Assembly (NCBI GenBank): GCA_022446905.1
Contig: JAKVBT010000011.1
Span: 31,483 to 90,265 of the forward strand
DNA length: 58,783 bases
Direction: 5' to 3'
DNA from: Phycisphaerales bacterium
Lineage (GTDB): Bacteria; Planctomycetota; Phycisphaerae; Phycisphaerales; SM1A02
The notes beneath the pieces are model-generated. The model saw only the letters and a list, made by a program, of their open reading frames with translations, did not search any database and was not told the origin of the DNA. Shown one piece after another: positions 1-58,783 of this stretch. The stretch's first letter is position 1; each line of letters starts with the position of its first letter. The translations under genes and the position numbers were made by a program.

Positions 1-1148
1 ATGTCGGCCTCGCAGGGTTGTCCGCAGATCGCGCATCCTGTGCCGACGCCAGCCCATGACCCACCGAGTTGATCACACTGCGCTTCTGTGATTGTGTCAC
101 AACCGGAGTTCAAGCAGCAGGCGCCAAGCGGGTCGCCGCAATCATCATTGCTATGGGTAGCACACGTGGCATCTGGGCCGAGCCAGGTCCCATACATGGA
201 ATGGCATAACAGTTCATTGGACAAGATGCAGTCAGATCCAAAACAGCAGACACCAATGTCTGGATTGGCGATGAGACCTACCGTGTGATATCGGCCAGCA
301 GCAATCTGTGCAAAGTGTTCATTGGTTGGTGTGCCGGGCGTAGCCTGAGTATTACCATAGAGCGTCGCATTCCCATTGAGCGAAAGACCAATGGCGTGAA
401 AATTACCAGCGGCGATGGTCACGAAAGGATCTCCGAAGCCTTCATCGAAGGTTTCGTCACATGCACAGAGTGGGGTGGAGCCCCATGCCAGGGCGGTGCC
501 GTCCGGAAGGTGGCCCATCGACCAACCGTCCCCTGCAACTACGCGAACGAACCGATAGGGACTGCCATCCTCCTGAGTCGGGATGTCACACTGTTGGGTT
601 TGGTTTTTGCCCCAGGCGATTGCTGTTCCATCTTCGCGCAAGCCAATGACATGCGACTCCCCAGCATCAATTTGAACAAACCGACCGCTCGGCACGAGGT
701 CTTGGCCGTAGATGTTGGAGCCCCAATGAAAGGCTTGTCCTACTCGGTTCAGTGCAAGTGTGTACTGTTGTCCAGCATCGACGTAGCTAAATGTTTGGCC
801 TAGTGCACTGGTGTTGCACTCCCCATTTCGGTTGTCGCCCCATGCAAAAATAGTTCCATCAGCGCGAAGACCAACCGCATGCCAAGAACCCGCTGCCAGC
901 TGCACGAACGATTCGTCTGTTGGCGCATCGCATTGACCATATTCATTGTCACCCCAAGCGAGGGCCTTGCCCTCTGGTGTCAGCCCCATGCTGAACATGT
1001 TTCCAGCGGCGACCTGAGTAAACAATTGTCCTGAAGGCACATCACATTGCCCCTCTGTGTTGCGTCCCCAGGCCACGGCTGCGGTCTGGGCGAATGCGGG
1101 GCTGGTCATGAGCAAGATGGCGAAAGAACCAATACATCGTGATCGCAT
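1..1148 (-). CDS. Secreted RCC1-like repeat protein with Cys-rich modules (3' end cut by window)
   Basis: The reading frame is open from an ATG at 1148 to the window edge, so about 382 residues are visible and the C-terminus is missing. AAGGA lies just upstream of the ATG, and residues 1-21 form a signal peptide ending in PAFAQ. Then come about seven repeats of 45-50 residues with the pattern AWG-x-N-x-x-GQC-D...F-x-x-IAAG-x-x-H-x-x-GL-x-x-DG, as in RCC1-type beta-propellers (alpha-tubulin suppressor-like repeats). After the propeller are two planctomycete Cys-rich modules (GVCCFGSDC and GACCLNSGC, each followed by spaced Cys). A dockerin-like pair would be expected next, outside the window. 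It probably acts outside the cytoplasm; the ligand is unknown. Confidence 0.8.
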   Translation of the reverse strand, partial: MRSRCIGSFAILLMTSPAFAQTAAVAWGRNTEGQCDVPSGQLFTQVAAGNMFSMGLTPEGKALAWGDNEYGQCDAPTDESFVQLAAGSWHAVGLRADGTIFAWGDNRNGECNTSALGQTFSYVDAGQQYTLALNRVGQAFHWGSNIYGQDLVPSGRFVQIDAGESHVIGLREDGTAIAWGKNQTQQCDIPTQEDGSPYRFVRVVAGDGWSMGHLPDGTALAWGSTPLCACDETFDEGFGDPFVTIAAGNFHAIGLSLNGNATLYGNTQATPGTPTNEHFAQIAAGRYHTVGLIANPDIGVCCFGSDCILSNELLCHSMYGTWLGPDATCATHSNDDCGDPLGACCLNSGCDTITEAQCDQLGGSWAGVGTGCAICGQPCEAD

Positions 1149-1397
1149 AGGTCGTCCTTCTCATTGGTGAATACGCAAGTTCAGAGTCAGACAGCGCACG
1201 GCACGACTGCTCATGGAACTGGGGATTGTACGCTCAGGACGCGATGAGAAAAGTGCAATGTTCAGTTTGCCCGGTTTGTGCCGGTTGGGGCGTCGCCATT
1301 CTTGAGGTGTTGCCGATGAGCATGCAAATCCACCAGGGATATCAGGTTCAATGGCGGCATAGCGACGTTGGAGGGGTCGACAGAAGGAGTTATTCCA

Positions 1398-2387
1398 ATG
1401 AAACTGCAAGGCGCGATACCGAGCGTTCTGCTGACCTGCTGCATGGCAGCATCTCCGCAGACTCTCCGGGCGGAGTGTTGTTTTGGGGACATCACTGGAG
1501 ATGGCGAGGTCAACGTAAATGAAATATTGTCGATTCTGATGTCATGGGGTCCATGCCCGGATCAGGGTCAAGCATGCCCGAGCGATGTTGATCAAAGCGG
1601 TGACGTTGATGTTGAAGATCTTCTTGCTGTTGCAGCGAGTTGGGGCCCTTGTGAGATCGCTCAAGACATGGAACCCTGTGTGGGCGAATTCATTGAGATT
1701 ACCTGCTGGGGTACTTTTCACGGTTCCAACAACAACTCTCGGTATCACGAAATGGTTGAGGGGCGAACCGTCATCACGACGGAAGCCATGGTGGCATACA
1801 ACAACTTGCGTGCTTTTATAGATCTGCCTCCCGTGGGCTATGAAGAGATTGGTCAATGGGCTTTTGATCAGGCGCTGACCAACAACAGTCAGGCCTGGGG
1901 CGATGATCTCAAGGGTGTCGGGCTGTACTACGCCATGCAGGGCGCCAAGGTCGGCTGGATAACTGACGAAGCGTATGACCCACAGATCCTTGCTGACATT
2001 CAGCGCACAGCGCGAACAGAGTGCAATCCGATTGTCATGAAGTCACTTGTGATGGACATGGTGCGTTCCTATGGAATGGAAGGGTATGCCGACTACCTCG
2101 AAGACAATGGCATGGATGATGCTTTCATCAACACACTGAAGATGGAACCACACTACGCCGGATGGATGCATGGAAGAACCCACGGATTTCGTTCAATCGA
2201 GGGGGTTGCGATTAACCATGACCTGAATCACCTGACAGTGTTGAGTTGGGATCAGACAGAACCTTTTATGAACGACACCTTTGATTGGCCACAGTGGAAT
2301 GCGCTGCTGGTGTCAGATTCTGGAGTCATTGAGTATTTCCAGAGCATGGTGGTTCTTGGAGATCCAGTTGGTCTCAATATGGAGTAG
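1398..2387 (+). CDS. Secreted protein with an N-terminal dockerin-like domain
   Basis: The ATG at 1398 follows AAGGAG by 8 nt; the frame is open 30 nt further upstream but has no ribosome site there. Residues 1-25 form a signal peptide. Residues 28-86 hold two EF-hand-like dockerin repeats (DITGDGEVNVNEILSILMSW and DVDQSGDVDVEDLLAVAASW), each followed by GPC. The remaining ~240 residues (from about MEPCVGEF) match no family I recognise; they are mostly helical in look, with His pairs such as INHDLNH. Dockerins in these bacteria usually sit at the C-terminus, so an N-terminal one is odd. The gene is divergent from the RCC1 gene and convergent with the sulfatase, with a hairpin between them. 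Confidence 0.75.
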   Translation: MKLQGAIPSVLLTCCMAASPQTLRAECCFGDITGDGEVNVNEILSILMSWGPCPDQGQACPSDVDQSGDVDVEDLLAVAASWGPCEIAQDMEPCVGEFIEITCWGTFHGSNNNSRYHEMVEGRTVITTEAMVAYNNLRAFIDLPPVGYEEIGQWAFDQALTNNSQAWGDDLKGVGLYYAMQGAKVGWITDEAYDPQILADIQRTARTECNPIVMKSLVMDMVRSYGMEGYADYLEDNGMDDAFINTLKMEPHYAGWMHGRTHGFRSIEGVAINHDLNHLTVLSWDQTEPFMNDTFDWPQWNALLVSDSGVIEYFQSMVVLGDPVGLNME

Positions 2388-2418
2388 TGAAGGGACTGCC
2401 TATCACGCAAGGAGGCCC

Positions 2419-2448
2419 ACAGCACCCCCGATACATCGGGGGTGCTGT
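2419..2448. terminator. Perfect 13-bp hairpin between convergent genes
   Basis: ACAGCACCCCCGA (2419-2431) pairs perfectly with TCGGGGGTGCTGT (2436-2448) around a TACA loop. It lies 31 nt after the stop of the dockerin gene and 31 nt after the stop of the sulfatase, so it can end transcription from both sides. There is no long T tract on either side, so it is an imperfect intrinsic terminator. Confidence 0.75.
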
Positions 2449-2478
2449 CATAATCGGGATGTGGCATGTGCCTGAGTA

Positions 2479-5457
2479 TTAGGGCTGAAGATAGGGGGCG
2501 CGAGTCGTTGTGAAGGGCTCAAGCATTTGTGATTCAAGGCGACTCTTGAGAAGAGCGATGGTTTCAGCCTGAGCCGGATCGCCTGCGATGTTATGCATCT
2601 CTTCGGGATCCGTATGCAGGTCAAAGAACTCCCACGATTCCAGATCGGGAAAGTACATCAATTTCCAGCGATCAGTTCTGATGCCAATATGTGCAGCGAC
2701 CGCGTGCGGCATCGGCTCGTAGTACTCATAGAAGACAGCATCGCGCCATGTGGCATGATCACCAGTGAGCAGTGGGGTAAGACTGGCTCCTGCCATTGGC
2801 ACAGCATCCATTGGGGGCTTAGCGCCACTGATTTCGACAAAAGTCGGAGCGAAATCCAAGTTCTGAACCAGTTCTTTGATGCGCGTGCCTGGTTCAATCA
2901 CGCTAGGCCAGCGCATCAGGAGTGGTACTTTTAGTGATGGTTCATACATGAACCGCTTGTCGTACCAGCCGTGTTCACCAAGAAAGAACCCTTGATCGCT
3001 TGTGTAGATTACGAGGGTGTTGTCAGAGAGGCCAGATGTGTCAAGCCAGTCAAGCACACGGCCAACGTTGTCATCGACTGATGCAATGCAGCGGAGATAG
3101 TCCTTGATGTAGCGCTGATATCGAAGTTCTTTTTGTGCTGTGGCGGCCTCATCGGGATCTTCTATTTGTTGAATATGCTCCATGGAAGCTGCATAGGCTG
3201 CATTGCGTGGTGCATAGGCGTCGTTCCAATCAGCGCGTTGCTGGTCAGACATGCGAGCTAGAACATCGTGCATCCACTTGTCCGGCCCTGCATCTTCAAC
3301 ATCTCCATGTTTGGCATCTATCTTGAGGTCGTAAAAGTCGAAGGTGTGATCGGCAATCGTCATTTCTTGTAACTGGGCAGCAGGTCGGCCAGCCCAGGTA
3401 TCCAGCAGTGTGCTTGGAACTGGTATCTCAGTGTCGTCAAGACTGTGTAGATACTCTGGCCCGGGCATCCAGTTGCGATGCGGTGCCTTGTGTTGCAGCA
3501 TCAACAAGAAAGGGCGATCTGGATGGCGTTGGTGATTCAGCCAATCCAGTGCTAGATCGGTCGTGATGTCGGTCACATACCCATCAATGCGTCTGCGTCC
3601 AGACTCTGAGCGAAAGTCCGGCGCGTAATAGTGGCCCTGACCGGGAAGGACTTCCCAGTGATCAAAACCAGCCGGATCACTGCGAAGATGCCATTTGCCG
3701 ATCATCGCTGTTTGATAGCCAACTTCCTGAAGCATGGAAGGAAATGTAGGGATGGTCGGATCGAGTCTTGTTGCGTTGTCGATAATTCCATTCTGATGGC
3801 TATGCAGTCCTGTGAGCACGACCGCACGTGCGGGAGCGCAGATGCCGTTGGTACAGAAGGCGTTGTCGAATACAGCGCCTTCGGCGGCGATCCGATCGAT
3901 GTTTGGCGTTTGTGTGATTTTGGATCCGTGTGCACTGACTGCTTCGGCTGAGTGATCATCGCTGTAAATGAAGATGATGTTGGGTCGTGCAGCAGTTATG
4001 CCTACAGTCTCAGGAACAGTGATTGGTTTGCCACTATCGATGTCAATTGATGTTTGCGCACCACGGTCCGTCATCCATACGCGCATACGCTCGATCATGT
4101 CGGCAGTGACTTCTGGTTGCTCCGATGAAAGGTTGTGCTGCTCCCCGATGTCATTCGCAAGGTCATAAAGTTCAACGCGCGGGCCGTCATGAAACAGAAT
4201 GAGTTTCCAGTCATCATGTCGGATAGACGTAAATGGTTCGATGCCGGCACCATCTGCGTGTACTTGATGGGGCTGATTCCATCCGATCGTGCGCGGTGTT
4301 TGGTCATCGCCTCGAAAGGCGGCACGTAGGTCGATTCCGTCCGTTAAGTGCTTCGGGGGTGGGCTGATGCCAGCCGCAGCGAGAAAGGTTGGATATAAAT
4401 CATGGGTGACAGCCATGGCCTCCGGTCGACTGCCCGGTGTGGTCAGTCCGGGCCAGCGCACAATCCAAGGAACGCGTGTGCCGCCCTCGTAGGCAGAGGA
4501 TTTGCCGCTGCGTAGAGGGGTATTTCGGTCCTTGGGACGCCCGGCGCGCCCAGAGACGCCGCCATTGTCACTGGTGAAGATCACAATGGTGTCATCTGCG
4601 ATCCCGTTGGCTTCCAATCTGGCAAGGAGGTCACCCACGGCATTATCGACCGACTCGACCATCGTGGCATAGGCTGCTTCACGACCTTCGAGGCCCGGGT
4701 AGTGTTCCAATAGGCGATCGTTGGCCATGACAGGTGTATGTACGGCATAGGGCGCAAAGTTCATGAAGAAGGGGGTGTCATCTTTTGCGGCGCGATCAAT
4801 CTCAGCGCAAGCCTGTTCGCTGAGTGCTTCGGTGAGGTAAATCTTTTGGCCGTGATAGGATTCGAGGCCCGGCACATCCCACACACTTTTTTCCCCTGGC
4901 TTATTGCGTTTACCAGCATGACTGAAGTTGTGCGTGCCGAGGTAGGAGGAAGGAGCGCCGCTTCCGTGTCCAGCAATGTTGACCTCAAATCCAAGGTTCT
5001 TGGGGTCACTGCCAGCGGTGTCGTGAGCACCAAAGTGAGCTTTGCCGACGTGAATTGTTCGATATCCAGCGTCTTGCAATAGTTCTGTCAGGTGGTGTGG
5101 TGATGGTTGCAGCCCATCGGTGTTCCATGCAGGTGGACGAAGCCGAGGGTGTTTTCTGGAGTTGTCTTTGCCTTTGCGCAGTGTCCAAAAAGTTGTTCGG
5201 TGACGCGCAGGTGTCTGGCCAGTCAGCAAACTGACACGAGATGGTGTGCATACTGGCCCACTAGAATATGCATTGGTCAGTACAGCCCCATCGGCAGCGA
5301 GGCGTTCAATATGAGGTGTTCGCCACGCATCGTGATATGGCGCTGACTCGAGGTGCATGCGTACCGCGGTATCCTGCCATCCAAGATCATCGACGTGGAT
5401 CAGCAGGATATTTGGTTGAGTGGTGGCAAACGTCAGCGTGAGCAGTGTTGTGATCAT
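2479..5457 (-). CDS. Two-domain secreted sulfatase (tandem arylsulfatase fusion)
   Basis: 992 residues, about twice the usual sulfatase length. Residues 1-13 are a short signal-like segment. Domain 1 (about 14-470) has the metal Asp pair at 23-24, the formylglycine site C70-T-P-S-R74 and a DNGG metal site near 297-300. Domain 2 (about 490-985) starts anew with PNIIFIYSDDH, and has C540-A-P-A-R544 and a TSDQGFFLGEHGW segment. Both sites fit the C-x-P-x-R signature of family S1 sulfatases, so both halves should be active if matured by a formylglycine-generating enzyme, which is not in this window. The linker is short (about 470-490). Likely substrates are sulfated algal polysaccharides (inference). 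The start at 5457 has only a weak ribosome site. Confidence 0.93.
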   Translation of the reverse strand: MITTLLTLTFATTQPNILLIHVDDLGWQDTAVRMHLESAPYHDAWRTPHIERLAADGAVLTNAYSSGPVCTPSRVSLLTGQTPARHRTTFWTLRKGKDNSRKHPRLRPPAWNTDGLQPSPHHLTELLQDAGYRTIHVGKAHFGAHDTAGSDPKNLGFEVNIAGHGSGAPSSYLGTHNFSHAGKRNKPGEKSVWDVPGLESYHGQKIYLTEALSEQACAEIDRAAKDDTPFFMNFAPYAVHTPVMANDRLLEHYPGLEGREAAYATMVESVDNAVGDLLARLEANGIADDTIVIFTSDNGGVSGRAGRPKDRNTPLRSGKSSAYEGGTRVPWIVRWPGLTTPGSRPEAMAVTHDLYPTFLAAAGISPPPKHLTDGIDLRAAFRGDDQTPRTIGWNQPHQVHADGAGIEPFTSIRHDDWKLILFHDGPRVELYDLANDIGEQHNLSSEQPEVTADMIERMRVWMTDRGAQTSIDIDSGKPITVPETVGITAARPNIIFIYSDDHSAEAVSAHGSKITQTPNIDRIAAEGAVFDNAFCTNGICAPARAVVLTGLHSHQNGIIDNATRLDPTIPTFPSMLQEVGYQTAMIGKWHLRSDPAGFDHWEVLPGQGHYYAPDFRSESGRRRIDGYVTDITTDLALDWLNHQRHPDRPFLLMLQHKAPHRNWMPGPEYLHSLDDTEIPVPSTLLDTWAGRPAAQLQEMTIADHTFDFYDLKIDAKHGDVEDAGPDKWMHDVLARMSDQQRADWNDAYAPRNAAYAASMEHIQQIEDPDEAATAQKELRYQRYIKDYLRCIASVDDNVGRVLDWLDTSGLSDNTLVIYTSDQGFFLGEHGWYDKRFMYEPSLKVPLLMRWPSVIEPGTRIKELVQNLDFAPTFVEISGAKPPMDAVPMAGASLTPLLTGDHATWRDAVFYEYYEPMPHAVAAHIGIRTDRWKLMYFPDLESWEFFDLHTDPEEMHNIAGDPAQAETIALLKSRLESQMLEPFTTTRAPYLQP

Positions 5458-5582
5458 CCGCTGATGGTACTACCCGCGAGCAATGTGACGCGGTGGTCAA
5501 TTGCAGGTCACCTCCAGCCAAAAGCGTCAGGATTTCATGTCACTCGGTCATGTCGACTCGTTGAAAAGTGTGTTGGACGTCT

Positions 5583-5790
5583 TCAGCACTCGCCAAATGC
5601 GGCGATCAGCACAAGAAGATCATCCACCGTAATCATGCCGTCGCCATTCAAATCATGGTCGTCATTTGCGGTGCCGAAAACAGCCAGCAGGCTGAGTAGG
5701 TCATCGATATCAACTGCGCCACTTTCATCATAGTCACCAGCGCACGTGGTGCAGGTGTTGGATGTGCATTCCACGCCTTCGCCGAGGAAG
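5583..5790 (-). repeat. Dockerin cassette repeat, copy A
   Basis: This 208-nt stretch encoding the C-terminal Cys motif and dockerin pair matches 6495-6702 base for base except for about a dozen differences, most of them near the 3' end of the gene or in third codon positions. The offset is exactly 912 nt, with no indel. The rest of the two genes is clearly diverged. Confidence 0.9.
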
Positions 5791-6452
5791 TCATACCCTG
5801 CATTGTTGCAACTGTATTCCGGAACGAATACGCAATTTCCATTGGTCATGCAGCAAGCTCCCCAGACGTTGGGTATGTCCAGTTGCAATGAAAGTCTGGC
5901 AGGATTCGTTCCAGTGTTATAAATAGTCACTGTGTTGCTTGTTGCGACGTAGTATCGGAATGCAATCTTGCCGGTTTTTCTCGCGGACTCTACGGCACTG
6001 GATGACAAACCGATTGAAAGCGATCCGCCCCAGACATATTGACTGGATTGCCAATCCGGGGCATTGATGACCGACATGGCGGAGGTTGTGTTCAATGAGC
6101 CGCTCATGGCCTTCAGTCCCAAGGTCGCAGATCCGCCCTGGTCGCTGTACTGCGTCTCGCCTTTAAAGGTGGCAGAAACGATGGTGGCGTCTTCTGGGAT
6201 GCCCGATAGATCAAAAGTCCAGAACGCATTGCGCCGTGATTGAATACAACTACCTGCGTAACTTTGGCAAGTCCTCGTACTTGTGGTTGCTCCATTGAAG
6301 TTAGACAGACTTCCGAAACTGCAACAATTGGTCGATCCGAGTGATGCAGTCTGATCCCACTCAATGTCCATTGTGTAGGTGCCTCCAATGACAGCGTTTC
6401 CAAATGTCAGTGATGAGGCGATGGCAATGCTTAAAAGGAATTGGTTTTTCAT
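5583..6452 (-). CDS. Secreted protein with Cys-rich module and C-terminal dockerin-like domain
   Basis: 289 residues. A signal peptide (about 1-22) is followed by a beta-rich domain resembling the DNRLRE/CBM-like fold found in planctomycete surface proteins (FWTFDLSGIP, then VSATFKGE). Residues about 196-230 form the Cys-rich module (WGACCMTNGNC...VECTSNTC). The end is a dockerin-like EF-hand pair (DYDESGAVDIDDLLSLLAVF and DLNGDGMITVDDLLVLIAAF). The tail is almost identical to that of the gene upstream (stop at 6495), so the two are paralogues or have exchanged tails. Substrate or ligand unknown. Confidence 0.8.
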   Translation of the reverse strand: MKNQFLLSIAIASSLTFGNAVIGGTYTMDIEWDQTASLGSTNCCSFGSLSNFNGATTSTRTCQSYAGSCIQSRRNAFWTFDLSGIPEDATIVSATFKGETQYSDQGGSATLGLKAMSGSLNTTSAMSVINAPDWQSSQYVWGGSLSIGLSSSAVESARKTGKIAFRYYVATSNTVTIYNTGTNPARLSLQLDIPNVWGACCMTNGNCVFVPEYSCNNAGYDFLGEGVECTSNTCTTCAGDYDESGAVDIDDLLSLLAVFGTANDDHDLNGDGMITVDDLLVLIAAFGEC

Positions 6453-6494
6453 CGATTATCCAATCTGTAGTTGTAGGTTTGTTGTAAGAATGAT

Positions 6495-6702
6495 TCAGCA
6501 ATTGCCAAATGCAGCGATCAGCACAAGAAGATCATCTACTGTGATCATGCCGTCGCCATTTAAATCATGGTCGTCATTTGCGGTGCCGAAAACAGCCAGC
6601 AGGCTGAGTAGGTCATCGATATCAACTGCGCCACTTTCGTCATAGTCACCAGCGCACGTGGTGCAGGTGTTGGATGTGCATTCCACGCCTTCGCCAAGAA
6701 AG
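6495..6702 (-). repeat. Dockerin cassette repeat, copy B
   Basis: Second copy of the 208-nt cassette described at 5583-5790. The near-identity covers synonymous sites, which points to recent duplication or gene conversion rather than protein-level constraint alone. Confidence 0.9.
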
Positions 6703-7349
6703 GTAAATCCGACGTTCTCGCAGCTCAATTGCTCAGCTTCAAAGCACACTCCATTGCTGGCACAGCAGGCGCCCATCCCGACCGAGGTGTTGATCAGTAA
6801 GTGGGTCCGCCCAGTGCCGTAGTTGGTGAGCGTCATTGGTGATTCGACGTTTGTTCGGGCGACTACTAAGAGATACTGCTGATCAGTGGATTGCAGGACG
6901 CTGGTAGGAATGGGAAAAGAGTAAGTAGAACTTCCCGGCCAGTTGATTGGCATCAATAAATCTGGCGTGGACATAGCATCGTTGACATCTGCGACAGTCA
7001 TTTGTGCAGCGTTATGCCAGTGAAGATAGATATGACCTGATCCATAGGCCCCACTTCGTTGGCCTGTTACTGCAATGTCGGTTACTAATGATCTGTCCAG
7101 TGAAGATGGGATTTCGAAAAGCCATGCGCCTTTCTTGCTGTCACCCATGCAGTACCCACCCATGTAGGTGCAGTCTTCGATAATGATCGAGGTCGGATTC
7201 GAACTCATGGAGTACGTTCCGCAACACGATCCCCAGTTGCTTGATGGGGTGGTTTGGCCTGAATGAATTGCGTGAACGGTATGGCTCGCCGCCTGCAGTC
7301 CCGCAGTTAGTGAGAGGCAAAGTGCAATAGCACCAAGTTGAATAGGCAT
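6495..7349 (-). CDS. Secreted protein with Cys-rich module and C-terminal dockerin-like domain (paralogue tail)
   Basis: 284 residues from the ATG at 7349, which has GGAG 9 nt upstream and opens a clean signal peptide (MPIQLGAIALCLSLTAG). The frame runs 99 nt further up, but that extension is charged and not signal-like. The body (about 25-220) is beta-rich and contains a Cys-rich N-terminal part (WGSCCGTYSM). It resembles the neighbouring 5583-6452 protein in plan but not closely in sequence. The GACCASNGVC module and the dockerin pair then match the neighbour almost perfectly. The two genes are 42 nt apart and probably co-transcribed. Confidence 0.78.
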   Translation of the reverse strand: MPIQLGAIALCLSLTAGLQAASHTVHAIHSGQTTPSSNWGSCCGTYSMSSNPTSIIIEDCTYMGGYCMGDSKKGAWLFEIPSSLDRSLVTDIAVTGQRSGAYGSGHIYLHWHNAAQMTVADVNDAMSTPDLLMPINWPGSSTYSFPIPTSVLQSTDQQYLLVVARTNVESPMTLTNYGTGRTHLLINTSVGMGACCASNGVCFEAEQLSCENVGFTFLGEGVECTSNTCTTCAGDYDESGAVDIDDLLSLLAVFGTANDDHDLNGDGMITVDDLLVLIAAFGNC

Positions 7350-7608
7350 GTGATTGACTCCAATCGTGGGAGTAATGGGACAGCGGAGCGCGTCGTCACG
7401 GAGGCTCCTTCGGTATGACAATGTGGCATTTGCGCAAACTCCGGTCATGGGAGATCGAGGCTCTCGGGCAAGTCGTCACGGACGTCCGAAACCTGTATGG
7501 CTTGAACCTATCAGGGCTCGCAGGATTGAGCAAGACCTGTTGGTCTAAGTTGGTCAGATCTTGAAAACAAAGGCCATTGGTGGGCCAGTAGATGTTCTGG
7601 TGACCGAT

Positions 7609-9399
7609 TTAGGCGTCGACGTGATCAAGCAGGAAGCGTGCCCAGCCACGGGTCTTGCGTTCTGTTGGGCCATCAGATTCGGCCATCAGCCAGTCACGCA
7701 CCGGTACATGGAATCCAGTTTTCTTGCGATGGCGAATCGCATCGGGCATGCGTTGATCAGGTAGTGAGGCTAGATCAAGTTTGGTCAGTCTGGTTGGTCC
7801 AGCGACAATGTCGGCTAGGGATGCAAGCAGCACTCGGTCAACCAGTGGGACACGAATTTCAAGACTGTGTGCCATGCCGGCCCAGTCCGCATCGCGCAGT
7901 AATTGACCGCGCATATACCAGTTCATTTCCAGTGCAGCGACTTGTCCTTCTAAGGTTGAGATGTCTGCAGCGTCATCGCGAAGTCGTGCCCTGAGATTGA
8001 GCCGCTCCCAGCCGACGCGAACGATGTCGGGATCAAGTACTGAAGGGAGTTCCCAGGGCAGGTAGAGCCCGCGGCGCAAGAGGTACGCATCACCAGTGTT
8101 GGTTCCGAGTTCGAAGAGGCTCGCGTATTTGGGTGAGGTCATGCGTGAAATGAGCGGTCCCGCAACTCGGCGCATCATGCCGCCGGCTATGGCGGCACCC
8201 GGCAACCGCCCGACCGTCCGAACGACTTTTGGGATGGTTGTGAAACTTGGGTATCCCTGTAGAAACTCGTCACCGCCAGTACCTGAGATGGTGGTCTTGA
8301 GTCCTGCGCTCACAGCAGCGCGTGATACGAAGTAGGTATTGGTGCCATCGACGCTCGGCTGATCCATGGCATGCAGCAAGCGGTCACGCTCACCGGCAAA
8401 TTCAGCTTGCCCAATCTCAATGCTCTGATGTTCAGTCCCGTAGGCCTTGGCTACCGCCTCAGCAAGCCCACGCTCGTCGCGATCAGTGCCGCGGTAAATG
8501 TCAAAGCCAAGTGTCACTGTCTTGAGATGCTCGTGTCCTGTCATCGCGGCGAGTGCAATGAGGGTGGTCGAATCGACCCCAGCTGAGAGGAAGAACCCAA
8601 CTGGTACATCGGCTACTAGATGGTGCGCAATCGTGTCATCCATTGCTTCTCGGAGCCGGGCACGTCTTTCCTCCAGCGCTACTGGAGCAGCGTCGTGTTG
8701 TTTGCGCAAAAGGTCTGCGATATCAAAGAACCGTCGAATGTCTGGTTCGCCACCAAGCTCCACAGTCAATGTATGGCCTGCTGGAAGGGCTTCAATCGCA
8801 GCGCGGATCGTGAATGGATCAGGCACATAGCCCAGCAGAAGGAAACCGACCTGGCCAGCCGGATCGAGTTGGCGGGACACCGCGCCGCCGGCGAGCAGTG
8901 CCTTGATGCTGGAGGCAAAGCGAAGTACGCCCCTGTCATTGGAAAAATAGAAGGGCTTGATGCCATGAGGATCTCGCGCGGCAAAGAGGCGTTTGCGTTT
9001 TTCGTCCCAGATCGCAAACGCATACATGCCCCGAAGGCGCTCGGTCATAGCTTCGCCGTCGACAGCGTAGAGCCCGAGGAGCACTTCAGTATCACTTCCT
9101 GTGCGAACGTGATAGCCCTTAGATGCCAAGTAGCGCTGCAGTTCTTTGTAGTTGTAGATCTCGCCGTTGTACGTGATGGTGAGGTCGTGCTCGACATCTC
9201 GCATGGGCTGAGCGCCAGTGGTAGTTGGATCAATGATCGCAAGTCGGCGATGTGCCAGGCCAATGGGGCTATGCTCAGAGTGCCACTGGCCGCTTCCGTC
9301 TGGTCCACGCGGTGTCATCGCATCGTTGATGCGCGATAACTCGGCCTGATCGACCTCCTGTGAACTGCTATATGCGTAGATGCCAGCGATGCCGCACAT
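7609..9399 (-). CDS. asnB: Asparagine synthase (glutamine-hydrolysing), exopolysaccharide-cluster type
   Basis: 596 residues starting at the ATG at 9399, which gives the N-terminal MCGIAG with the catalytic Cys exposed after Met removal; the frame is open 30 nt further up but that start would bury the Cys. The N-terminal Ntn glutaminase domain (about 2-215) has RGPDGSG, AHRRLAI and NGEIYNY. The C-terminal synthetase domain has a PP-loop reading SAGVDS instead of the usual SGGxDS, and SGTGGDE further on. The final RHRKKTGFHVPV is typical of AsnB homologues found with polysaccharide genes. Such enzymes amidate Asp or sugar-linked acids. It is separated by about 250 nt from the secreted protein genes on both sides. 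Confidence 0.93.
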   Translation of the reverse strand: MCGIAGIYAYSSSQEVDQAELSRINDAMTPRGPDGSGQWHSEHSPIGLAHRRLAIIDPTTTGAQPMRDVEHDLTITYNGEIYNYKELQRYLASKGYHVRTGSDTEVLLGLYAVDGEAMTERLRGMYAFAIWDEKRKRLFAARDPHGIKPFYFSNDRGVLRFASSIKALLAGGAVSRQLDPAGQVGFLLLGYVPDPFTIRAAIEALPAGHTLTVELGGEPDIRRFFDIADLLRKQHDAAPVALEERRARLREAMDDTIAHHLVADVPVGFFLSAGVDSTTLIALAAMTGHEHLKTVTLGFDIYRGTDRDERGLAEAVAKAYGTEHQSIEIGQAEFAGERDRLLHAMDQPSVDGTNTYFVSRAAVSAGLKTTISGTGGDEFLQGYPSFTTIPKVVRTVGRLPGAAIAGGMMRRVAGPLISRMTSPKYASLFELGTNTGDAYLLRRGLYLPWELPSVLDPDIVRVGWERLNLRARLRDDAADISTLEGQVAALEMNWYMRGQLLRDADWAGMAHSLEIRVPLVDRVLLASLADIVAGPTRLTKLDLASLPDQRMPDAIRHRKKTGFHVPVRDWLMAESDGPTERKTRGWARFLLDHVDA

Positions 9400-9456
9400 G
9401 GTTAGGCCGCTTCTCCCTGCGAGCCTCAATGGTACCGAACGTATTGGAACTGAGTA

Positions 9457-10134
9457 TCAGTGCCGTCGTCGACGGCGTGTGGCCAGCATGGGGGCCAGCG
9501 TCCACAAGCTCGCAGCGGTCGGTACAAATGCGAATCCGCCGTTGAACCCAACGGTTGTACCAGCACTGAGATCAACGGCATAGCGCACTTGGAGCGTCTG
9601 CCAATTGTCAATGAAGACTGTGCCGTTGCCGGTGTCATATGTGGATGCCGATCCGCTCTGTCCAGCCGAGAATGAGAATGGATTGTCAAAGAGGCTGGCC
9701 ACAAGTGTGTCATCGACAACCACGCTCCAAAGCGGTTCGGTGTCAGTCTCAACCATCGCATCCTCGCCGCCGATATTGAGTGATTGAGAAGCCAACCACT
9801 CGCTCAAGGGAGGGGGTAGGGTGGATAAGGTCATTGAGAAGGCGACCTCCACCTGGAGATCTTCGGTGCCACTATTGGAGAATTGCATGATGGTGGCCAA
9901 CTGCAAGTCCTCGATAGGAGATGCAACCATAGTGGTTGAGACTGTGAGCTCCTCATGAATGTATTGGTGAGTCCAGTAGGTGCTTCCATCTGGAAGCGCA
10001 AGACCATTGAGTGTGGTTGAGGTACTTGCGCCGTTGGACCCTGCGATGTCCAGTACGCCGACTAAGTCGGCCAAAGAAGTTGCTGTTGTACAAAGTCCTA
10101 GGATCAATGCGCTTGCAATGTGTTGCGTCTTCAT
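9457..10134 (-). CDS. Secreted protein with PEP-CTERM-like C-terminus
   Basis: 225 residues from the ATG at 10134 (MKTQHIASALILGLCTTATS, a signal peptide). The start ATG overlaps the TGA of the upstream gene as ATGA, so the two are translationally coupled. The body is beta-rich with no recognised domain. The C-terminus is VPTAASLWTLAPMLATRRRRRH: a Pro-containing motif, a short hydrophobic helix and an Arg cluster, which is the plan of PEP-CTERM anchors processed by exosortase. The exact motif (VPTA) departs from VPEP, so the sorting call is tentative. Confidence 0.7.
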   Translation of the reverse strand: MKTQHIASALILGLCTTATSLADLVGVLDIAGSNGASTSTTLNGLALPDGSTYWTHQYIHEELTVSTTMVASPIEDLQLATIMQFSNSGTEDLQVEVAFSMTLSTLPPPLSEWLASQSLNIGGEDAMVETDTEPLWSVVVDDTLVASLFDNPFSFSAGQSGSASTYDTGNGTVFIDNWQTLQVRYAVDLSAGTTVGFNGGFAFVPTAASLWTLAPMLATRRRRRH

Positions 10135-10895
10135 GATCTTCGTCTCGATGGTGCCAGGCACCACAACAGCGCCACCATGAGCGATGCTGGAGGTGCAGGA
10201 ATCGTGCTATAGGCCGCTAAGAGGTGCAGGGTGGTCGTATCACCTGGGGTCAGCATGAACCTGGCCCAGACTGACAAACCCGCGGGGTCAATGGCTTGAA
10301 CCGTGGTCATCGAAGCAGCGGAGTCTGTCGCGACTCCAAATGGTCCATTGGCGGTGAGTGCGTAGACAGCATCAAAGTTGCTTGTTGCAACGGTCGAGTC
10401 AATCTTTGCTTGGACTAAAGGATCCTCTCCGACCGTTTCCAATGTTGCGGCTCCATCGAACTGCAAATTGGTGACTGCTAGGCTGCATGCCAGTGATAGG
10501 AGCGAATCACCTGGTGCCAGTGCGGATTGCAAGGAGGTTCCGGTCACAAATGACTGAGTCGTGGCGCCAAGGTTGGTCACCGACAAGATCGTGTCGATCA
10601 TCTGTTCTTGGCCGTTGGTGACGGTCGTCGTCCAAGTGAGGTGCCAGGCTGTAGAGAGCAATGAGCCGGTATAGACGGTGCTGGCCTCGTCAATATTGGT
10701 CCACTCGCCCAGCATCGACAGTTCGGCTGCGACAGGGTCATCTGGGGCTGAACTGGCCTGCCAATAGAATTCCGCCGGAATGGGTCCGCCAGCAATGGCA
10801 GTGGGGGCGAGCCAGCACATGGCCAAAAACACCACGACCCACCTTCGAAGCATGGGGCTGTTGCTGTGCTGTTTTGAAATCGTTGTTCTTGGCAT
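10131..10895 (-). CDS. Secreted protein with PEP-CTERM-like C-terminus
   Basis: 254 residues from the ATG at 10895; an alternative start at 10853 (MLRRWVVVFLAMC) would give a cleaner signal peptide, and neither has a convincing ribosome site. The body is a beta-rich secreted domain of about 200 residues. The C-terminus, IPAPPASLMVALLWCLAPSRRRS, has the Pro motif, hydrophobic span and Arg cluster of PEP-CTERM-type anchors. It is first in a two-gene unit with the 9457-10134 gene (ATGA overlap), which shares the same design. The two are probably surface proteins exported together. Confidence 0.68.
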   Translation of the reverse strand: MPRTTISKQHSNSPMLRRWVVVFLAMCWLAPTAIAGGPIPAEFYWQASSAPDDPVAAELSMLGEWTNIDEASTVYTGSLLSTAWHLTWTTTVTNGQEQMIDTILSVTNLGATTQSFVTGTSLQSALAPGDSLLSLACSLAVTNLQFDGAATLETVGEDPLVQAKIDSTVATSNFDAVYALTANGPFGVATDSAASMTTVQAIDPAGLSVWARFMLTPGDTTTLHLLAAYSTIPAPPASLMVALLWCLAPSRRRS

Positions 10896-11500
10896 GAATG
10901 GTGATCTAGGCCGAGTGGAGTCCGTCTAAGAAGATTCGAAAACAACTGACCCGTCGCCGAGTCCTCTTTGAGCGTCTGGCCGATTTCGCGCTCAAGCGGG
11001 GCATACAAATCGTCCAGACCAACTAAACAGAGGGCCTCTGATGGCGCCTCGCCAATTCAGTCATCGGGCTGCCGGGGTGCGATCTTGAGCGACAACGAGG
11101 TCAATTCAGGTGCCTCCTCGCCCAGCCATCCTTGGAGCGAGGCCTGTTGGCGGTGGGTGTGGGGGGGCAATGGACCGAACTGCCTATTGTGGATCTGCAG
11201 GTCCTAATTTGGACCACCCTTGGTCTGGCAAGCCCGACGGTTGTTCCCGCCAGGGCAATAGGCGATATCAAGCCAATGGGGGCGTTTTTGTGCCTTTGTG
11301 CCATGGTGGGCACGACTTGGCAAAGAAAAATCAAAAGTGCGCTAGATCAGGACTCACAAACTGGTGGCCCATGCATAGTGGGTTGTGAGAGGTGTGACGC
11401 TTCGAAAGAAGCAAGCCTCTCAGGGATTGAATCGTTTGACGCCTCGTGACGAGCGTCAATGACCTGAGCACACAACTGGAATGGACACAAGGAGCCGGCC
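10896..11500. other. 605-nt region without a confident gene
   Basis: This gap separates the divergent PEP-CTERM pair and the 11501 gene. A plus-strand frame from a TTG at 11132 to 11449 is open (105 codons) and has a hydrophobic middle (LPIVDLQVLIWTTLGLASPT), but there is no ribosome site and no recognised domain. Another short open stretch at about 10930-11030 ends in TAA with no start codon. These could be remnants of a decayed gene or chance. The last 120 nt hold the two hairpins described separately. Confidence 0.5.
11387..11459 (+). promoter_or_regulatory. Two tandem hairpins in the leader of the 11501 gene
   Basis: Hairpin 1 pairs GAGAGG (11387-11392) with CCTCTC (11416-11421) and, inside it, GCTTC (11399-11403) with GAAGC (11408-11412) around GAAA, a classic GNRA-type loop. 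Hairpin 2 pairs TTGACG with CGTCAA (11436-11441 and 11454-11459) and CTCG with CGAG inside, closing on TGA, with one bulged C. No T tract follows, so they are not terminators. They lie 42-114 nt before the start of the small ORF, and look like a structured 5' leader or a small RNA. Confidence 0.55.
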
Positions 11501-11755
11501 ATGACCGCCGCACTCGCTATCGCTCTGCTCTTGACGAGCCCTGCCTCGACAACATCGAACGCCTCAGAGGCCAACGTCGCCAAGACCGCGACTGTCAGCC
11601 TCGCCGCCGGCGACGCCCTGGGCATGCAGATGCATGACAACCACGGCAGTTCCTCGGTGCTGGCAAGCCGACAGGCCGCACAGGCCGCTCAGGCTGCCCC
11701 TAGCTGGAACACTCCAGCACATACCACTCGCGTTGCGAGTCTCTCCGTTCGATGA
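11501..11755 (+). CDS. Small secreted protein or leader ORF
   Basis: 84 residues. AAGGAG sits 6 nt before the ATG, one of the best ribosome sites in the window, so translation is likely. Residues 1-20 look like a signal peptide (MTAALAIALLLTSPASTTS). The rest is short and Ala/Ser/His-rich, with an Ala-Gln stretch (RQAAQAAQAAPSW), and matches nothing I know. It is followed after 6 nt by a strong hairpin and then by the 11861 gene, so it could be a separate small secreted protein or a translated leader controlling that gene. Confidence 0.55.
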   Translation: MTAALAIALLLTSPASTTSNASEANVAKTATVSLAAGDALGMQMHDNHGSSSVLASRQAAQAAQAAPSWNTPAHTTRVASLSVR

Positions 11756-11761
11756 CACTTC

Positions 11762-11842
11762 GGCCGCGGGTGAGTTCACTCACCGCCAGCGGCCCTGACA
11801 ACCGGAAACAGGCATCGGGTTAAACCCCGGAACGCGTGTTCC
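11762..11842 (+). promoter_or_regulatory. Hairpin array between the small ORF and the dockerin gene
   Basis: GGCCGC (11762-11767) pairs with GCGGCC (11789-11794), enclosing GGTGAG (11769-11774) paired with CTCACC (11779-11784) on a TTCA loop. Downstream, GGAAC (11829-11833) pairs with GTTCC (11838-11842) on GCGT, with a weaker GGGT/ACCC pair just before it. No T tract follows. Placed between a well-initiated 84-codon ORF and the next start at 11861, this could be an attenuator, an mRNA processing site or a stabiliser. Confidence 0.5.
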
Positions 11843-11860
11843 CACCGCAGGATTGAAACA

Positions 11861-13465
11861 ATGAACTCCGCCTTCCAAATGGCCGCTCCAGCGGTCGCCG
11901 CCATCTCTACGCTCTCAATGCTCTCGAGCTCCGCCACTGCTGGCATGGTCTGGACCGCCAACCAGCTCGCAGACGGCCAAGTTCGTTTCTCGGTCGGCGA
12001 CACTGAGGGTGATATCGCTGCTGAATACGCCATCAACTTGTCCGACATCTCCGTCGACCGTGGTATTCGGGCGACGCTCTTTGCTGATCCATCCACAGGC
12101 ATGCAGCACTTGGGCCTGACCTGGGTTGATGCTGATGGGAACCCTCAGTCCACCAGCCTGGAGCAGCATGGTGTGGTGCCTGCTGACTGGTCCACCAGCC
12201 GCGCTAAGTTCAGTTACCGCGCTCAAGAGATCTTGGCCGGTCGTGGCAATGCCATGAACGACAACGTCGTTGGCCAGTTCGACATCAATCCGCTTTCCAA
12301 CGTGGCCGCTCGCACAGAGCTCTTCTCGGTTGTCGGAACCGATGATGATCAGGCTGATGCTAGTCAGATGCTGGCTGGGGATGCTGATGCCAGTGAGCGT
12401 GTGGACGTACTCGACCTCTTGCACGTGCTCAGCAACTTTGGTCGTGATTGTCAGGACATGACCCCTTGCGAAGGCGATGCTGATGGCAACGCCGTAGTTG
12501 ACATCGACGACATTCTGGAAGTGATTCAGCACCTCGGTGACACCGCAGTGGCTACGGACAATGGCCCCAAGCGTCTTCTTTTCTGGCAGCCTGTAGGCGG
12601 TTCTTTCCACTCTGCTGAAAATCATGTGCATCCCCAGATCTACAACGACGAAGATGGCTGGCAGGCCAACGTCAACCATCGCATCGGCCCAGTTGTTGAT
12701 GAGATCGGTGCTGGCACTTTCGATATGTTCATGTGGAACGTGGCCGGTTACTGGTATGACCATGATCAGACGTGGCCTTCCGGTGGTACCCAGTCCATGA
12801 TCTTTGAGCAGGTCGAAAAGGCCCGTCAGCAGCGACCCGGTTTGGTCGACTACACCCCCTTCGCAGAGTTTGCTCATGAAAACGACATCGATCTGTACGG
12901 CTACATCGGTGTTCCTCGCTGCTGGGATCCCAGCGATCAGCCTCGCGGCGGATTCGTTCCCCAGGTTGACCACGGTCTTTCTGACAACCTCAACCGCTTC
13001 TATGGAGAACTCTTTGAGCATGGCTTTAAAGGCATTGGTCACGATGCTGCAGTCGAACTGCCAGAGGACAGCCCTTGGTTGAGCGACATGGCGCCTGAGT
13101 TGCAGCGTCGCGGCATGGAAGTCTTCATCGAAGCATGCCCCCGTCGAAGTCGCCCTTGGTTGCTGGGTATGAGTGTTGTGGCTGAACAGCGCATCTGGGA
13201 CCGTCAGCCAGGGACCTCCCCTGAGACATACTTCACCGAAGAGGAAATCGTCGCTGCTGGCGGCCGTGCCATCCACGTCATCACCTGGCCTTTGGGAATG
13301 GCCCCCAATGATGATGGCTACGACCCCGACTTCAACTACAACCAGTGGCGTTATGACATCTCGCTCCAACTGCTTCAGGAAGGCAAGACGGTTGGTGTCG
13401 GACTCCGCGGACTGCAACTGGCCGGATTCGATATCCAGGCATTGGTCGACGCGTCACGCGACTGA
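11861..13465 (+). CDS. Secreted protein with central dockerin-like pair and unknown C-terminal domain
   Basis: 534 residues; AGGA lies 9 nt before the ATG. Signal peptide about 1-28 (ends SATAG). Residues about 30-165 form a beta domain. A dockerin-like pair follows at about 171-226 (GDADASERVDVLDLLHVLSN and GDADGNAVVDIDDILEVIQH). The last ~300 residues form a new-looking domain with many Trp and acidic residues (FDMFMWNVAGYWYDHDQTW, GIGHDAAVELPED), which could be a TIM-barrel hydrolase, but I cannot place it. Codon use is more C-ending than in the neighbours (GTC, AAC, CGC, CTC), as expected for a highly expressed protein. It has the strongest antisense open frame in the window (11915-13417), a side effect of this codon use. 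Confidence 0.78.
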   Translation: MNSAFQMAAPAVAAISTLSMLSSSATAGMVWTANQLADGQVRFSVGDTEGDIAAEYAINLSDISVDRGIRATLFADPSTGMQHLGLTWVDADGNPQSTSLEQHGVVPADWSTSRAKFSYRAQEILAGRGNAMNDNVVGQFDINPLSNVAARTELFSVVGTDDDQADASQMLAGDADASERVDVLDLLHVLSNFGRDCQDMTPCEGDADGNAVVDIDDILEVIQHLGDTAVATDNGPKRLLFWQPVGGSFHSAENHVHPQIYNDEDGWQANVNHRIGPVVDEIGAGTFDMFMWNVAGYWYDHDQTWPSGGTQSMIFEQVEKARQQRPGLVDYTPFAEFAHENDIDLYGYIGVPRCWDPSDQPRGGFVPQVDHGLSDNLNRFYGELFEHGFKGIGHDAAVELPEDSPWLSDMAPELQRRGMEVFIEACPRRSRPWLLGMSVVAEQRIWDRQPGTSPETYFTEEEIVAAGGRAIHVITWPLGMAPNDDGYDPDFNYNQWRYDISLQLLQEGKTVGVGLRGLQLAGFDIQALVDASRD

Positions 13466-13498
13466 ATAGAGGCAGTCAAGCACGTTCAATCCCGTGCA

Positions 13499-14929
13499 TC
13501 AGGTCTGCGGCCCGGCGAGGACTCCATCCTCTGCCGGGTCGTTTGACGTTGGCTGCTCATCCCAGGCTGGATCCCAGTACAGCGGGTCCCAAGGCTCAGT
13601 TGGATCGGTTTGCCCCATGGCACCAAACATCATCGCAAACCGCCCACTGAGGCGCATTGCAAACCAAGCTCCAAGCAATGCCATCATGCCATTCCACATG
13701 AAGAGGCCGGCCTCTCCCCGTGAAAATGCGATGGTCTGTCCCAGTGCGCAGCCGATTGGAATCATGACAAAGGGTCGATGCAGTGCCCAGCGCACACGCT
13801 CATCCAAAAAGCGAACAATCAGTCCAATGCCAATGGCATAAACCGGTAGTGCAATAAAAGGGAAGTCATGGGCAATGTGCCCGATGATCCCCGGGCCGAC
13901 ATTGAAGACGTCGCCCGACCCTTTGTTACGGATGGAGCCGTGGTGGACCATGTCCTTTGCCAGTGGATAGGGCTTGTTTGCCCAGATGTTTCGTGGGACC
14001 GGCATCGCCACGAAGAACTTGATCTGATGCAGGAAGTTGTAGGGATACGCGCTTCCGTAGGTCTCAAGTGCCCACATACTCAGAGGCCCTGAATTTTGAC
14101 CAGAGAGTACGGCAGTCAACGCAGCTGAAAAGTCCTCGGCCCGCATTTGTGAAATGGCGGCGAGGCGATCCACCAGAGTCTGGCGTTCATAATTGCCGCC
14201 CTCACGCCGAGTGGCGGTGTAGACCGAGAGCAGCACAAGGCCAGCGACGGCTGCGATGGTTACGCGGCGAATAAGCAATCCCATCGGGAGGCCACGCCAG
14301 TAGCCGTAGTAGAGGCCCCAAGCGAAAGCAAGCGGAATGCCGACGACACCTCGGCGGCCAAATGACTGATATGACACAAAAGCAATTGCAGCCAGCAGGA
14401 TGATGCCGGCGATGGCCATCAGCATTGGATTACGGAAGTTACGTGACCAAGCCCAAGCCGCGGAGGCAGCAGCAGCTGCCAAGACGCCGGCCGCGGCTTG
14501 TGAGGCAAGAATGCCGATCAGTGGAATCCACATCAGCACAAACTTTAAGAAGCCGCCGATGGCCAGTAAAACGATCGATAGGAAGATCCAGCCACCAGCG
14601 CCGCCGTCCCAGTCACCTTTACCAGGTGTTCTCGCTCGTCTGAGCAGTGCCCACTCGCGTTTGTAGGACCATTCAAAAAGGATCAAGAAAATCGTAGCGA
14701 CAAACGCAAAGATGACTGGTGTTCCCACCTTGTCAGCCGGTTCAAGGTCGCCGTACATACTGAAGGCGAGGCCAAGAATACTGCTGGTGAGTTGGAAGAT
14801 TGTGAAGCCACCAAGGAACACCGTGTGGATGCTGAGAAGTTCGACTTGACGACGCATCGCCAATCGCAGGATGCGAGCGACGATCCAGCAGATAAGGCAG
14901 ACGAGATAGAAGGCAACGAGGAATCGCAT
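13499..14929 (-). CDS. Wzy-like polysaccharide polymerase (polytopic membrane protein)
   Basis: 476 residues with about 10-12 hydrophobic membrane spans. Between spans 8 and 9 is a large soluble loop containing PVPRNIWANKPYPL, close to the PRS-x-W-x-x-KP motif of oligosaccharide repeat-unit polymerases (O-antigen/EPS polymerases of the Wzy type). It would join lipid-linked repeat units on the outer face of the inner membrane. The C-terminal ~50 residues are soluble and acidic (DPTEPWDPLYWDPAWDEQP). It is the last gene of the minus-strand unit starting at 22723, 46 nt after the phosphatase stop. No clear ribosome site precedes the ATG. Flippase and initiating transferase are not in the window. 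Confidence 0.68.
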   Translation of the reverse strand: MRFLVAFYLVCLICWIVARILRLAMRRQVELLSIHTVFLGGFTIFQLTSSILGLAFSMYGDLEPADKVGTPVIFAFVATIFLILFEWSYKREWALLRRARTPGKGDWDGGAGGWIFLSIVLLAIGGFLKFVLMWIPLIGILASQAAAGVLAAAAASAAWAWSRNFRNPMLMAIAGIILLAAIAFVSYQSFGRRGVVGIPLAFAWGLYYGYWRGLPMGLLIRRVTIAAVAGLVLLSVYTATRREGGNYERQTLVDRLAAISQMRAEDFSAALTAVLSGQNSGPLSMWALETYGSAYPYNFLHQIKFFVAMPVPRNIWANKPYPLAKDMVHHGSIRNKGSGDVFNVGPGIIGHIAHDFPFIALPVYAIGIGLIVRFLDERVRWALHRPFVMIPIGCALGQTIAFSRGEAGLFMWNGMMALLGAWFAMRLSGRFAMMFGAMGQTDPTEPWDPLYWDPAWDEQPTSNDPAEDGVLAGPQT

Positions 14930-14975
14930 GGCGGGCGTTTGTGCCTCAAATCATAGGGCTCGAGGCAGGGTCAGA

Positions 14976-16244
14976 TTACGCCTTTCGATGAATAGCAAGT
15001 ATGGTTCGATCATCCTGAGCAGGTAGGCCGGGGCGGAAACCCTCGCAGTCCTCGCGAAGGTGCTGGAGCAACTCGGGCAGGGGTCGGTTTCGGCCAGCAA
15101 CGAGTAAGTCAACCAGTCGATCCTGACCATACATCGTGCCATCATCCAGCATGGCTTCAATGATCCCGTCTGTGGGTATGGCGAGTAGGTCACCTGGCTC
15201 TATGTGGATCGGGATGGTTTCAGTAGCCATCAGGGTGTCGATGACTCCAAGCGGGGGGACGTCGGCTTCGAGCACGGTGACTGCGCCATTGTCGCGAATC
15301 AGGAGCATTGGGCCATGTCCCGCAGCAATTGAATCGATGACTCCAGTATCGGCATGCAAGCGACCAAACCAAGCGGTTACGAACTGCATCGGTGAGGTGT
15401 CCTGCCACAGTTGGTGATTCAGTTGGGTCACCATATTGAGCAGTGGGGCATCCAGTCGAACGGCCATGCGTAGCATGGATCGCACCTGAGTTACTGAAAT
15501 GGCCGGTCCAATCCCATGTCCGGTTGCATCACCGACCATCAAGGTTGCGCCACCCTCTACCTCGACGACATCAAAGGCATCGCCACCGGTCTCCTCAGCC
15601 GGCATGCTCCAACCGTGAATTTCCCAGTTCTCAAACGCCGGAAACTCGCTTGGAAAGGTGGCACTTTGAATCTCTCGCGCTAGATCAAGATCACGCTGCA
15701 GTTTGACCAGCTCCAGACGGTCCTCCAGCAGGCGTGCGCGACGCATTGCTACGGCAGACTGTGCGGCCAGCGCGGTTGCAATGCGTTCGCATTCTTGGCC
15801 AAAGGGTTCGCCCCGTCGGTTAAGCACTTGCGCGACGCCGACGAGTTGATCGACGTCCGCAGCGACTAGCGGAATGGTCAAAATGCTGCGGGTTCGGTAT
15901 CCCGTCTTTTCATCAATGCCTCGATAGAAGCGTTCGTCGGCATAGGCATCAGGAATGTTGATGATGGAGCGCTCTGCCCCAGCGGTGCCGGCAATGCCTT
16001 TTCCCAGCGGCACTCGGATATCACCAAGGTCTTCCATGAGCGATCCATCGGGCCCATGCCCGGCAACAGCTACGAGTTCATCATCATTCTTGCGGTACTC
16101 AAAAACAGTTGCTCGCTCGGCGTCGAGAATGTCCCGCAGGCAGTCTGCCACTCTTGAGATGACGGCCTGTGAATCGTCGGTGCTTCCCAGTACACGACAG
16201 ACTTCCAGAATGCGATCCACTTGTTCTGGTGAAATGTCAGGCAC
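14976..16244 (-). CDS. GAF-domain SpoIIE/PP2C-type serine phosphatase
   Basis: 422 residues from a GTG at 16244, chosen because AGGAG lies exactly 6 nt upstream; a TTG two codons earlier overlaps the spacer. The GAF domain covers about 10-170 (ERATVFEYRKNDDELVAVAG), then a coiled linker (LVKLQRDLDLAREIQSATF) of the type that precedes RsbU/SpoIIE phosphatases. The PP2C domain (about 195-420) has GGDAFDVV, MVGDATGHGIGPA and the final DDRTILAI with the metal Asp residues. Such enzymes dephosphorylate anti-sigma-antagonist (STAS) proteins in response to a signal sensed by the GAF domain. No STAS or anti-sigma kinase is encoded nearby, so the target is unknown. It sits 33 nt after the cyclase gene. 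Confidence 0.9.
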   Translation of the reverse strand: MPDISPEQVDRILEVCRVLGSTDDSQAVISRVADCLRDILDAERATVFEYRKNDDELVAVAGHGPDGSLMEDLGDIRVPLGKGIAGTAGAERSIINIPDAYADERFYRGIDEKTGYRTRSILTIPLVAADVDQLVGVAQVLNRRGEPFGQECERIATALAAQSAVAMRRARLLEDRLELVKLQRDLDLAREIQSATFPSEFPAFENWEIHGWSMPAEETGGDAFDVVEVEGGATLMVGDATGHGIGPAISVTQVRSMLRMAVRLDAPLLNMVTQLNHQLWQDTSPMQFVTAWFGRLHADTGVIDSIAAGHGPMLLIRDNGAVTVLEADVPPLGVIDTLMATETIPIHIEPGDLLAIPTDGIIEAMLDDGTMYGQDRLVDLLVAGRNRPLPELLQHLREDCEGFRPGLPAQDDRTILAIHRKA

Positions 16245-16277
16245 AACCAACTCCTGTAGGCACGATGTCTGTGCAGA

Positions 16278-18959
16278 TTACTTGTCTGTCAGGTTGATTG
16301 CCTGAGGTATTTCATCTGCCGTATCAATGACGCGTCGGTAGAGATCAAGTCGATCCTGATTGGATTCCAGTTTGGATAGGGCGACCAATGCTGCGTTGGC
16401 AGCCTTTTGGTTGCCGGCTCGAATCGCAGCAGCCAGATCGATAGAGGCTTGAGCGAGTTCTTCAGAAGGTGGTTCGGTCATCAGCGTCCAAACATCCACG
16501 ATGGCATCCCGGCCAACGACTTTGACCGGGCCGATTTCCAAGAGTGACTGCTGTTGGCTCAATTGCGATTTGGTTGTGCCGTCGAGCAGGATGTTGGTGC
16601 CGAACTGTTTGTTCGCCGATTCCAGCCGAGCTGCAAGATTGGCGACATCGCCGATCACGGTGTAGTCATTCAACTCAGGTGGTGCTCCACAGTCGCCAAC
16701 AATGGCCTCGCCAGTGGCAATGCCGATCCTCAATCCAAGGTGTGTTTCTCCGGCTGGAAACGATTTGTTTAAATCGGCCATGAACCGTTGGCAGGAGATA
16801 GCAGCTCGCGCTGCTAATGCGGCTTGGTCTGCTTGGGTGCCAAACGCCGACCAGAATGCAAGGAATCCATCGCCGAGAAACTTGTTGAGGTAGGCACCAT
16901 GGTCCGTGACTCGACGGGTTAATCCCGCCATCGCATTGTTGAGCAGCGCTACAGTTTCTTCGCTGTCCAATTGTTCGCTGATGGTTGTGAAACCTGCGAG
17001 GTCACCAAACATCACGCAGACTTCACGCCGTACACCACGCATGCTCAACGCATCTGGGTCGCGGGCGAGTTCATCGACCAAAATATCTGGAACACGGGCT
17101 CGGAACTGTCGATTGATTCTGCGTTTCTCTCGCTGTACCACGACAGCTCGGGCGGCAGTGCCGCCTGCCCAAGACATGGTGATGCCTACGAGCGGTGCAG
17201 CGAGCGGCATCAAGATGTGAGCTTGTGCAAACAGGAGGCTCGTTGCTCCAATCCACCCACCAGCGATTAGTAGAGTGCTGATAGTGGTTGGCCAAGCGGT
17301 CAGAGTCGCGGTCAGCAGTGCGATGATTAATCCCAAGGCAGCCGCCATGATGCTTGACCACCATGCTGGGAATTCACTGAGGGTGCGTTGTTGCAGCACC
17401 ATGTCCGCCATTGCAGCGTGCACCATCACTCCTGGAGTTCGAGCCCCAGCAGCTGTGGGAACAAAGTCCGCTGTGGTTCCAGTGCCAGTCCAGCCAATGA
17501 ATACCAAGTGGTCATTGACATGCTCTCGCAGCGACGCTTCTACAGCTGCGATTCGCGCAGCAGTATCTGCAGCAGCACGACGAGCCAATCGCCAGTCGAG
17601 CATGCGCTGCATCATGGATCGGGTTGTGAGGTCGGCGCCTACCAGTGCTTCTTCAAGTGCTGCAGTGGAATAAACATCGCCCAGTGCAAACGAAATTTCT
17701 TCTTCAATTAGCGCCTGAGTATCTGCAGACATGAGGTCCTGCCCCTCATCAATAGAGATGGCGAGGGCAGGAAGGAGGTCAGCGGAGGCCGACTTTTGCA
17801 GTGTGCTTTGCGCTTTATGAAGTTCACGTGAGCGGCCGAGCATGACGACCTCGCCGATGGACAAGTGTCCAGCAAATCGTTCATCTTCTGATTTTCGGTG
17901 AAGATCTGGCCAGTAGATTCCATGTTCACCACGGGGCCAAGAGACTGTGATGGCCTTGTCTAGCAAAGCAAACTGCAGGTTGCCCATCAGCAGCGTATCC
18001 GCTGTCATGTCAATTTCTTCAGAAGGAATGTTGAGATAGCGTGCGGCTGCGGCCAAGCCAAGTGGAAGGATTGCTTCTTTATGTCCAATAGGCTGGCTCG
18101 CATGAATGCGACGTACTCCGCCATCTTGGTCGCGCCGGACAATATTCACGTAGCCAATACCAGCACTATCTTGGGCAAACGACGGCAGCGGAAAGCGATC
18201 AGCAACTGTTGGCGGCTGTGATCGACTGACCACAAGGTTGCCATGAATCACCTGCCTGCCCTGCATCTGCAGTAGGGCTGCGTCTATGGTTGGCTGCAAC
18301 GCACCTCCGCGATTCCCAGCCAAGGCGTACAGTTGTTCTGTTGTAGCGCCTTCATTGGCTAAATCATGAATGGCGCGGCGCCTTAAGAGGTGCATGACAG
18401 TGTTCGCCGCAGCCAAATCAGATTTGGTCATCGAGGTGGTGTTATCACCTGGGGTCCAAGAAAGATCGGTGCGTAGGTTTTGCAATGCGGCGTTCAAACC
18501 TTCTGCGGTGCCGCCCGCTTCGTCCCATCGTGTCTGCAATTCATCCGGCATCAGCAGCGCGCCGAGCACCACAGTGTGATCAATGGTGTCGGCCAATTGC
18601 ATGTCATGGTGAATTTGTGCGTGTGGAGGGGTTGGTGAGACAGTCGGTTGCTGCGGGTCTGCGAGATCCAGATCTACCGCGATGGTTCTTGCACCGGCAC
18701 GTTGCAATTCGCTGATGGCGTGGGCAAGGTCGGTGCGTGGCCAAGGCCAACGGCCAAGCCTTTCGAGCGCCCGATCATCGATATCGACCATGACGATGCG
18801 GTCGTCCATGGGAGCCACATCCTGAGGAAAGGTGCGCTGGACATAGTCCAGCAATTGGTCGCTCCAGGTCGTAAAGACGCCGGCTCGATCAAGCAAAACG
18901 ACCAAGAGCGTCATCACAACGCTGGCCGACAGGATGCGGGTATCAGTCTGAATGCTCAA
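16278..18959 (-). CDS. CHASE2-domain class III adenylate/guanylate cyclase
   Basis: 893 residues. One membrane helix (about 10-28), a large extracytoplasmic CHASE2 sensor region (about 30-525, beginning DQLLDYVQRTFP and DDRIVMVDIDDRALERLGRW), then three closely spaced membrane helices (about 530-610), then a class III cyclase domain (about 640-830). The cyclase has MFGDLAGFT and LGDGFLAFW with the two metal Asp residues, YLNKFLGDG with the substrate Lys, and DYTVIGDVANLAARLE with the catalytic Asn and Arg. All catalytic positions look intact, so it should make cAMP (or cGMP) in response to an envelope signal. The pairing with a FecR protein upstream is a recurring arrangement for CHASE2 cyclases. 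The region just after CHASE2 (about 385-500) is long and partly helical. Confidence 0.92.
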   Translation of the reverse strand: MSIQTDTRILSASVVMTLLVVLLDRAGVFTTWSDQLLDYVQRTFPQDVAPMDDRIVMVDIDDRALERLGRWPWPRTDLAHAISELQRAGARTIAVDLDLADPQQPTVSPTPPHAQIHHDMQLADTIDHTVVLGALLMPDELQTRWDEAGGTAEGLNAALQNLRTDLSWTPGDNTTSMTKSDLAAANTVMHLLRRRAIHDLANEGATTEQLYALAGNRGGALQPTIDAALLQMQGRQVIHGNLVVSRSQPPTVADRFPLPSFAQDSAGIGYVNIVRRDQDGGVRRIHASQPIGHKEAILPLGLAAAARYLNIPSEEIDMTADTLLMGNLQFALLDKAITVSWPRGEHGIYWPDLHRKSEDERFAGHLSIGEVVMLGRSRELHKAQSTLQKSASADLLPALAISIDEGQDLMSADTQALIEEEISFALGDVYSTAALEEALVGADLTTRSMMQRMLDWRLARRAAADTAARIAAVEASLREHVNDHLVFIGWTGTGTTADFVPTAAGARTPGVMVHAAMADMVLQQRTLSEFPAWWSSIMAAALGLIIALLTATLTAWPTTISTLLIAGGWIGATSLLFAQAHILMPLAAPLVGITMSWAGGTAARAVVVQREKRRINRQFRARVPDILVDELARDPDALSMRGVRREVCVMFGDLAGFTTISEQLDSEETVALLNNAMAGLTRRVTDHGAYLNKFLGDGFLAFWSAFGTQADQAALAARAAISCQRFMADLNKSFPAGETHLGLRIGIATGEAIVGDCGAPPELNDYTVIGDVANLAARLESANKQFGTNILLDGTTKSQLSQQQSLLEIGPVKVVGRDAIVDVWTLMTEPPSEELAQASIDLAAAIRAGNQKAANAALVALSKLESNQDRLDLYRRVIDTADEIPQAINLTDK

Positions 18960-19009
18960 TGCGCCACAAGCGTATCAGGCCCCTGTGGTGCTTCGCAAAG
19001 TTCTCAAGA

Positions 19010-20563
19010 TCAGGGGCAGAATGGGCAGTCGTCGCCTGTCTCAACGTTCCCGCCGTAGTTCGGGTCCTGGAGCCCATATCCATATGGGGTGAGACCTTGC
19101 TGTTCGTTGTAGATCAGACCTTCAATAGCCTGGGCAAATGCTGCTCGGCACACCTCGATCTGGTTGCCGTCCCCATCAAATGTCTGCATGCAGAAGGTGT
19201 TGATCGATGCGGCCATCACACTGAGATCTTCCGAGTTGGAAAATGGCTGGCCCGACCAATTTTGATCGCCATAGTCGAGTATGCGCTGATAAGCGTTTGC
19301 AAGCGATGACTCGCCTGTGGGCAGCGGAGCACCCCAAGGAACATGGAGCATCGTCATGCCATCGTGTTCATGTAGGTAGTTAGACCGGCTTGGGTCATAA
19401 AATCCGGTGTGGGCATAGAGGCCATTTTCGAAGTTGGCCGCAATGCGATGCCCATGTGGGTTGTATGGATCGACATGGGTCGGCACATTCTCAAAGTGAA
19501 AGTCCCAGTAGAGGGCTGTCGCAACTGCCCCACGGTCCTCAGGCAGAAGGATGCCATTTGCAAATGTCCGATCTGTAATTGGATTGACTCCGCCATGCTC
19601 TTGGTCGAAGTACCACGAGTATCCAGGCATACCGAAGTAGTTGTCATCTTCGTAGACCAGATCCTCAAGAATCTCCTCGTTGATCTCCTGCTGCTGGTCC
19701 GCCAATAGGATGCGAGTCGATTGATTGATCGGGTCTGAATTCGAGACTGCCTGGGTGGTCTGGTCGGACGCGTCCTGGAGATCCTGAGCCTCTGCCGCGA
19801 TCAGCGGAGGCGGGCCCGCGGTCTGGAATGCTTCAGCACTGGCTGGATCAGGAGAAGCCTGTGTCGAGATGGCATTGCCCGACATCAGGTGTTGCACCTT
19901 GCTGCCGTAGTACTTCATCGCGATTGCCTTCATGGCGTTGGTTCGTGCACCAACGACCCGGGTGCCCTTGAGCGCGCTATGCGATACCGCCATGCCGGTA
20001 CCCCGAACAGCCAGCGCGCCTGAAGGAGTGAGTACCGAGAAGTCATTGGTGAGTCCCACTTGGCCGACTTGGAGGTCGGCACGTCCACGATTGACCTGAA
20101 TTGCAGTGCGAAGCACGTCGCCAGCATGGACAATCTCCGGAAGTGAAACCCGGGATCCGCTGTCGATGAGCACATTGGCATTGAGGCCAACTCGCAGCAG
20201 CATCCACGACCGGAGTCCTGTGCGAATGATGGCACCAGGTTTGATGATGTCATCTTTGCTGGCTTTCTTCCAAGGCGCTTCAGGATTGGCACGCCATTGC
20301 ACTCGCCCGGTGACATCCATGACCACGGCGCGGAGCACCTTAATCTCGTCTTTCTCGAGGGGCTTGACGGACTCAAGGGCGACTTGTTTGAGCATCTCAA
20401 GGCGGCGCTGCGCCCCTTGGCTCTGTAGGCCAGGTGCTGGGGCGAGGCTTTCCTGAGTGGTATTGGTTTCAACTGGGGCGTTGTCCTGAGCAACAGCCAG
20501 CGATACAGGGCTGCTGGCCAGAGCAGCGATGAGCATGGGAATCATGGAGATGCGTGCAATCAT
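19010..20563 (-). CDS. Secreted FecR-domain protein
   Basis: 517 residues. Signal peptide 1-26 (ends LAVAQ). A FecR-like beta domain lies at about 75-200 (TGRVQWRANPEAPWKKA, PGAIIRTGLRSWMLLRVG, FSVLTPSGALAVRGTG). The C-terminal ~300 residues are acidic and Pro/Gln-rich, with no known domain, and end in DDCPFCP. FecR domains outside iron transport are often periplasmic sensors paired with CHASE2 cyclases, as here. The ATG overlaps the stop of the upstream lipoprotein gene (ATGA) and the stop lies 50 nt before the cyclase start, so the gene is inside one operon. There is no sigma factor or TonB receptor, so a FecIR iron system is not supported. Confidence 0.85.
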   Translation of the reverse strand: MIARISMIPMLIAALASSPVSLAVAQDNAPVETNTTQESLAPAPGLQSQGAQRRLEMLKQVALESVKPLEKDEIKVLRAVVMDVTGRVQWRANPEAPWKKASKDDIIKPGAIIRTGLRSWMLLRVGLNANVLIDSGSRVSLPEIVHAGDVLRTAIQVNRGRADLQVGQVGLTNDFSVLTPSGALAVRGTGMAVSHSALKGTRVVGARTNAMKAIAMKYYGSKVQHLMSGNAISTQASPDPASAEAFQTAGPPPLIAAEAQDLQDASDQTTQAVSNSDPINQSTRILLADQQQEINEEILEDLVYEDDNYFGMPGYSWYFDQEHGGVNPITDRTFANGILLPEDRGAVATALYWDFHFENVPTHVDPYNPHGHRIAANFENGLYAHTGFYDPSRSNYLHEHDGMTMLHVPWGAPLPTGESSLANAYQRILDYGDQNWSGQPFSNSEDLSVMAASINTFCMQTFDGDGNQIEVCRAAFAQAIEGLIYNEQQGLTPYGYGLQDPNYGGNVETGDDCPFCP

Positions 20564-21237
20564 GGTGCAACCTCGATGGCATCTGTTGCCGTTGGTGTCG
20601 GAGCAGGTGATGCTGTCTGATCCGAGGCGGGCGTGCCTTGCGGGCCCCCCGCGTTGATGGCCTCCTTGGAAGCCGGTGGCGTACTGGGCCTCTTTGCTGC
20701 TTGATCACGGGCAGCCAAGGCCATATCCAACCACTGTTGCTGCTCCGTAGCGGCAATCAGGGCTAAAAACTCAGACCCGGTGAGGGCCTCGTTCTCCGTT
20801 ATGCCTGGAAGTAGCCCCATGTGAACCAGTTCTCGGGTGGAATATCGAGGAATTTTCCCCATAAGCCGCATGGACAGACCACCCTGCACATCCAGTATGT
20901 GGCAGACGCATACAGCGATCATGCCGACGCGGGCGGATTCTTTGGCCTGGAGTTTGATGTCTTTCTTGAGCCATCCCCTGCGTTGTGCGGCTTCTAGCCG
21001 TTGATTCCAGTCCGCTGGTGGCGGGGATTCTTGCACGAGCAGCAGGAGTCCATGCAGGGCATCGTCATTGGTGGTCACAGATTGTGATTCGAGCGTATCC
21101 CAGAAGTCCAATGAATCGTCACTGGTTGGCCACTGAACGACGGCTGACTTTTCCACAGTGCTACGTTCCGTGAGTCCGCAACCAACAAGTGATATGAGAA
21201 GTCCAATTGAAACAAGTAGGCGGAATTCAGAACGCAT
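20560..21237 (-). CDS. Lipoprotein of unknown function in the FecR-cyclase operon
   Basis: 225 residues from the ATG at 21237, with AGGA 8 nt upstream; the frame extends 84 nt further but the signal starts here. The signal peptide ends in a canonical lipobox L-V-G-C20, so the protein is a lipoprotein. The body has a helical middle (residues about 60-165) without a recognised family, and a low-complexity Ala/Pro/Thr C-terminus. The start overlaps the end of the beta-barrel gene by 11 nt and the end overlaps the FecR gene by 4 nt, so the three are coupled. It could be a barrel partner or an envelope sensor component. Confidence 0.8.
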   Translation of the reverse strand: MRSEFRLLVSIGLLISLVGCGLTERSTVEKSAVVQWPTSDDSLDFWDTLESQSVTTNDDALHGLLLLVQESPPPADWNQRLEAAQRRGWLKKDIKLQAKESARVGMIAVCVCHILDVQGGLSMRLMGKIPRYSTRELVHMGLLPGITENEALTGSEFLALIAATEQQQWLDMALAARDQAAKRPSTPPASKEAINAGGPQGTPASDQTASPAPTPTATDAIEVAP

Positions 21238-22723
21238 AGCTGATTCCTCCATAGACGAATTGGCGAACTTGATCAGCGAACGTATCTGCCGGATTGCCGC
21301 GGTTGGGTATGAAGAGGCCATACCGGAAATTGAAACTCACATCGCTGGTAATCCGCCAGTCAAGGCGTATGTCCGTTTCCCACCCGATCCAGCGCTGATT
21401 CGTTGTTGGTACCGAGGCTGGCGAGCCAACGGTGGTCTTGCCAAAGAGGAAGACATCGAGACCAATTCGGAGGTCATTGGGCCGCTTTGGATTGATGGGT
21501 ATGGCGGTGCTCCCGCCAATTCGAGCCATGAGCAAGTTCGTGATGTTTGGTGCCAGTGCGAGGCCAGTATTGATGTACCCAAGACTGTTGAATGCTCGAT
21601 CATTCGACCCCGTCTGGTTTCCGCCAAGGGTGTTGGCACTTGCGAGGCGGTCGCCATCTCCGGTACCGAAGGCCAGTGTGCATTCGATTCGTGAAAGTGA
21701 ATCATCACGTGCCATGTAGACCATATTGAGTACGCCCGCCCATGCCTCAATGGACTCTTCAGTTTGAATCCACGCAGTGCCAGCTGGATTGATAAATGGC
21801 GTAGATAGGCCATTGCCGTTCTCATACACCATTTCAAGGGAATACAAAAACTGGTTGCCGATTGAGCCGTTGGATCCAAATGACAGGTAGTTGGAGTCGT
21901 AGTGATACTCAACAGGGATGAGGGGTGGGCCAGGCCCAGGGTTGACCAACACCAAGCGATCATCATTGTGGTCACGCTGCATGAAGTAGGACACAAATGG
22001 AGAGATTTCAGGGGTGAGTTCGTATTCGGCACGGACTGCGTAGGCGCGTCGATGTGTATCGGTGTCGTAATTGGGTCGTGAAATGTCGAAGTCGTACAGT
22101 CCACTGCGTGCACTGGTGCCGACCAGTCCTTCGATAGAGAGCTTGTCCCAGCTCAGTCGCATCTTGGCAGCGTAGAGATCGTTGCTCCAGACAAGGCCTG
22201 AGTTCCAGTTGACGAATTGTCTGCCGACTCGGATGTTGAAGTCAAAGTCGCCCTTGGCGCCTTCCGTAGCCTGTTGCCAGTTGGCTAGATCGAATTCGTA
22301 CCAGTATCGGTTTCCGATGGGGTCGAGAAGATCACTCTCGGTGTCGCTGTTGTAATAGTCGCTGTAAAGAAATCTGAGGTTGCCAAAGAACCGATGTCCT
22401 CCGGCAATCGTCGCCTGCATGTACGCATTGGCTTCATATTGTCGCAGGCCGTAGGGCTCACGCTGGGCATTGTCCAGTTTTGCCCAGCCAAGACGAATGG
22501 ATGCGCCATAGTCAAAGGTCATTTGCTCACCGAGGGTCTGTCCTCGGTGTTCATCAAGCCTGCGCTGAATCTCGGCATCGAGCATCTGCTGTTCGAGCCG
22601 ATTGATCAGGGCCGTTTCGCGGTCTTGTGCCATTGCGGGCCCGGTCGCCCAGCCCAGCATCGCGCCCACCATCAGTAGGGCGACAAGCAGACATTTTCTG
22701 GTCGTGGATCGGTGACTGTCCAA
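21227..22723 (-). CDS. Outer-membrane beta-barrel, alginate-export-like
   Basis: 498 residues from a TTG at 22723, chosen because AAGGAG lies exactly 6 nt upstream and the product then opens with a proper signal peptide (ends GPAMAQ, residue 33); the frame extends much further but without a ribosome site and into the divergent gene. A short coiled segment (RLEQQMLDAEIQRRLDE) leads into a long beta-rich region with alternating hydrophobic strands and a C-terminal ...QFVYGGISYAF ending in Phe, as in outer-membrane proteins. RVGRQFVNWNSG and the overall plan resemble the alginate-export (AlgE-like) family. It probably passes polysaccharide or another polymer across the outer membrane. It is the first gene of the operon ending with the Wzy-like polymerase. 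Confidence 0.75.
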   Translation of the reverse strand: MDSHRSTTRKCLLVALLMVGAMLGWATGPAMAQDRETALINRLEQQMLDAEIQRRLDEHRGQTLGEQMTFDYGASIRLGWAKLDNAQREPYGLRQYEANAYMQATIAGGHRFFGNLRFLYSDYYNSDTESDLLDPIGNRYWYEFDLANWQQATEGAKGDFDFNIRVGRQFVNWNSGLVWSNDLYAAKMRLSWDKLSIEGLVGTSARSGLYDFDISRPNYDTDTHRRAYAVRAEYELTPEISPFVSYFMQRDHNDDRLVLVNPGPGPPLIPVEYHYDSNYLSFGSNGSIGNQFLYSLEMVYENGNGLSTPFINPAGTAWIQTEESIEAWAGVLNMVYMARDDSLSRIECTLAFGTGDGDRLASANTLGGNQTGSNDRAFNSLGYINTGLALAPNITNLLMARIGGSTAIPINPKRPNDLRIGLDVFLFGKTTVGSPASVPTTNQRWIGWETDIRLDWRITSDVSFNFRYGLFIPNRGNPADTFADQVRQFVYGGISYAF

Positions 22724-22849
22724 TCGCCACTCCTTGGCTTCGAAGCCGGTTTGCAGGGTCAATCGGTAGGGCCGAACTTCTGTGCCGAAGTCTACCTTCA
22801 TTCGCTGAATGTGATGGCAAGAGAGGCCAAGGTATGGCACGATGGGGTC

Positions 22850-23596
22850 ATGCAAGTGGTCATAACAGGCATCGGCGACGCTTTCAGTGCACACCATCAT
22901 GGTTCCAGCTGCGTTGTGCTCGCCCCAGGGGGACATGTGGCCATCGACTGTCCTGGATCGGTCATGGCCATGTACCGCCAAGCCGCTGAGACCAGTGGCC
23001 TGACTCTGGGCGTGGAGAAGATTGACGACTTGGTGTTGACTCACCTGCATGGTGATCACAGCAATGGGTTGGAGGCCTTTGCCTTTGCTCGCCGTTATCT
23101 CTATCAGCCATCGACACGACCGAGGTTGCATGCACTCCCGGAGGTGCTCGCTCGGGTTTGGGACAAGCTTGCTCCAGCCATGGATGGAGCCACCCGTGCT
23201 GAGAGTGCGATGAGCACCTTGGAGGACTACTTCGAGCCATGTCCCATCGAGCCTGGTGTGCCCGTTGAGGTTGCAGGGCTCAAGATGGAAGTTCGGCGCA
23301 CAGCCCATTCTGTCCCGACAGCGGGGGTCCTGATGCGATCAGGGTCTGGGACACTGGGTTGGTCGGGTGATACGGAATTTGAAATGGCCCATATTGACTG
23401 GCTTGGACAGGCCGACTGCATCGTGCATGAATGCGGAGAGCACTTCAAGCACACACATTGGGCCGAGTTGGATTCTCTAAGCGAGGCCGTCAAGGAGAAG
23501 ATCCGGCTCATCCACCTGCCCGATGGCACTGAGGTGCCTGATGGTCCAATGCGTCCGCTGCGAGAGGGCGAAGTGTTGGACATGAAGAACTGCTGA
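22850..23596 (+). CDS. Metallo-beta-lactamase-fold hydrolase
   Basis: 248 residues from the ATG at 22850 (MQVVITGIGDAFSAHHHGS). The metal motif H-x-H-x-D-H is present as LTHLHGDHSNG (about residues 60-70), with later ligands in RTAHSVPTAG, SGDTEF and HECGEHF. The plan resembles RNase Z/phosphodiesterase-like members of the superfamily, but length and C-terminus do not decide between them. The gene is divergent from the beta-barrel operon (126 nt apart) and 55 nt upstream of gcvP on the same strand, so it may be co-transcribed with it. Confidence 0.85.
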   Translation: MQVVITGIGDAFSAHHHGSSCVVLAPGGHVAIDCPGSVMAMYRQAAETSGLTLGVEKIDDLVLTHLHGDHSNGLEAFAFARRYLYQPSTRPRLHALPEVLARVWDKLAPAMDGATRAESAMSTLEDYFEPCPIEPGVPVEVAGLKMEVRRTAHSVPTAGVLMRSGSGTLGWSGDTEFEMAHIDWLGQADCIVHECGEHFKHTHWAELDSLSEAVKEKIRLIHLPDGTEVPDGPMRPLREGEVLDMKNC

Positions 23597-23651
23597 CAAG
23601 GCTCCAACCTCCTACAATAGGTCACTATTCCCCCGGATTCTTTGGGGCATC

Positions 23652-26555
23652 ATGGAGTCTGAGATGGAGCAGTGCATGGCCAGAGATACGACAGCCGCAT
23701 CGAGTTCCGAAGGATGGTCCGCATTCGTACAGCGGCATGTTGGACCAGATGCCCAGGACATCGCATCGATGCTTGATTCGATCGGCTTCGATTCGTTGGG
23801 GGACATGATGGGGGCGGCGATGCCTGCTTCGATCGTGACCGAATCGCCTGGCGATATTTCTGCCAAAGATCCGCAGGAAGCACTTTCTGACCTGCGTGAG
23901 ATTGCCGCCAAGAATCAGGTGCTTCGAAGTTGTATCGGAATGGGCTATCACGATGTCATCGTGCCTCCGGTGATCCAACGATCCATCCTTGAGAATCCAT
24001 GCTGGTATACCCAATACACGCCCTATCAATCTGAGATTGCGCAGGGTCGCCTAGAGGCTTTGCTTACGTATCAGACGATGATCTGCGATCTCACCGCTTT
24101 GCCTGTAGCCAATGCGTCACTGCTTGATGAAGGCACGGCTGCTGCAGAGGCAATGATCATGTGTCGTCAGATCGCCAAAGATGATCGTCGTCGCTTTGTC
24201 GTATCCGACCGCTGTCATCCGCAGACCTTGGAGGTATTGCGAGGTCGCTGCGCACCGCTGGGCATCGAACTGGTGGTGTGTGATCCCATGTCAGCAGAAG
24301 CCAATCTGGAGACTGCCTGCGGGGTCATGGTTCAGGCCCCAGACACCTACGGAAGTGTTACTGACTGGACGGAGCTGGCCAAGACAGCGAAGGCGGCCGG
24401 TGCAATTGCGGTGATGGCTGCTGATCTATTGTCATTGACGCTGCTGACACCACCAGGTGAATGCGGGTTTGACATTGCTATTGGATCAACTCAACGATTC
24501 GGGGTGCCGATGGGATTTGGTGGTCCACACGCAGCTTATATCGCGGCTCGTCAGGAGTATGTGCGACGACTTCCAGGGCGGATCATTGGTGTCTCGCGGG
24601 ACAGCAGTGGTGAGCGTGCGCTTCGAATGGCGATCCAGACCCGTGAACAACACATCAAACGTGATCGCGCCACAAGCAATATCTGTACGGCGCAGGTCTT
24701 GTTGGCGATTATGGCTGGAATGTATGCGGTGTGGCATGGGCCTGAGGGGCTGCGCCGTATCGCTTCTCGGGTGCGTTCACACGCGTCTCGACTCGCCAGT
24801 GCGCTCGAGCATGCCGGGCTTTGTATTGAGCCTGGCAATCGATTTGACACAGTTGTCATTCACGCGACATCTTGCGAGGACGCGCAGGCCATCGTGGATC
24901 GTGCTTGCGTAGCGGGGTACAACCTACGTCTGTATGAGTCAGGCATGTCAGTCGGTGTCGCCTTCGATGAAACGACTACCGAGGCTGATGTTTCCACAGT
25001 GCTCTCGGCGTGTGCACCAGGGGCTTCCTTGATGAGTGCCGAGGATACGGAGTATCCAGAGGCACTTGCTCGCACAAGTGGGTATCTCGCAGATCCCGTA
25101 TTCGGTCGCTGTCGTAGTGAAACAGAGATGCTTCGTTTTATTACACAGTTGCAAAATCGAGATCTTTCGCTCGCGCACTCGATGATTCCTCTGGGATCAT
25201 GCACCATGAAGCTCAATGCCACTGCTGAAATGATGCCGGTCAGTTGGCCGGAGTTCTCGCGTATGCACCCCTTTGCTCCTGCGGATCAGACGCAGGGTTA
25301 TCGCGAGATGATGGCGACGCTGGAACAGCGTCTGGAATCACTGACAGGGTTTGACCGCGTGTCACTTCAGCCCAATGCTGGTTCCCAAGGTGAGTATGCG
25401 GGTTTGCTGGTGATTCGAGCCTGGCATCACAGCCGCGGTGATACTGATCGCGATGTCTGTCTAATTCCGATGTCGGCACATGGAACGAATCCTGCCAGTG
25501 CGGTTGCTGCAGGTTTCAAAGTCGTGCCAGTTGCATGCGACGACAGTGACATCTCCATTGAGGACCTGAAAGCCAAACTGACGGCGCATGAAGGTCGTGT
25601 TGGCGCCATCATGGTTACTTACCCGTCAACGCACGGGGTCTTTGAAGACTCGATTGGTGAGATCTGCAGTCTCGTACATCAGGCCGGTGGGCAGGTCTAT
25701 CTCGATGGAGCCAATCTCAATGCGATGCTTGGACATGCACGGCCGGGCGAAATTGGGGCTGATGTTTGCCACCTGAATCTGCACAAGACATTTTGTATTC
25801 CACACGGTGGAGGTGGTCCTGGCGTGGGGCCAATTGGTGTGGCTGCGCACCTGTCGCCGTTCCTTCCCGGACACTGTGTGGAGTTGCCAGCGTCTGCCGG
25901 TGATCATGCCATTGACGCAGTTGCAGCAGCGCCATGGGGCAGTGCAAGCATTTTGCCAATCTCATGGATGTACATCGAAATGATGGGCGACTCAGGCTTG
26001 AGGCATGCCTCTAGTGTGGCTGTGCTTTCAGCAAATTACATGGCCAGTCGACTGGAGGATCATTATCCGGTTCTCTATCGCAATGAGCACGGTCTGTGTG
26101 CCCATGAGTTCATCCTCGACCTCCGGTCCTTTGACAAATCAGCTGGGATTAAGCCAGACGATGTAGCGAAACGACTGATGGACTATGGATTCCATGCACC
26201 GACCATGTCGTGGCCGGTTCCAGGAACGCTGATGATCGAGCCGACCGAAAGCGAATCACATGCTGAACTGGATCGCTACTGCGATGCGCTGATTGCGATC
26301 CGTGCCGAGATCGCGGCCGTCGAGTCTGGAACTGCTGATCGCGAAGACAATGTGTTGCGTCACGCACCGCATTCCATGCGAGCCATCTCGGCTGATGAGT
26401 GGACGCATCCCTACAGCCGTACTGAGGCAGCTTGGCCAGCGGAATGGCTCCGAGAGCGTAAGTTCTGGCCACCAGTTGGTCGAGTAGACAACCCGTTTGG
26501 GGATCGAAATCTCGTGTGCACCTGCGCGGGTATGGATCAGCACACGTCGAGCTGA
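23652..26555 (+). CDS. gcvP: Glycine dehydrogenase (decarboxylating), P-protein of the glycine cleavage system
   Basis: 967 residues, full length for the single-chain P-protein (both P1 and P2 halves fused). The PLP lysine is K712 in LNLHKTFCIPHGGGGPG. Other conserved stretches are GMGYHDVIVPPVIQR, YTPYQSEIAQGRLEAL and MIPLGSCTMKLNA. The enzyme decarboxylates glycine and passes the aminomethyl group to lipoyl-GcvH. The gcvT and gcvH genes are not in the window. The start at 23652 is followed by two more ATGs (23664, 23676), any of which could be used; no clear ribosome site decides. The stop is directly next to the serA stop on the other strand. Confidence 0.97.
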   Translation: MESEMEQCMARDTTAASSSEGWSAFVQRHVGPDAQDIASMLDSIGFDSLGDMMGAAMPASIVTESPGDISAKDPQEALSDLREIAAKNQVLRSCIGMGYHDVIVPPVIQRSILENPCWYTQYTPYQSEIAQGRLEALLTYQTMICDLTALPVANASLLDEGTAAAEAMIMCRQIAKDDRRRFVVSDRCHPQTLEVLRGRCAPLGIELVVCDPMSAEANLETACGVMVQAPDTYGSVTDWTELAKTAKAAGAIAVMAADLLSLTLLTPPGECGFDIAIGSTQRFGVPMGFGGPHAAYIAARQEYVRRLPGRIIGVSRDSSGERALRMAIQTREQHIKRDRATSNICTAQVLLAIMAGMYAVWHGPEGLRRIASRVRSHASRLASALEHAGLCIEPGNRFDTVVIHATSCEDAQAIVDRACVAGYNLRLYESGMSVGVAFDETTTEADVSTVLSACAPGASLMSAEDTEYPEALARTSGYLADPVFGRCRSETEMLRFITQLQNRDLSLAHSMIPLGSCTMKLNATAEMMPVSWPEFSRMHPFAPADQTQGYREMMATLEQRLESLTGFDRVSLQPNAGSQGEYAGLLVIRAWHHSRGDTDRDVCLIPMSAHGTNPASAVAAGFKVVPVACDDSDISIEDLKAKLTAHEGRVGAIMVTYPSTHGVFEDSIGEICSLVHQAGGQVYLDGANLNAMLGHARPGEIGADVCHLNLHKTFCIPHGGGGPGVGPIGVAAHLSPFLPGHCVELPASAGDHAIDAVAAAPWGSASILPISWMYIEMMGDSGLRHASSVAVLSANYMASRLEDHYPVLYRNEHGLCAHEFILDLRSFDKSAGIKPDDVAKRLMDYGFHAPTMSWPVPGTLMIEPTESESHAELDRYCDALIAIRAEIAAVESGTADREDNVLRHAPHSMRAISADEWTHPYSRTEAAWPAEWLRERKFWPPVGRVDNPFGDRNLVCTCAGMDQHTSS

Positions 26556-27782
26556 TCACTCGCTGGGTTCAGCACCAGTCAGAATGCGAAGGCGTATCGT
26601 CTCATCCATGCCAGTGATTTCACAGCGCAGCGTCTCGAGGTCAACCGGGTCAATGTCGAGGATGACATAGGACACATCTCCCTGACTTTGCAGATACTCA
26701 GCGTGAATATTCGCTTGAGCGTCGGCGATCTTGGCATGTAATGCGCTGAGAACACCAGGCACATTTCGGTGGAAGTGGAGTAATCGCAGGTGGTCTGGAT
26801 TTTGGCTTGGCAGATCTACTTCCGGAACATTGACCGCGGATGTGGTTGTGCCAGTCGTGGCATAACGTGAGATCTTCTGGGCCACATCCAAGGCAATCTG
26901 TGCTTGCGCTTCTTCAGTACTACCGCCAATATGCGGGGTCATGATGACATTCGGAAGGCCTGCCAATGGGCACTCGAAGGACTCTTCAGCGCCCTTAGGT
27001 TCTGCTGGGTAGACATCCAATGCGGCGCCGGCGATGTGTGCATTGCGGATGGAATCAGCTAAGGCATCGAGGTCGACCACAGTACCCCGAGCGTTGTTGA
27101 TGAGTGTGGCGTGGGCCTGCATTCGATCCAGTTCCGATGCGCCAATCATGTGCCGGGTAGTTGCTGTGGCTGGGACGTGCAGTGTTACAACATCAGCACG
27201 CTCGAGCAATTCACCGAGGTGTTCGCATGGTTCCGCATTGCCCAGTGCCATCCGCGGAGCGATGTCGAAGTAGATGACCCGCATGCCAATTGCTTCAGCA
27301 AGCACTGATACCTGAGACCCAATATGCCCGTAGCCCACGATGCCGAGTGTTCGACCCCTTACTTCATGCGCTCCGGCGGCACTCTTATTCCAGCGGCCTT
27401 GATGCAAACTCATCGATCGATCGAACAGTCTGCGATGGAGGGCGATGATCTCCGCAATTGTCATCTCAGCAACGCTGCGTGTATTTGAGAAGGGCGAGTT
27501 GAACACGACAACACCTGCTTTGGCGGCAGCGGTCACCTCGACCTGATTGGTCCCGATGCAGAAACAACCCACACCCTCCAGTGCATCTGCGGCTTCGATG
27601 ACTTCGGTTGTCACGATCGATTTGGAACGGATGCCCAGATAGCGTACGCCTTTAAGGGCGCTGCTCAGGTCATCGCCGGTCAGCGCCCCATCGTGCCGAG
27701 CGACTGATAGTCCGGATCGCTTCAGCGCAGCATCGGCATCTGGGTGAATGTGTTCCAGCAGCAGAACGTCATTGGTGGGCAC
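26556..27782 (-). CDS. serA: D-3-phosphoglycerate dehydrogenase
   Basis: 408 residues, the short form with a C-terminal ACT domain as in Escherichia coli SerA. The N-terminal catalytic half, Rossmann motif GIVGYGHIGSQV, NNARGTVVD with the catalytic Arg, and TPHIGGSTEEAQ with the catalytic His are all present. The ACT domain (about 330-408) should mediate serine feedback. It catalyses the first step of serine synthesis. It is convergent with gcvP (stop codons directly adjacent at 26555/26556). Both act on the serine-glycine axis, although on opposite strands. Confidence 0.96.
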   Translation of the reverse strand: MPTNDVLLLEHIHPDADAALKRSGLSVARHDGALTGDDLSSALKGVRYLGIRSKSIVTTEVIEAADALEGVGCFCIGTNQVEVTAAAKAGVVVFNSPFSNTRSVAEMTIAEIIALHRRLFDRSMSLHQGRWNKSAAGAHEVRGRTLGIVGYGHIGSQVSVLAEAIGMRVIYFDIAPRMALGNAEPCEHLGELLERADVVTLHVPATATTRHMIGASELDRMQAHATLINNARGTVVDLDALADSIRNAHIAGAALDVYPAEPKGAEESFECPLAGLPNVIMTPHIGGSTEEAQAQIALDVAQKISRYATTGTTTSAVNVPEVDLPSQNPDHLRLLHFHRNVPGVLSALHAKIADAQANIHAEYLQSQGDVSYVILDIDPVDLETLRCEITGMDETIRLRILTGAEPSE

Positions 27783-27796
27783 AGAAGACTCCGCTC

Positions 27797-29740
27797 TCAG
27801 TTGGCCATGAGCCGGTCACACGCCTTTCCGGCATCATCAGCCAAGGCTGTGGCATCAATTGGAGAGCCTACGGCCAACTGCATCCACGCGTCAGGTGTGA
27901 GGCAGCCGATGGAGCAGATCCGGCGTGTTTCTGTTGCCAAATCTCGCTCATGTACATGGCGACGAACCTGATGGCTGATCATGTGTCCAAGGGCATAGTC
28001 CGCCAAGTACAGCGGATAGCCGACCATGTGCTGATAGGCACCCAAGGTCGCGTATGGATCAGCACCGAGAAGCGGTTGGTAATGGGTGGTCCAGAGTTCC
28101 TCGGCCACTCGAAGCACAGTGGCTCGGAGGGCCTCTGCATCGGCATCTGGATTGGCATACAGCCATCGCCAGACATGTAGTTCAAGCAGCGCGGACCCCG
28201 CGATTTGACAGGCTGTCAGCATGGTCTCACAGGTGGCGTAGTCTGCTTGTTTCTCGACGTCTTCATCAAGGCCAAGCACTTCGCCGGCCAGGGCCTGATA
28301 CAGGAAGGCAAATGCCTCAGTGCACGCTGTGTTGGGAACTCCACGAAGCGCTGGCCGGGGCACGTAGTGCGTCGAACACAACTGCTCAAGATTGTGTCCT
28401 AGTTCGTGCATGGCAGTGTCAAAGCCATCCCATCCAAGTTCGCAGTCCAGACTGTTGGTGCGCAGCCAGGCGCCATACTCCGGTAGTTGCGGTCGCATGG
28501 CATGTCCAGCCCCGCGGGCAATTTCGACTTGTACCTGATTGCCGAGGAAATCAGCGTCGCCCTCTGAATAGCCAAGCCCCTTGAGAATCTTAGGAAGTGC
28601 AAGTTGCAGTCCTCGATGATCGCCAAAGCGACGACGCACCATGGCATCTAATTCAGCGACGGGTTTGGCTGGGGCCAATTGGTCAAAGTAAATGTCATGT
28701 GCTTCAAGCGGGCGCCCGACACGCTGTTCAACCATCGCAGCGAGTTTCTTGCGTGTCGGCGACTCCAGCAGATCCAGAAGAAGTCGCTCGACTTGTTCTT
28801 CTGGAATCTCGCGTTGCATATCGAACTTACGAGCGATGGCTGTCGGGTACTCATCATGGTGTTCGTCGTAGGCCTGGGCTACGCGATACATATCAAGCCA
28901 GCGTTCGTAACGCTTGAGACCGATGATCGATTCTGGATCGCTGCCTGCAACGCTATTGGTGGTCGGATCCCAGTCGCCATTGTCTTGCCCAGCCATGATT
29001 GACTCCGGAAGAGTCCCATCGACATGACGTCGCATGACCCACATCAGGGCTCGCTGGCGTTCCAAGCCATTGGCATCCGCATATCCACCCCGCACTTCTT
29101 CACGAATCAACCAGTGCGCGAGCAGTTTTCGATCAGCCTCAAATGGTCGTGTGCCATCAGAAAGTGTCAAGCTGCCGACGGGCACGTGAAAGTCAGCGAC
29201 GAAGCGATCAGCCCGGTGTCCAAGTTCGCGGGCAAAGTCAGCAGTTTCCGCTGGAATACGAGCGCCAAATTGGCGTGCCAATCGCACTGCAGCCCATTGG
29301 TCGGAGGACCAGTTTTCGCCATGCTCGAGCATTGTCTTGAGATCAGGCCGGTCAAGATTCAAGAGCGCGACAAATGCAATCTTCTGTCGATACAACTGGT
29401 CAGCAAGGTCTGGAGACGGATCAAAGGTGGCCAGAACGTCGTCGATCTCATCGAGTCGTTCGCCTCTGAGGTCTGACCAGCGACGCAGTGTGCGATGCAT
29501 TTCGTACAAATGTCCACCAATCTGCTCCATGGCTTTTTCGAGGCGATCCACAAGCATGGCGAGTCGGTCTGGATCGTTGATGAAGTGTTTGAGGCAGAAC
29601 TCATGCATCTCGGACTCATTGCCGTCATCTGAAGTCCATCGCGCTTGGACTCGATTCAAGCCAGCTTCGGCTCGGGCTCGGCATCCCTCGCCGTGCATTT
29701 GGATCAGTTCGTCAATAGTGCACAAGGTGGCAGTAGTCAT
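27797..29740 (-). CDS. M3-like zinc metallopeptidase (HExxH)
   Basis: 647 residues from the ATG at 29740 (AGGAG 9 nt upstream); a GTG two codons earlier is less well spaced. The zinc motif is H445-E-L-G-H449, with a likely third ligand E475 in ACTEAFAF, the spacing seen in M3-type oligopeptidases. The mostly helical N-terminal two-thirds also fits that fold. No signal peptide, so it is probably cytoplasmic and degrades oligopeptides. It sits 14 nt upstream of serA on the same strand, and is divergent from a protease-inhibitor-like lipoprotein gene. Confidence 0.85.
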   Translation of the reverse strand: MTTATLCTIDELIQMHGEGCRARAEAGLNRVQARWTSDDGNESEMHEFCLKHFINDPDRLAMLVDRLEKAMEQIGGHLYEMHRTLRRWSDLRGERLDEIDDVLATFDPSPDLADQLYRQKIAFVALLNLDRPDLKTMLEHGENWSSDQWAAVRLARQFGARIPAETADFARELGHRADRFVADFHVPVGSLTLSDGTRPFEADRKLLAHWLIREEVRGGYADANGLERQRALMWVMRRHVDGTLPESIMAGQDNGDWDPTTNSVAGSDPESIIGLKRYERWLDMYRVAQAYDEHHDEYPTAIARKFDMQREIPEEQVERLLLDLLESPTRKKLAAMVEQRVGRPLEAHDIYFDQLAPAKPVAELDAMVRRRFGDHRGLQLALPKILKGLGYSEGDADFLGNQVQVEIARGAGHAMRPQLPEYGAWLRTNSLDCELGWDGFDTAMHELGHNLEQLCSTHYVPRPALRGVPNTACTEAFAFLYQALAGEVLGLDEDVEKQADYATCETMLTACQIAGSALLELHVWRWLYANPDADAEALRATVLRVAEELWTTHYQPLLGADPYATLGAYQHMVGYPLYLADYALGHMISHQVRRHVHERDLATETRRICSIGCLTPDAWMQLAVGSPIDATALADDAGKACDRLMAN

Positions 29741-29802
29741 TGGCACATACTCCTCTCTTTAGCCCCGTATTCTAATGAGCGTGGGCGGTAGCGTCTCGGG
29801 CT

Positions 29803-29808
29803 TATACT
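29803..29808 (+). promoter_or_regulatory. Possible -10 element close to the start of the inhibitor gene
   Basis: TATACT lies 7 nt before the ATG at 29816. If it is a -10 box, transcription would start at or next to the start codon, giving a leaderless mRNA; there is also no Shine-Dalgarno sequence. No good -35 box is seen. Confidence 0.35.
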
Positions 29809-29815
29809 GAGCTCC

Positions 29816-30259
29816 ATGCTTCAGATTGGATTTCGTATGGGAACGGCTGGCTTGTTGCTTACAGCGATGCTGGGAGTCAGCCAGTTTGGATGCGCCAACC
29901 AGACTCGGACGAAGACGGTGTTGCAAGAAGGAGATGTCGCGCTTGGTGCAGTAGACAATGGTCGAACCGTCAGAGTTCGCAATGGGCAACTGATTCTCGT
30001 CAATCTTCCTGAGAATCCCACGTCGGGTCGTACTTGGCAGTTGGTGCGCGAGCCGGATCAAATGGTGGTTATGCCGGACGGCGAACGTCTCGATTCCAAT
30101 CATCAATCGGTGGCCGAGGACGCGCTGGTGCAAACGCAGGAATTGCGATTCAAAGCAACGGGTCCAGGCGAGACGATTTTATCTCTAGCCTATGTTCGTC
30201 CTGGTATGGGTTTGTATGTCAGCGACGACCGCTGGATGATTCGCATCGAAGTCGATTAG
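29816..30259 (+). CDS. Chagasin-like (inhibitor I42) envelope protein
   Basis: 147 residues. The N-terminus is a signal peptide with a possible, non-canonical lipobox (Q-F-G-C26). The mature part shows the three loops of the chagasin/I42 family in degenerate form: NPTSGRTW (67-74, canonical NPTTGY/F), a Gly-rich segment (ATGPGETIL) and YVRPGM (canonical RPW). Family members inhibit papain-like cysteine peptidases. It is divergent from the M3-like peptidase, which is of a different catalytic type, so a direct link is not implied. Its stop overlaps that of the SPFH gene by 3-4 nt. Confidence 0.8.
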   Translation: MLQIGFRMGTAGLLLTAMLGVSQFGCANQTRTKTVLQEGDVALGAVDNGRTVRVRNGQLILVNLPENPTSGRTWQLVREPDQMVVMPDGERLDSNHQSVAEDALVQTQELRFKATGPGETILSLAYVRPGMGLYVSDDRWMIRIEVD

Positions 30260-31830
30260 TCCTTTGGCGCGGATTCAGTGCGGGAGTCACGATGCACCAT
30301 CGAATCAAGCATGGTGCCGATCAGCGCTGTGCTTTGAGCATCGGTGCCGCTTGAACTACTTTCGCCAACGACCATGACTCGAGGGGTAATTTCGATGTTC
30401 CGTTCACCGATCACTTTCAGTAATTCGATCAGGGCAGCGTTGCCGGACCCGATTTCCTCTGCCAGCTTTCTGAACAGTTCAGCTTGGGCATCGGCTTGAA
30501 TTCTGATCGCCTCGGCTTCAGCCTGGGCTTCGATCAGACGTTTTTCCTTGCCCTGTTCTGCAATCTGAACTGCATAGGTCGCTGTGGCTAGATTGGCTTC
30601 TTCCTCGGCTTCCTGCTGTGTGCGTCGCAGTGCCTTCTGTTCTTCAGCAGCGCGCTGCTGCTCCTGGAAGGTTTGTTGTTCCTGTAAAGCAATCTCGCGA
30701 TCGGTCTGGGTCTTGAGCAGGGCACCCAATGAAGTTTCATCGCCAATTTGTCCGATGCGAACTGCACGCACAGTGACTCCGACGTTGGCCATTTCATCAA
30801 GGATCATGTCAGTGCTGGATGATTCTTGTTGGCTTCGCTGCTGCACATAGTCGAGGGCTTTGACGTTCTCTGCGTTGTTGCGGAAGATCGCGCGAACCAC
30901 TGAGGCGAGGTAACGCTGCAACTTTTCTTGATCGCCACCGAATTCAGCGACAACCTGAGGGGCATCGTCTGGGCGAATCTGGTACTCAATGCGAACATCA
31001 ACAGGGAATGTGAATCCGTCAGAGGTTCGTACCTCAATTTCGCGATCATCTTTGCCAGTACCCGTCTCTGGACCGATGCCGTAGCGAATGATCTGCTGTT
31101 CTGTAGACACCATTGTGACTTCATAAGCCTTGGTGTTGAGATACAACTTGTCGGGATGCAGAGGTTGCCGCCAAATGCCACGATTGCCGCGGTCAACGAT
31201 GGCTGCTGTGACACCATCTGTTGATTCCACACTGTCACCGACGTTTGATTTGACGACTCCAACGGTGGCTTTGGGAATATTGGTGGCGGTGACCAATTCG
31301 ACATCAAATAGTCGCGTGTTCATGCGGTAATTGCCCGGGCGTAGGACTGTGGCCTGAGGTCCACGGTGTCCACCACCCTCGCCAAGGAAGTAGTCAGCTC
31401 TTTGCATCTGCTTGGGGTCATCCCATTCATCAGCAAATGCATGTGTGGCTGGAAGTGGCTGGCCGTCCAGTGCCGTCAAGAGGCCGACTTGATCGGATCC
31501 AACCTGGACGATGGGCTCAAGTTCGACGTCATATAGCCCGGGCCACAGCCAGAAATGCCAGCCTGGTCCCAAGATCTTGGCCTGAGGTCCCTTTTCGCCA
31601 TTGGTTGCAAGGATCTGACCCGGAGGAAGTTCTGGTCCATAATGTTTCACAACAATTCCGATTTCATTGTCGCTGACGTGGCGCACGGAACTGCCAAGCA
31701 CAAAGAGGAACAGCACCACCAGCGCTGCGAGTGCGCCGGAGATTCGAGCCGTTGTATTGGGTGAAGTGAATGCCCAGCTGCAAATGGCGATGGCTGCGAC
31801 AAGTCCGATGAATAGCACAATGAACGTCAT
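30256..31830 (-). CDS. SPFH/band-7 membrane protein
   Basis: 524 residues. Two N-terminal membrane helices (about 1-20 and 30-48) are followed by an SPFH domain split by an insertion (about 50-330; VSDNEIGIVVKHYGPELPPG, then FPVDVRIEYQIRPDDAPQV) and a long Glu/Gln/Ala-rich coiled coil (about 370-460; ALQEQQTFQEQQRAAEEQ), as in flotillin- and HflK-like proteins. Such proteins form membrane scaffolds. GGAG lies 8 nt before the ATG at 31830. The C-terminus is Ser-rich and not conserved. It is downstream of the prepilin-like gene by 91 nt. Confidence 0.9.
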   Translation of the reverse strand: MTFIVLFIGLVAAIAICSWAFTSPNTTARISGALAALVVLFLFVLGSSVRHVSDNEIGIVVKHYGPELPPGQILATNGEKGPQAKILGPGWHFWLWPGLYDVELEPIVQVGSDQVGLLTALDGQPLPATHAFADEWDDPKQMQRADYFLGEGGGHRGPQATVLRPGNYRMNTRLFDVELVTATNIPKATVGVVKSNVGDSVESTDGVTAAIVDRGNRGIWRQPLHPDKLYLNTKAYEVTMVSTEQQIIRYGIGPETGTGKDDREIEVRTSDGFTFPVDVRIEYQIRPDDAPQVVAEFGGDQEKLQRYLASVVRAIFRNNAENVKALDYVQQRSQQESSSTDMILDEMANVGVTVRAVRIGQIGDETSLGALLKTQTDREIALQEQQTFQEQQRAAEEQKALRRTQQEAEEEANLATATYAVQIAEQGKEKRLIEAQAEAEAIRIQADAQAELFRKLAEEIGSGNAALIELLKVIGERNIEITPRVMVVGESSSSGTDAQSTALIGTMLDSMVHRDSRTESAPKD

Positions 31831-31921
31831 GATTCGGCTCCAGTTTGAAGCATGGGCGCATCACGGTGAATCGGTGACACCATGGGTACGCAATCTTCTT
31901 GGGAAAAGGCCAATCCTGATT

Positions 31922-32854
31922 TTAGCGAACACTGTTGATGCTTGGGCACCAGAGCGGATCGGTCGCCTGATCGGCCCATCGACGCATATTGGCGAGTGCT
32001 TCAAAGGGCTCTACGGCCACATGGCCGTCTGGGGCGGCAATGAGGACTCGTCCATTGTGCCTGGCTGAGAGGAAGCCGCCGGTGATCGCCGGATCGGTTT
32101 CAGCGGTGGGCATGATGAACTCGCCGGTATCGGTGGTTGCCCACTGTGGCTGACTGGAACCTGCCGCGGGTTTGTATGGGGTTTCGAGCCGCCAGAAACC
32201 TTCAAGGATGTCAGTCTCGGTGCCGCCGCCACGCCTTCCTCGGGAAGATGCAAAGGCAATGAGGTCTGCGGGTCTTCGCAGCATACTGACGGTGTCGGCA
32301 GCCAATGGCGGGGCAGAAGGATCCTGTGAATGAATGAACTGGTCGAGCATCCAGACATCACAGTCGCCGGACTGTCGACCGCCCAAATAATCAGCATTCA
32401 AGCCAAAAGAGGAGTGCAGTGTTGCCATGTAGACCGCTGCACTTGGATCCGAGGTGTTGGTGAGTTGTTGCTGCCAGAACTGGTGCAAATCATTGACCCA
32501 CAAGGTGTCGACTGGGTTATCTAAATGCGAAATCAATCGCCACATCCAGCGACGTCGTGCTACGTCTGGAATGGTCGTTCCATTCCATTGCAATGGCGCT
32601 TCATGGCTAGGTAATTCGTCGCCTGAATCAACTTGCCCAATGATCAGTTGGCCATCATGATCAAAGCTCCATGATCGCCATGCGCCAATCAATGACCGCG
32701 CCGCACTTCGTTCCAGAGTGGTTGCGGCAGATCGTGACAAGGCATTCGCGCTGGGCAGGACGATCGCCACAAGTAAGGCCAGGATCCCGATGACAACCAT
32801 CAGTTCCATGAGCGTGAAGCCCTTGTGCGGTGCATGATTTTGGCGAGTGCTCAC
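31922..32854 (-). CDS. Prepilin-like protein with N-terminal methylation motif
   Basis: 310 residues from a GTG at 32854 (a TTG at 32860 is the alternative; ribosome sites are weak). The type IV pilin/pseudopilin signal is KGFTLMELMVVIGILALLVAI near residues 12-32, with Gly before the cleavage point and Glu at mature position 5-6. The C-terminal part has SARHNGRVLIAAPDGHV, matching the H-x9-DG type tail common in the large planctomycete family of such proteins. It is likely processed by a prepilin peptidase and sits at the cell surface or in a type II secretion-like apparatus. Function within that family is unknown. Confidence 0.85.
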   Translation of the reverse strand: MSTRQNHAPHKGFTLMELMVVIGILALLVAIVLPSANALSRSAATTLERSAARSLIGAWRSWSFDHDGQLIIGQVDSGDELPSHEAPLQWNGTTIPDVARRRWMWRLISHLDNPVDTLWVNDLHQFWQQQLTNTSDPSAAVYMATLHSSFGLNADYLGGRQSGDCDVWMLDQFIHSQDPSAPPLAADTVSMLRRPADLIAFASSRGRRGGGTETDILEGFWRLETPYKPAAGSSQPQWATTDTGEFIMPTAETDPAITGGFLSARHNGRVLIAAPDGHVAVEPFEALANMRRWADQATDPLWCPSINSVR

Positions 32855-32981
32855 AATCAAATTCCGACTTTTTGCCCACAGGCAAAGCCATAGTGCTGCA
32901 ATTGATACGCAGTCTCAACAGTATACCCAGCATTTGAGGCTCGGCTGCTCCGTTGGAAAAGAGCCCAGAGAGGGCGTCCCG

Positions 32982-34115
32982 CTACAACAGCAACGCCCCC
33001 AGTGAGAAGCCAGCAACTGCCGCCACCAGCGCGATGATGCCAATGGACATGGGGGTTAAACGTGATTCAGTTGTGCCGGCATCGGTCACCTCAACTGTGG
33101 GATTGAGCACGTTTTTGAGATCATCGCTGAGTTCACCGGCGTTTCGATGACGCTGGTTCCGGTCGTGGCTCGTGGCTCGGGTAGCGATCCTTTTGATCTG
33201 ATCTGCGAGCGATGAGTCCAATCCCTCGCACCAGACCTGAAGAATCCGGCCGAGGTCGAATACATCACAACGAGCATCAAGATAGGCAGCCGCCATGGCC
33301 AAACGTTCTGGTGCGCGGCCAGCTGCTTCTCGAATGGTCTCAGCTGCAGGGCTTCCAGGAACCGCAGAGGCGAGTGTTTGTAATAGTCCAGGGCTTGTCA
33401 AACAGACATCGTTGTCATCCGATACAAGTATCCGCGATGCATCGATTCGGCCATGCACCAAGCCATGTTGATGCAGCTCCTGCAACGCTTCGCACGCTTG
33501 TGCTAACAACCCCAAGCGGTGGCGCAGTTGCCCTAGATTTGTGGCAGGCGCTGAGGCAAGAGGGGAGCCGTCAGCGCGGCGGATCAAGAAGAAAGCCTCG
33601 GGCCCACGCCCAAGATCAACCGTGCCAGCTTCAAGCACTCGTGGAAGACCAGGGTGGTCGAGTCGGAGAAGGGCTTCGGCATGAATTACCACGCGCCGCG
33701 CATCTTCTAAGGTGAGACGTTGATGGGCAAGAAGCAAGGTAGAAGGTTGCTCTCCCTCCTCACGGACAGTTGACCATCGTTCAAAGAGACTGTCATCGGG
33801 AAGCCGTCCTTCAAGCCGACAGGTGCCAATACGCCCTCCAGTACCTGTGTGGAGATCGACGTGCCCCTGTTCACCAGATCCGGTGAATGTATGCGTGGCT
33901 TGGGTCTTGGTCAGGGCGTCTTCTGCTGAGGCGTAGTGGTTCAGAAGTTGTTGCACTTCGTGGCGTAGATCATCATCACTGCCACAGGCGGAGTCAACGT
34001 AGTCTTGTCGGCTCGCCGGAGGCCGATCCATCGCCTCAGCAAAGATCTGGTCGGCTTGATGCTGATCACGAGCAGTCATGGCAGGGGAGCACATCTCCGG
34101 GGTGTCGCTGGGCAT
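32982..34115 (-). CDS. Ser/Thr kinase-like protein, probably a pseudokinase, C-terminal membrane anchor
   Basis: 377 residues (start uncertain: ATGs at 34115 and 34079, neither with a good ribosome site). Residues about 18-65 match the N-terminal segment of planctomycete Ser/Thr kinases (QADQIFAEAMDRPPASRQDY, then a run rich in charged residues). The kinase-like core has LDHPGLPRVLEAG and a catalytic-loop equivalent HGRIDASRILV, where HRD is replaced by HGR; the DFG position reads LTSPG, and no VAIK lysine is clear. It ends in one membrane helix (about 355-376). It should therefore bind or scaffold rather than phosphorylate (inference). Confidence 0.75.
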   Translation of the reverse strand: MPSDTPEMCSPAMTARDQHQADQIFAEAMDRPPASRQDYVDSACGSDDDLRHEVQQLLNHYASAEDALTKTQATHTFTGSGEQGHVDLHTGTGGRIGTCRLEGRLPDDSLFERWSTVREEGEQPSTLLLAHQRLTLEDARRVVIHAEALLRLDHPGLPRVLEAGTVDLGRGPEAFFLIRRADGSPLASAPATNLGQLRHRLGLLAQACEALQELHQHGLVHGRIDASRILVSDDNDVCLTSPGLLQTLASAVPGSPAAETIREAAGRAPERLAMAAAYLDARCDVFDLGRILQVWCEGLDSSLADQIKRIATRATSHDRNQRHRNAGELSDDLKNVLNPTVEVTDAGTTESRLTPMSIGIIALVAAVAGFSLGALLL

Positions 34116-34618
34116 CCTCTGGCACTTTTGGCAAACAAGAGATGCGGCGATCCGCCGTCAGGGTACCGAGGAAGCGGTTTCATGCCAAGAAATCACCCCA
34201 CGTGGCCTGTGCCCAGAGGACTGAACCCCCCTCATGAACTCCTAAAGCCGCTCCTAAGGGCGTGGAACGCGAACTTGGCTGAATCGAGGCGATTTCTCGA
34301 ACAGGAGGCATTCGGTGGTCGAAATGGACGGAGACGGGCCTGTGGTGGCCCGTAGCTGTCCGGATCCTCATCAAATCGTCTGAAGTCACTGTCAGAGAAG
34401 GATTTGAATGAAATTTGGAGAGTTGATCTGGCATTGCGTTTTGAGGTTAGGGACCATACAGGGCTGTACCCAAGCAGTCGGTGTAATCCGCATGACCCGA
34501 ACTGTGGAGCAGGGCAGTGGTCTTTCGTCGGGATTGACTGCAGCCATATCGCGGTTGTGACCGCATCTTTAGTGGAAGCGCCTCAGATCAGGGAAGGGGC
34601 GTCCCGTGGAGCTCATGC
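34116..34618. other. 503-nt region without a confident gene
   Basis: The gap lies between the divergent pseudokinase and beta-helix genes. An ATG at 34408 with GAAGGA about 7 nt upstream opens a 50-codon frame ending at 34560 with no recognisable features; longer frames here are shadows. I see no strong hairpin and no tRNA. It presumably contains promoters for both flanking genes. Confidence 0.5.
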
Positions 34619-35695
34619 GTGTTTGGCATTAATGGACGAGTAGGAATTGCCGTAGTGGTGGCAGGTGTGACGTCTTTGGCGTCAGCCAAGACGATCCTCG
34701 TGCCTGAGGCTGCCATCACCATCCAGCATGCCATCGATGCATCTTCAGCTGGCGATACTGTTTCAATTGCCCCGGGCATCTGGCGGGAGACAATCGATCT
34801 TCGTGGTCGGTCCATTTTGCTCAAGGGACGCGAAGGGGCAGAAAAAACAATTGTTAATGGGACGGGGCTTGGGGACAGTGTGATTCGCTGCGTGACAGCT
34901 GAAGGTCCTGGGACGGTCATTGAGGGATTGACCATCACCGGTGGATCTGGGCATGAAGGTTTGAGCAAAGCTGGACTCACCCTCGGGGGTGGCATCTTGG
35001 CGCTTGGCTCTTCGCCGACTTTCCGTGCATGCATTGTGACGGGCAATAGGGCCACATTGAACGGCGGCGGTGCTTATGTCGGGGCCTCAAGTCGAATTCG
35101 ATTCGATGGCTGCACCTTTGTTGGCAACGAGGCCGAAAAGGGTGGTGGGGTGTTGTGCGCTTCAAGCAAGCCGGTGTTCATTAACTGTACTTTTGAAAAC
35201 AACGAGGCGCGGTACGCTGGCGGTGCACTGCATGCATCAGTCGACAGTGAACCGATCTTGCGCTCCTGCGCTATGGTTGGCAATCAAGCGGCATTCAATG
35301 GCGGCGCTGTCTGCTCGATGCGATCAGCAGGTGCTGTGTTGGACACCACCTTTACTCGAAATCGAGCGGGATATCAGGGTGGAGCAATCTACTTTGGCTT
35401 CCGTACGACCATGACAGCTGATGCATGTGTGTTTCATGGCCCAAGTGATGACGTCGCTGGTGGCGGACATGTCGCTCGTGTGGATCTGCGATCTGGGAGT
35501 TGTGATTTGGGCGGTGGGGTGTGTGTGACAGCCGAGCAAGAAGACTGTGAACGGGCTGGCGGCATCTACGGGGGTGATGGGACGTCTTGTCTTCCGGTGA
35601 CTGACCGTCAAATGGCCCTTCGTGAGGGCGACTTCAATCAGGATGGCAAGATTGACCGCACTGACATGGCGATTCTCCTCCTGCTTTGGCGGTAG
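34619..35695 (+). CDS. Secreted right-handed beta-helix protein with a single dockerin-like repeat
   Basis: 358 residues from a GTG at 34619, supported by GGAG 7 nt upstream and a signal peptide (ends SLASAK). Residues about 25-280 contain repeated beta-helix coils (FRACIVTGNRATLNGGGAYV, FDGCTFVGNEAEKGGG, FINCTFENNEARYAGGAL) of the Pbh1/pectate-lyase type. A Cys-containing segment (SGSCDLGGGVC) follows, and the last 22 residues are one EF-hand-like repeat (GDFNQDGKIDRTDMAILLLL), half a dockerin. It is probably a surface or polysaccharide-binding protein. It is convergent with eboF, with only 4 nt between the stop codons. Confidence 0.82.
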   Translation: MFGINGRVGIAVVVAGVTSLASAKTILVPEAAITIQHAIDASSAGDTVSIAPGIWRETIDLRGRSILLKGREGAEKTIVNGTGLGDSVIRCVTAEGPGTVIEGLTITGGSGHEGLSKAGLTLGGGILALGSSPTFRACIVTGNRATLNGGGAYVGASSRIRFDGCTFVGNEAEKGGGVLCASSKPVFINCTFENNEARYAGGALHASVDSEPILRSCAMVGNQAAFNGGAVCSMRSAGAVLDTTFTRNRAGYQGGAIYFGFRTTMTADACVFHGPSDDVAGGGHVARVDLRSGSCDLGGGVCVTAEQEDCERAGGIYGGDGTSCLPVTDRQMALREGDFNQDGKIDRTDMAILLLLWR

Positions 35696-35699
35696 CGTC

Positions 35700-37064
35700 T
35701 CAGGGATTTCGAATGAGCGTGTCGATGATCGTCGAAACGCTTGCCAGTGGCAGCGAATCAGGTAAGTCAATGGGATGGCTCGACCACATCAGTGGTGACT
35801 CTGGGGTGTCACATCGCCCATGGCTGCCCTGCACAAGGTTTGGATCCTGAGGAATCACATTAAGCAGGGAACGCATCCCCAGTTTGCGTTTCAGTAGTTT
35901 CCATGCAATCGCCAAGCGTGGGAAGGTGATGTTTGGATCTATGAATAACTCTCGGGGGTCGTATCCAGGTTTGCGGTGGATATCAACGGTGGTCTGGTAG
36001 TCCGGGGCCTCATTGGAGGAATGCCACCAGTCATGTCTGAACCACGCATGCTGCTGAGCGACCAAGACAATATCGCCACTGCGGGGGTGCTGCAGTCCCG
36101 ATGCTTCCAGTGATTCACCGTGTAAAACCTGATCGACACCATCCAACTGGTTCACACAGTCCAACACGGCTGCGGTGTCTGATTCATGTGCGATGTAAAT
36201 GTGCGCAATCTGATGGTCAGTGACAGCAAATGCCCGGCTTGCACCAGCATCCAAATGAAGATGTCCACATTCGTGTCGCAATGCCAGCAGTCCGGCATCG
36301 CGCAGCGCGACATTAGGGGCACACGATTGGTGCACGGGTACGATGGCGTACTCGTTTACTACAAGAATGCGCCGCCCCCGAGCCATCAGATCCTCAATCA
36401 ATGAAGCTGCGACATCGTCAAGCAAAGCAGATTGGCTGATCATGCGCGGGTCTTCGGGGCCAAACTTCTGAAGTCCGTAGTCGAGGTGAGGCAGGTAGGC
36501 CAGTAGGAGTGTGGGATCAAACTGTTGGTCAACATGTCTCACTGCATTGGCAATCCACGCACTGCTTGAGATGTCTGCAGCTGGACCCCAGAATTTGAAC
36601 AGCGGAAACTGGCCCTGTGCTTGCTGTAGATCATCTCTGAGCGATGCCGGATGAGTCCAGATGTCTGGGATCTTTTGGCCATCTGCGGGGTACATCGGTC
36701 GTGGTGTGATCGTGACATCGACTCCTGCGTACATGGCATACCACCAGAAGCAGTTAGCGCATGTGAATGACGGATCTATGCGTTTCAACTGAGTCCAAAT
36801 CTTTTCCCCATGCACCAGATGGTTGGATTGTTGCCAGAACTTCGTTTCTGCACGCTCGCGATCATGCCAGCCGTTCCCGACGATGCCATGACGATCGGGC
36901 AATGCTCCGGTGAGCATCGTCGATTGGCTGGTGCAAGTGACGGCTGGGAGTGTTGGAGCGAGATCGCAACAATTCCCAGAGTCCATCAGGGCGCTGAGGC
37001 GGGGCATGTGCTTGAGCTGCTTTGGCGTGAGTGCAACCAGATTGATGACGGCGATTCGGTGCAT
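35700..37064 (-). CDS. eboF: EboF-like phosphodiesterase/nucleotide pyrophosphatase
   Basis: 454 residues of the alkaline-phosphatase/NPP superfamily. The nucleophile region is LPAVTCTSQSTMLTGALPDRHG, with a Thr/Ser nucleophile and HGIVGNGW; PHLDYGLQKFG and HECGHLHLDAG provide metal-binding Asp/His. This matches the alkaline-phosphatase-like EboF component of ebo clusters. It starts with MHRIAVINLV at 37064, 6 nt after the eboC stop, and is the last gene of the operon. Substrate unknown; in the cyanobacterial scytonemin context the cluster is needed for metabolite export to the periplasm. Confidence 0.85.
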   Translation of the reverse strand: MHRIAVINLVALTPKQLKHMPRLSALMDSGNCCDLAPTLPAVTCTSQSTMLTGALPDRHGIVGNGWHDRERAETKFWQQSNHLVHGEKIWTQLKRIDPSFTCANCFWWYAMYAGVDVTITPRPMYPADGQKIPDIWTHPASLRDDLQQAQGQFPLFKFWGPAADISSSAWIANAVRHVDQQFDPTLLLAYLPHLDYGLQKFGPEDPRMISQSALLDDVAASLIEDLMARGRRILVVNEYAIVPVHQSCAPNVALRDAGLLALRHECGHLHLDAGASRAFAVTDHQIAHIYIAHESDTAAVLDCVNQLDGVDQVLHGESLEASGLQHPRSGDIVLVAQQHAWFRHDWWHSSNEAPDYQTTVDIHRKPGYDPRELFIDPNITFPRLAIAWKLLKRKLGMRSLLNVIPQDPNLVQGSHGRCDTPESPLMWSSHPIDLPDSLPLASVSTIIDTLIRNP

Positions 37065-37070
37065 GATGCT

Positions 37071-37967
37071 TTAGGATCCCCGGCCGTAGCGTTGTGCGCC
37101 AAGTGTGATTGCTGCGAGCACCATGCACAACGCAGCCCATTCTGGATGTCCAGCAGACAGCAAGATGGCGCTATCAAGCACTGGAAGGCCAGCGATCGCC
37201 CAGCACACAGCCTCGCTGCGTCGTCCCATGATGCAGCGTCGCCGAACGGCTGGTATCCAGCCCGCCAGAAGCACCAACAAACCGGCGCCGACCGCTTCCC
37301 AGTGCGGTGTTTGTAACGTCAAGGCGATTGGAAACAGACCAAGCGAGGCAACACTCAGCCAGTATCCACCAATTTCCAGACGCTGCTCACCTCCACGTTC
37401 ACCACGTCCGGTCGCTGTGATCCCGATTGTCCAGCAAGCAACAGCAGCAGCGGCCCACCAAACAATCACAGGCACGGTGTCGTGCAGAACCGTTGCCGCA
37501 AGTAACGGCACGCAGAACCGACATCCAGCCATCAGGATGAGCGCAGTGGTGGCTGACCGACGATGCAGCAATTGGTAGAGGATCACCAGCACAGCCAATG
37601 CTGAAACGGAAATGCCCGCGTCAATCCAACAGTCTTTGCAGCAGACCACTACGGCCAATTGCGCCGCCCACCCGGTGAAAAGCATGGCCAGGCCGAGGAT
37701 CAAAGCAGCTTTGGCGCCAACTGTTCCCCGGGCAACGGGGCGGTTGGACCCACAAGCGCGATCAAATGCAACATCTCCACCATCGTTGATAGCCATACCG
37801 CCGAGATAAATCAGTGTGATGCACAGCGCTGTCCAGCACAGCATCTGAAAGTCGTGTGCCTGCCATAAATCGACCGAAAGCGCTGCGCCGAGTACCACAT
37901 TTGACCATGCAGTGGGAAGATTTGCGGCGCGGAAAGTCAACCACCAATTACGAAATGAAGTCACCAT
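37071..37967 (-). CDS. eboC: EboC-like UbiA-family prenyltransferase-related membrane protein
   Basis: 298 residues with about 8 hydrophobic spans. The UbiA signature is present as INDGGDVAFDRACGSNRPVA (NDxxD type), near residues 80-100. A second Asp-rich motif is weaker. The N-terminus NWWLTFRAANLPTAWSNVVLG fits EboC. It would bind an isoprenoid-type or related substrate in the membrane. The start overlaps the eboE stop by 7 nt and the stop precedes eboF by 6 nt, so all are co-expressed. Confidence 0.88.
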   Translation of the reverse strand: MVTSFRNWWLTFRAANLPTAWSNVVLGAALSVDLWQAHDFQMLCWTALCITLIYLGGMAINDGGDVAFDRACGSNRPVARGTVGAKAALILGLAMLFTGWAAQLAVVVCCKDCWIDAGISVSALAVLVILYQLLHRRSATTALILMAGCRFCVPLLAATVLHDTVPVIVWWAAAAVACWTIGITATGRGERGGEQRLEIGGYWLSVASLGLFPIALTLQTPHWEAVGAGLLVLLAGWIPAVRRRCIMGRRSEAVCWAIAGLPVLDSAILLSAGHPEWAALCMVLAAITLGAQRYGRGS

Positions 37968-39052
37968 CCCACCTCATGCATGACCTGGATCGTCCATTCA
38001 AGTTCGCGGCGAATTTCATCCTGCAGGGTGGCACATCGATACGATTCCGGAAGCACATCCCAGGCATAAGTCTCGACTTCTACAGGGGGTCGTTGGTCAG
38101 TCGCTGCCACGGCGTGCAGCAGTCTACCGATCCACGCCTGTGTCGTTTTCAGATCGCCAAAGGACGTGCGATGTACTGGCACATGGAAGTGGGTTCTCCA
38201 AAGACCTACATGAGGACATTGCTGCGCCTCTGATAAGTCATTGAATATCTTGCGCCCAGATTCTGAATCAACAAGGGTCTGATGCATCCACCGATCTTCA
38301 TCGAGGGCCAGCATGGCTGCAATTCCTGCCGGCGTATCCGCCTCTGGGGCTGATGACACCTGCACTCGGCCAATCTGGATGCCGGCTTGAGTCAAGCAGT
38401 CGACTGCTTCCTCTGGCGATTCGTCTTCAACTGCGAGATGACAGGCATCCAAGCACACGCGAAGAGATCCATCAGCGACAGCGCGTTCGAGCGGTGTCTT
38501 TGCTACGAACTCAGTAAGGGATCGAACTGTGGGGATGATGCAGCGAGGTTCTGGTTCGATGGCCAATGCCAGTGTGCGATCGTGTGCTCGGCCCAATTCG
38601 TGCAGTGCCTCACAGGCTTCATGCAGCATGCTTACCGCACGATTGAGATCGACTTGGTGAGAAGGCCAGCCGACAGGGACAGTTGTCAGGCAAAGATCGC
38701 AGCCAGGTGAACTGAGTGCGATCATCGCTTCGGCCGCTCTCAAAGTCGATGCCAGCCGCGCGGGTTGATCCCAGGCAGGCTGATACACCGCATCCTTGAC
38801 GTGTTTCTGGTGAAAGTCACCAACTGGAAAGGCATTGAATCCGAGCAGAGATGTGCCCAAGCGTTGGAGGCACTCCGCCAGTGGTTGCACTGCAGCGGCT
38901 GGGTTTTCTTTCAGCATTGTGTCGGGAAGCCACAGTCCGACAGGAGTGTCTGTTGGGAGCCCGTTCGACATCAACTCGAGCGTGTGGACGAGTTCCGCAA
39001 TTGATCTTGTCGGCAGCACATTGGTGCACCATCCCGGTTGCGCCTCAGTCAT
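37961..39052 (-). CDS. eboE: EboE-like metabolite traffic protein (TIM barrel)
   Basis: 363 residues with the sugar-phosphate isomerase/xylose isomerase-like TIM fold. EboE hallmarks seen: WCTNVLPTRSIAELVHTLE at the start, LGFNAFPVGDFHQKHVKDAVYQPAW near residues 95-115, LTTVPVGW, and LALAIEPEPRCII with the acidic metal ligands. The start overlaps the eboB stop by 8 nt. The reaction is not known for the family; a role in processing or moving a metabolite is inferred from the cluster. Confidence 0.88.
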   Translation of the reverse strand: MTEAQPGWCTNVLPTRSIAELVHTLELMSNGLPTDTPVGLWLPDTMLKENPAAAVQPLAECLQRLGTSLLGFNAFPVGDFHQKHVKDAVYQPAWDQPARLASTLRAAEAMIALSSPGCDLCLTTVPVGWPSHQVDLNRAVSMLHEACEALHELGRAHDRTLALAIEPEPRCIIPTVRSLTEFVAKTPLERAVADGSLRVCLDACHLAVEDESPEEAVDCLTQAGIQIGRVQVSSAPEADTPAGIAAMLALDEDRWMHQTLVDSESGRKIFNDLSEAQQCPHVGLWRTHFHVPVHRTSFGDLKTTQAWIGRLLHAVAATDQRPPVEVETYAWDVLPESYRCATLQDEIRRELEWTIQVMHEVGW

Positions 39053-39848
39053 CGAGATGGAAGTTCGGTGATCGGCTCAGAAACGTAATTGGGTTGGTAA
39101 AAGTTACCTTTTCGACCATGGAGGCTGGATGTCGACGGCGTTTCATTTCCATCCGTGCCTTGGGGACTGCCAATGGGTCAGAGTCACCCCAATCACCTGC
39201 TGAATTCATCCAGATGCGATCGGTGCCCCATCGTTCCAGAATGTCCACAGCACGCTGGGGGGTGCATTTGGTGTCCGGGTACAACGTCATCCCTGCCCAG
39301 AATCCACGATCCAGTACCGCGCCGACGGTGTGCTCCTCAACATGGTCAATCAGTACGCGGTCTGGATTGATGCCACTTTCGGCGACCGCATCCATGATGA
39401 GCAGTGTGCCTTTCAGTTTGTCTTCAAGATGTGGGGTGTGCACAAGAACTAATTCATTTCGCGCTTTGGCTAAATCAAGGTGTTCACCAAGAATTGTCAA
39501 TTCGTTTTTGGTGTTCTTGTTGAGGCCGATTTCGCCAATGCCCAGAACATTGCCTGCATCTAAAAACTCTGGGATGATCGACATGACTTCGCGGGCGAAG
39601 CCAACATCCTGCGCCTCTTTTGGATTGATGCACAACCAGCAATGGTGATTGATGCCGTAGTTCGCTGCTCTTTTGGGCTCTGTGTCGGTCAGTTGTCTGT
39701 AGTAATCGCGAAAGCCGTCGACACTACAACGGTCGTACCCTGCCCAGAAGGCGGGTTCGGTGATGGCCACGCAGCCAGCTTGCGCCATACGGCGATAGTC
39801 ATCGGTTGTCCGAGACACCATGTGGATGTGTGGATCGATGTACTTCAT
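39045..39848 (-). CDS. eboB: EboB-like TatD-family metal-dependent hydrolase
   Basis: 267 residues. The metal motif H-x-H is in MKYIDPHIHMVSRT at the very N-terminus; GIGEIGLNKNT carries the Glu ligand, LVHTPH and LIDHVEEHT the His ligands, and MNSAGDWGDSDPL the final Asp. The start ATG at 39848 overlaps the stop of the 99-aa gene (ATGA type). TatD enzymes are nucleases or hydrolases, but the EboB branch has no established substrate. Confidence 0.9.
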   Translation of the reverse strand: MKYIDPHIHMVSRTTDDYRRMAQAGCVAITEPAFWAGYDRCSVDGFRDYYRQLTDTEPKRAANYGINHHCWLCINPKEAQDVGFAREVMSIIPEFLDAGNVLGIGEIGLNKNTKNELTILGEHLDLAKARNELVLVHTPHLEDKLKGTLLIMDAVAESGINPDRVLIDHVEEHTVGAVLDRGFWAGMTLYPDTKCTPQRAVDILERWGTDRIWMNSAGDWGDSDPLAVPKARMEMKRRRHPASMVEKVTFTNPITFLSRSPNFHLDD

Positions 39849-40144
39849 GCGTCGGCTTGCGGTGGAGCTCCATGAGCACCCTGGATTGGAGTTTGCTCCA
39901 TTGGTTCAGTTGTCTGGTCACTTAAGAGCAACTGAATGCGTCTAGTCCGGTCATCCTGTCCGTCAATCAATAGCGCAATGCCACGACGAAGGTGGGTGAT
40001 TCGGAAATCATCCTCTTCGCTTCCGTTGGCCCGGTCGAGTCGATCCAAGAAGGCAGCGAGATCGAGCAGTTTGGCTCGATGTTCGAGGAAGTATTCATCG
40101 ACTACCTCAGTGTGGTTCAGTGCATCAGATGGAGAGGCGCACAT
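39845..40144 (-). CDS. Small conserved-looking protein between eboD and eboB
   Basis: 99 residues, charged and helical (VDEYFLEHRAKLLDLAAFLD, then DFRITHLRRGIALLIDGQDD), without signal or membrane segment. The start lies 7 nt after the eboD stop and the stop overlaps the eboB start by 4 nt, so it is a genuine operon member. It is too short for a normal EboA (about 200 residues or more) and I do not recognise the EboA signature, so it may be a replacement or an extra subunit of the cluster. The last ~25 residues are low-complexity (Pro/Gln/Ala). Confidence 0.7.
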   Translation of the reverse strand: MCASPSDALNHTEVVDEYFLEHRAKLLDLAAFLDRLDRANGSEEDDFRITHLRRGIALLIDGQDDRTRRIQLLLSDQTTEPMEQTPIQGAHGAPPQADA

Positions 40145-40151
40145 GCTGCGA

Positions 40152-41321
40152 TCATCCTACTCGCCCACGCGCGAGGCCATCGGCGCCACGTTGCACTACA
40201 AGTCGGATGGCCTGCCGCATCAGGGACTCATCAATTACATCAACCTCAGCTGGCTGCCCTGGTTCCCCGACCAGCGTGATTGCCAACTGCCCGCCAAGGT
40301 GTTCACGGAACCGCTCAATACCCAGAAGCAGTCGATCTTCATCGCCAAGGGCGTCACATTGCAGTGGAAATCCGAGGGCCTCAAAACAGGCTGCAATTCT
40401 CCGAGTCAGTTCACTGTGCGCTCCACGAAGGAGTTGCCCGTACTGCAGATCAATCAGTAATCCGATTGCGACTGCATCACCATGCGACAGACGGAAACCA
40501 GTCATGAGCTCCAGTTGGTGGGCAGACCAGTGCCCAAAATCAAGTGGGCGTGCCCTGTGCGATTCAAACGGATCACCACCTTGCACAATATGGGCAACAT
40601 GAAGATCTGCCGTGGTATTGACGATGTCTTCCATGGCATCTAAATCGCGCCCACGAAGCATTAATGATCGCTGTTCGATTGTATCCAGCAAGTCTGGAGC
40701 TTTGAGCAGTGCCACTTTGACAGCTTCACTGAGGCCAGCTCGCCAATCGGTTTCCGAAAGACTCGTCAAGAGTAGCGAGTCATTGATAACCGCTAGTGGA
40801 GGCGCAAAAGTTCCGATCAGGTTTTTGGCTCCCAATGCGTTGATGCCATTCTTGACGCCTACGCCAGCATCAGCCTGTGCAAGCGTCGTTGAAGGGCAGC
40901 GAACGATTCGAACTCCCCGGTGGGCGGTGGCTGCGGCAAGTCCGACCGCATCGAGCATAGCGCCTCCGCCGATGGCGAGCACAACGCTGCGCCGACAGAT
41001 GCCACGTTCATGAATAGATCGAATGACTGAATCGACGACGCCTCGATCATTTTTTGCACGCTCACCTCCTGGGACCACCATGGGCTCACTCACGCATGCA
41101 ATGTCCGGTTGATGCGCCGCCATCCAATCTGCAACTACGCTCTTCAGCTCCGGCTGAGCTGTGCAGAGTCCCTCATCAAGGACAGCCAGCACCCGAGTTG
41201 GACCATCGGCGGCAATGAGCTGGGCCATGGCCTCACCGTGAGCTCCAAATGTGTCGCGACAGCACAACACACGATGGGTCCATTGGACCGAAAATGATCC
41301 ACTTGAAGGGAGTTCAAACAC
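40152..41321 (-). CDS. eboD: EboD-like 3-dehydroquinate synthase-family sugar phosphate cyclase
   Basis: 389 residues from a GTG at 41321, supported by GGAG exactly 6 nt upstream. Conserved motifs: AIGGGAMLDAVGLAAATAHRG (NAD-binding), PSTTLAQADAGVGVKNGIN, DFGHWSAHQLE and SHGDAVAIG with the zinc ligands. The length and context fit EboD rather than housekeeping AroB, and no shikimate genes are nearby. It is the first gene of the operon (87 nt after the divergent-free gap to the aminotransferase stop at 41408). It would cyclise a heptulose-type phosphate to feed the unknown product (inference). Confidence 0.88.
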   Translation of the reverse strand: MFELPSSGSFSVQWTHRVLCCRDTFGAHGEAMAQLIAADGPTRVLAVLDEGLCTAQPELKSVVADWMAAHQPDIACVSEPMVVPGGERAKNDRGVVDSVIRSIHERGICRRSVVLAIGGGAMLDAVGLAAATAHRGVRIVRCPSTTLAQADAGVGVKNGINALGAKNLIGTFAPPLAVINDSLLLTSLSETDWRAGLSEAVKVALLKAPDLLDTIEQRSLMLRGRDLDAMEDIVNTTADLHVAHIVQGGDPFESHRARPLDFGHWSAHQLELMTGFRLSHGDAVAIGLLIDLQYGQLLRGAHSELTRRIAACFEALGFPLQCDALGDEDRLLLGIERFREHLGGQLAITLVGEPGQPAEVDVIDESLMRQAIRLVVQRGADGLARGRVG

Positions 41322-41407
41322 TTGGTGCTCCAGGGCGATATCAGCAGCCCGCCACAGTGCTCATCATACGGTCTGATGGGTGAGTTTCATTCAAGGAAAG
41401 AACGAAT

Positions 41408-42616
41408 TCAGTCGTTCCAAGCGGCCAGTGCTGCTTCCAGAATGTCGACACATCGTTCGAGGATCTGCTGTTCCAGTACGTAGGCCATACGAACCTCATT
41501 CTTGCCCAGTCCTGCTGTCTGGTAGAAGCCAGCAAGAGGCGCCATGCACATCGTCTCGCCGTTCAAGTCAAAGTCAGTCAGCATCCACCGACAAAATGTG
41601 TCAGCATCCTCGACCGGCAGTGCAATCGCCAAATAGAAGGCGCCCTCAGGTGTAGGGGCATCAAGCCCAATGCGTCTCAGGCCGGCGACGAGTACATCAC
41701 GTCGTGCCTTGTACTCAGCCTTCACTTCTTCAAACCACGATTCAGGCACTTCAAGCGCAGCCATTGCTGCATATTGATCGACTGTCGCTGGGGAGAGTCG
41801 GGCCTGGCCAAAACGAAGTACAGCCTCGCGGATCTCCTGATTGCGAGTGACGATCCAACCAATACGAGCACCACAGGCACTGTAGCGCTTTGACACCGAG
41901 TCGATGACGATGCCCAGTTCATCAGCCGCTGGTTGGTCGAGCAGTGAGGGGGCGCGTGGCCCATAGCAATCTTCGTAGACAAACTCCCGGTACACCTCAT
42001 CGCAAATGAAGAAGACATCTTTCGCAGCGCAGATTTCAGCAATGCGTTCAAGATGTTCTGCGGAAATGACTGAACCGGTCGGGTTGCCAGGGGTCGGCAA
42101 TACGATGGCACGGGTTTTTCCTGTGATCGCAGCCTCGATGCGGTCTGGATCAATGGCGTACTGTTCCTTGGGATAGGTTGTTACTGGAGAGACCTCAACA
42201 CCGAGCATGTGGGCATAGCCTGCGTAATTGGTGTAGTACGGTTCGCACACGAGGATCTCATCGCCGGGATCTGTAACGGCGGCCAAAGCGAAGAGCAACG
42301 CTTCTGAGCCACCAGTGGTGACCACGATGTCTTCTGCATCTACAGGTCGTTGGATTCCAGGTCGGGCTCCATACCAGGCTGCCAACTCCCGGCGATAGTT
42401 TCGAAAACCATCGCTTGGTGCATAGGCCAGCACCTCGTCCTGATAGCGGCGGTAAGCCTCGTTGATGACCTCAGGTGTCTGAATGTCGGGCTGCCCAATG
42501 TTCAGATAGTGCACAACCAGCCCACGATCCTCGGCTTGTGCGGCCAAGCTTCCCAATGCTCTGATCGGTGACGCAGGCGCCTCACTGCCTCGGCGAGAGA
42601 GTGTGCAGGTCGACAT
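41408..42616 (-). CDS. Class I/II PLP-dependent aminotransferase
   Basis: 402 residues, fold type I. YAPSDGFRNYRRELAAWYG (N-terminal substrate region), PGNPTGSVIS, CDEVYREFVYED, and the PLP lysine in SVSKRYSACGARIGW are all present, with NEVRMAYVLE for the carboxylate-binding Arg. It resembles aspartate-type aminotransferases of subgroup I-gamma. It is upstream of, and on the same strand as, the ebo operon (87 nt to the eboD GTG), so it could supply an amino donor step or simply be next to it. A divergent promoter region of 157 nt separates it from the 42774 gene. Confidence 0.93.
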   Translation of the reverse strand: MSTCTLSRRGSEAPASPIRALGSLAAQAEDRGLVVHYLNIGQPDIQTPEVINEAYRRYQDEVLAYAPSDGFRNYRRELAAWYGARPGIQRPVDAEDIVVTTGGSEALLFALAAVTDPGDEILVCEPYYTNYAGYAHMLGVEVSPVTTYPKEQYAIDPDRIEAAITGKTRAIVLPTPGNPTGSVISAEHLERIAEICAAKDVFFICDEVYREFVYEDCYGPRAPSLLDQPAADELGIVIDSVSKRYSACGARIGWIVTRNQEIREAVLRFGQARLSPATVDQYAAMAALEVPESWFEEVKAEYKARRDVLVAGLRRIGLDAPTPEGAFYLAIALPVEDADTFCRWMLTDFDLNGETMCMAPLAGFYQTAGLGKNEVRMAYVLEQQILERCVDILEAALAAWND

Positions 42617-42708
42617 GGTGTGGTCTCCTTTACTGCCAGAAGCAGGTCCGCGGGGCTGGATTCTAGGTGCGGGGGAGGATCATAGCACCGCGTGATTGCG
42701 GGCCAACC

Positions 42709-42736
42709 TATACTCCGCAGTCGCCCGTGAGGGCGA
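42709..42736 (+). promoter_or_regulatory. -10 box and 5'-end hairpin of the 42774 gene
   Basis: TATACT (42709-42714) is a good -10 box. It is followed by TCGCCC-GTGA-GGGCGA (42721-42736), a perfect 6-bp hairpin that would lie at or within a few nt of the predicted transcript 5' end, a position that often protects mRNA from decay. No convincing -35 box is seen at 16-18 nt. Confidence 0.45.
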
Positions 42737-42773
42737 TCTTGACTGATCGTCACGTTACCCATGGAGATATCCA

Positions 42774-43559
42774 ATGATTCGTTCCTTGTCCGTATTTACC
42801 GCCATCGCCTTGACGGTGACAGCCACAGCACAAACAACCAACGGCGGCGACGCCGATCCCATGGTCAAACTCCGTGCACTCGAGACCATGAACGAAACTG
42901 CAGCATCGAATCTCAGTAGCTCTCTTGAGCATGAGAAGGAATTGCGGGAGTACATCAAGAGCAATGGACTCGAGTCAGCCTGTGCAAGTGGCAATTCGAC
43001 TGAAGGAGCACCTTCTCCTGACGATCACGACAATGCCATGTCGTTTGACAAGGCCCTTGAGATTGCCATCAAGCATGAGCAGATTGCTCCGAGCAATACA
43101 GATGTAGGCGCAGAGATTGTGGATCGTGAAACCACCGCATACATGGGCCTCGCGCGCACGACTTGGGGAAAGTTGCAGGCATCAATGGCTTCTGTTGAAC
43201 ATATGAGTGAGTGCTTAAAGGCAAACGGTAAGTTTGAGCATTACCGTGGCTGGTCCAATGATCAGGCTCATACTCGCCAGCAAGAGATGGATGCGCTCAA
43301 TGCCAAGATCTCTCAGGAGAATCAAGCGAAAGCTGCTTCACAGCAGGAGCAATTCCGCAAGGAGGATGCGGCTTTTACCGCTGCGATGGCCAAGCGCCAT
43401 CAGCAGTTCTTGAACACCATGTGGAATCAGCACAAATTCGAGTCAAATCAAGCACTCAAGGCCTATAAGTACTCCAGCAAGTACGGCCAGGGGAGCTACT
43501 ACAATTCGTATGGTGGTGATCGCCCCAGTGGATATGGCGGTGGGTGGGGCGGCTGGTGA
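42774..43559 (+). CDS. Secreted coiled-coil protein with Gly/Tyr-rich tail
   Basis: 261 residues; GGAGA lies about 8 nt before the ATG. Signal peptide 1-19 (ends ATAQT). The middle (about 30-215) is helical and charged, with Gln/Lys/Glu-rich stretches (ISQENQAKAASQQEQFRKED), probably a coiled coil. The last 30 residues are Gly/Tyr/Ser-rich (YGQGSYYNSYGGDRPSGYGG), ending GGWGGW. No family recognised. Strong promoter-like -10, a 5' hairpin and a strong terminator suggest high expression of a single-gene mRNA. It could be a surface or matrix structural protein. Confidence 0.7.
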   Translation: MIRSLSVFTAIALTVTATAQTTNGGDADPMVKLRALETMNETAASNLSSSLEHEKELREYIKSNGLESACASGNSTEGAPSPDDHDNAMSFDKALEIAIKHEQIAPSNTDVGAEIVDRETTAYMGLARTTWGKLQASMASVEHMSECLKANGKFEHYRGWSNDQAHTRQQEMDALNAKISQENQAKAASQQEQFRKEDAAFTAAMAKRHQQFLNTMWNQHKFESNQALKAYKYSSKYGQGSYYNSYGGDRPSGYGGGWGGW

Positions 43560-43594
43560 TGTTCTCTTCCTGAGCCCAGTCTCAATCAGATATG

Positions 43595-43628
43595 AAGACC
43601 GCCGCGATCAGTCGCGGCGGTCTTTTAT
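43595..43628. terminator. Strong intrinsic terminator (bidirectional)
   Basis: AAGACCGCCGCGA (43595-43607) pairs perfectly with TCGCGGCGGTCTT (43612-43624) on a TCAG loop and is followed by TTATTTTG. It ends the 42774 gene on the plus strand. The reverse strand has an equally good stem directly after the folE2 stop (43625), with AAGA-type runs that could serve folE2. Confidence 0.92.
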
Positions 43629-44446
43629 TTTGTTCGTTTGATCTCTGCAAATGCGTTGTGCGAGTGGATCGATTCGTAATTTTCGCTCTGCACGTGATAC
43701 CACGTGATGCGCTGATCCCCCTCGAGCATCATGGCGAGATCGCGGACGATGTCCTCGACAAATTTGGGGTTCTCGTAAGCTTGTTCCGTTACCACTTTCT
43801 CATCAACACGCTTGAGAACGCTGTACACCGGAGCGCTCGCAGCTGATTCAATGTGCTCAACCAATTCCTCAATCCATACCATTTCATTGGTTCGGATTGC
43901 AGCGGTGATCAGACACCGCTGGTTGTGCGCGCCGTAAGCTGAAATCTCCTTGGAGCACGGACACAGACTGGTGGCTGGTGCGGATACCTGAAGCGTGAAC
44001 ATGTGATCAGAGGCAGTCGAATCACATGTCATATCGACGATGTAGTTCATGAGTCCGGGGCGTCCGGATGCAGGGGCCTTCTTCTCAATGAAGTATGTGA
44101 ATCGCACAGAGATCTTAGATGAAGAGGCATCTAGTTCTTTGCAGAGCGCCTGTCCAAGCTCGATGATGCGATCGGGCGTCATGCCCGATCGAGTGTCATT
44201 GAGCATCTCCAGAAAGCGGCTCATGTGTGTTCCCTTGCGCTCAGCCGGAAGGGAGACGTACATGTCGATGGTGGCGTCCACTGTTTCATGTCCGCCATCG
44301 ATGGTGGGCACCACGATCGGGTATCGGACGTCCTTGACACCCACCTGATCAATCGCAATACGACGATCGTCATCACGGCCCTGTACATCGGGGATAGATG
44401 CCAAGTGGGGCATAGGTTCCGGGGGGCATTGACAGTTGGAATTCAC
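43625..44446 (-). CDS. folE2: GTP cyclohydrolase FolE2
   Basis: 273 residues from a GTG at 44446, chosen because AGGAG lies 6 nt upstream and the product then has normal FolE2 length; the long frame above it is not conserved. MPHLASIPDVQGRDDDRR, GTHMSRFLEML, VRFTYFIEKKAPASG, the metal/catalytic Cys in TSLCPCSKEISAYGAHNQR and VEDIVRD are all typical. FolE2 makes 7,8-dihydroneopterin triphosphate from GTP, and is often metal-flexible compared with FolE. The 197-nt upstream region is highly structured (see the regulatory entry). Confidence 0.96.
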   Translation of the reverse strand: MNSNCQCPPEPMPHLASIPDVQGRDDDRRIAIDQVGVKDVRYPIVVPTIDGGHETVDATIDMYVSLPAERKGTHMSRFLEMLNDTRSGMTPDRIIELGQALCKELDASSSKISVRFTYFIEKKAPASGRPGLMNYIVDMTCDSTASDHMFTLQVSAPATSLCPCSKEISAYGAHNQRCLITAAIRTNEMVWIEELVEHIESAASAPVYSVLKRVDEKVVTEQAYENPKFVEDIVRDLAMMLEGDQRITWYHVQSENYESIHSHNAFAEIKRTK

Positions 44447-44543
44447 GTGAGGCTCCTCGCTCGAGACCCTCATTCTAACGCCGCCGCGGCGTCGCCCCAC
44501 AGGCGAATCTGAGTGATGTTCCGTTTGTGCGGTCTGGCCGGCT

Positions 44544-44631
44544 CTTGGAGCATCCCAGCCTCTGAGGCTGGCCAAAGACTGGCCTCCAAGTTGTCGACAA
44601 CGAGTCCTAGGGCCGGCTTTGACTTCCGGCC
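44544..44631. promoter_or_regulatory. Structured region with palindrome upstream of folE2 (possible riboswitch or operator)
   Basis: CTTGGAG (44544-44550) pairs perfectly with CTCCAAG (44584-44590). Inside, CAGCC/GGCTG (44556-44560/44566-44570) and GGCCA/TGGCC (44570-44574/44580-44584) form two more stems, so the element can fold as a compact three-way junction. Directly next to it is the perfect 12-nt palindrome GTTGTCGACAAC (44590-44601), and then GGCCGG/CCGGCC (44611-44616/44626-44631). It lies about 100 nt upstream of the folE2 start and immediately upstream of the divergent 44644 gene, so it could act on either. Confidence 0.5.
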
Positions 44632-44643
44632 GTTGAAACTGCC

Positions 44644-45270
44644 ATGATGATTCGATTCTTCCAGACCCATGTTCAGCCACACAGCCCGAGGCGATCGGTT
44701 TTGTATGCCGTCATCATGGCCTGCGTCGCCATCCTGGCAGCTCGTTCTTGGCTCAATGCCGGACCGGCTGCGTCGTATGCAGGAGAAATCAACATCAAGT
44801 CAACTGGTCCGCTGGCGGCCGGTTTGTTGACCCAGATTGAGCGGGTGGATGTTCGTCATGACGATCATGATCACTGGGATCTGGTGTTCGATGTCAGGTG
44901 GACTTGTCCAGACAATCGGATTGGCATTGAGTCAACCACCGGGTCATTTGTCATCTGGTGCGCCGAGCAGCCAAGTCGGCGTTTGGAGATTCCCTGCCAT
45001 CTGATGGCCTCAGTGACACCAGGGCACCCGGTGACCTGTCAATTGACCACAGTGTGGGATGATCTTGATGCCACACATGAAACTCTTCGCCGAGCTGCTC
45101 CAGGCATGCTTCGCACGATGTACTACCCACACCAAACGGTGCTTGCTGGTCGATCAGGCCACGCTCATGACTCAAGGATTGGCCGTGTTGGTCATCAGTC
45201 CTCACGGCCGAAGGTTGGGTCGAAGCCATTTGCTTCTCTGAATGCACCAGCAAGTTCTTTGCCGAGGTAA
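44644..45270 (+). CDS. Hypothetical membrane-anchored protein
   Basis: 208 residues; ATGs at 44644 and 44647, no clear ribosome site. One membrane helix or signal anchor at about 19-40 (VLYAVIMACVAILAA) and a beta-rich outer domain (DLVFDVRWTCPDNRIGIEST, then WCAEQPSRRLEIPCHLM) with Cys pairs. No family recognised. The C-terminal ~25 codons overlap the end of the convergent acyltransferase gene by 76 nt, and this tail is low complexity, so the natural end may be correct but under little constraint. Divergent from folE2. Confidence 0.5.
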   Translation: MMIRFFQTHVQPHSPRRSVLYAVIMACVAILAARSWLNAGPAASYAGEINIKSTGPLAAGLLTQIERVDVRHDDHDHWDLVFDVRWTCPDNRIGIESTTGSFVIWCAEQPSRRLEIPCHLMASVTPGHPVTCQLTTVWDDLDATHETLRRAAPGMLRTMYYPHQTVLAGRSGHAHDSRIGRVGHQSSRPKVGSKPFASLNAPASSLPR

Positions 45271-47006
45271 AAGTGCGCAATGCGTCGCTCGACACGCATG
45301 AAGTCGACCAGCATCAGGCCGTCAACTACGTTTGAGAAAGCAGCATCGACATTGAAGGCTGCAATGAGCCGCGCGTCGAGTTTCAGATATTGTCGAACAA
45401 GGACGGGAACTGGACGATGATCCTGTTCGATGTCTTGGACCAGTTCATCCACGTCTTCGATGCTCTTGCATCCGGCCAATAGCGCCTCAAAGTCAACGCC
45501 AGGCGCCTCTCCGGCTTGATAGGGGGTTCTCGCAGTTGTGACCTTGGCGAGTTCCTGATCGAACCTGGTCCGTAGTAGGTAGTCAGTAATCAGTCGTTTC
45601 GATCGTGCGTGGTATTCCTCACTGATACTCACAACACCAAAGGCATGTCGATAACGACGTTCGAGTGCAGCAAAAGTTGAGATGCCGCGCCACAGGAGCA
45701 TGAGCGGCTTAAAGGTTCGTTGGTACTCAGGGCGGATAAAGGAACGTCCAAGTTCCAGAGATGGCCCAAGATGATCGAGCAGTCGCTCGTCGTAATCAAA
45801 CAGGGTGCGTGTGTACAAGCCGTCTAGCCCGTGCGCGGGAAGGATTTTGTCGGTCAATCCAACTCGATAGGCACCGACGATTTCTTTGTTGCTCCGACTC
45901 CACACAAAAAGGTGATGGTAGTGAGGGTCGTAGATGTCGAGATCAAGGTCATTGCCCGACCCCTCGCCGACTGCCCGGAAGGAGATCTCGCGGAGCCGTC
46001 CAATCTCCTCAAGAAGTCCAGACATCTCGTCTGCGCTCGAAATGTAAACCTCAAAGTCGCCACTTGAGCAGAGTATTGAGTCGGCCCCAAGTGACTGGAC
46101 CTCCCGAGCAAGTCGCTCGTTGCTCGAAGGACTTGTTGCAGTTGGTTGATCTACGTCAGTGTGTTGGAGATTGGTATTGCTGTGCATGATCTTGTCTGCG
46201 GCGTCTGCCATCATGTAGACGCGACTGCGAAGGTAGCCGATTGCAGCGTCTCGGTCCTTGATTAACCCGAGAGTTTTTGCTGGGATCGGTCGTCCAATAC
46301 GAATGGGGATCGTGCGATTCCAAATGGCTCCGAAAGCTCTTGAAATCAAGAAAGTGCGCAGGCGGCTCGAGATGAGGCCTGCCATTTGGAACCACCAGGG
46401 ATTGTGTCCACCAAAGTGCATAGGCACGATGGTGGCCTTGGCTCTGCGAGCCAGCAGGATGGTGCTGAGGCTCCATGCGGGGTCGAGAATCTCTTTGGAT
46501 TGCCAAGTGCGATGCGAAACCGTCCCTGACGGAAATATGCCTAAGGCATGACCGTCTTGCAGCCACTCCATGGCTTCTCGCAGTGCGTTTTGATTCGTGG
46601 CGGCCGAACTGGGTGACTCAGTTAGATCAACGGTGATGTAGCGACGATTCAGCAGAGGAAAAACACTGAGTGCTTTGTTCACAAACTGTTTGGAATCCGC
46701 ACGTACCGTTTGCATCAACACCGATTGCAGCAGGCCATCTGCCATGCCGTAGGGGTGATTCGACACAATCAGCACTGGCCCCTCTGTGGGGATGTGTTCC
46801 AATTCACCATCAGGGAGGTCAAACGTGATGTTGGACGCATCGAGGCAGCCTTGCTCGGGGCATTTTCCTTTGGCCTCGTACTCAATGCCGCCCTTATAAG
46901 ATCCATCTGGCCACTTCAGCCCCATGACGACCTTCACGATTGGCCAGATCGCCCACCGGAACAAAAACCGCCACACCGCATTGCCCTGCGGAGGGGGAAC
47001 GTACAT
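45195..47006 (-). CDS. Bifunctional acyltransferase, OlsF-like (PlsC plus N-acyltransferase)
   Basis: 603 residues from the ATG at 47006 (longer start possible at 47066 with TTG; ribosome sites weak). The N-terminal PlsC-type domain (about 60-285) has the NHPYGMADG acyltransferase motif (83-91) and GIFPSGTVS. The C-terminal part (about 310-600) has the GNAT-like fold of OlsB-type N-acyltransferases (NKEIVGAYRVGL, LELGRSFIRPEYQ). This domain order is that of OlsF, which acylates ornithine twice to make ornithine lipids, a phosphorus-free membrane lipid. A lysophospholipid acyltransferase alone would not explain the C-terminal half. Confidence 0.78.
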   Translation of the reverse strand: MYVPPPQGNAVWRFLFRWAIWPIVKVVMGLKWPDGSYKGGIEYEAKGKCPEQGCLDASNITFDLPDGELEHIPTEGPVLIVSNHPYGMADGLLQSVLMQTVRADSKQFVNKALSVFPLLNRRYITVDLTESPSSAATNQNALREAMEWLQDGHALGIFPSGTVSHRTWQSKEILDPAWSLSTILLARRAKATIVPMHFGGHNPWWFQMAGLISSRLRTFLISRAFGAIWNRTIPIRIGRPIPAKTLGLIKDRDAAIGYLRSRVYMMADAADKIMHSNTNLQHTDVDQPTATSPSSNERLAREVQSLGADSILCSSGDFEVYISSADEMSGLLEEIGRLREISFRAVGEGSGNDLDLDIYDPHYHHLFVWSRSNKEIVGAYRVGLTDKILPAHGLDGLYTRTLFDYDERLLDHLGPSLELGRSFIRPEYQRTFKPLMLLWRGISTFAALERRYRHAFGVVSISEEYHARSKRLITDYLLRTRFDQELAKVTTARTPYQAGEAPGVDFEALLAGCKSIEDVDELVQDIEQDHRPVPVLVRQYLKLDARLIAAFNVDAAFSNVVDGLMLVDFMRVERRIAHFYLGKELAGAFREANGFDPTFGRED

Positions 47007-47110
47007 GTGGGGAAGCAGGCTTGGACGATCACTCACGCAGGCAGGGTAGTGTGCTAACGGGAGCAATGGCGTGGGCTTTGAGCGGAACCGCTGAGGTTCA
47101 ATTTGATACC

Positions 47111-47248
47111 ATGGCCATTATGTTTATGACGCTGCTGACCAATGGGCTTTGGATGTTGTTCCTGCTGATCGTCTGCATCCTCTTCTTTGCTGGAACAGAT
47201 GCTTATCGCAGTGAACTGGAGTCCATTGACGTCCCTGATGCAGACTGA
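47111..47248 (+). CDS. Possible small membrane protein
   Basis: 45 residues: an N-terminal hydrophobic span (MFMTLLTNGLWMLFLLIVCI) and a short charged tail (YRSELESIDVPDAD). The frame is open from 46940, but the upstream part overlaps the acyltransferase start antisense and is not membrane-like. No good ribosome site. It may be a real small membrane protein because the membrane span and tail are well separated, but the evidence is limited. Confidence 0.35.
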   Translation: MAIMFMTLLTNGLWMLFLLIVCILFFAGTDAYRSELESIDVPDAD

Positions 47249-47287
47249 TCAGGTGGCCGACTGATTGCCCGCTCCTGCCGCGTCGGA

Positions 47288-47770
47288 TCAGAATGGGATC
47301 TCATCATCATTGACTACGGGCGCCATGGGCGGCTCGCTTGATTTCTCAGCCGCATTGGATTCTGGCATGGTGGCGATGCCCGCCGGTTTGGGTGAACCAC
47401 CGGTCACATATTCGTAGATTGTGTTGCGATCGCCAAAGCCGTCGCGGCCTTCCTCAATTCCAATGCGTGCGGAGACATTCTTGCCAATGCACTCTTTGGC
47501 CGTCAATCGTCCAGATTGGTATTGCTTGTCAAGCCCAGCTGCTTCGCAGAACATTCGGATTTTGAAGACAGCTGCGGGTACGGATACCAGATAGTCCCAC
47601 ACACGCGCTTCATATCCCTCTGGGTGAGCGACCTGAAGGGTCAGGGCAATCATGTCATTGCCCTTCTGGCTGGTCCGTTCTTCAGCTTCGATCACTTTGG
47701 CGTCATAAGTCCCTTCTGGGAGCAATTCAAAGGAAGCACGCTGAGAACCGTCGGAGGGGTTGAATTCCAT
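47288..47770 (-). CDS. DUF669-like protein with SSB-type acidic C-terminal tip
   Basis: 160 residues from the ATG at 47770 (GGGG close upstream); the longer frame above has no ribosome site. The N-terminal ~115 residues look like the DUF669 fold found in phage-type single-strand DNA-binding or recombination proteins (LPEGTYDAKVIEAEERTSQKG, then ALTLQVAHP). A flexible linker follows, and the protein ends NDDEIPF, closely matching the D-D-x-I-P-F tip by which SSB proteins recruit partner enzymes. No phage genes are nearby. Probably a DNA-binding accessory protein. Confidence 0.72.
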   Translation of the reverse strand: MEFNPSDGSQRASFELLPEGTYDAKVIEAEERTSQKGNDMIALTLQVAHPEGYEARVWDYLVSVPAAVFKIRMFCEAAGLDKQYQSGRLTAKECIGKNVSARIGIEEGRDGFGDRNTIYEYVTGGSPKPAGIATMPESNAAEKSSEPPMAPVVNDDEIPF

Positions 47771-47897
47771 GCCCCAATGGTAGCAGGAGGGCCTATAAAC
47801 CCGCTGCAGGGCCACCAAAGGTCACGCTCCTTGTGAATTGAAATTGCATCCTGGCTGGTCTGCGTTCATACTGCAGGACGCGGTGGGCCGCGACACC

Positions 47898-50252
47898 ATG
47901 GTTGGCTCAATAACCATTTTGACGGGACTCACGACCGTACTGATCGGGGGTGATGTCGTGCCAGCAGCGCCGATGCGGCACGGCCTGGCCGAAATCGCGC
48001 ATCGCATTAAACATGAAGATTGCCGGCTGACGATCATTGGTGATTCGAATTCGCTTCGTGAGAAGAACCCACGAATGCTCGGTGGCATGATGCGGACATG
48101 GAACCCAGATCACTGGGCGGGGCGTGTGTCTCCGGGCACCAATTCCAGTAACGAGGGCATTCGCATCAATTGTTCTGAGACCGGACTGATTACAACTGGT
48201 CGACCAGTTTGGGATGCTGGTTCTGATGATCCGCAAGTGTGGAGCAATGGGCAGGACGGGTTCATTCCGACCCGTGGCTGGGACATTGTGACGGATGGAA
48301 CCGGCATGGGGCAATACGCGCCCTATACCCAGTCTCGACTCACCCGAATGGATGAGTACATCGGCGGTGACTGGACGGCCAACACCCCGATGAAGGCGCG
48401 GCTCATATTTGCCCATGATCAACAAGGCACCGATCCACTGCGCTACGTGGCCAGTAGGGATGGTGTTTACGGCGATTCGCAGTCCTTTGCGCCGCGGGAC
48501 TCCAGCGCCGACCGTCCGTGGATTGACTGGGTTGACGTCGATGTGCCCACCGGTACTGGTCAGGTCATGGCCGAGGTGCGCACTCCAGAAGGGTGGACGC
48601 CAGGCTTCCCTGGGAGTGACCCATGGCCGTGCCCTCAGAATTGCACGGCTGATCAGCGTTTCTATCACGTGACACAGGTGTTTTGGCGCACTGATGTGGC
48701 AGGGTTGCAAATCGACTCAATTTCGGAAGGTGGATTTACTGTTGAAGATCACCTGCCAGAATCGGGTCACTATGACGATGCGGCTTTACAAGCCTATCTC
48801 AACGCTACCCGGCAACCAAACGTCTTTGTGATTCTGCTTGGGCAGAACATGACTACGGCGCAGGCCAATGACATTGAGGGACTGTGGCGTTCTAAGTTGG
48901 AGGCTGTCATTGATCGCTATCGCGCAGCGACTCTCGCCAATGATCCAGCAGCCGACCCGCGATTTCTCTTGCTGTCCCCGTGGCAGACAGGCGCAGTAGG
49001 GCGATTTGTGCGGATTTCCAATGTCATGTATGAGATCTCGATGGAGCGAAGTGATGTTGGTTTTATCAACCTTCTCGCCCTTGGTCGGTCACCTATTGAA
49101 AATCGAGTGAGGGGTTTTCTTGAGCCCTCAGGAGTGCACTTTGACAGTGATGCTGGGGCCGACTATTTCACAGGATTGATCTGGGATCAGATTGAACGTG
49201 AGTTGGCTGGGCATCAGGACTTGGTGGTCCCGGGAGATCTCGACTCGATCGAGAACCTTGTACTTGACGACGAAGATGCACTTTGGCTGCATGCTGGCAC
49301 CTTTGTTGGCCCCATTGAATTCGAAGGAGCGAATGTTCAAGTAAGTGGATGGGGTGACTATGAGACCACGATTGTTAACGGTGCGGGCTGGGAGTCGACT
49401 ATCCGAGTTCATCCTCAGGCCAGTGCGTCCATGACACGAGTCGCTATAGAGGGTGGTGAGGGGACCGCGATTGGTTCGGAGAATGAACGCCGAGGTGGTG
49501 GCATCTGGATTGATGAAGGTCAATTGCATCTTGATGACGTGCAGGTTGAAGGGGGCGCAACAACTTGGGGCGGTGCTGTGGCGATGCGTGACGGCATATT
49601 GAACATCGTTGACAGCCAGATTATGAACGCCTTTGCGACCATTGGCGGTGGGCTCATGCATATCGATGGTGGCACAACGGAAATGAGTGATGTTGTACTG
49701 CTCTTTGGTGGCGCTTCCTATGGCGGGGGCATGATGTTGGCTGCTGGTAACGTCACGATGGATGAAGTCAATATGGAGTACGGACAGGCAGTCTCTCGAG
49801 GAGGTGCCATTGCTCAGACCGGTGGGGTGTTGTCAATTCGCCAGAGTCAGATCAGTAGTGCTCAGGCCCCACAGGATGCCGGACTATGGCTCAATGCAGG
49901 GGAATCTGCACTGGTCGATGTGCGTATCAGTGGGCATGTCGCGGACCAGTCTGCTGGGGGCATCGGCATTGAGCAGGCGCTTGTCTACTTGGCCTCAACC
50001 TCAATCTGCAATAACCAACCCGACAACATCACAGGCCAGTGGGTTGATCTCGGACAGAATGAGCTCTTGTCATATTGCACCTGTAGCGGTGATTTGGATG
50101 GATCCAACGATGTAGGTGTCGACGATCTGTTGATTGTCGTAGCTGAATGGGGACCGTGCCCGGAAGGCTGTCTCGGTGATGTAGACAATTCCGGCTCTGT
50201 TGGTACAGACGACATCTTGACCATACTCTCGGTGTGGGGTCCCTGTCTCTAA
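47898..50252 (+). CDS. Secreted SGNH-hydrolase-like, beta-helix and dockerin-like fusion protein
   Basis: 784 residues from the ATG at 47898 (a TTG at 47838 is an alternative). Signal peptide about 1-25. Residues about 45-440 look like an SGNH/GDSL hydrolase: IIGDSNS is block I, VILLGQNM stands where block III has GxND, and GVHFDSDAG holds a block-V-like His. Residues about 460-720 are right-handed beta-helix coils (GGGIWIDEGQLHLDDVQVEG, GGALMHI-type turns). The C-terminus is a dockerin-like pair (GDLDGSNDVGVDDLLIVVAE and GDVDNSGSVGTDDILTILSV) with GPC after each. It may deacylate a polysaccharide on the outside (inference). Confidence 0.78.
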   Translation: MVGSITILTGLTTVLIGGDVVPAAPMRHGLAEIAHRIKHEDCRLTIIGDSNSLREKNPRMLGGMMRTWNPDHWAGRVSPGTNSSNEGIRINCSETGLITTGRPVWDAGSDDPQVWSNGQDGFIPTRGWDIVTDGTGMGQYAPYTQSRLTRMDEYIGGDWTANTPMKARLIFAHDQQGTDPLRYVASRDGVYGDSQSFAPRDSSADRPWIDWVDVDVPTGTGQVMAEVRTPEGWTPGFPGSDPWPCPQNCTADQRFYHVTQVFWRTDVAGLQIDSISEGGFTVEDHLPESGHYDDAALQAYLNATRQPNVFVILLGQNMTTAQANDIEGLWRSKLEAVIDRYRAATLANDPAADPRFLLLSPWQTGAVGRFVRISNVMYEISMERSDVGFINLLALGRSPIENRVRGFLEPSGVHFDSDAGADYFTGLIWDQIERELAGHQDLVVPGDLDSIENLVLDDEDALWLHAGTFVGPIEFEGANVQVSGWGDYETTIVNGAGWESTIRVHPQASASMTRVAIEGGEGTAIGSENERRGGGIWIDEGQLHLDDVQVEGGATTWGGAVAMRDGILNIVDSQIMNAFATIGGGLMHIDGGTTEMSDVVLLFGGASYGGGMMLAAGNVTMDEVNMEYGQAVSRGGAIAQTGGVLSIRQSQISSAQAPQDAGLWLNAGESALVDVRISGHVADQSAGGIGIEQALVYLASTSICNNQPDNITGQWVDLGQNELLSYCTCSGDLDGSNDVGVDDLLIVVAEWGPCPEGCLGDVDNSGSVGTDDILTILSVWGPCL

Positions 50253-50297
50253 GGTCTCATCCGCCAATATTGACGGCTTGCTATCCTCACCATCGCC

Positions 50298-51452
50298 ATG
50301 AGGATTGTCGAGTACTTACATCGCGTTGACTTTGTTTATGGTGGTCCTCCACGCGCGGTGGTTGATCTGTGCCGTGTTCTGCATCGTCGAGGGCATGATG
50401 TCACTCTGGCCACGACGGTGACTCGCGATGTGCCGCAGCAGTGGATCGATGCGGATGAGGGGCCGCGCATTCTCCAGGTGCCAGTGCCCGCTCTTCCAGG
50501 GCGGTTCTTCCGTCCAGGTCAGCTTGGCGAGTTGCGGCAGGCTGTTCGCGCCGCTGACGTCATGCAATTGCATGGAGTGTGGGAACGCGCGAATATCCAG
50601 ATCTCGGGCATGGCTCGTCGCGTTGGAACCCCATATGTCGTCAGTCTGCGCGGCATGTTGGATGATTGGTGTATGGCCCAGCGTGGACTCAAGAAGCGGA
50701 TGTATTTGGGGCTTGGTGGCCGCAAGGTGCTCGAGGGTGCAGCTTTTGTGCACTGCACTGCTGAAGGAGAGTTGGAGCAATCACGCAAGTGGTTCCCGAG
50801 AGGTCAAGGTCGGGTGATTCCGAACTTGATGGACCTTGAGGTGTTTGAGACATTGCGCGGTCCAGAGCCTGCTCAAAAACGATGGCCACAACTCAAGGAT
50901 GAAGGTCCACACCTCCTTTTCCTGAGTCGATTGCATGTCAAAAAGGGTATTGAGCACCTGCTCGCCGCCATGCCACGGTTGATAGATGCATTTCCGAATC
51001 TGCAGCTCTATATGGCAGGGCCAGGTGATGATGACTATGTGGAGTCGCTCAAGCAATTGGCTTGTTCACATGGCGTTGATGGGTGTACACACTTTACAGG
51101 TCAGATCGGGGGCGATGAGAAGTGGTCGCTGTATGAAGCCTGCGACTTGTTTGTGCTACCGAGCAGTCAGGAAAATTTTGGCTTCGTTCAGTTTGAAGCA
51201 CTTGCTTGTGGTACAGCCGTCATGACCACCAAGCTCGTTGATACATGGCGTGAAGTTGTTGACAGTGGTGGTGGGATTGCTGTCGAGCAGTCAGCGGACG
51301 CAATTGTCGAAGGCATTGCTCCATTGCTTGCTGATCGAGCGAAGCTCAAATCCATGGGCAACGCGGGTCGTCAGTGGGTGTTTGATCACATGTCAACAGA
51401 TTCTATTGCTTCGCAACTTGAAGCGATGTATCAGGATGCCGCGAACGGTTGA
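50298..51452 (+). CDS. Glycosyltransferase family 4-type (GT-B)
   Basis: 384 residues, full GT4 length. EYLHRVDFVYGGPPRAVVDL at the N-terminus binds the acceptor region; the donor half has LFLSRLHVKKGIEHLLAAM, DLFVLPSSQENFGFVQFEAL (E-x7-E) and GTAVMTTKLVD. It transfers a sugar from a nucleotide-sugar onto a glycan. The end overlaps the transporter gene by 17 nt, so the two are coupled. It belongs functionally with the polysaccharide genes of the window, although it is not adjacent to them. Confidence 0.95.
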   Translation: MRIVEYLHRVDFVYGGPPRAVVDLCRVLHRRGHDVTLATTVTRDVPQQWIDADEGPRILQVPVPALPGRFFRPGQLGELRQAVRAADVMQLHGVWERANIQISGMARRVGTPYVVSLRGMLDDWCMAQRGLKKRMYLGLGGRKVLEGAAFVHCTAEGELEQSRKWFPRGQGRVIPNLMDLEVFETLRGPEPAQKRWPQLKDEGPHLLFLSRLHVKKGIEHLLAAMPRLIDAFPNLQLYMAGPGDDDYVESLKQLACSHGVDGCTHFTGQIGGDEKWSLYEACDLFVLPSSQENFGFVQFEALACGTAVMTTKLVDTWREVVDSGGGIAVEQSADAIVEGIAPLLADRAKLKSMGNAGRQWVFDHMSTDSIASQLEAMYQDAANG

Positions 51453-52773
51453 TGGGGTGAACACACGCGCTCCACTGGCATTGCATGATCGGCCACTGCT
51501 GCGTCTGATTACGTTGTGTGCGCTGTATCTGACACAAGGCCTTCCCTATGGATTTATGTTTCTCACGCTGAGCGGGGTGTTGGCGCGTGAGGGGATGTCT
51601 CCTGGTGATATCGGCGACCTCTTGAAGTATGCGACCCTTCCTTGGGCATTTAAGTGGATTGCGGGCCCGATCATCGATGGATTTGGTCTCCCTTCAATGG
51701 GCCGACGGCGGCCTTGGATTTTGCTTGCTCAGTCTGGCATGGTCCTGTCACTTGTGGTCCTTTCCTTTGGGCCTGACCCACTGACCCATCATGGCTTTCT
51801 AGCCACTGGACTCTTTTGCATGTCGGCCTGTTCCGCGCTGCAAGATGTTTCAGTCGATGCGCTGGCCGTAGACATGCTGCGTGACTCTGAACGTGGACGT
51901 GCAAATGGATTCATGTATGGCAGTTCCTATATGGGCAATGCGCTTGGCGGCGCCGGGATGGGCACGATTGTCGCAGTGGGTGGATTGCGGGTTGGATTCT
52001 TAGTGATTGCGCTCGTGGTTACCTTTGTGATGCTGTTGCCGTTGTTCATCCGAGAGCGCAGTTCAGAACGACTATTGCCGTGGACCCGAGGCGAGGCTTC
52101 ACTGCAGAGCCCTGATGTTGCAGATTCATTGGTGACGGCGGTGATGCGCCTGACTCGCGCCTTTTCATTGCGATCAAGTATCGCCCTGGCGCTTCTGACA
52201 CTGACGATTTCAATTTCTAATGGGATGTTGACCGGATTCTCTTCGGTTCTAATCATTCAGGATCTTGGTTGGTCAGTCGAAAAGAATGCTACTTGGGGCG
52301 GGTTTGCAACATGGATGGGTCTGATTGGATCCATCGGTGGTGGTCTGCTCGCTGATCGAATTGGTGCTCGACGTTTGGCTGTGATGGCCGGGTCGATGCT
52401 CGCAATCCTGACACTGATCTTTGCTGATGCTCAGACCTTGTGGCGATATGACAGCTTCATCATCGCGCACATGTTCTTTGATGCTTTGTTGTCAGGTATT
52501 TTATATGTCTCATTGTTCTCATTGTGTATGAAGGTGTCGTGGCCACTTGTTGCAGCGACGCAGTTCACGGCCTACATGGCCATGATGAATTTTTCACGGA
52601 CCATTGGTCAAGATTTGACAGGTCGAATTGAAGATATGGTGACCATAAGCGGCGCCTATGCCCTTGCGGCCGTGCTTCAGGCAGCGCCTCTATTGTTCTT
52701 GATCTTCATTGATCCTGATCAAACCCGGCGCGTGCTTGGCGACCGGGAGTCACAAACCGATACCTCAGGATGA
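51436..52773 (+). CDS. AmpG-like major facilitator transporter
   Basis: 445 residues from the ATG at 51436; a GTG at 51457 just after the upstream stop is an alternative (no decisive ribosome site). Twelve hydrophobic spans. LYLTQGLPYGFMFLTLSG, KYATLPWAFKWIAGPIIDG and GRRRPWILLAQ resemble the AmpG branch, which imports muropeptides; related members carry other substrates. Coupled to the glycosyltransferase. Stop overlaps that of the convergent 52765 gene by 9 nt. Confidence 0.85.
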   Translation: MPRTVDGVNTRAPLALHDRPLLRLITLCALYLTQGLPYGFMFLTLSGVLAREGMSPGDIGDLLKYATLPWAFKWIAGPIIDGFGLPSMGRRRPWILLAQSGMVLSLVVLSFGPDPLTHHGFLATGLFCMSACSALQDVSVDALAVDMLRDSERGRANGFMYGSSYMGNALGGAGMGTIVAVGGLRVGFLVIALVVTFVMLLPLFIRERSSERLLPWTRGEASLQSPDVADSLVTAVMRLTRAFSLRSSIALALLTLTISISNGMLTGFSSVLIIQDLGWSVEKNATWGGFATWMGLIGSIGGGLLADRIGARRLAVMAGSMLAILTLIFADAQTLWRYDSFIIAHMFFDALLSGILYVSLFSLCMKVSWPLVAATQFTAYMAMMNFSRTIGQDLTGRIEDMVTISGAYALAAVLQAAPLLFLIFIDPDQTRRVLGDRESQTDTSG

Positions 52774-53484
52774 GCCGTCGCGCATGCGGTCGAGACTCTC
52801 AGGGAATGGGTAGGTAGCAAAGGCGCCAGTTGGGGCCTTATGCCACATTGCCAATGAGGGGTAAACATCGCCGCGATATCCAGCGTTGTATATCGTGCGC
52901 AGAATGGCCTCGAATGCCGGCTCCTCGCCATTTTGATCAATGAGCCGGTTGGAGTGCGCGCCCAAAAAAGACACACTGGCGGTTGGCTGACGATCATGTC
53001 GGTGTTGCAGCATTTTCGCAATTGTGCGAAAGCCCTTTTCGAGGTCGTCAAGTGTGAAGTGCGCTTGGCCACGTGGTCGCAGAATGGCAAGGACCAGAAT
53101 ACTGTCGAGGTCAAACTTGAGGATGTACGGTTCGCGGTCCCCGCGGCCGTGTAGAGAAGCGGACTCTTGGAACACACGCGCGTAGGAGGTCGCTGACTCC
53201 ACGGTCCATTGACTGGTAGTTACCAGTTCAAGTAGCGTTCCAATAATTCCGTGAGAGTTGTCAGTGTCGTTGATGCCGCACACAACGGTGCGGTACCGAC
53301 CAGCAAGCACATCACGGAGCAGGCTCTGTCCCCATTGAATGCGAATCTCCCCGCCACCCACTGTCGCTTCGCGTGGGTCATGTGATGGAAGAATGATGAT
53401 CCGATCACTGCGGCGATCTGCTTCCATGAGGCTGTCGCCATCACCCTGATAGAGGCGGGGGCGGTGGGTATCGGTAGTGGTCAT
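52765..53484 (-). CDS. Hypothetical protein
   Basis: 239 residues from the ATG at 53484, with GGAG 8 nt upstream. No signal, no membrane span. Contains an alternating beta/alpha pattern (RIIILPSHDP, TVVCGINDTDNSHG, YILKFDLDSILVLAIL) but no catalytic motif I recognise. It is convergent with the transporter, and the divergent neighbour is a PqiA-like gene. Function unknown. Confidence 0.6.
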   Translation of the reverse strand: MTTTDTHRPRLYQGDGDSLMEADRRSDRIIILPSHDPREATVGGGEIRIQWGQSLLRDVLAGRYRTVVCGINDTDNSHGIIGTLLELVTTSQWTVESATSYARVFQESASLHGRGDREPYILKFDLDSILVLAILRPRGQAHFTLDDLEKGFRTIAKMLQHRHDRQPTASVSFLGAHSNRLIDQNGEEPAFEAILRTIYNAGYRGDVYPSLAMWHKAPTGAFATYPFPESLDRMRDGSS

Positions 53485-53784
53485 GGTGTGTCTCCGTGAC
53501 TGGGGGATCAATGGTGCCATCGGCCGGAACCGATGAAGGGAGCATACCGCCCCGGAGCCTTCAGGCAGATAGGCTGCCCCATAGTCGTGCAGTCCAAGGC
53601 CAAGAGGTGCTCAGGAGTTGACCATGGACGGGATTTGGCATCGCTCCGCTGCGGTGGTCAGGGCCATTGCTGCTGAGGCCTACTGATTCGTGAGCCTGGG
53701 GGATTCTGCTCCTTGTGATACTGGTTCCATTGGCCGGATCTGTAATCGTGAGTTACCTTGTCGCAGGAGTCTGAGAAGCGACCC
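53485..53784. other. 300-nt region with a possible leader ORF
   Basis: An ATG at 53624 preceded by AGGAG (6 nt) opens a 20-codon ORF ending TGA at 53686. After it, another frame is strongly hydrophobic (WGILLLVILVPLAGSVIV) but has no start codon. This could be a leader peptide for the PqiA-like gene or a decayed small membrane protein gene; I cannot tell which. No tRNA or hairpin of note. Confidence 0.4.
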
Positions 53785-54897
53785 ATGGATCACCCGCACA
53801 TGAATCAGCGATCACGCCTGTATCCAACCATGCCGATGTGGGCCAAGGCACTTGTGCCAATCCTATTGCTGCTTTCACTCATCCTCAATGTCATCGCACT
53901 ACTACCAGGCGTCCCGTTTATGGAGATTGTCGGTGAGGTGCTGCCCGGCCCATATTCGATTCTCAGGGTCATTCAGTTGTTGTGGGAGCATCAACTGTAC
54001 CCACTGGTGATCTTGGTGATTGGTTTTTCAGTCCTCTTCCCTCCGATCAAACTGACGTTGGCAACCGTATCGATGATGTGTCATATGACACCACGTGGAC
54101 GTGAACGCCTGTTGGGCGCGATTGGACACTTGGGCCGCTGGAGTCTGCTCGATGTATTCGTGTCGCTGCTGATTCTGCTGGTACTTGGCAAACAGGGTCT
54201 CACGGGTGTGACCGTGAAGTACGGCCTTTACTGCTTTACAGGTGCCATCATCCTCAGCATGGTGGCAGGAACAGTGCTTCATGAGATCGTGCGCAAGCAA
54301 AACCCAAAGCCAACATTGGTCTTGGGGCATATTCGGCCGGCAATTATTTATGCGGGATGGCAGGGCGTGGTGTCGACGGTGCTTTGTATCGGATCCGTTA
54401 TTGTCATCGGCCGGGCTTTTTTCTATCCGCTCTTCCATGTAAACCAGTTTGGCCTAGTCAGCAATACTTGGTCGCTCAAGGCTGGCATCGACTACCTCTT
54501 TGATGGTCATCTGTCGCTGTTTGCAGTAGTGATGGTTTTGTTTCTGATTATTGCGCCACTTCTGACCATCTTGCTGCTTCTCATTTCGCTTTATGTGCCT
54601 TTGCCCAACACCTACCGCAGACGTACTTATCTTTGGACTCGATATGTGAGCGAATGGTGCATGCTGGATGTATTTGCGCTTGCGATGATGCTTTATCTAT
54701 CAGAGCAGAACAATTTTGTGCAACTCACCTTGCTCAACGGACTCTGGTATCTCTTTGGTGCGGTTGTGGTCTTTATGGTCAGCTTGCTGTGGGCAGAGTA
54801 TGTATCCAGAAGAGCAACATTAAGGCGGATTGCCACACTGAATGATCCTGTGACATTCGTCGGCGGCGCAGCGAAAAAAACAGATGAAGATCCATGA
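53785..54897 (+). CDS. PqiA-like (paraquat-inducible protein A family) membrane protein
   Basis: 370 residues from the ATG at 53785, with GAGAAG 6 nt upstream. Eight or more hydrophobic spans in two similar halves; LGRWSLLDVFVSLLILLVLG in the first half and YVSEWCMLDVFALAMMLYLS in the second match the PqiA signature. The N-terminal Cys pairs typical of Escherichia coli PqiA are absent. PqiA proteins work with MCE proteins in lipid movement across the envelope; no MCE gene is here. The stop overlaps the next gene start as ATGA. Confidence 0.88.
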   Translation: MDHPHMNQRSRLYPTMPMWAKALVPILLLLSLILNVIALLPGVPFMEIVGEVLPGPYSILRVIQLLWEHQLYPLVILVIGFSVLFPPIKLTLATVSMMCHMTPRGRERLLGAIGHLGRWSLLDVFVSLLILLVLGKQGLTGVTVKYGLYCFTGAIILSMVAGTVLHEIVRKQNPKPTLVLGHIRPAIIYAGWQGVVSTVLCIGSVIVIGRAFFYPLFHVNQFGLVSNTWSLKAGIDYLFDGHLSLFAVVMVLFLIIAPLLTILLLLISLYVPLPNTYRRRTYLWTRYVSEWCMLDVFALAMMLYLSEQNNFVQLTLLNGLWYLFGAVVVFMVSLLWAEYVSRRATLRRIATLNDPVTFVGGAAKKTDEDP

Positions 54898-55631
54898 GTC
54901 TGCAATCAGAACTTTCGGATGTCTCCAGCAGATTGTCGGATACGCTCTGCGACGTTGCTCCGGTTGATCCCGTAACCCATATATACGATCCGACCAGATA
55001 TGCAGTGATGGCTCATCGGGCCTTCCTCGCCTATGCTCGAATCGGCATCGATGCATTGCTGCTTGGGATGAATCCAGGCCCATGGGGTATGGCGCAAACT
55101 GGTGTGCCCTTTGGAGAAGTTGCAGCAGTAAGAGAATTTCTCGGTATCAACGCCGAGATTGGCCGCCCGGATTACGAGCATCCGAAACGACCGGTCACGG
55201 GTCTTTTCTGCACACGAAGCGAGGTGAGTGGCCGGCGACTCTGGGGTTGGGCGCAGTCTAATTTTGGTACTTGTGACGCCTTCTTTGAGCACTACTTCGT
55301 GTGGAACTGGTGTCCACTGGCATTTCTTGAGGAGTCGGGACGCAATCGGACTCCAGACAAATTGCCGCCTAGCACGCGGCAAGCGATTGAAGATGCCTGT
55401 GATCAGGCGATTATCGATGTTGTTGATCTACTTCAGCCCCGAAGTGTGGTCGGCGTTGGCGCATTCGCCAGCAAAAGAGCTCGGCGTGCATTGGCCCAGC
55501 GCGATCTTCCCGTGCATCAGATTCTGCATCCCAGTCCAGCAAGCCCGGCTGCCAATCGAGGGTGGCAACCACAGATTGAAGCGCAATTGGAATCCTTGGG
55601 ATTGCCGGCATCAGCTGGTGTCAAGAGTTGA
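54894..55631 (+). CDS. SMUG1-type uracil-DNA glycosylase
   Basis: 245 residues. The catalytic motif at 58-76 is GMNPGPWGMAQTGVPFGEV, nearly the vertebrate SMUG1 motif (GMNPGPFGM), with Trp in place of Phe. The second motif is LHPSPASPAAN (His near 213). SMUG1-type enzymes remove uracil and oxidised pyrimidines from DNA and are rare in bacteria. Translationally coupled to the PqiA-like gene (ATGA), with no obvious functional link. It is convergent with the amidohydrolase pair, 8 nt apart. Confidence 0.92.
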   Translation: MSLQSELSDVSSRLSDTLCDVAPVDPVTHIYDPTRYAVMAHRAFLAYARIGIDALLLGMNPGPWGMAQTGVPFGEVAAVREFLGINAEIGRPDYEHPKRPVTGLFCTRSEVSGRRLWGWAQSNFGTCDAFFEHYFVWNWCPLAFLEESGRNRTPDKLPPSTRQAIEDACDQAIIDVVDLLQPRSVVGVGAFASKRARRALAQRDLPVHQILHPSPASPAANRGWQPQIEAQLESLGLPASAGVKS

Positions 55632-55639
55632 GTCGTGAC

Positions 55640-56866
55640 CTATCGAACGACGGTGGAGACCTGTTTGCCGTCGACGATGACACCAACACAATGGGTCGTC
55701 CACTCGAATGGATCGCCATCCCAAAGTGCGATATCAGCATCTTTGCCAGGCTCTAGGGAGCCAACTCGATCGTCAACGCCAAGTAGCCGCGCCGAATCAA
55801 GGGTGCATGCACGTAGGGCGCGTTCACGACCTAAGCCATGCGCCGCGGCCTGAGCGGCCTCAAAGACCAGCACGCGAACCTTGGGTACATACGACTCATA
55901 TCCTGTTTGCATGGCAATGGGAATGCCGGCATCGGCGAGTTTGGCAGCGGTGGTGAATGACGCATTTTCCATTTCACCGTACATGCGAATCAATTGAGGA
56001 TGCACGATGACAGGCACACCAGCCTCCTTGATTTCATCCATGACCCGATACGCTTCACTACCACCATCGATGACGATCTTGATGTCGAATTCTTTAGCCA
56101 GGCGGAGGGCATTCATGATGTCGTGCGTTCGATGCGCGTGAATCAGTAGCGGCATGTCTCCATTGAGTGCTGAGGCCAGCGCCTCCAGCTGGAGATTGCG
56201 CTTTGGAAAATCCTCTGGTTCATCTTTGTCATCACTGTCTGTGACAGCAGCATGTTTGCGGGCGTACTCCTGGGCTTCGATGAGCCGTTGTCGAAGCATG
56301 GCCATGCTTTTTGAGCGGTTTCCTGGACTCTTGTCTTGTGATTTCAATCCGCTTTCACCAAGCGTGCATGCGATCATGGCATCCGGGACAATCACTACTT
56401 CGTTGATCGTGTCACCGTACGTTTTGCAGATCATGGTGCGTCCCGAAACTAGTTCGCCTGGTGCATGACCTGTATGTACGGTGGTTGTTCCAAACTGACG
56501 AACCCATTCAACCAAACGCTCACGGGGATTGAAGGCATCGATCGCGCGTAGTTCAGGTTGAATTGGCTTGGACCGCTCAAGCATGTCTTGGTCATGGGGG
56601 ATGTTGTATTGTCCAGTCAGCCCAACCGTGCCTCGGGCATCGACCAAGCCAGGGGTTGCAACGGCGCAGCGAATGACCTTCTCCTGTCCGGTGGGCTTGA
56701 TATCAGCAGCAGTGCCGACTTTGACGATGTGTCCATCACGAATGACGATGCAACCGTTTTTGATGGGGGGACTGGATACTGGGTGTACGACATCGGCGTA
56801 GACGATCGTGCTTGAACTCGTGGCGGCCATAATTTGTGCCGCGAGCAAAACGGTGGACATCATCAT
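55640..56866 (-). CDS. Amidohydrolase-like secreted protein lacking metal ligands
   Basis: 408 residues with a signal peptide (about 1-16). The overall fold follows the imidazolonepropionase-like amidohydrolases, but the PGLxDxHxH motif reads TPGLVDARGTVG (72-82), so both His are lost (Arg78, Thr80). Later ligand sites are also changed compared with the neighbour: VIDGGSEAY against LHHVSDGW, and AMQTGYES against AYHTDDW. One HAHRTHD segment remains. It is therefore probably non-catalytic, perhaps a partner of the neighbour, to which it is joined by ATGA overlap. Confidence 0.85.
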   Translation of the reverse strand: MMMSTVLLAAQIMAATSSSTIVYADVVHPVSSPPIKNGCIVIRDGHIVKVGTAADIKPTGQEKVIRCAVATPGLVDARGTVGLTGQYNIPHDQDMLERSKPIQPELRAIDAFNPRERLVEWVRQFGTTTVHTGHAPGELVSGRTMICKTYGDTINEVVIVPDAMIACTLGESGLKSQDKSPGNRSKSMAMLRQRLIEAQEYARKHAAVTDSDDKDEPEDFPKRNLQLEALASALNGDMPLLIHAHRTHDIMNALRLAKEFDIKIVIDGGSEAYRVMDEIKEAGVPVIVHPQLIRMYGEMENASFTTAAKLADAGIPIAMQTGYESYVPKVRVLVFEAAQAAAHGLGRERALRACTLDSARLLGVDDRVGSLEPGKDADIALWDGDPFEWTTHCVGVIVDGKQVSTVVR

Positions 56867-58158
56867 TGGCCACCTCCATGGACATGTTCTTCACAACACA
56901 TATAGGGCCGTTCTGCATTGCCCGCGCCCCAGCCTCCCTGAGCAAACAGGAGGTCCTCTGACTCCTTGATGTCAAAAACCCGATCACCTTCCACCCAAGT
57001 CCCGCGAATCTTGGTGAAGTTGGAGAACGGGTCGCCACTGAGCCAAACCAGATCAGCGTCCTTCCCGACTTCAAGCGACCCGATTCGGTCTCCCAGATCG
57101 AGCATCTCGGCGGCGTTGATGGTGACACTGCGAAGGGCTGTCTCGCGGTCGAGTCCCGCTCGCATGCCCAGTGCGGGGCTGCGCAGGAAGTAGCGTGAGT
57201 CGGTAATCCAATCGTCGGTGTGGTATGCAATGCTCACACCTGCCTCAGTAAGCACCTTCCCGGTTTTGAAGTCGATGTCGATGGCTTCTTGTTTGCCACC
57301 GGGTGAGTCGATGACAATAATGGAGCAAGGAACATCAGCCTCTGCGATTTCCTCAGCCACCTTCCATCCGTCGCTGACATGGTGAAGTACAAGCCGGAAA
57401 TTGAATTCTTCAGCCAGCCGCAGGACAGTCATGATGTCGTCGTGGCGATGGGTGTGATGATGGATAACTCGCGTGCCATCTAGCGCCTCTGCCAGTGTCT
57501 CAAGTGCAAGATCACGTGGAGGAAGTTTGTCCATATCGTCTCCCGCGCGTTTGATCTGATTGGCATACTCCTGAGCTTCGATGAGTCGTTGTCGCACTAA
57601 TGCCGCTGACTTGCCTCGCGTACCTGGAAAGGGAGGTCCGTTCTGTGGATTGGTGCCATTAGCCATTTTCAGTCCACCAGCAATCTGTGCATCGGGTAGG
57701 CGAATGAGGCGTCCGTCGATCGTATTGGCATTACGTAGTTTGACGTAGACGGTTTGGCCGCTACACAGATGGCCGCTTCCAGGCATGATGTTGAGTGTTG
57801 TCAGACCACCGGCGACTGCGCGGCGGAATCCAGGATCTTGCACGTCGATGGCATCAAGTATGCGTGTTTCGGGCTGCATGGGTGATGAACGGTCGCCGCC
57901 GCCCCAGCCCCCGATGTGGCTGTGTGTGCAGATCAGCCCAGGCATCACCATGCCTCCTTCCAGATCAACAATCTGGTACTGGGTATTGCTTGGTGCAGCA
58001 AAGTCAGCAGCGGGGCCTACGGACATGATGCGTCCATTTTCGACGTAGATGTGTCCGTCTTCAATATCTGGCCCGGTGACTGGAATCACAGTGCCATTGG
58101 TAAAGAGTATGTTTGACGGCGTGGCCATGAGTAGTGCACAGATCAAACTCGTGAGCAT
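56863..58158 (-). CDS. Secreted amidohydrolase
   Basis: 431 residues; AAGGA lies 7 nt before the ATG at 58158. Signal peptide about 1-14. The metal motif MPGLICTHSHIGG (73-84) has both His; VIHHHTHRHDD, LHHVSDGWK and AYHTDDW provide the other His/Asp ligands. C-terminal IGSLEVGKDADLVW is the usual end of the barrel. The C-terminus ends with a His/Cys-rich tail (MCCEEHVHGGG), which is unusual. Substrate unknown; related proteins are often peptidase- or hydantoinase-like. Upstream partner of the degenerate copy. Confidence 0.9.
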   Translation of the reverse strand: MLTSLICALLMATPSNILFTNGTVIPVTGPDIEDGHIYVENGRIMSVGPAADFAAPSNTQYQIVDLEGGMVMPGLICTHSHIGGWGGGDRSSPMQPETRILDAIDVQDPGFRRAVAGGLTTLNIMPGSGHLCSGQTVYVKLRNANTIDGRLIRLPDAQIAGGLKMANGTNPQNGPPFPGTRGKSAALVRQRLIEAQEYANQIKRAGDDMDKLPPRDLALETLAEALDGTRVIHHHTHRHDDIMTVLRLAEEFNFRLVLHHVSDGWKVAEEIAEADVPCSIIVIDSPGGKQEAIDIDFKTGKVLTEAGVSIAYHTDDWITDSRYFLRSPALGMRAGLDRETALRSVTINAAEMLDLGDRIGSLEVGKDADLVWLSGDPFSNFTKIRGTWVEGDRVFDIKESEDLLFAQGGWGAGNAERPYMCCEEHVHGGGQ

Positions 58159-58237
58159 GGTGTGTCCTTCCGATCATTATCAGATGCCAAGCAAGTGTAC
58201 CGTTGGTCATTTGATGGAGGTCATCACAGTTGGTTTG

Positions 58238-58783
58238 TCAGTCTGCCGCTGGGGACTCGGGGTGGGGCCTTGCAAGGGTCAGACTCAGCATGATGCCAAG
58301 TGCCGCCACAAGACCCTGCAGGGCAAATGCCGATGCAATCCCGTTACTCCGAGCAGATCGAATCTCCAAAGCCAGGGCTGGATTGCGAGATTCCAACCCC
58401 TTGATGGCGTGCACATTTCCCTGAATCGCCTGCATCGCGTCAACATCCCCTGAGTGATGCTTTTTGAGATCAAGCGTCATTGGCGCAAGCATGAAACTGA
58501 CCGCCAGCACACATGCCACGATGCCAAGGCTCGCGCCAAACTGCCTGCCCGTCTGCACCAAACCACTGACTTCGCCGCGGTTTGCTTGTGGGGCACGTGA
58601 CAGGATGTCTGTGTTTGCAGGTGTGGTGGCGATGGTCGACCCAATGCCCACAAGAACCATGCCGCAAGCAAGTACAACATAGGAGTGCATCATGATGCCG
58701 ACCGTCTCGACGGCCAGCCCGATTGTCGCTCCGGTCATTCCAGCGATCATCGGCGGACCAGCACCACTGCGGTCGTACCACTT
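58238..58783 (-). CDS. Major facilitator exporter, C-terminal fragment (5' end cut by window)
   Basis: 181 residues visible, open to the window edge. Several hydrophobic spans with GMVLVGIGSTIATTPANTD and a LSRAPQANRGEVSGLVQTGR segment, typical of the DHA2 (14-span, EmrB/QacA-type) drug exporter family, including its long penultimate loop (DLKKHHSGDVDAMQAIQGN). The C-terminus ends with the cytoplasmic tail PHPESPAAD. Substrate unknown. Confidence 0.82.
   Translation of the reverse strand, partial: KWYDRSGAGPPMIAGMTGATIGLAVETVGIMMHSYVVLACGMVLVGIGSTIATTPANTDILSRAPQANRGEVSGLVQTGRQFGASLGIVACVLAVSFMLAPMTLDLKKHHSGDVDAMQAIQGNVHAIKGLESRNPALALEIRSARSNGIASAFALQGLVAALGIMLSLTLARPHPESPAAD

Follow-up and report, generated by a model that had tools for sequence, protein, structure and literature searches.

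A run of six minus-strand genes in a Phycisphaerales bacterium raises the question of whether all of them belong to one system that senses the envelope and controls the synthesis of a surface polysaccharide, as had been proposed in a first-pass annotation. All six open reading frames are present between positions 13499 and 22723 of the window, i.e. the whole stretch of 58,783 nucleotides that was analysed, and a seventh gene of interest lies divergently beside them:

13499..14929, minus strand: multi-spanning membrane protein, called Wzy-like in the first-pass annotation, co-directional with the cassette
14976..16250, minus strand: GAF-PP2C (SpoIIE-type) phosphatase
16278..18959, minus strand: CHASE2-cyclase (long CHASE2 form, class III cyclase)
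19010..20563, minus strand: FecR-domain protein
20560..21237, minus strand: lipoprotein, predicted to be SLH-type
21227..22723, minus strand: outer-membrane beta-barrel, TTG start
22850..23596, plus strand: Apyc1-like MBL enzyme, divergent; the open reading frame opens at 22712 and the domain starts at about 22850

The coordinates give overlaps of 11 and 4 nt, in agreement with the earlier reading, and gaps of 50, 27 and 46 nt; two of these gaps fall within the 33–50 nt first reported, the third becomes 33 nt only with a later in-frame start. A promoter and terminator scan was uninformative, as its counts did not exceed the mean of shuffled sequence and stayed less than one standard deviation from it. 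The six genes do not form a single system. What is conserved is a core of barrel, lipoprotein, FecR protein and CHASE2-cyclase; the GAF-PP2C is associated with this core, and the Wzy-like gene looks like a passenger.

This conclusion comes from 80 named loci retrieved by way of the barrel; they are the best 80 among 93 relatives, and all locus counts below refer to them, in each case to those with enough sequence. The lipoprotein is present in 74/74 of them, the FecR family is present in 63/65 and CHASE2 in 46/47, which supports the earlier proposal of an envelope unit with cyclic-nucleotide output. Outside the class, the neighbourhoods hold the lipoprotein in 20/20, FecR in 18/20 and CHASE2 in 11/20 cases. 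The named and unnamed locus sets are not independent because they overlap in part; L179 and L107, for instance, look alike and their contigs have the same length.

Across 120 genomes of the class the barrel profile (A2) detected its family in 58 at E<1e-100, and barrel and long CHASE2 co-occur in 56 genomes with three discordant ones. A within-family shuffle test on the 111 genomes with family labels (the nine unlabelled genomes were left out) gave 56 joint occurrences of barrel and long CHASE2 against a shuffle mean of 45.8 (p=5e-5, the floor of the test), and 48 of the 50 genomes from mixed families were concordant. The same test associated the GAF-PP2C with the barrel (47 together, mean 40.6, p=1e-4) and with long CHASE2 (45 together, mean 39.2, p=6.5e-4). 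In these figures the long-CHASE2 set includes three PP2C-tailed proteins and some that are cut by contig ends (e.g. in G007 and G058) and leaves out the short CHASE2 protein of G072, and the cut-offs for the barrel (E<1e-100) and the GAF-PP2C (E<1e-90) were chosen after the score gaps were known. Chance is far from explaining why barrel, lipoprotein, FecR and CHASE2-cyclase occur together, so that this part of the proposed joint system stands; for the Wzy-like gene no such excess over chance is seen.

The link to a SpoIIE-type phosphatase was upheld both by this co-occurrence and by the loci, 22/40 of which have a GAF-PP2C beside the CHASE2 stop, 10 on the same strand and 12 convergent; convergent copies exist in nine further loci, which end too early to be counted. 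Since the phosphatase is apart from CHASE2 in 18/40 loci and often convergent, it is not always co-transcribed. Five genomes carry a GAF-PP2C without a barrel.

The Wzy-like gene occurs in just 3/30 loci with room for it. Of 101 genomes of the order, 34 have a homologue and 35 the barrel (E<1e-100). The two coincide in 8 genomes, fewer than the roughly 12 that chance alone would give, and share a contig in just two of these eight, the source genome and G124. As a part of the system a Wzy-like polymerase is thus rejected; it is only in a few close relatives that the gene adjoins the cassette. Consequently, neither the conservation of the six-gene order nor the control of surface-polysaccharide synthesis was borne out; the polymerase proved separable from the remainder, as the first-pass annotation had considered for its two halves, while the core holds. 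The protein has about eight hydrophobic segments, and together with 11 relatives it shows no match to a polymerase or any other family in Pfam, nor to PDB sequences. O-antigen polymerase families diverge strongly.

The barrel of the window, taken alone, scores 22.3 bits against Alginate_exp (PF13372), below the Pfam cut-off of 25.2, although 53/57 members of the barrel family match this model with E<=0.01, down to 2.8e-15. Its AF2 model (pLDDT 82) has 18 long strands and an N-terminal helix, and a signal peptide was recognized by eye. There was no match to PDB sequences. In a Foldseek search the top 17 rows were all AlgE, OmpM1 was the first fold after these, and chitoporin, OprB and OccK-type general porins ranked below AlgE. 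The model thus indicates an AlgE-type fold, confirming the earlier assignment as an alginate-export-like barrel; since general porins are also in the list, the fold alone is no proof of export. The barrel is presumed to be a surface receptor or a porin.

A lipobox cysteine is present in 75/75 lipoprotein sequences. The AF2 model (pLDDT 87) retrieved SLH domains in its 15 best Foldseek rows (best E 1.8e-3, prob 1.00, none at E<=0.001) and reached a VIA Z of 12.2 in a structural comparison (127 residues, rmsd 2.8), compared with Z 3.3 for the first row outside S-layer proteins, where values below about 13 can reflect a common arrangement in helical proteins. No SLH family was found in Pfam at E<=0.1 across 59 members, and PDB sequences gave weak SLH matches only (best E=0.08). 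The lipoprotein is therefore assigned to the SLH type by its predicted fold only, which makes it a probable cell-wall anchor.

The FecR protein matches PF04773 at residues 113–196 with 23.8 bits, just below the cut-off of 24. With a hydrophobic segment at its N-terminus it seems to be secreted, and it is presumed to act as a periplasmic relay. In the CHASE2-cyclase both PF05226 (CHASE2, 127.9 bits) and PF00211 (Guanylate_cyc, 64.9 bits) exceed their cut-offs, and the residues D653, K693, D697, T767, N774 and R778 are conserved in 55/55 sequences. Judged by the conserved Lys and Asp, which bear on the substrate, the enzyme probably makes cAMP. As no other protein of the source genome matches PF05226 or PF00211, this genome has one class III cyclase.

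In three loci (L018, L061 and L085) CHASE2 ends in a PP2C domain and the cyclase is absent. None of these three genomes has a GAF-PP2C at E<1e-90, compared with 8/53 other core genomes without one. In a tree, 60 sequences are set apart from five other SpoIIE domains (0.986); they comprise the three swapped domains, 56 GAF-PP2Cs and L156, another SpoIIE protein, which groups with the GAF-PP2Cs more closely than do the swapped domains (0.81). This position of L156 argues against a sister relationship of the swapped PP2C to the GAF-PP2Cs alone, and the swapped domain does not appear to be specifically a GAF-PP2C derivative, which weakens the case for the phosphatase as the reader of the messenger. 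Such a natural exchange of cyclase and phosphatase on one sensor represents a built-in experiment on what the second messenger adds.

The separate phosphatase of the window matches PF07228 (SpoIIE, 136.4 bits) and PF01590 (GAF, 52.4 bits), both above cut-off, and the metal-binding Asp residues D224, D241, D361, D413 and D414 are present in 29/29 sequences. The strongest PDB matches of its GAF domain are 1ykd (E=1.2e-26), PDE2A (1mc0, 1.1e-25) and PDE5, GAF domains of cyclases and phosphodiesterases, and its pocket sequence is of the PDE/CyaB type. F108, D113, T116 and T120, which we take to be cyclic-nucleotide contact residues, are invariant in 29/29; against a cyclic-nucleotide ligand counts the NKFDE motif, which is degenerate in the window protein (R145, C154). 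The profile used for these phosphatases (A3) begins partway through the GAF domain, where most rows were trimmed, and the match in G111 breaks off at position 246 of the 327 in the model. We propose that the GAF-PP2C may be both receptor and effector of cAMP. The first-pass annotation had advised a search for a cyclic-nucleotide receptor and a STAS target elsewhere; the source genome yielded six STAS matches and no PF00027 match, where a missed copy is possible because the genome is 96% complete. A target of the phosphatase was not found: when 20 neighbourhoods of unlinked GAF-PP2Cs were clustered, only the phosphatase itself and antisense open reading frames recurred in at least four loci.

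The divergent enzyme exceeds the cut-off for PF23023 (60.5 bits, cut-off 50) and has Apyc1 (7u2s and 7u2r) as its best PDB matches, while RNase Z-type models also match, weakly. Its HxHxDH metal ligands are present in 48/48 sequences. The gene lies upstream of the barrel in 44/66 loci, in L205 at a distance of 2.8 kb, and we propose a cNMP-degrading off-switch as its candidate function.

The computed evidence consists of gene linkage, co-occurrence across genomes, predicted folds, catalytic residues that are intact and the replacement of cyclase by PP2C. From it we infer a route of signal flow in each of its steps, including ligand, cAMP binding and target. The AlgE-type barrel and the putatively wall-anchored lipoprotein would respond to a ligand at the surface or to the condition of outer membrane and wall, the periplasmic FecR protein would hand the signal to the CHASE2 domain of the inner-membrane cyclase, and the cAMP produced there would be bound by the GAF domain of the GAF-PP2C. 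The phosphatase may then act on a phosphoprotein, perhaps a STAS anti-sigma antagonist, and the Apyc1-like enzyme would clear the signal. We favour this reading of the core as a trans-envelope receptor, giving it somewhat better than an even chance. Its more specific form, in which lipoprotein and barrel drive cAMP, cAMP directly switches a partner-switching GAF-PP2C rather than a CRP, and a CHASE2-PP2C fusion bypasses the messenger in one family, is put forward tentatively, at a little short of an even chance.

The step from cAMP to the phosphatase has a competitor. The receptor-cyclase core might hold while cAMP is read by PF00027 proteins or another receptor, and the PP2C would be a parallel output with a different GAF ligand. 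PF00027 proteins, which could read cAMP, are encoded in 36/56 core genomes, the PP2C is not always adjacent (22/40 loci), GAF-PP2C and PF00027 are weakly associated in the within-family test (p=0.034), and GAF domains bind many ligands. On the other hand, 15 of the 20 core genomes without PF00027, the source genome among them, carry a GAF-PP2C, a PP2C can replace the cyclase on CHASE2, and, when the places were read by eye, no PF00027 gene shared a contig with a long CHASE2 gene at a distance of 10 kb or less. Eight core genomes have neither the swap nor a GAF-PP2C at E<1e-90, and five of these eight also lack PF00027. Barrel and PF00027 show no association (37 together, shuffle mean 36.0, p=0.33, within-family test), and PF00027 is accordingly rejected as the general receptor; the competing reading as a whole we regard as rather doubtful.

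A different input is conceivable if barrel and lipoprotein are mainly structural and tie the outer membrane to the wall, as an OmpM divided over two proteins would, with FecR-CHASE2 responding to the state of this link instead of a ligand. This overlaps with the receptor reading and differs in the input only. The SLH fold of the lipoprotein and the rank of OmpM1 directly behind AlgE would fit, as would the fact that barrel and lipoprotein stay together even where CHASE2 is elsewhere; the barrel is, however, found in 58/120 class genomes and is therefore not a general tether of the class, and we consider this input unlikely. Very unlikely, finally, is an export of surface polysaccharide through the barrel with cyclase and phosphatase governing its synthesis. 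In its favour are the AlgE fold and a multi-spanning membrane protein encoded after the PP2C, both in the window and in L170, L178 and L179, against which stand the rarity of the Wzy-like gene in the loci (3/30), its lack of association with the barrel across genomes (both genes in 8/101), its missing polymerase match, the general porins below AlgE in the fold list and the lack of any glycosyltransferase family match among the six window proteins in Pfam.

The receptor reading describes a putative signal path that would lead from the cell surface via the wall to the cytoplasm and whose cassette is not confined to a single class of its phylum, and predicts that a GAF-gated phosphatase serves as receptor where a class III cyclase exists without a PF00027 protein. 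Several known systems resemble it in part. In FecA-FecR-FecI the signal runs from an outer-membrane barrel via FecR to the inner side, and barrel and FecR are likewise shared here; the cassette, in contrast, has an AlgE-type barrel and neither a TonB-type receptor nor a sigma factor (Pfam, fold list). OmpM combines SLH and barrel in one protein, whereas the predicted SLH domain here is on a separate lipoprotein; unlike in AlgE/Alginate_exp porins, with which the barrel shares its fold, none of the six window proteins matches an alginate-synthesis family (Pfam). In the open-licence literature we found no report of a FecR domain with an adenylate cyclase in Planctomycetes, nor of partner switching linked to cyclic AMP through a GAF domain and a phosphatase.

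The BiofilmReg operon of Burkholderia, as far as described in the available text (PMC5192318), likewise pairs FecR and a wall-binding domain with a CHASE2 sensor, but there the FecR protein itself carries the wall-binding LysM domain, a histidine kinase with a response regulator serves as output, and a barrel is not mentioned in that text. The closest known system is NsrA/CyaK of Sinorhizobium. According to the available portions of the reports, the S. meliloti CHASE2 adenylate cyclases CyaK, CyaD1 and CyaD2 need the outer-membrane beta-barrel NsrA to raise cAMP (PMC7529298, PMC13001267), a combination of barrel and CHASE2 adenylate cyclase that is matched here, including the fusion of CHASE2 to a class III cyclase whose catalytic residues are intact. 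On pSymB of S. meliloti R28, the gene that overlaps cyaK by 1 nt encodes a protein of 1190 aa, which contains FecR and TPR and terminates in a region with a weak match to a barrel; from its length and place it would be NsrA, a name that the record does not give. FecR and barrel are thus on one protein with TPRs there, whereas they are separate genes in the window and the 80 named loci, and the window barrel family gave no alignment to that protein (hhalign probability 0.2, single-sequence query). Furthermore, the S. meliloti receptor is the CRP-type Clr, whereas our source genome lacks a PF00027 match, and no SLH lipoprotein is annotated alongside cyaK. A separate FecR protein of S. meliloti, SMc02177, is dispensable for signal perception according to the available part of PMC5498481, an observation that counts against a FecR relay step.

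A search of 120 class genomes with CHASE2 (E ≤ 0.001) gave 68 positives, and profiles were built from 60 neighbourhoods, 59 newly fetched together with L018, in which the genes for the barrel, lipoprotein, FecR and long CHASE2 protein recur jointly and mostly in that order. Profile searches of the same 120 genomes found the barrel in 58 (E < 1e-100), the lipoprotein in 55 and the GAF-PP2C in 52 (E < 1e-90). Barrel and long CHASE2 are both present in 56 genomes, referred to here as core genomes; G051 and G094 contain the barrel only and G074 CHASE2 only. The two are found on one stretch in 28 core genomes, the window included, and not so in the other 28, so that their association is not one of linkage alone. 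When labels were shuffled within families (111 of 120 genomes with labels, 20,000 shuffles), which removes shared ancestry only partly, the overlap gave p = 5e-5, the floor of the shuffling, for barrel and CHASE2, 1e-4 for barrel and GAF-PP2C and 6.5e-4 for CHASE2 and GAF-PP2C. Controls against PF00027, the candidate cAMP-receptor family, gave p = 0.33 for the barrel and 0.034 for the GAF-PP2C. We consider the cassette to be a real and conserved candidate for a trans-envelope signalling unit with an associated phosphatase.

Short-form CHASE2 proteins lack about 370 model positions, and no barrel was found at E < 1e-100 in the six genomes with this form only (G016, G041, G072, G080, G092, G098). 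In G016, G041, G055 and G092, all members of family f10, the short form has a PF00027 match at most 5 kb away (by eye), and such cyclases perhaps represent a different CHASE2 subsystem.

A genome contig scan provided 93 relatives with close barrels, the best 80 of which are termed named loci; here the barrel is present by construction. They are mostly MAGs of Phycisphaerales, Phycisphaerae or Planctomycetota, with a few under other names, e.g. L219 (Vicinamibacteraceae) and L234 (Chitinophaga). Among these best 80, where enough sequence was available, the lipoprotein occurs in 74 of 74, FecR in 63 of 65 and CHASE2 in 46 of 47, FecR following rather than preceding CHASE2 in L203, L218, L227, L230 and L239. 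PP2C adjoins the CHASE2 stop in 22 of 40 (10 on the same strand, 12 convergent; the farthest at 484 nt), and nine further loci, too short to be counted, have a convergent PP2C. The barrel also extends beyond the class: of 294 genomes of the phylum, 29 have it at E ≤ 1e-30, six of these from the own order; 20 neighbourhoods from 19 barrel-bearing genomes of other classes contained the lipoprotein in 20, FecR in 18 and CHASE2 in 11 cases.

In the window itself, all six minus-strand reading frames of the first-pass annotation are present; counted from the barrel onwards, successive genes overlap by 11 and 4 nt and are then separated by 50, 27 (or 33 if a later start is used) and 46 nt. Pfam confirmed CHASE2 with class III cyclase and GAF with SpoIIE, FecR and Alginate_exp scored below their cut-offs, and the lipoprotein and last membrane protein had no convincing family match. 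The window also holds:

2479-5457, minus strand: 992-aa protein, N-terminal half matching type I phosphodiesterase, C-terminal half sulfatase
11861-13465, plus strand: protein that seems to be secreted and, by eye, bears acidic repeats resembling dockerin; it converges on the Wzy-like gene, and L170, L178 and L179 have homologues in the equivalent position
Upstream of the barrel, divergent: MBL enzyme, Apyc1 match of 60.5 bits (Pfam cut-off 50)
Next beyond the MBL enzyme: presumably a gcvP-like gene, followed by a 2-hydroxyacid dehydrogenase

The six genes had been proposed to form a single system that controls surface-polysaccharide synthesis and export. The recurrent four genes and the associated PP2C uphold part of this proposal; the Wzy-like polymerase gene, present in 3 of 30 named loci with enough sequence (best 80 of 93 relatives), is separable from the barrel/FecR part and was rejected as a component. 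Without genome-wide association either, the polysaccharide reading is unsupported: a homologue occurs in 34 of 101 order genomes and the barrel in 35, both in eight (G000, the own genome, and G090, G107, G113, G119, G123, G124, G132) against about 12 expected by chance, with G000 and G124 the only two of the eight in which they share a contig, there as neighbours. In the five closest named loci (barrel 64–68% identical), the Wzy-like gene is missing after PP2C in L168, L169 and L171 and present together with it in L170, and L167 is too short. About eight hydrophobic segments can be seen in the protein, and among 12 members no polymerase family or PDB match was found. The gene looks like a passenger.

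The barrel model (pLDDT 82; residues 1–44 below 50) has 18 long strands by our own count, and its best 17 PDB matches are all AlgE (TM 0.59–0.62, 12–15% identity), followed by OmpM1 and MOMP. For the lipoprotein model (pLDDT 87) the 15 top Foldseek matches are SLH domains, the best at E 1.8e-3 and none at or below 1e-3. VIA gave Z 12.2 (rmsd 2.8, 127 residues) against SLH; values below about 13 can mean a common arrangement in helical proteins, and the gap to the first match after the S-layer proteins (Z 3.3) argues against this. Sequence searches alone did not establish the SLH similarity. A lipobox cysteine is present in 75 of 75 sequences, and the lipoprotein may grip the cell wall.

All 55 sequences retain the cyclase residues D653, K693, D697, T767, N774 and R778, and 49 of 55 retain D765, a pattern that fits an active adenylate cyclase. 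The boldest point of our reading is that cAMP may control the PP2C phosphatase. The own genome (96% complete) has one PF05226 (CHASE2) match, one PF00211 (cyclase) match and none to PF00027, which is also absent from 20 of the 56 core genomes, 15 of these having GAF-PP2C. The best of 22 PDB matches of the GAF domain are adenylate cyclase 1ykd (CyaB2 with cAMP) and phosphodiesterases 2A and 5, later 10A, the list also including a phosphohydrolase and, at its weak end, PtsP-type GAFs. All 29 sequences share F108, D113, T116 and T120, and the metal-binding residues of PP2C are preserved. Against cAMP control of PP2C count that PP2C is often unlinked and then has no constant neighbour, that eight core genomes lack GAF-PP2C without the domain swap described below, and that five lack both GAF-PP2C and PF00027.

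The swap concerns three f10 genomes (L018, L061, L085), where the CHASE2 protein bears PP2C in place of the cyclase; in L061 and L085 barrel, lipoprotein and FecR are on the same stretch but 4–5 kb away, in L061 on the opposite strand. The swapped PP2C falls in a group (0.986) that contains 56 GAF-PP2Cs and a single further SpoIIE protein and excludes five others; since this further protein lies nearer to the GAF-PP2Cs than the swapped domains do (0.81), direct descent from a GAF-PP2C is not established. GAF-PP2C is absent (E < 1e-90) from all three swap genomes and from 8 of the 53 remaining core genomes (Fisher p = 0.006), a difference that may reflect a single event as the three belong to one family.

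The MBL enzyme would act as an off-switch for the cyclic-nucleotide signal. Among PDB entries it is closest to Apyc1 proteins, the metal site is preserved in all 48 sequences, and closely related B. subtilis MBL enzymes are reported to prefer cAMP and cGMP (PMC9117128). The gene lies upstream of the barrel in 44 of 66 named loci (best 80 of 93 relatives), including all 17 with room and at least 48% barrel identity, and is missing in 22; in L205 it is 2.8 kb away. It is upstream also where gcvP was not found near, e.g. in L183 and L185.

In Sinorhizobium meliloti the barrel protein NsrA is reported to be required for signalling through CyaK and CyaD1/D2, which are CHASE2 cyclases, and Clr serves as the receptor (PMC7529298, PMC13001267, PMC5498481). 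A 1190-aa FecR-TPR protein on pSymB (L267:3409-6981), whose end matches a barrel weakly and whose gene overlaps cyaK by one base, is probably NsrA. The planctomycete cassette would thus work like a split NsrA, with a different barrel and an SLH lipoprotein. Neither a FecR-barrel fusion nor a CRP receptor was found in the own genome, so that by its parts the cassette is no member of the NsrA pathway, and its receptor probably differs. A result against a FecR relay is that the separate S. meliloti FecR protein SMc02177 is described as dispensable for signal perception in this pathway (PMC5498481).

FecR is very long in some relatives (L109:7619-12862, L114:7202-11722, L200:5259-11261, L227:15185-21430), 19 of 79 FecR reading frames in the named loci exceeding 1000 residues, and such proteins could bridge the periplasm. 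In L031, L109 and L114 the C-terminus is extended by an Ala-rich, probably helical region. Cassettes with two or three FecR genes were seen in L035, L042, L047, L049, L173, L177 and L181.
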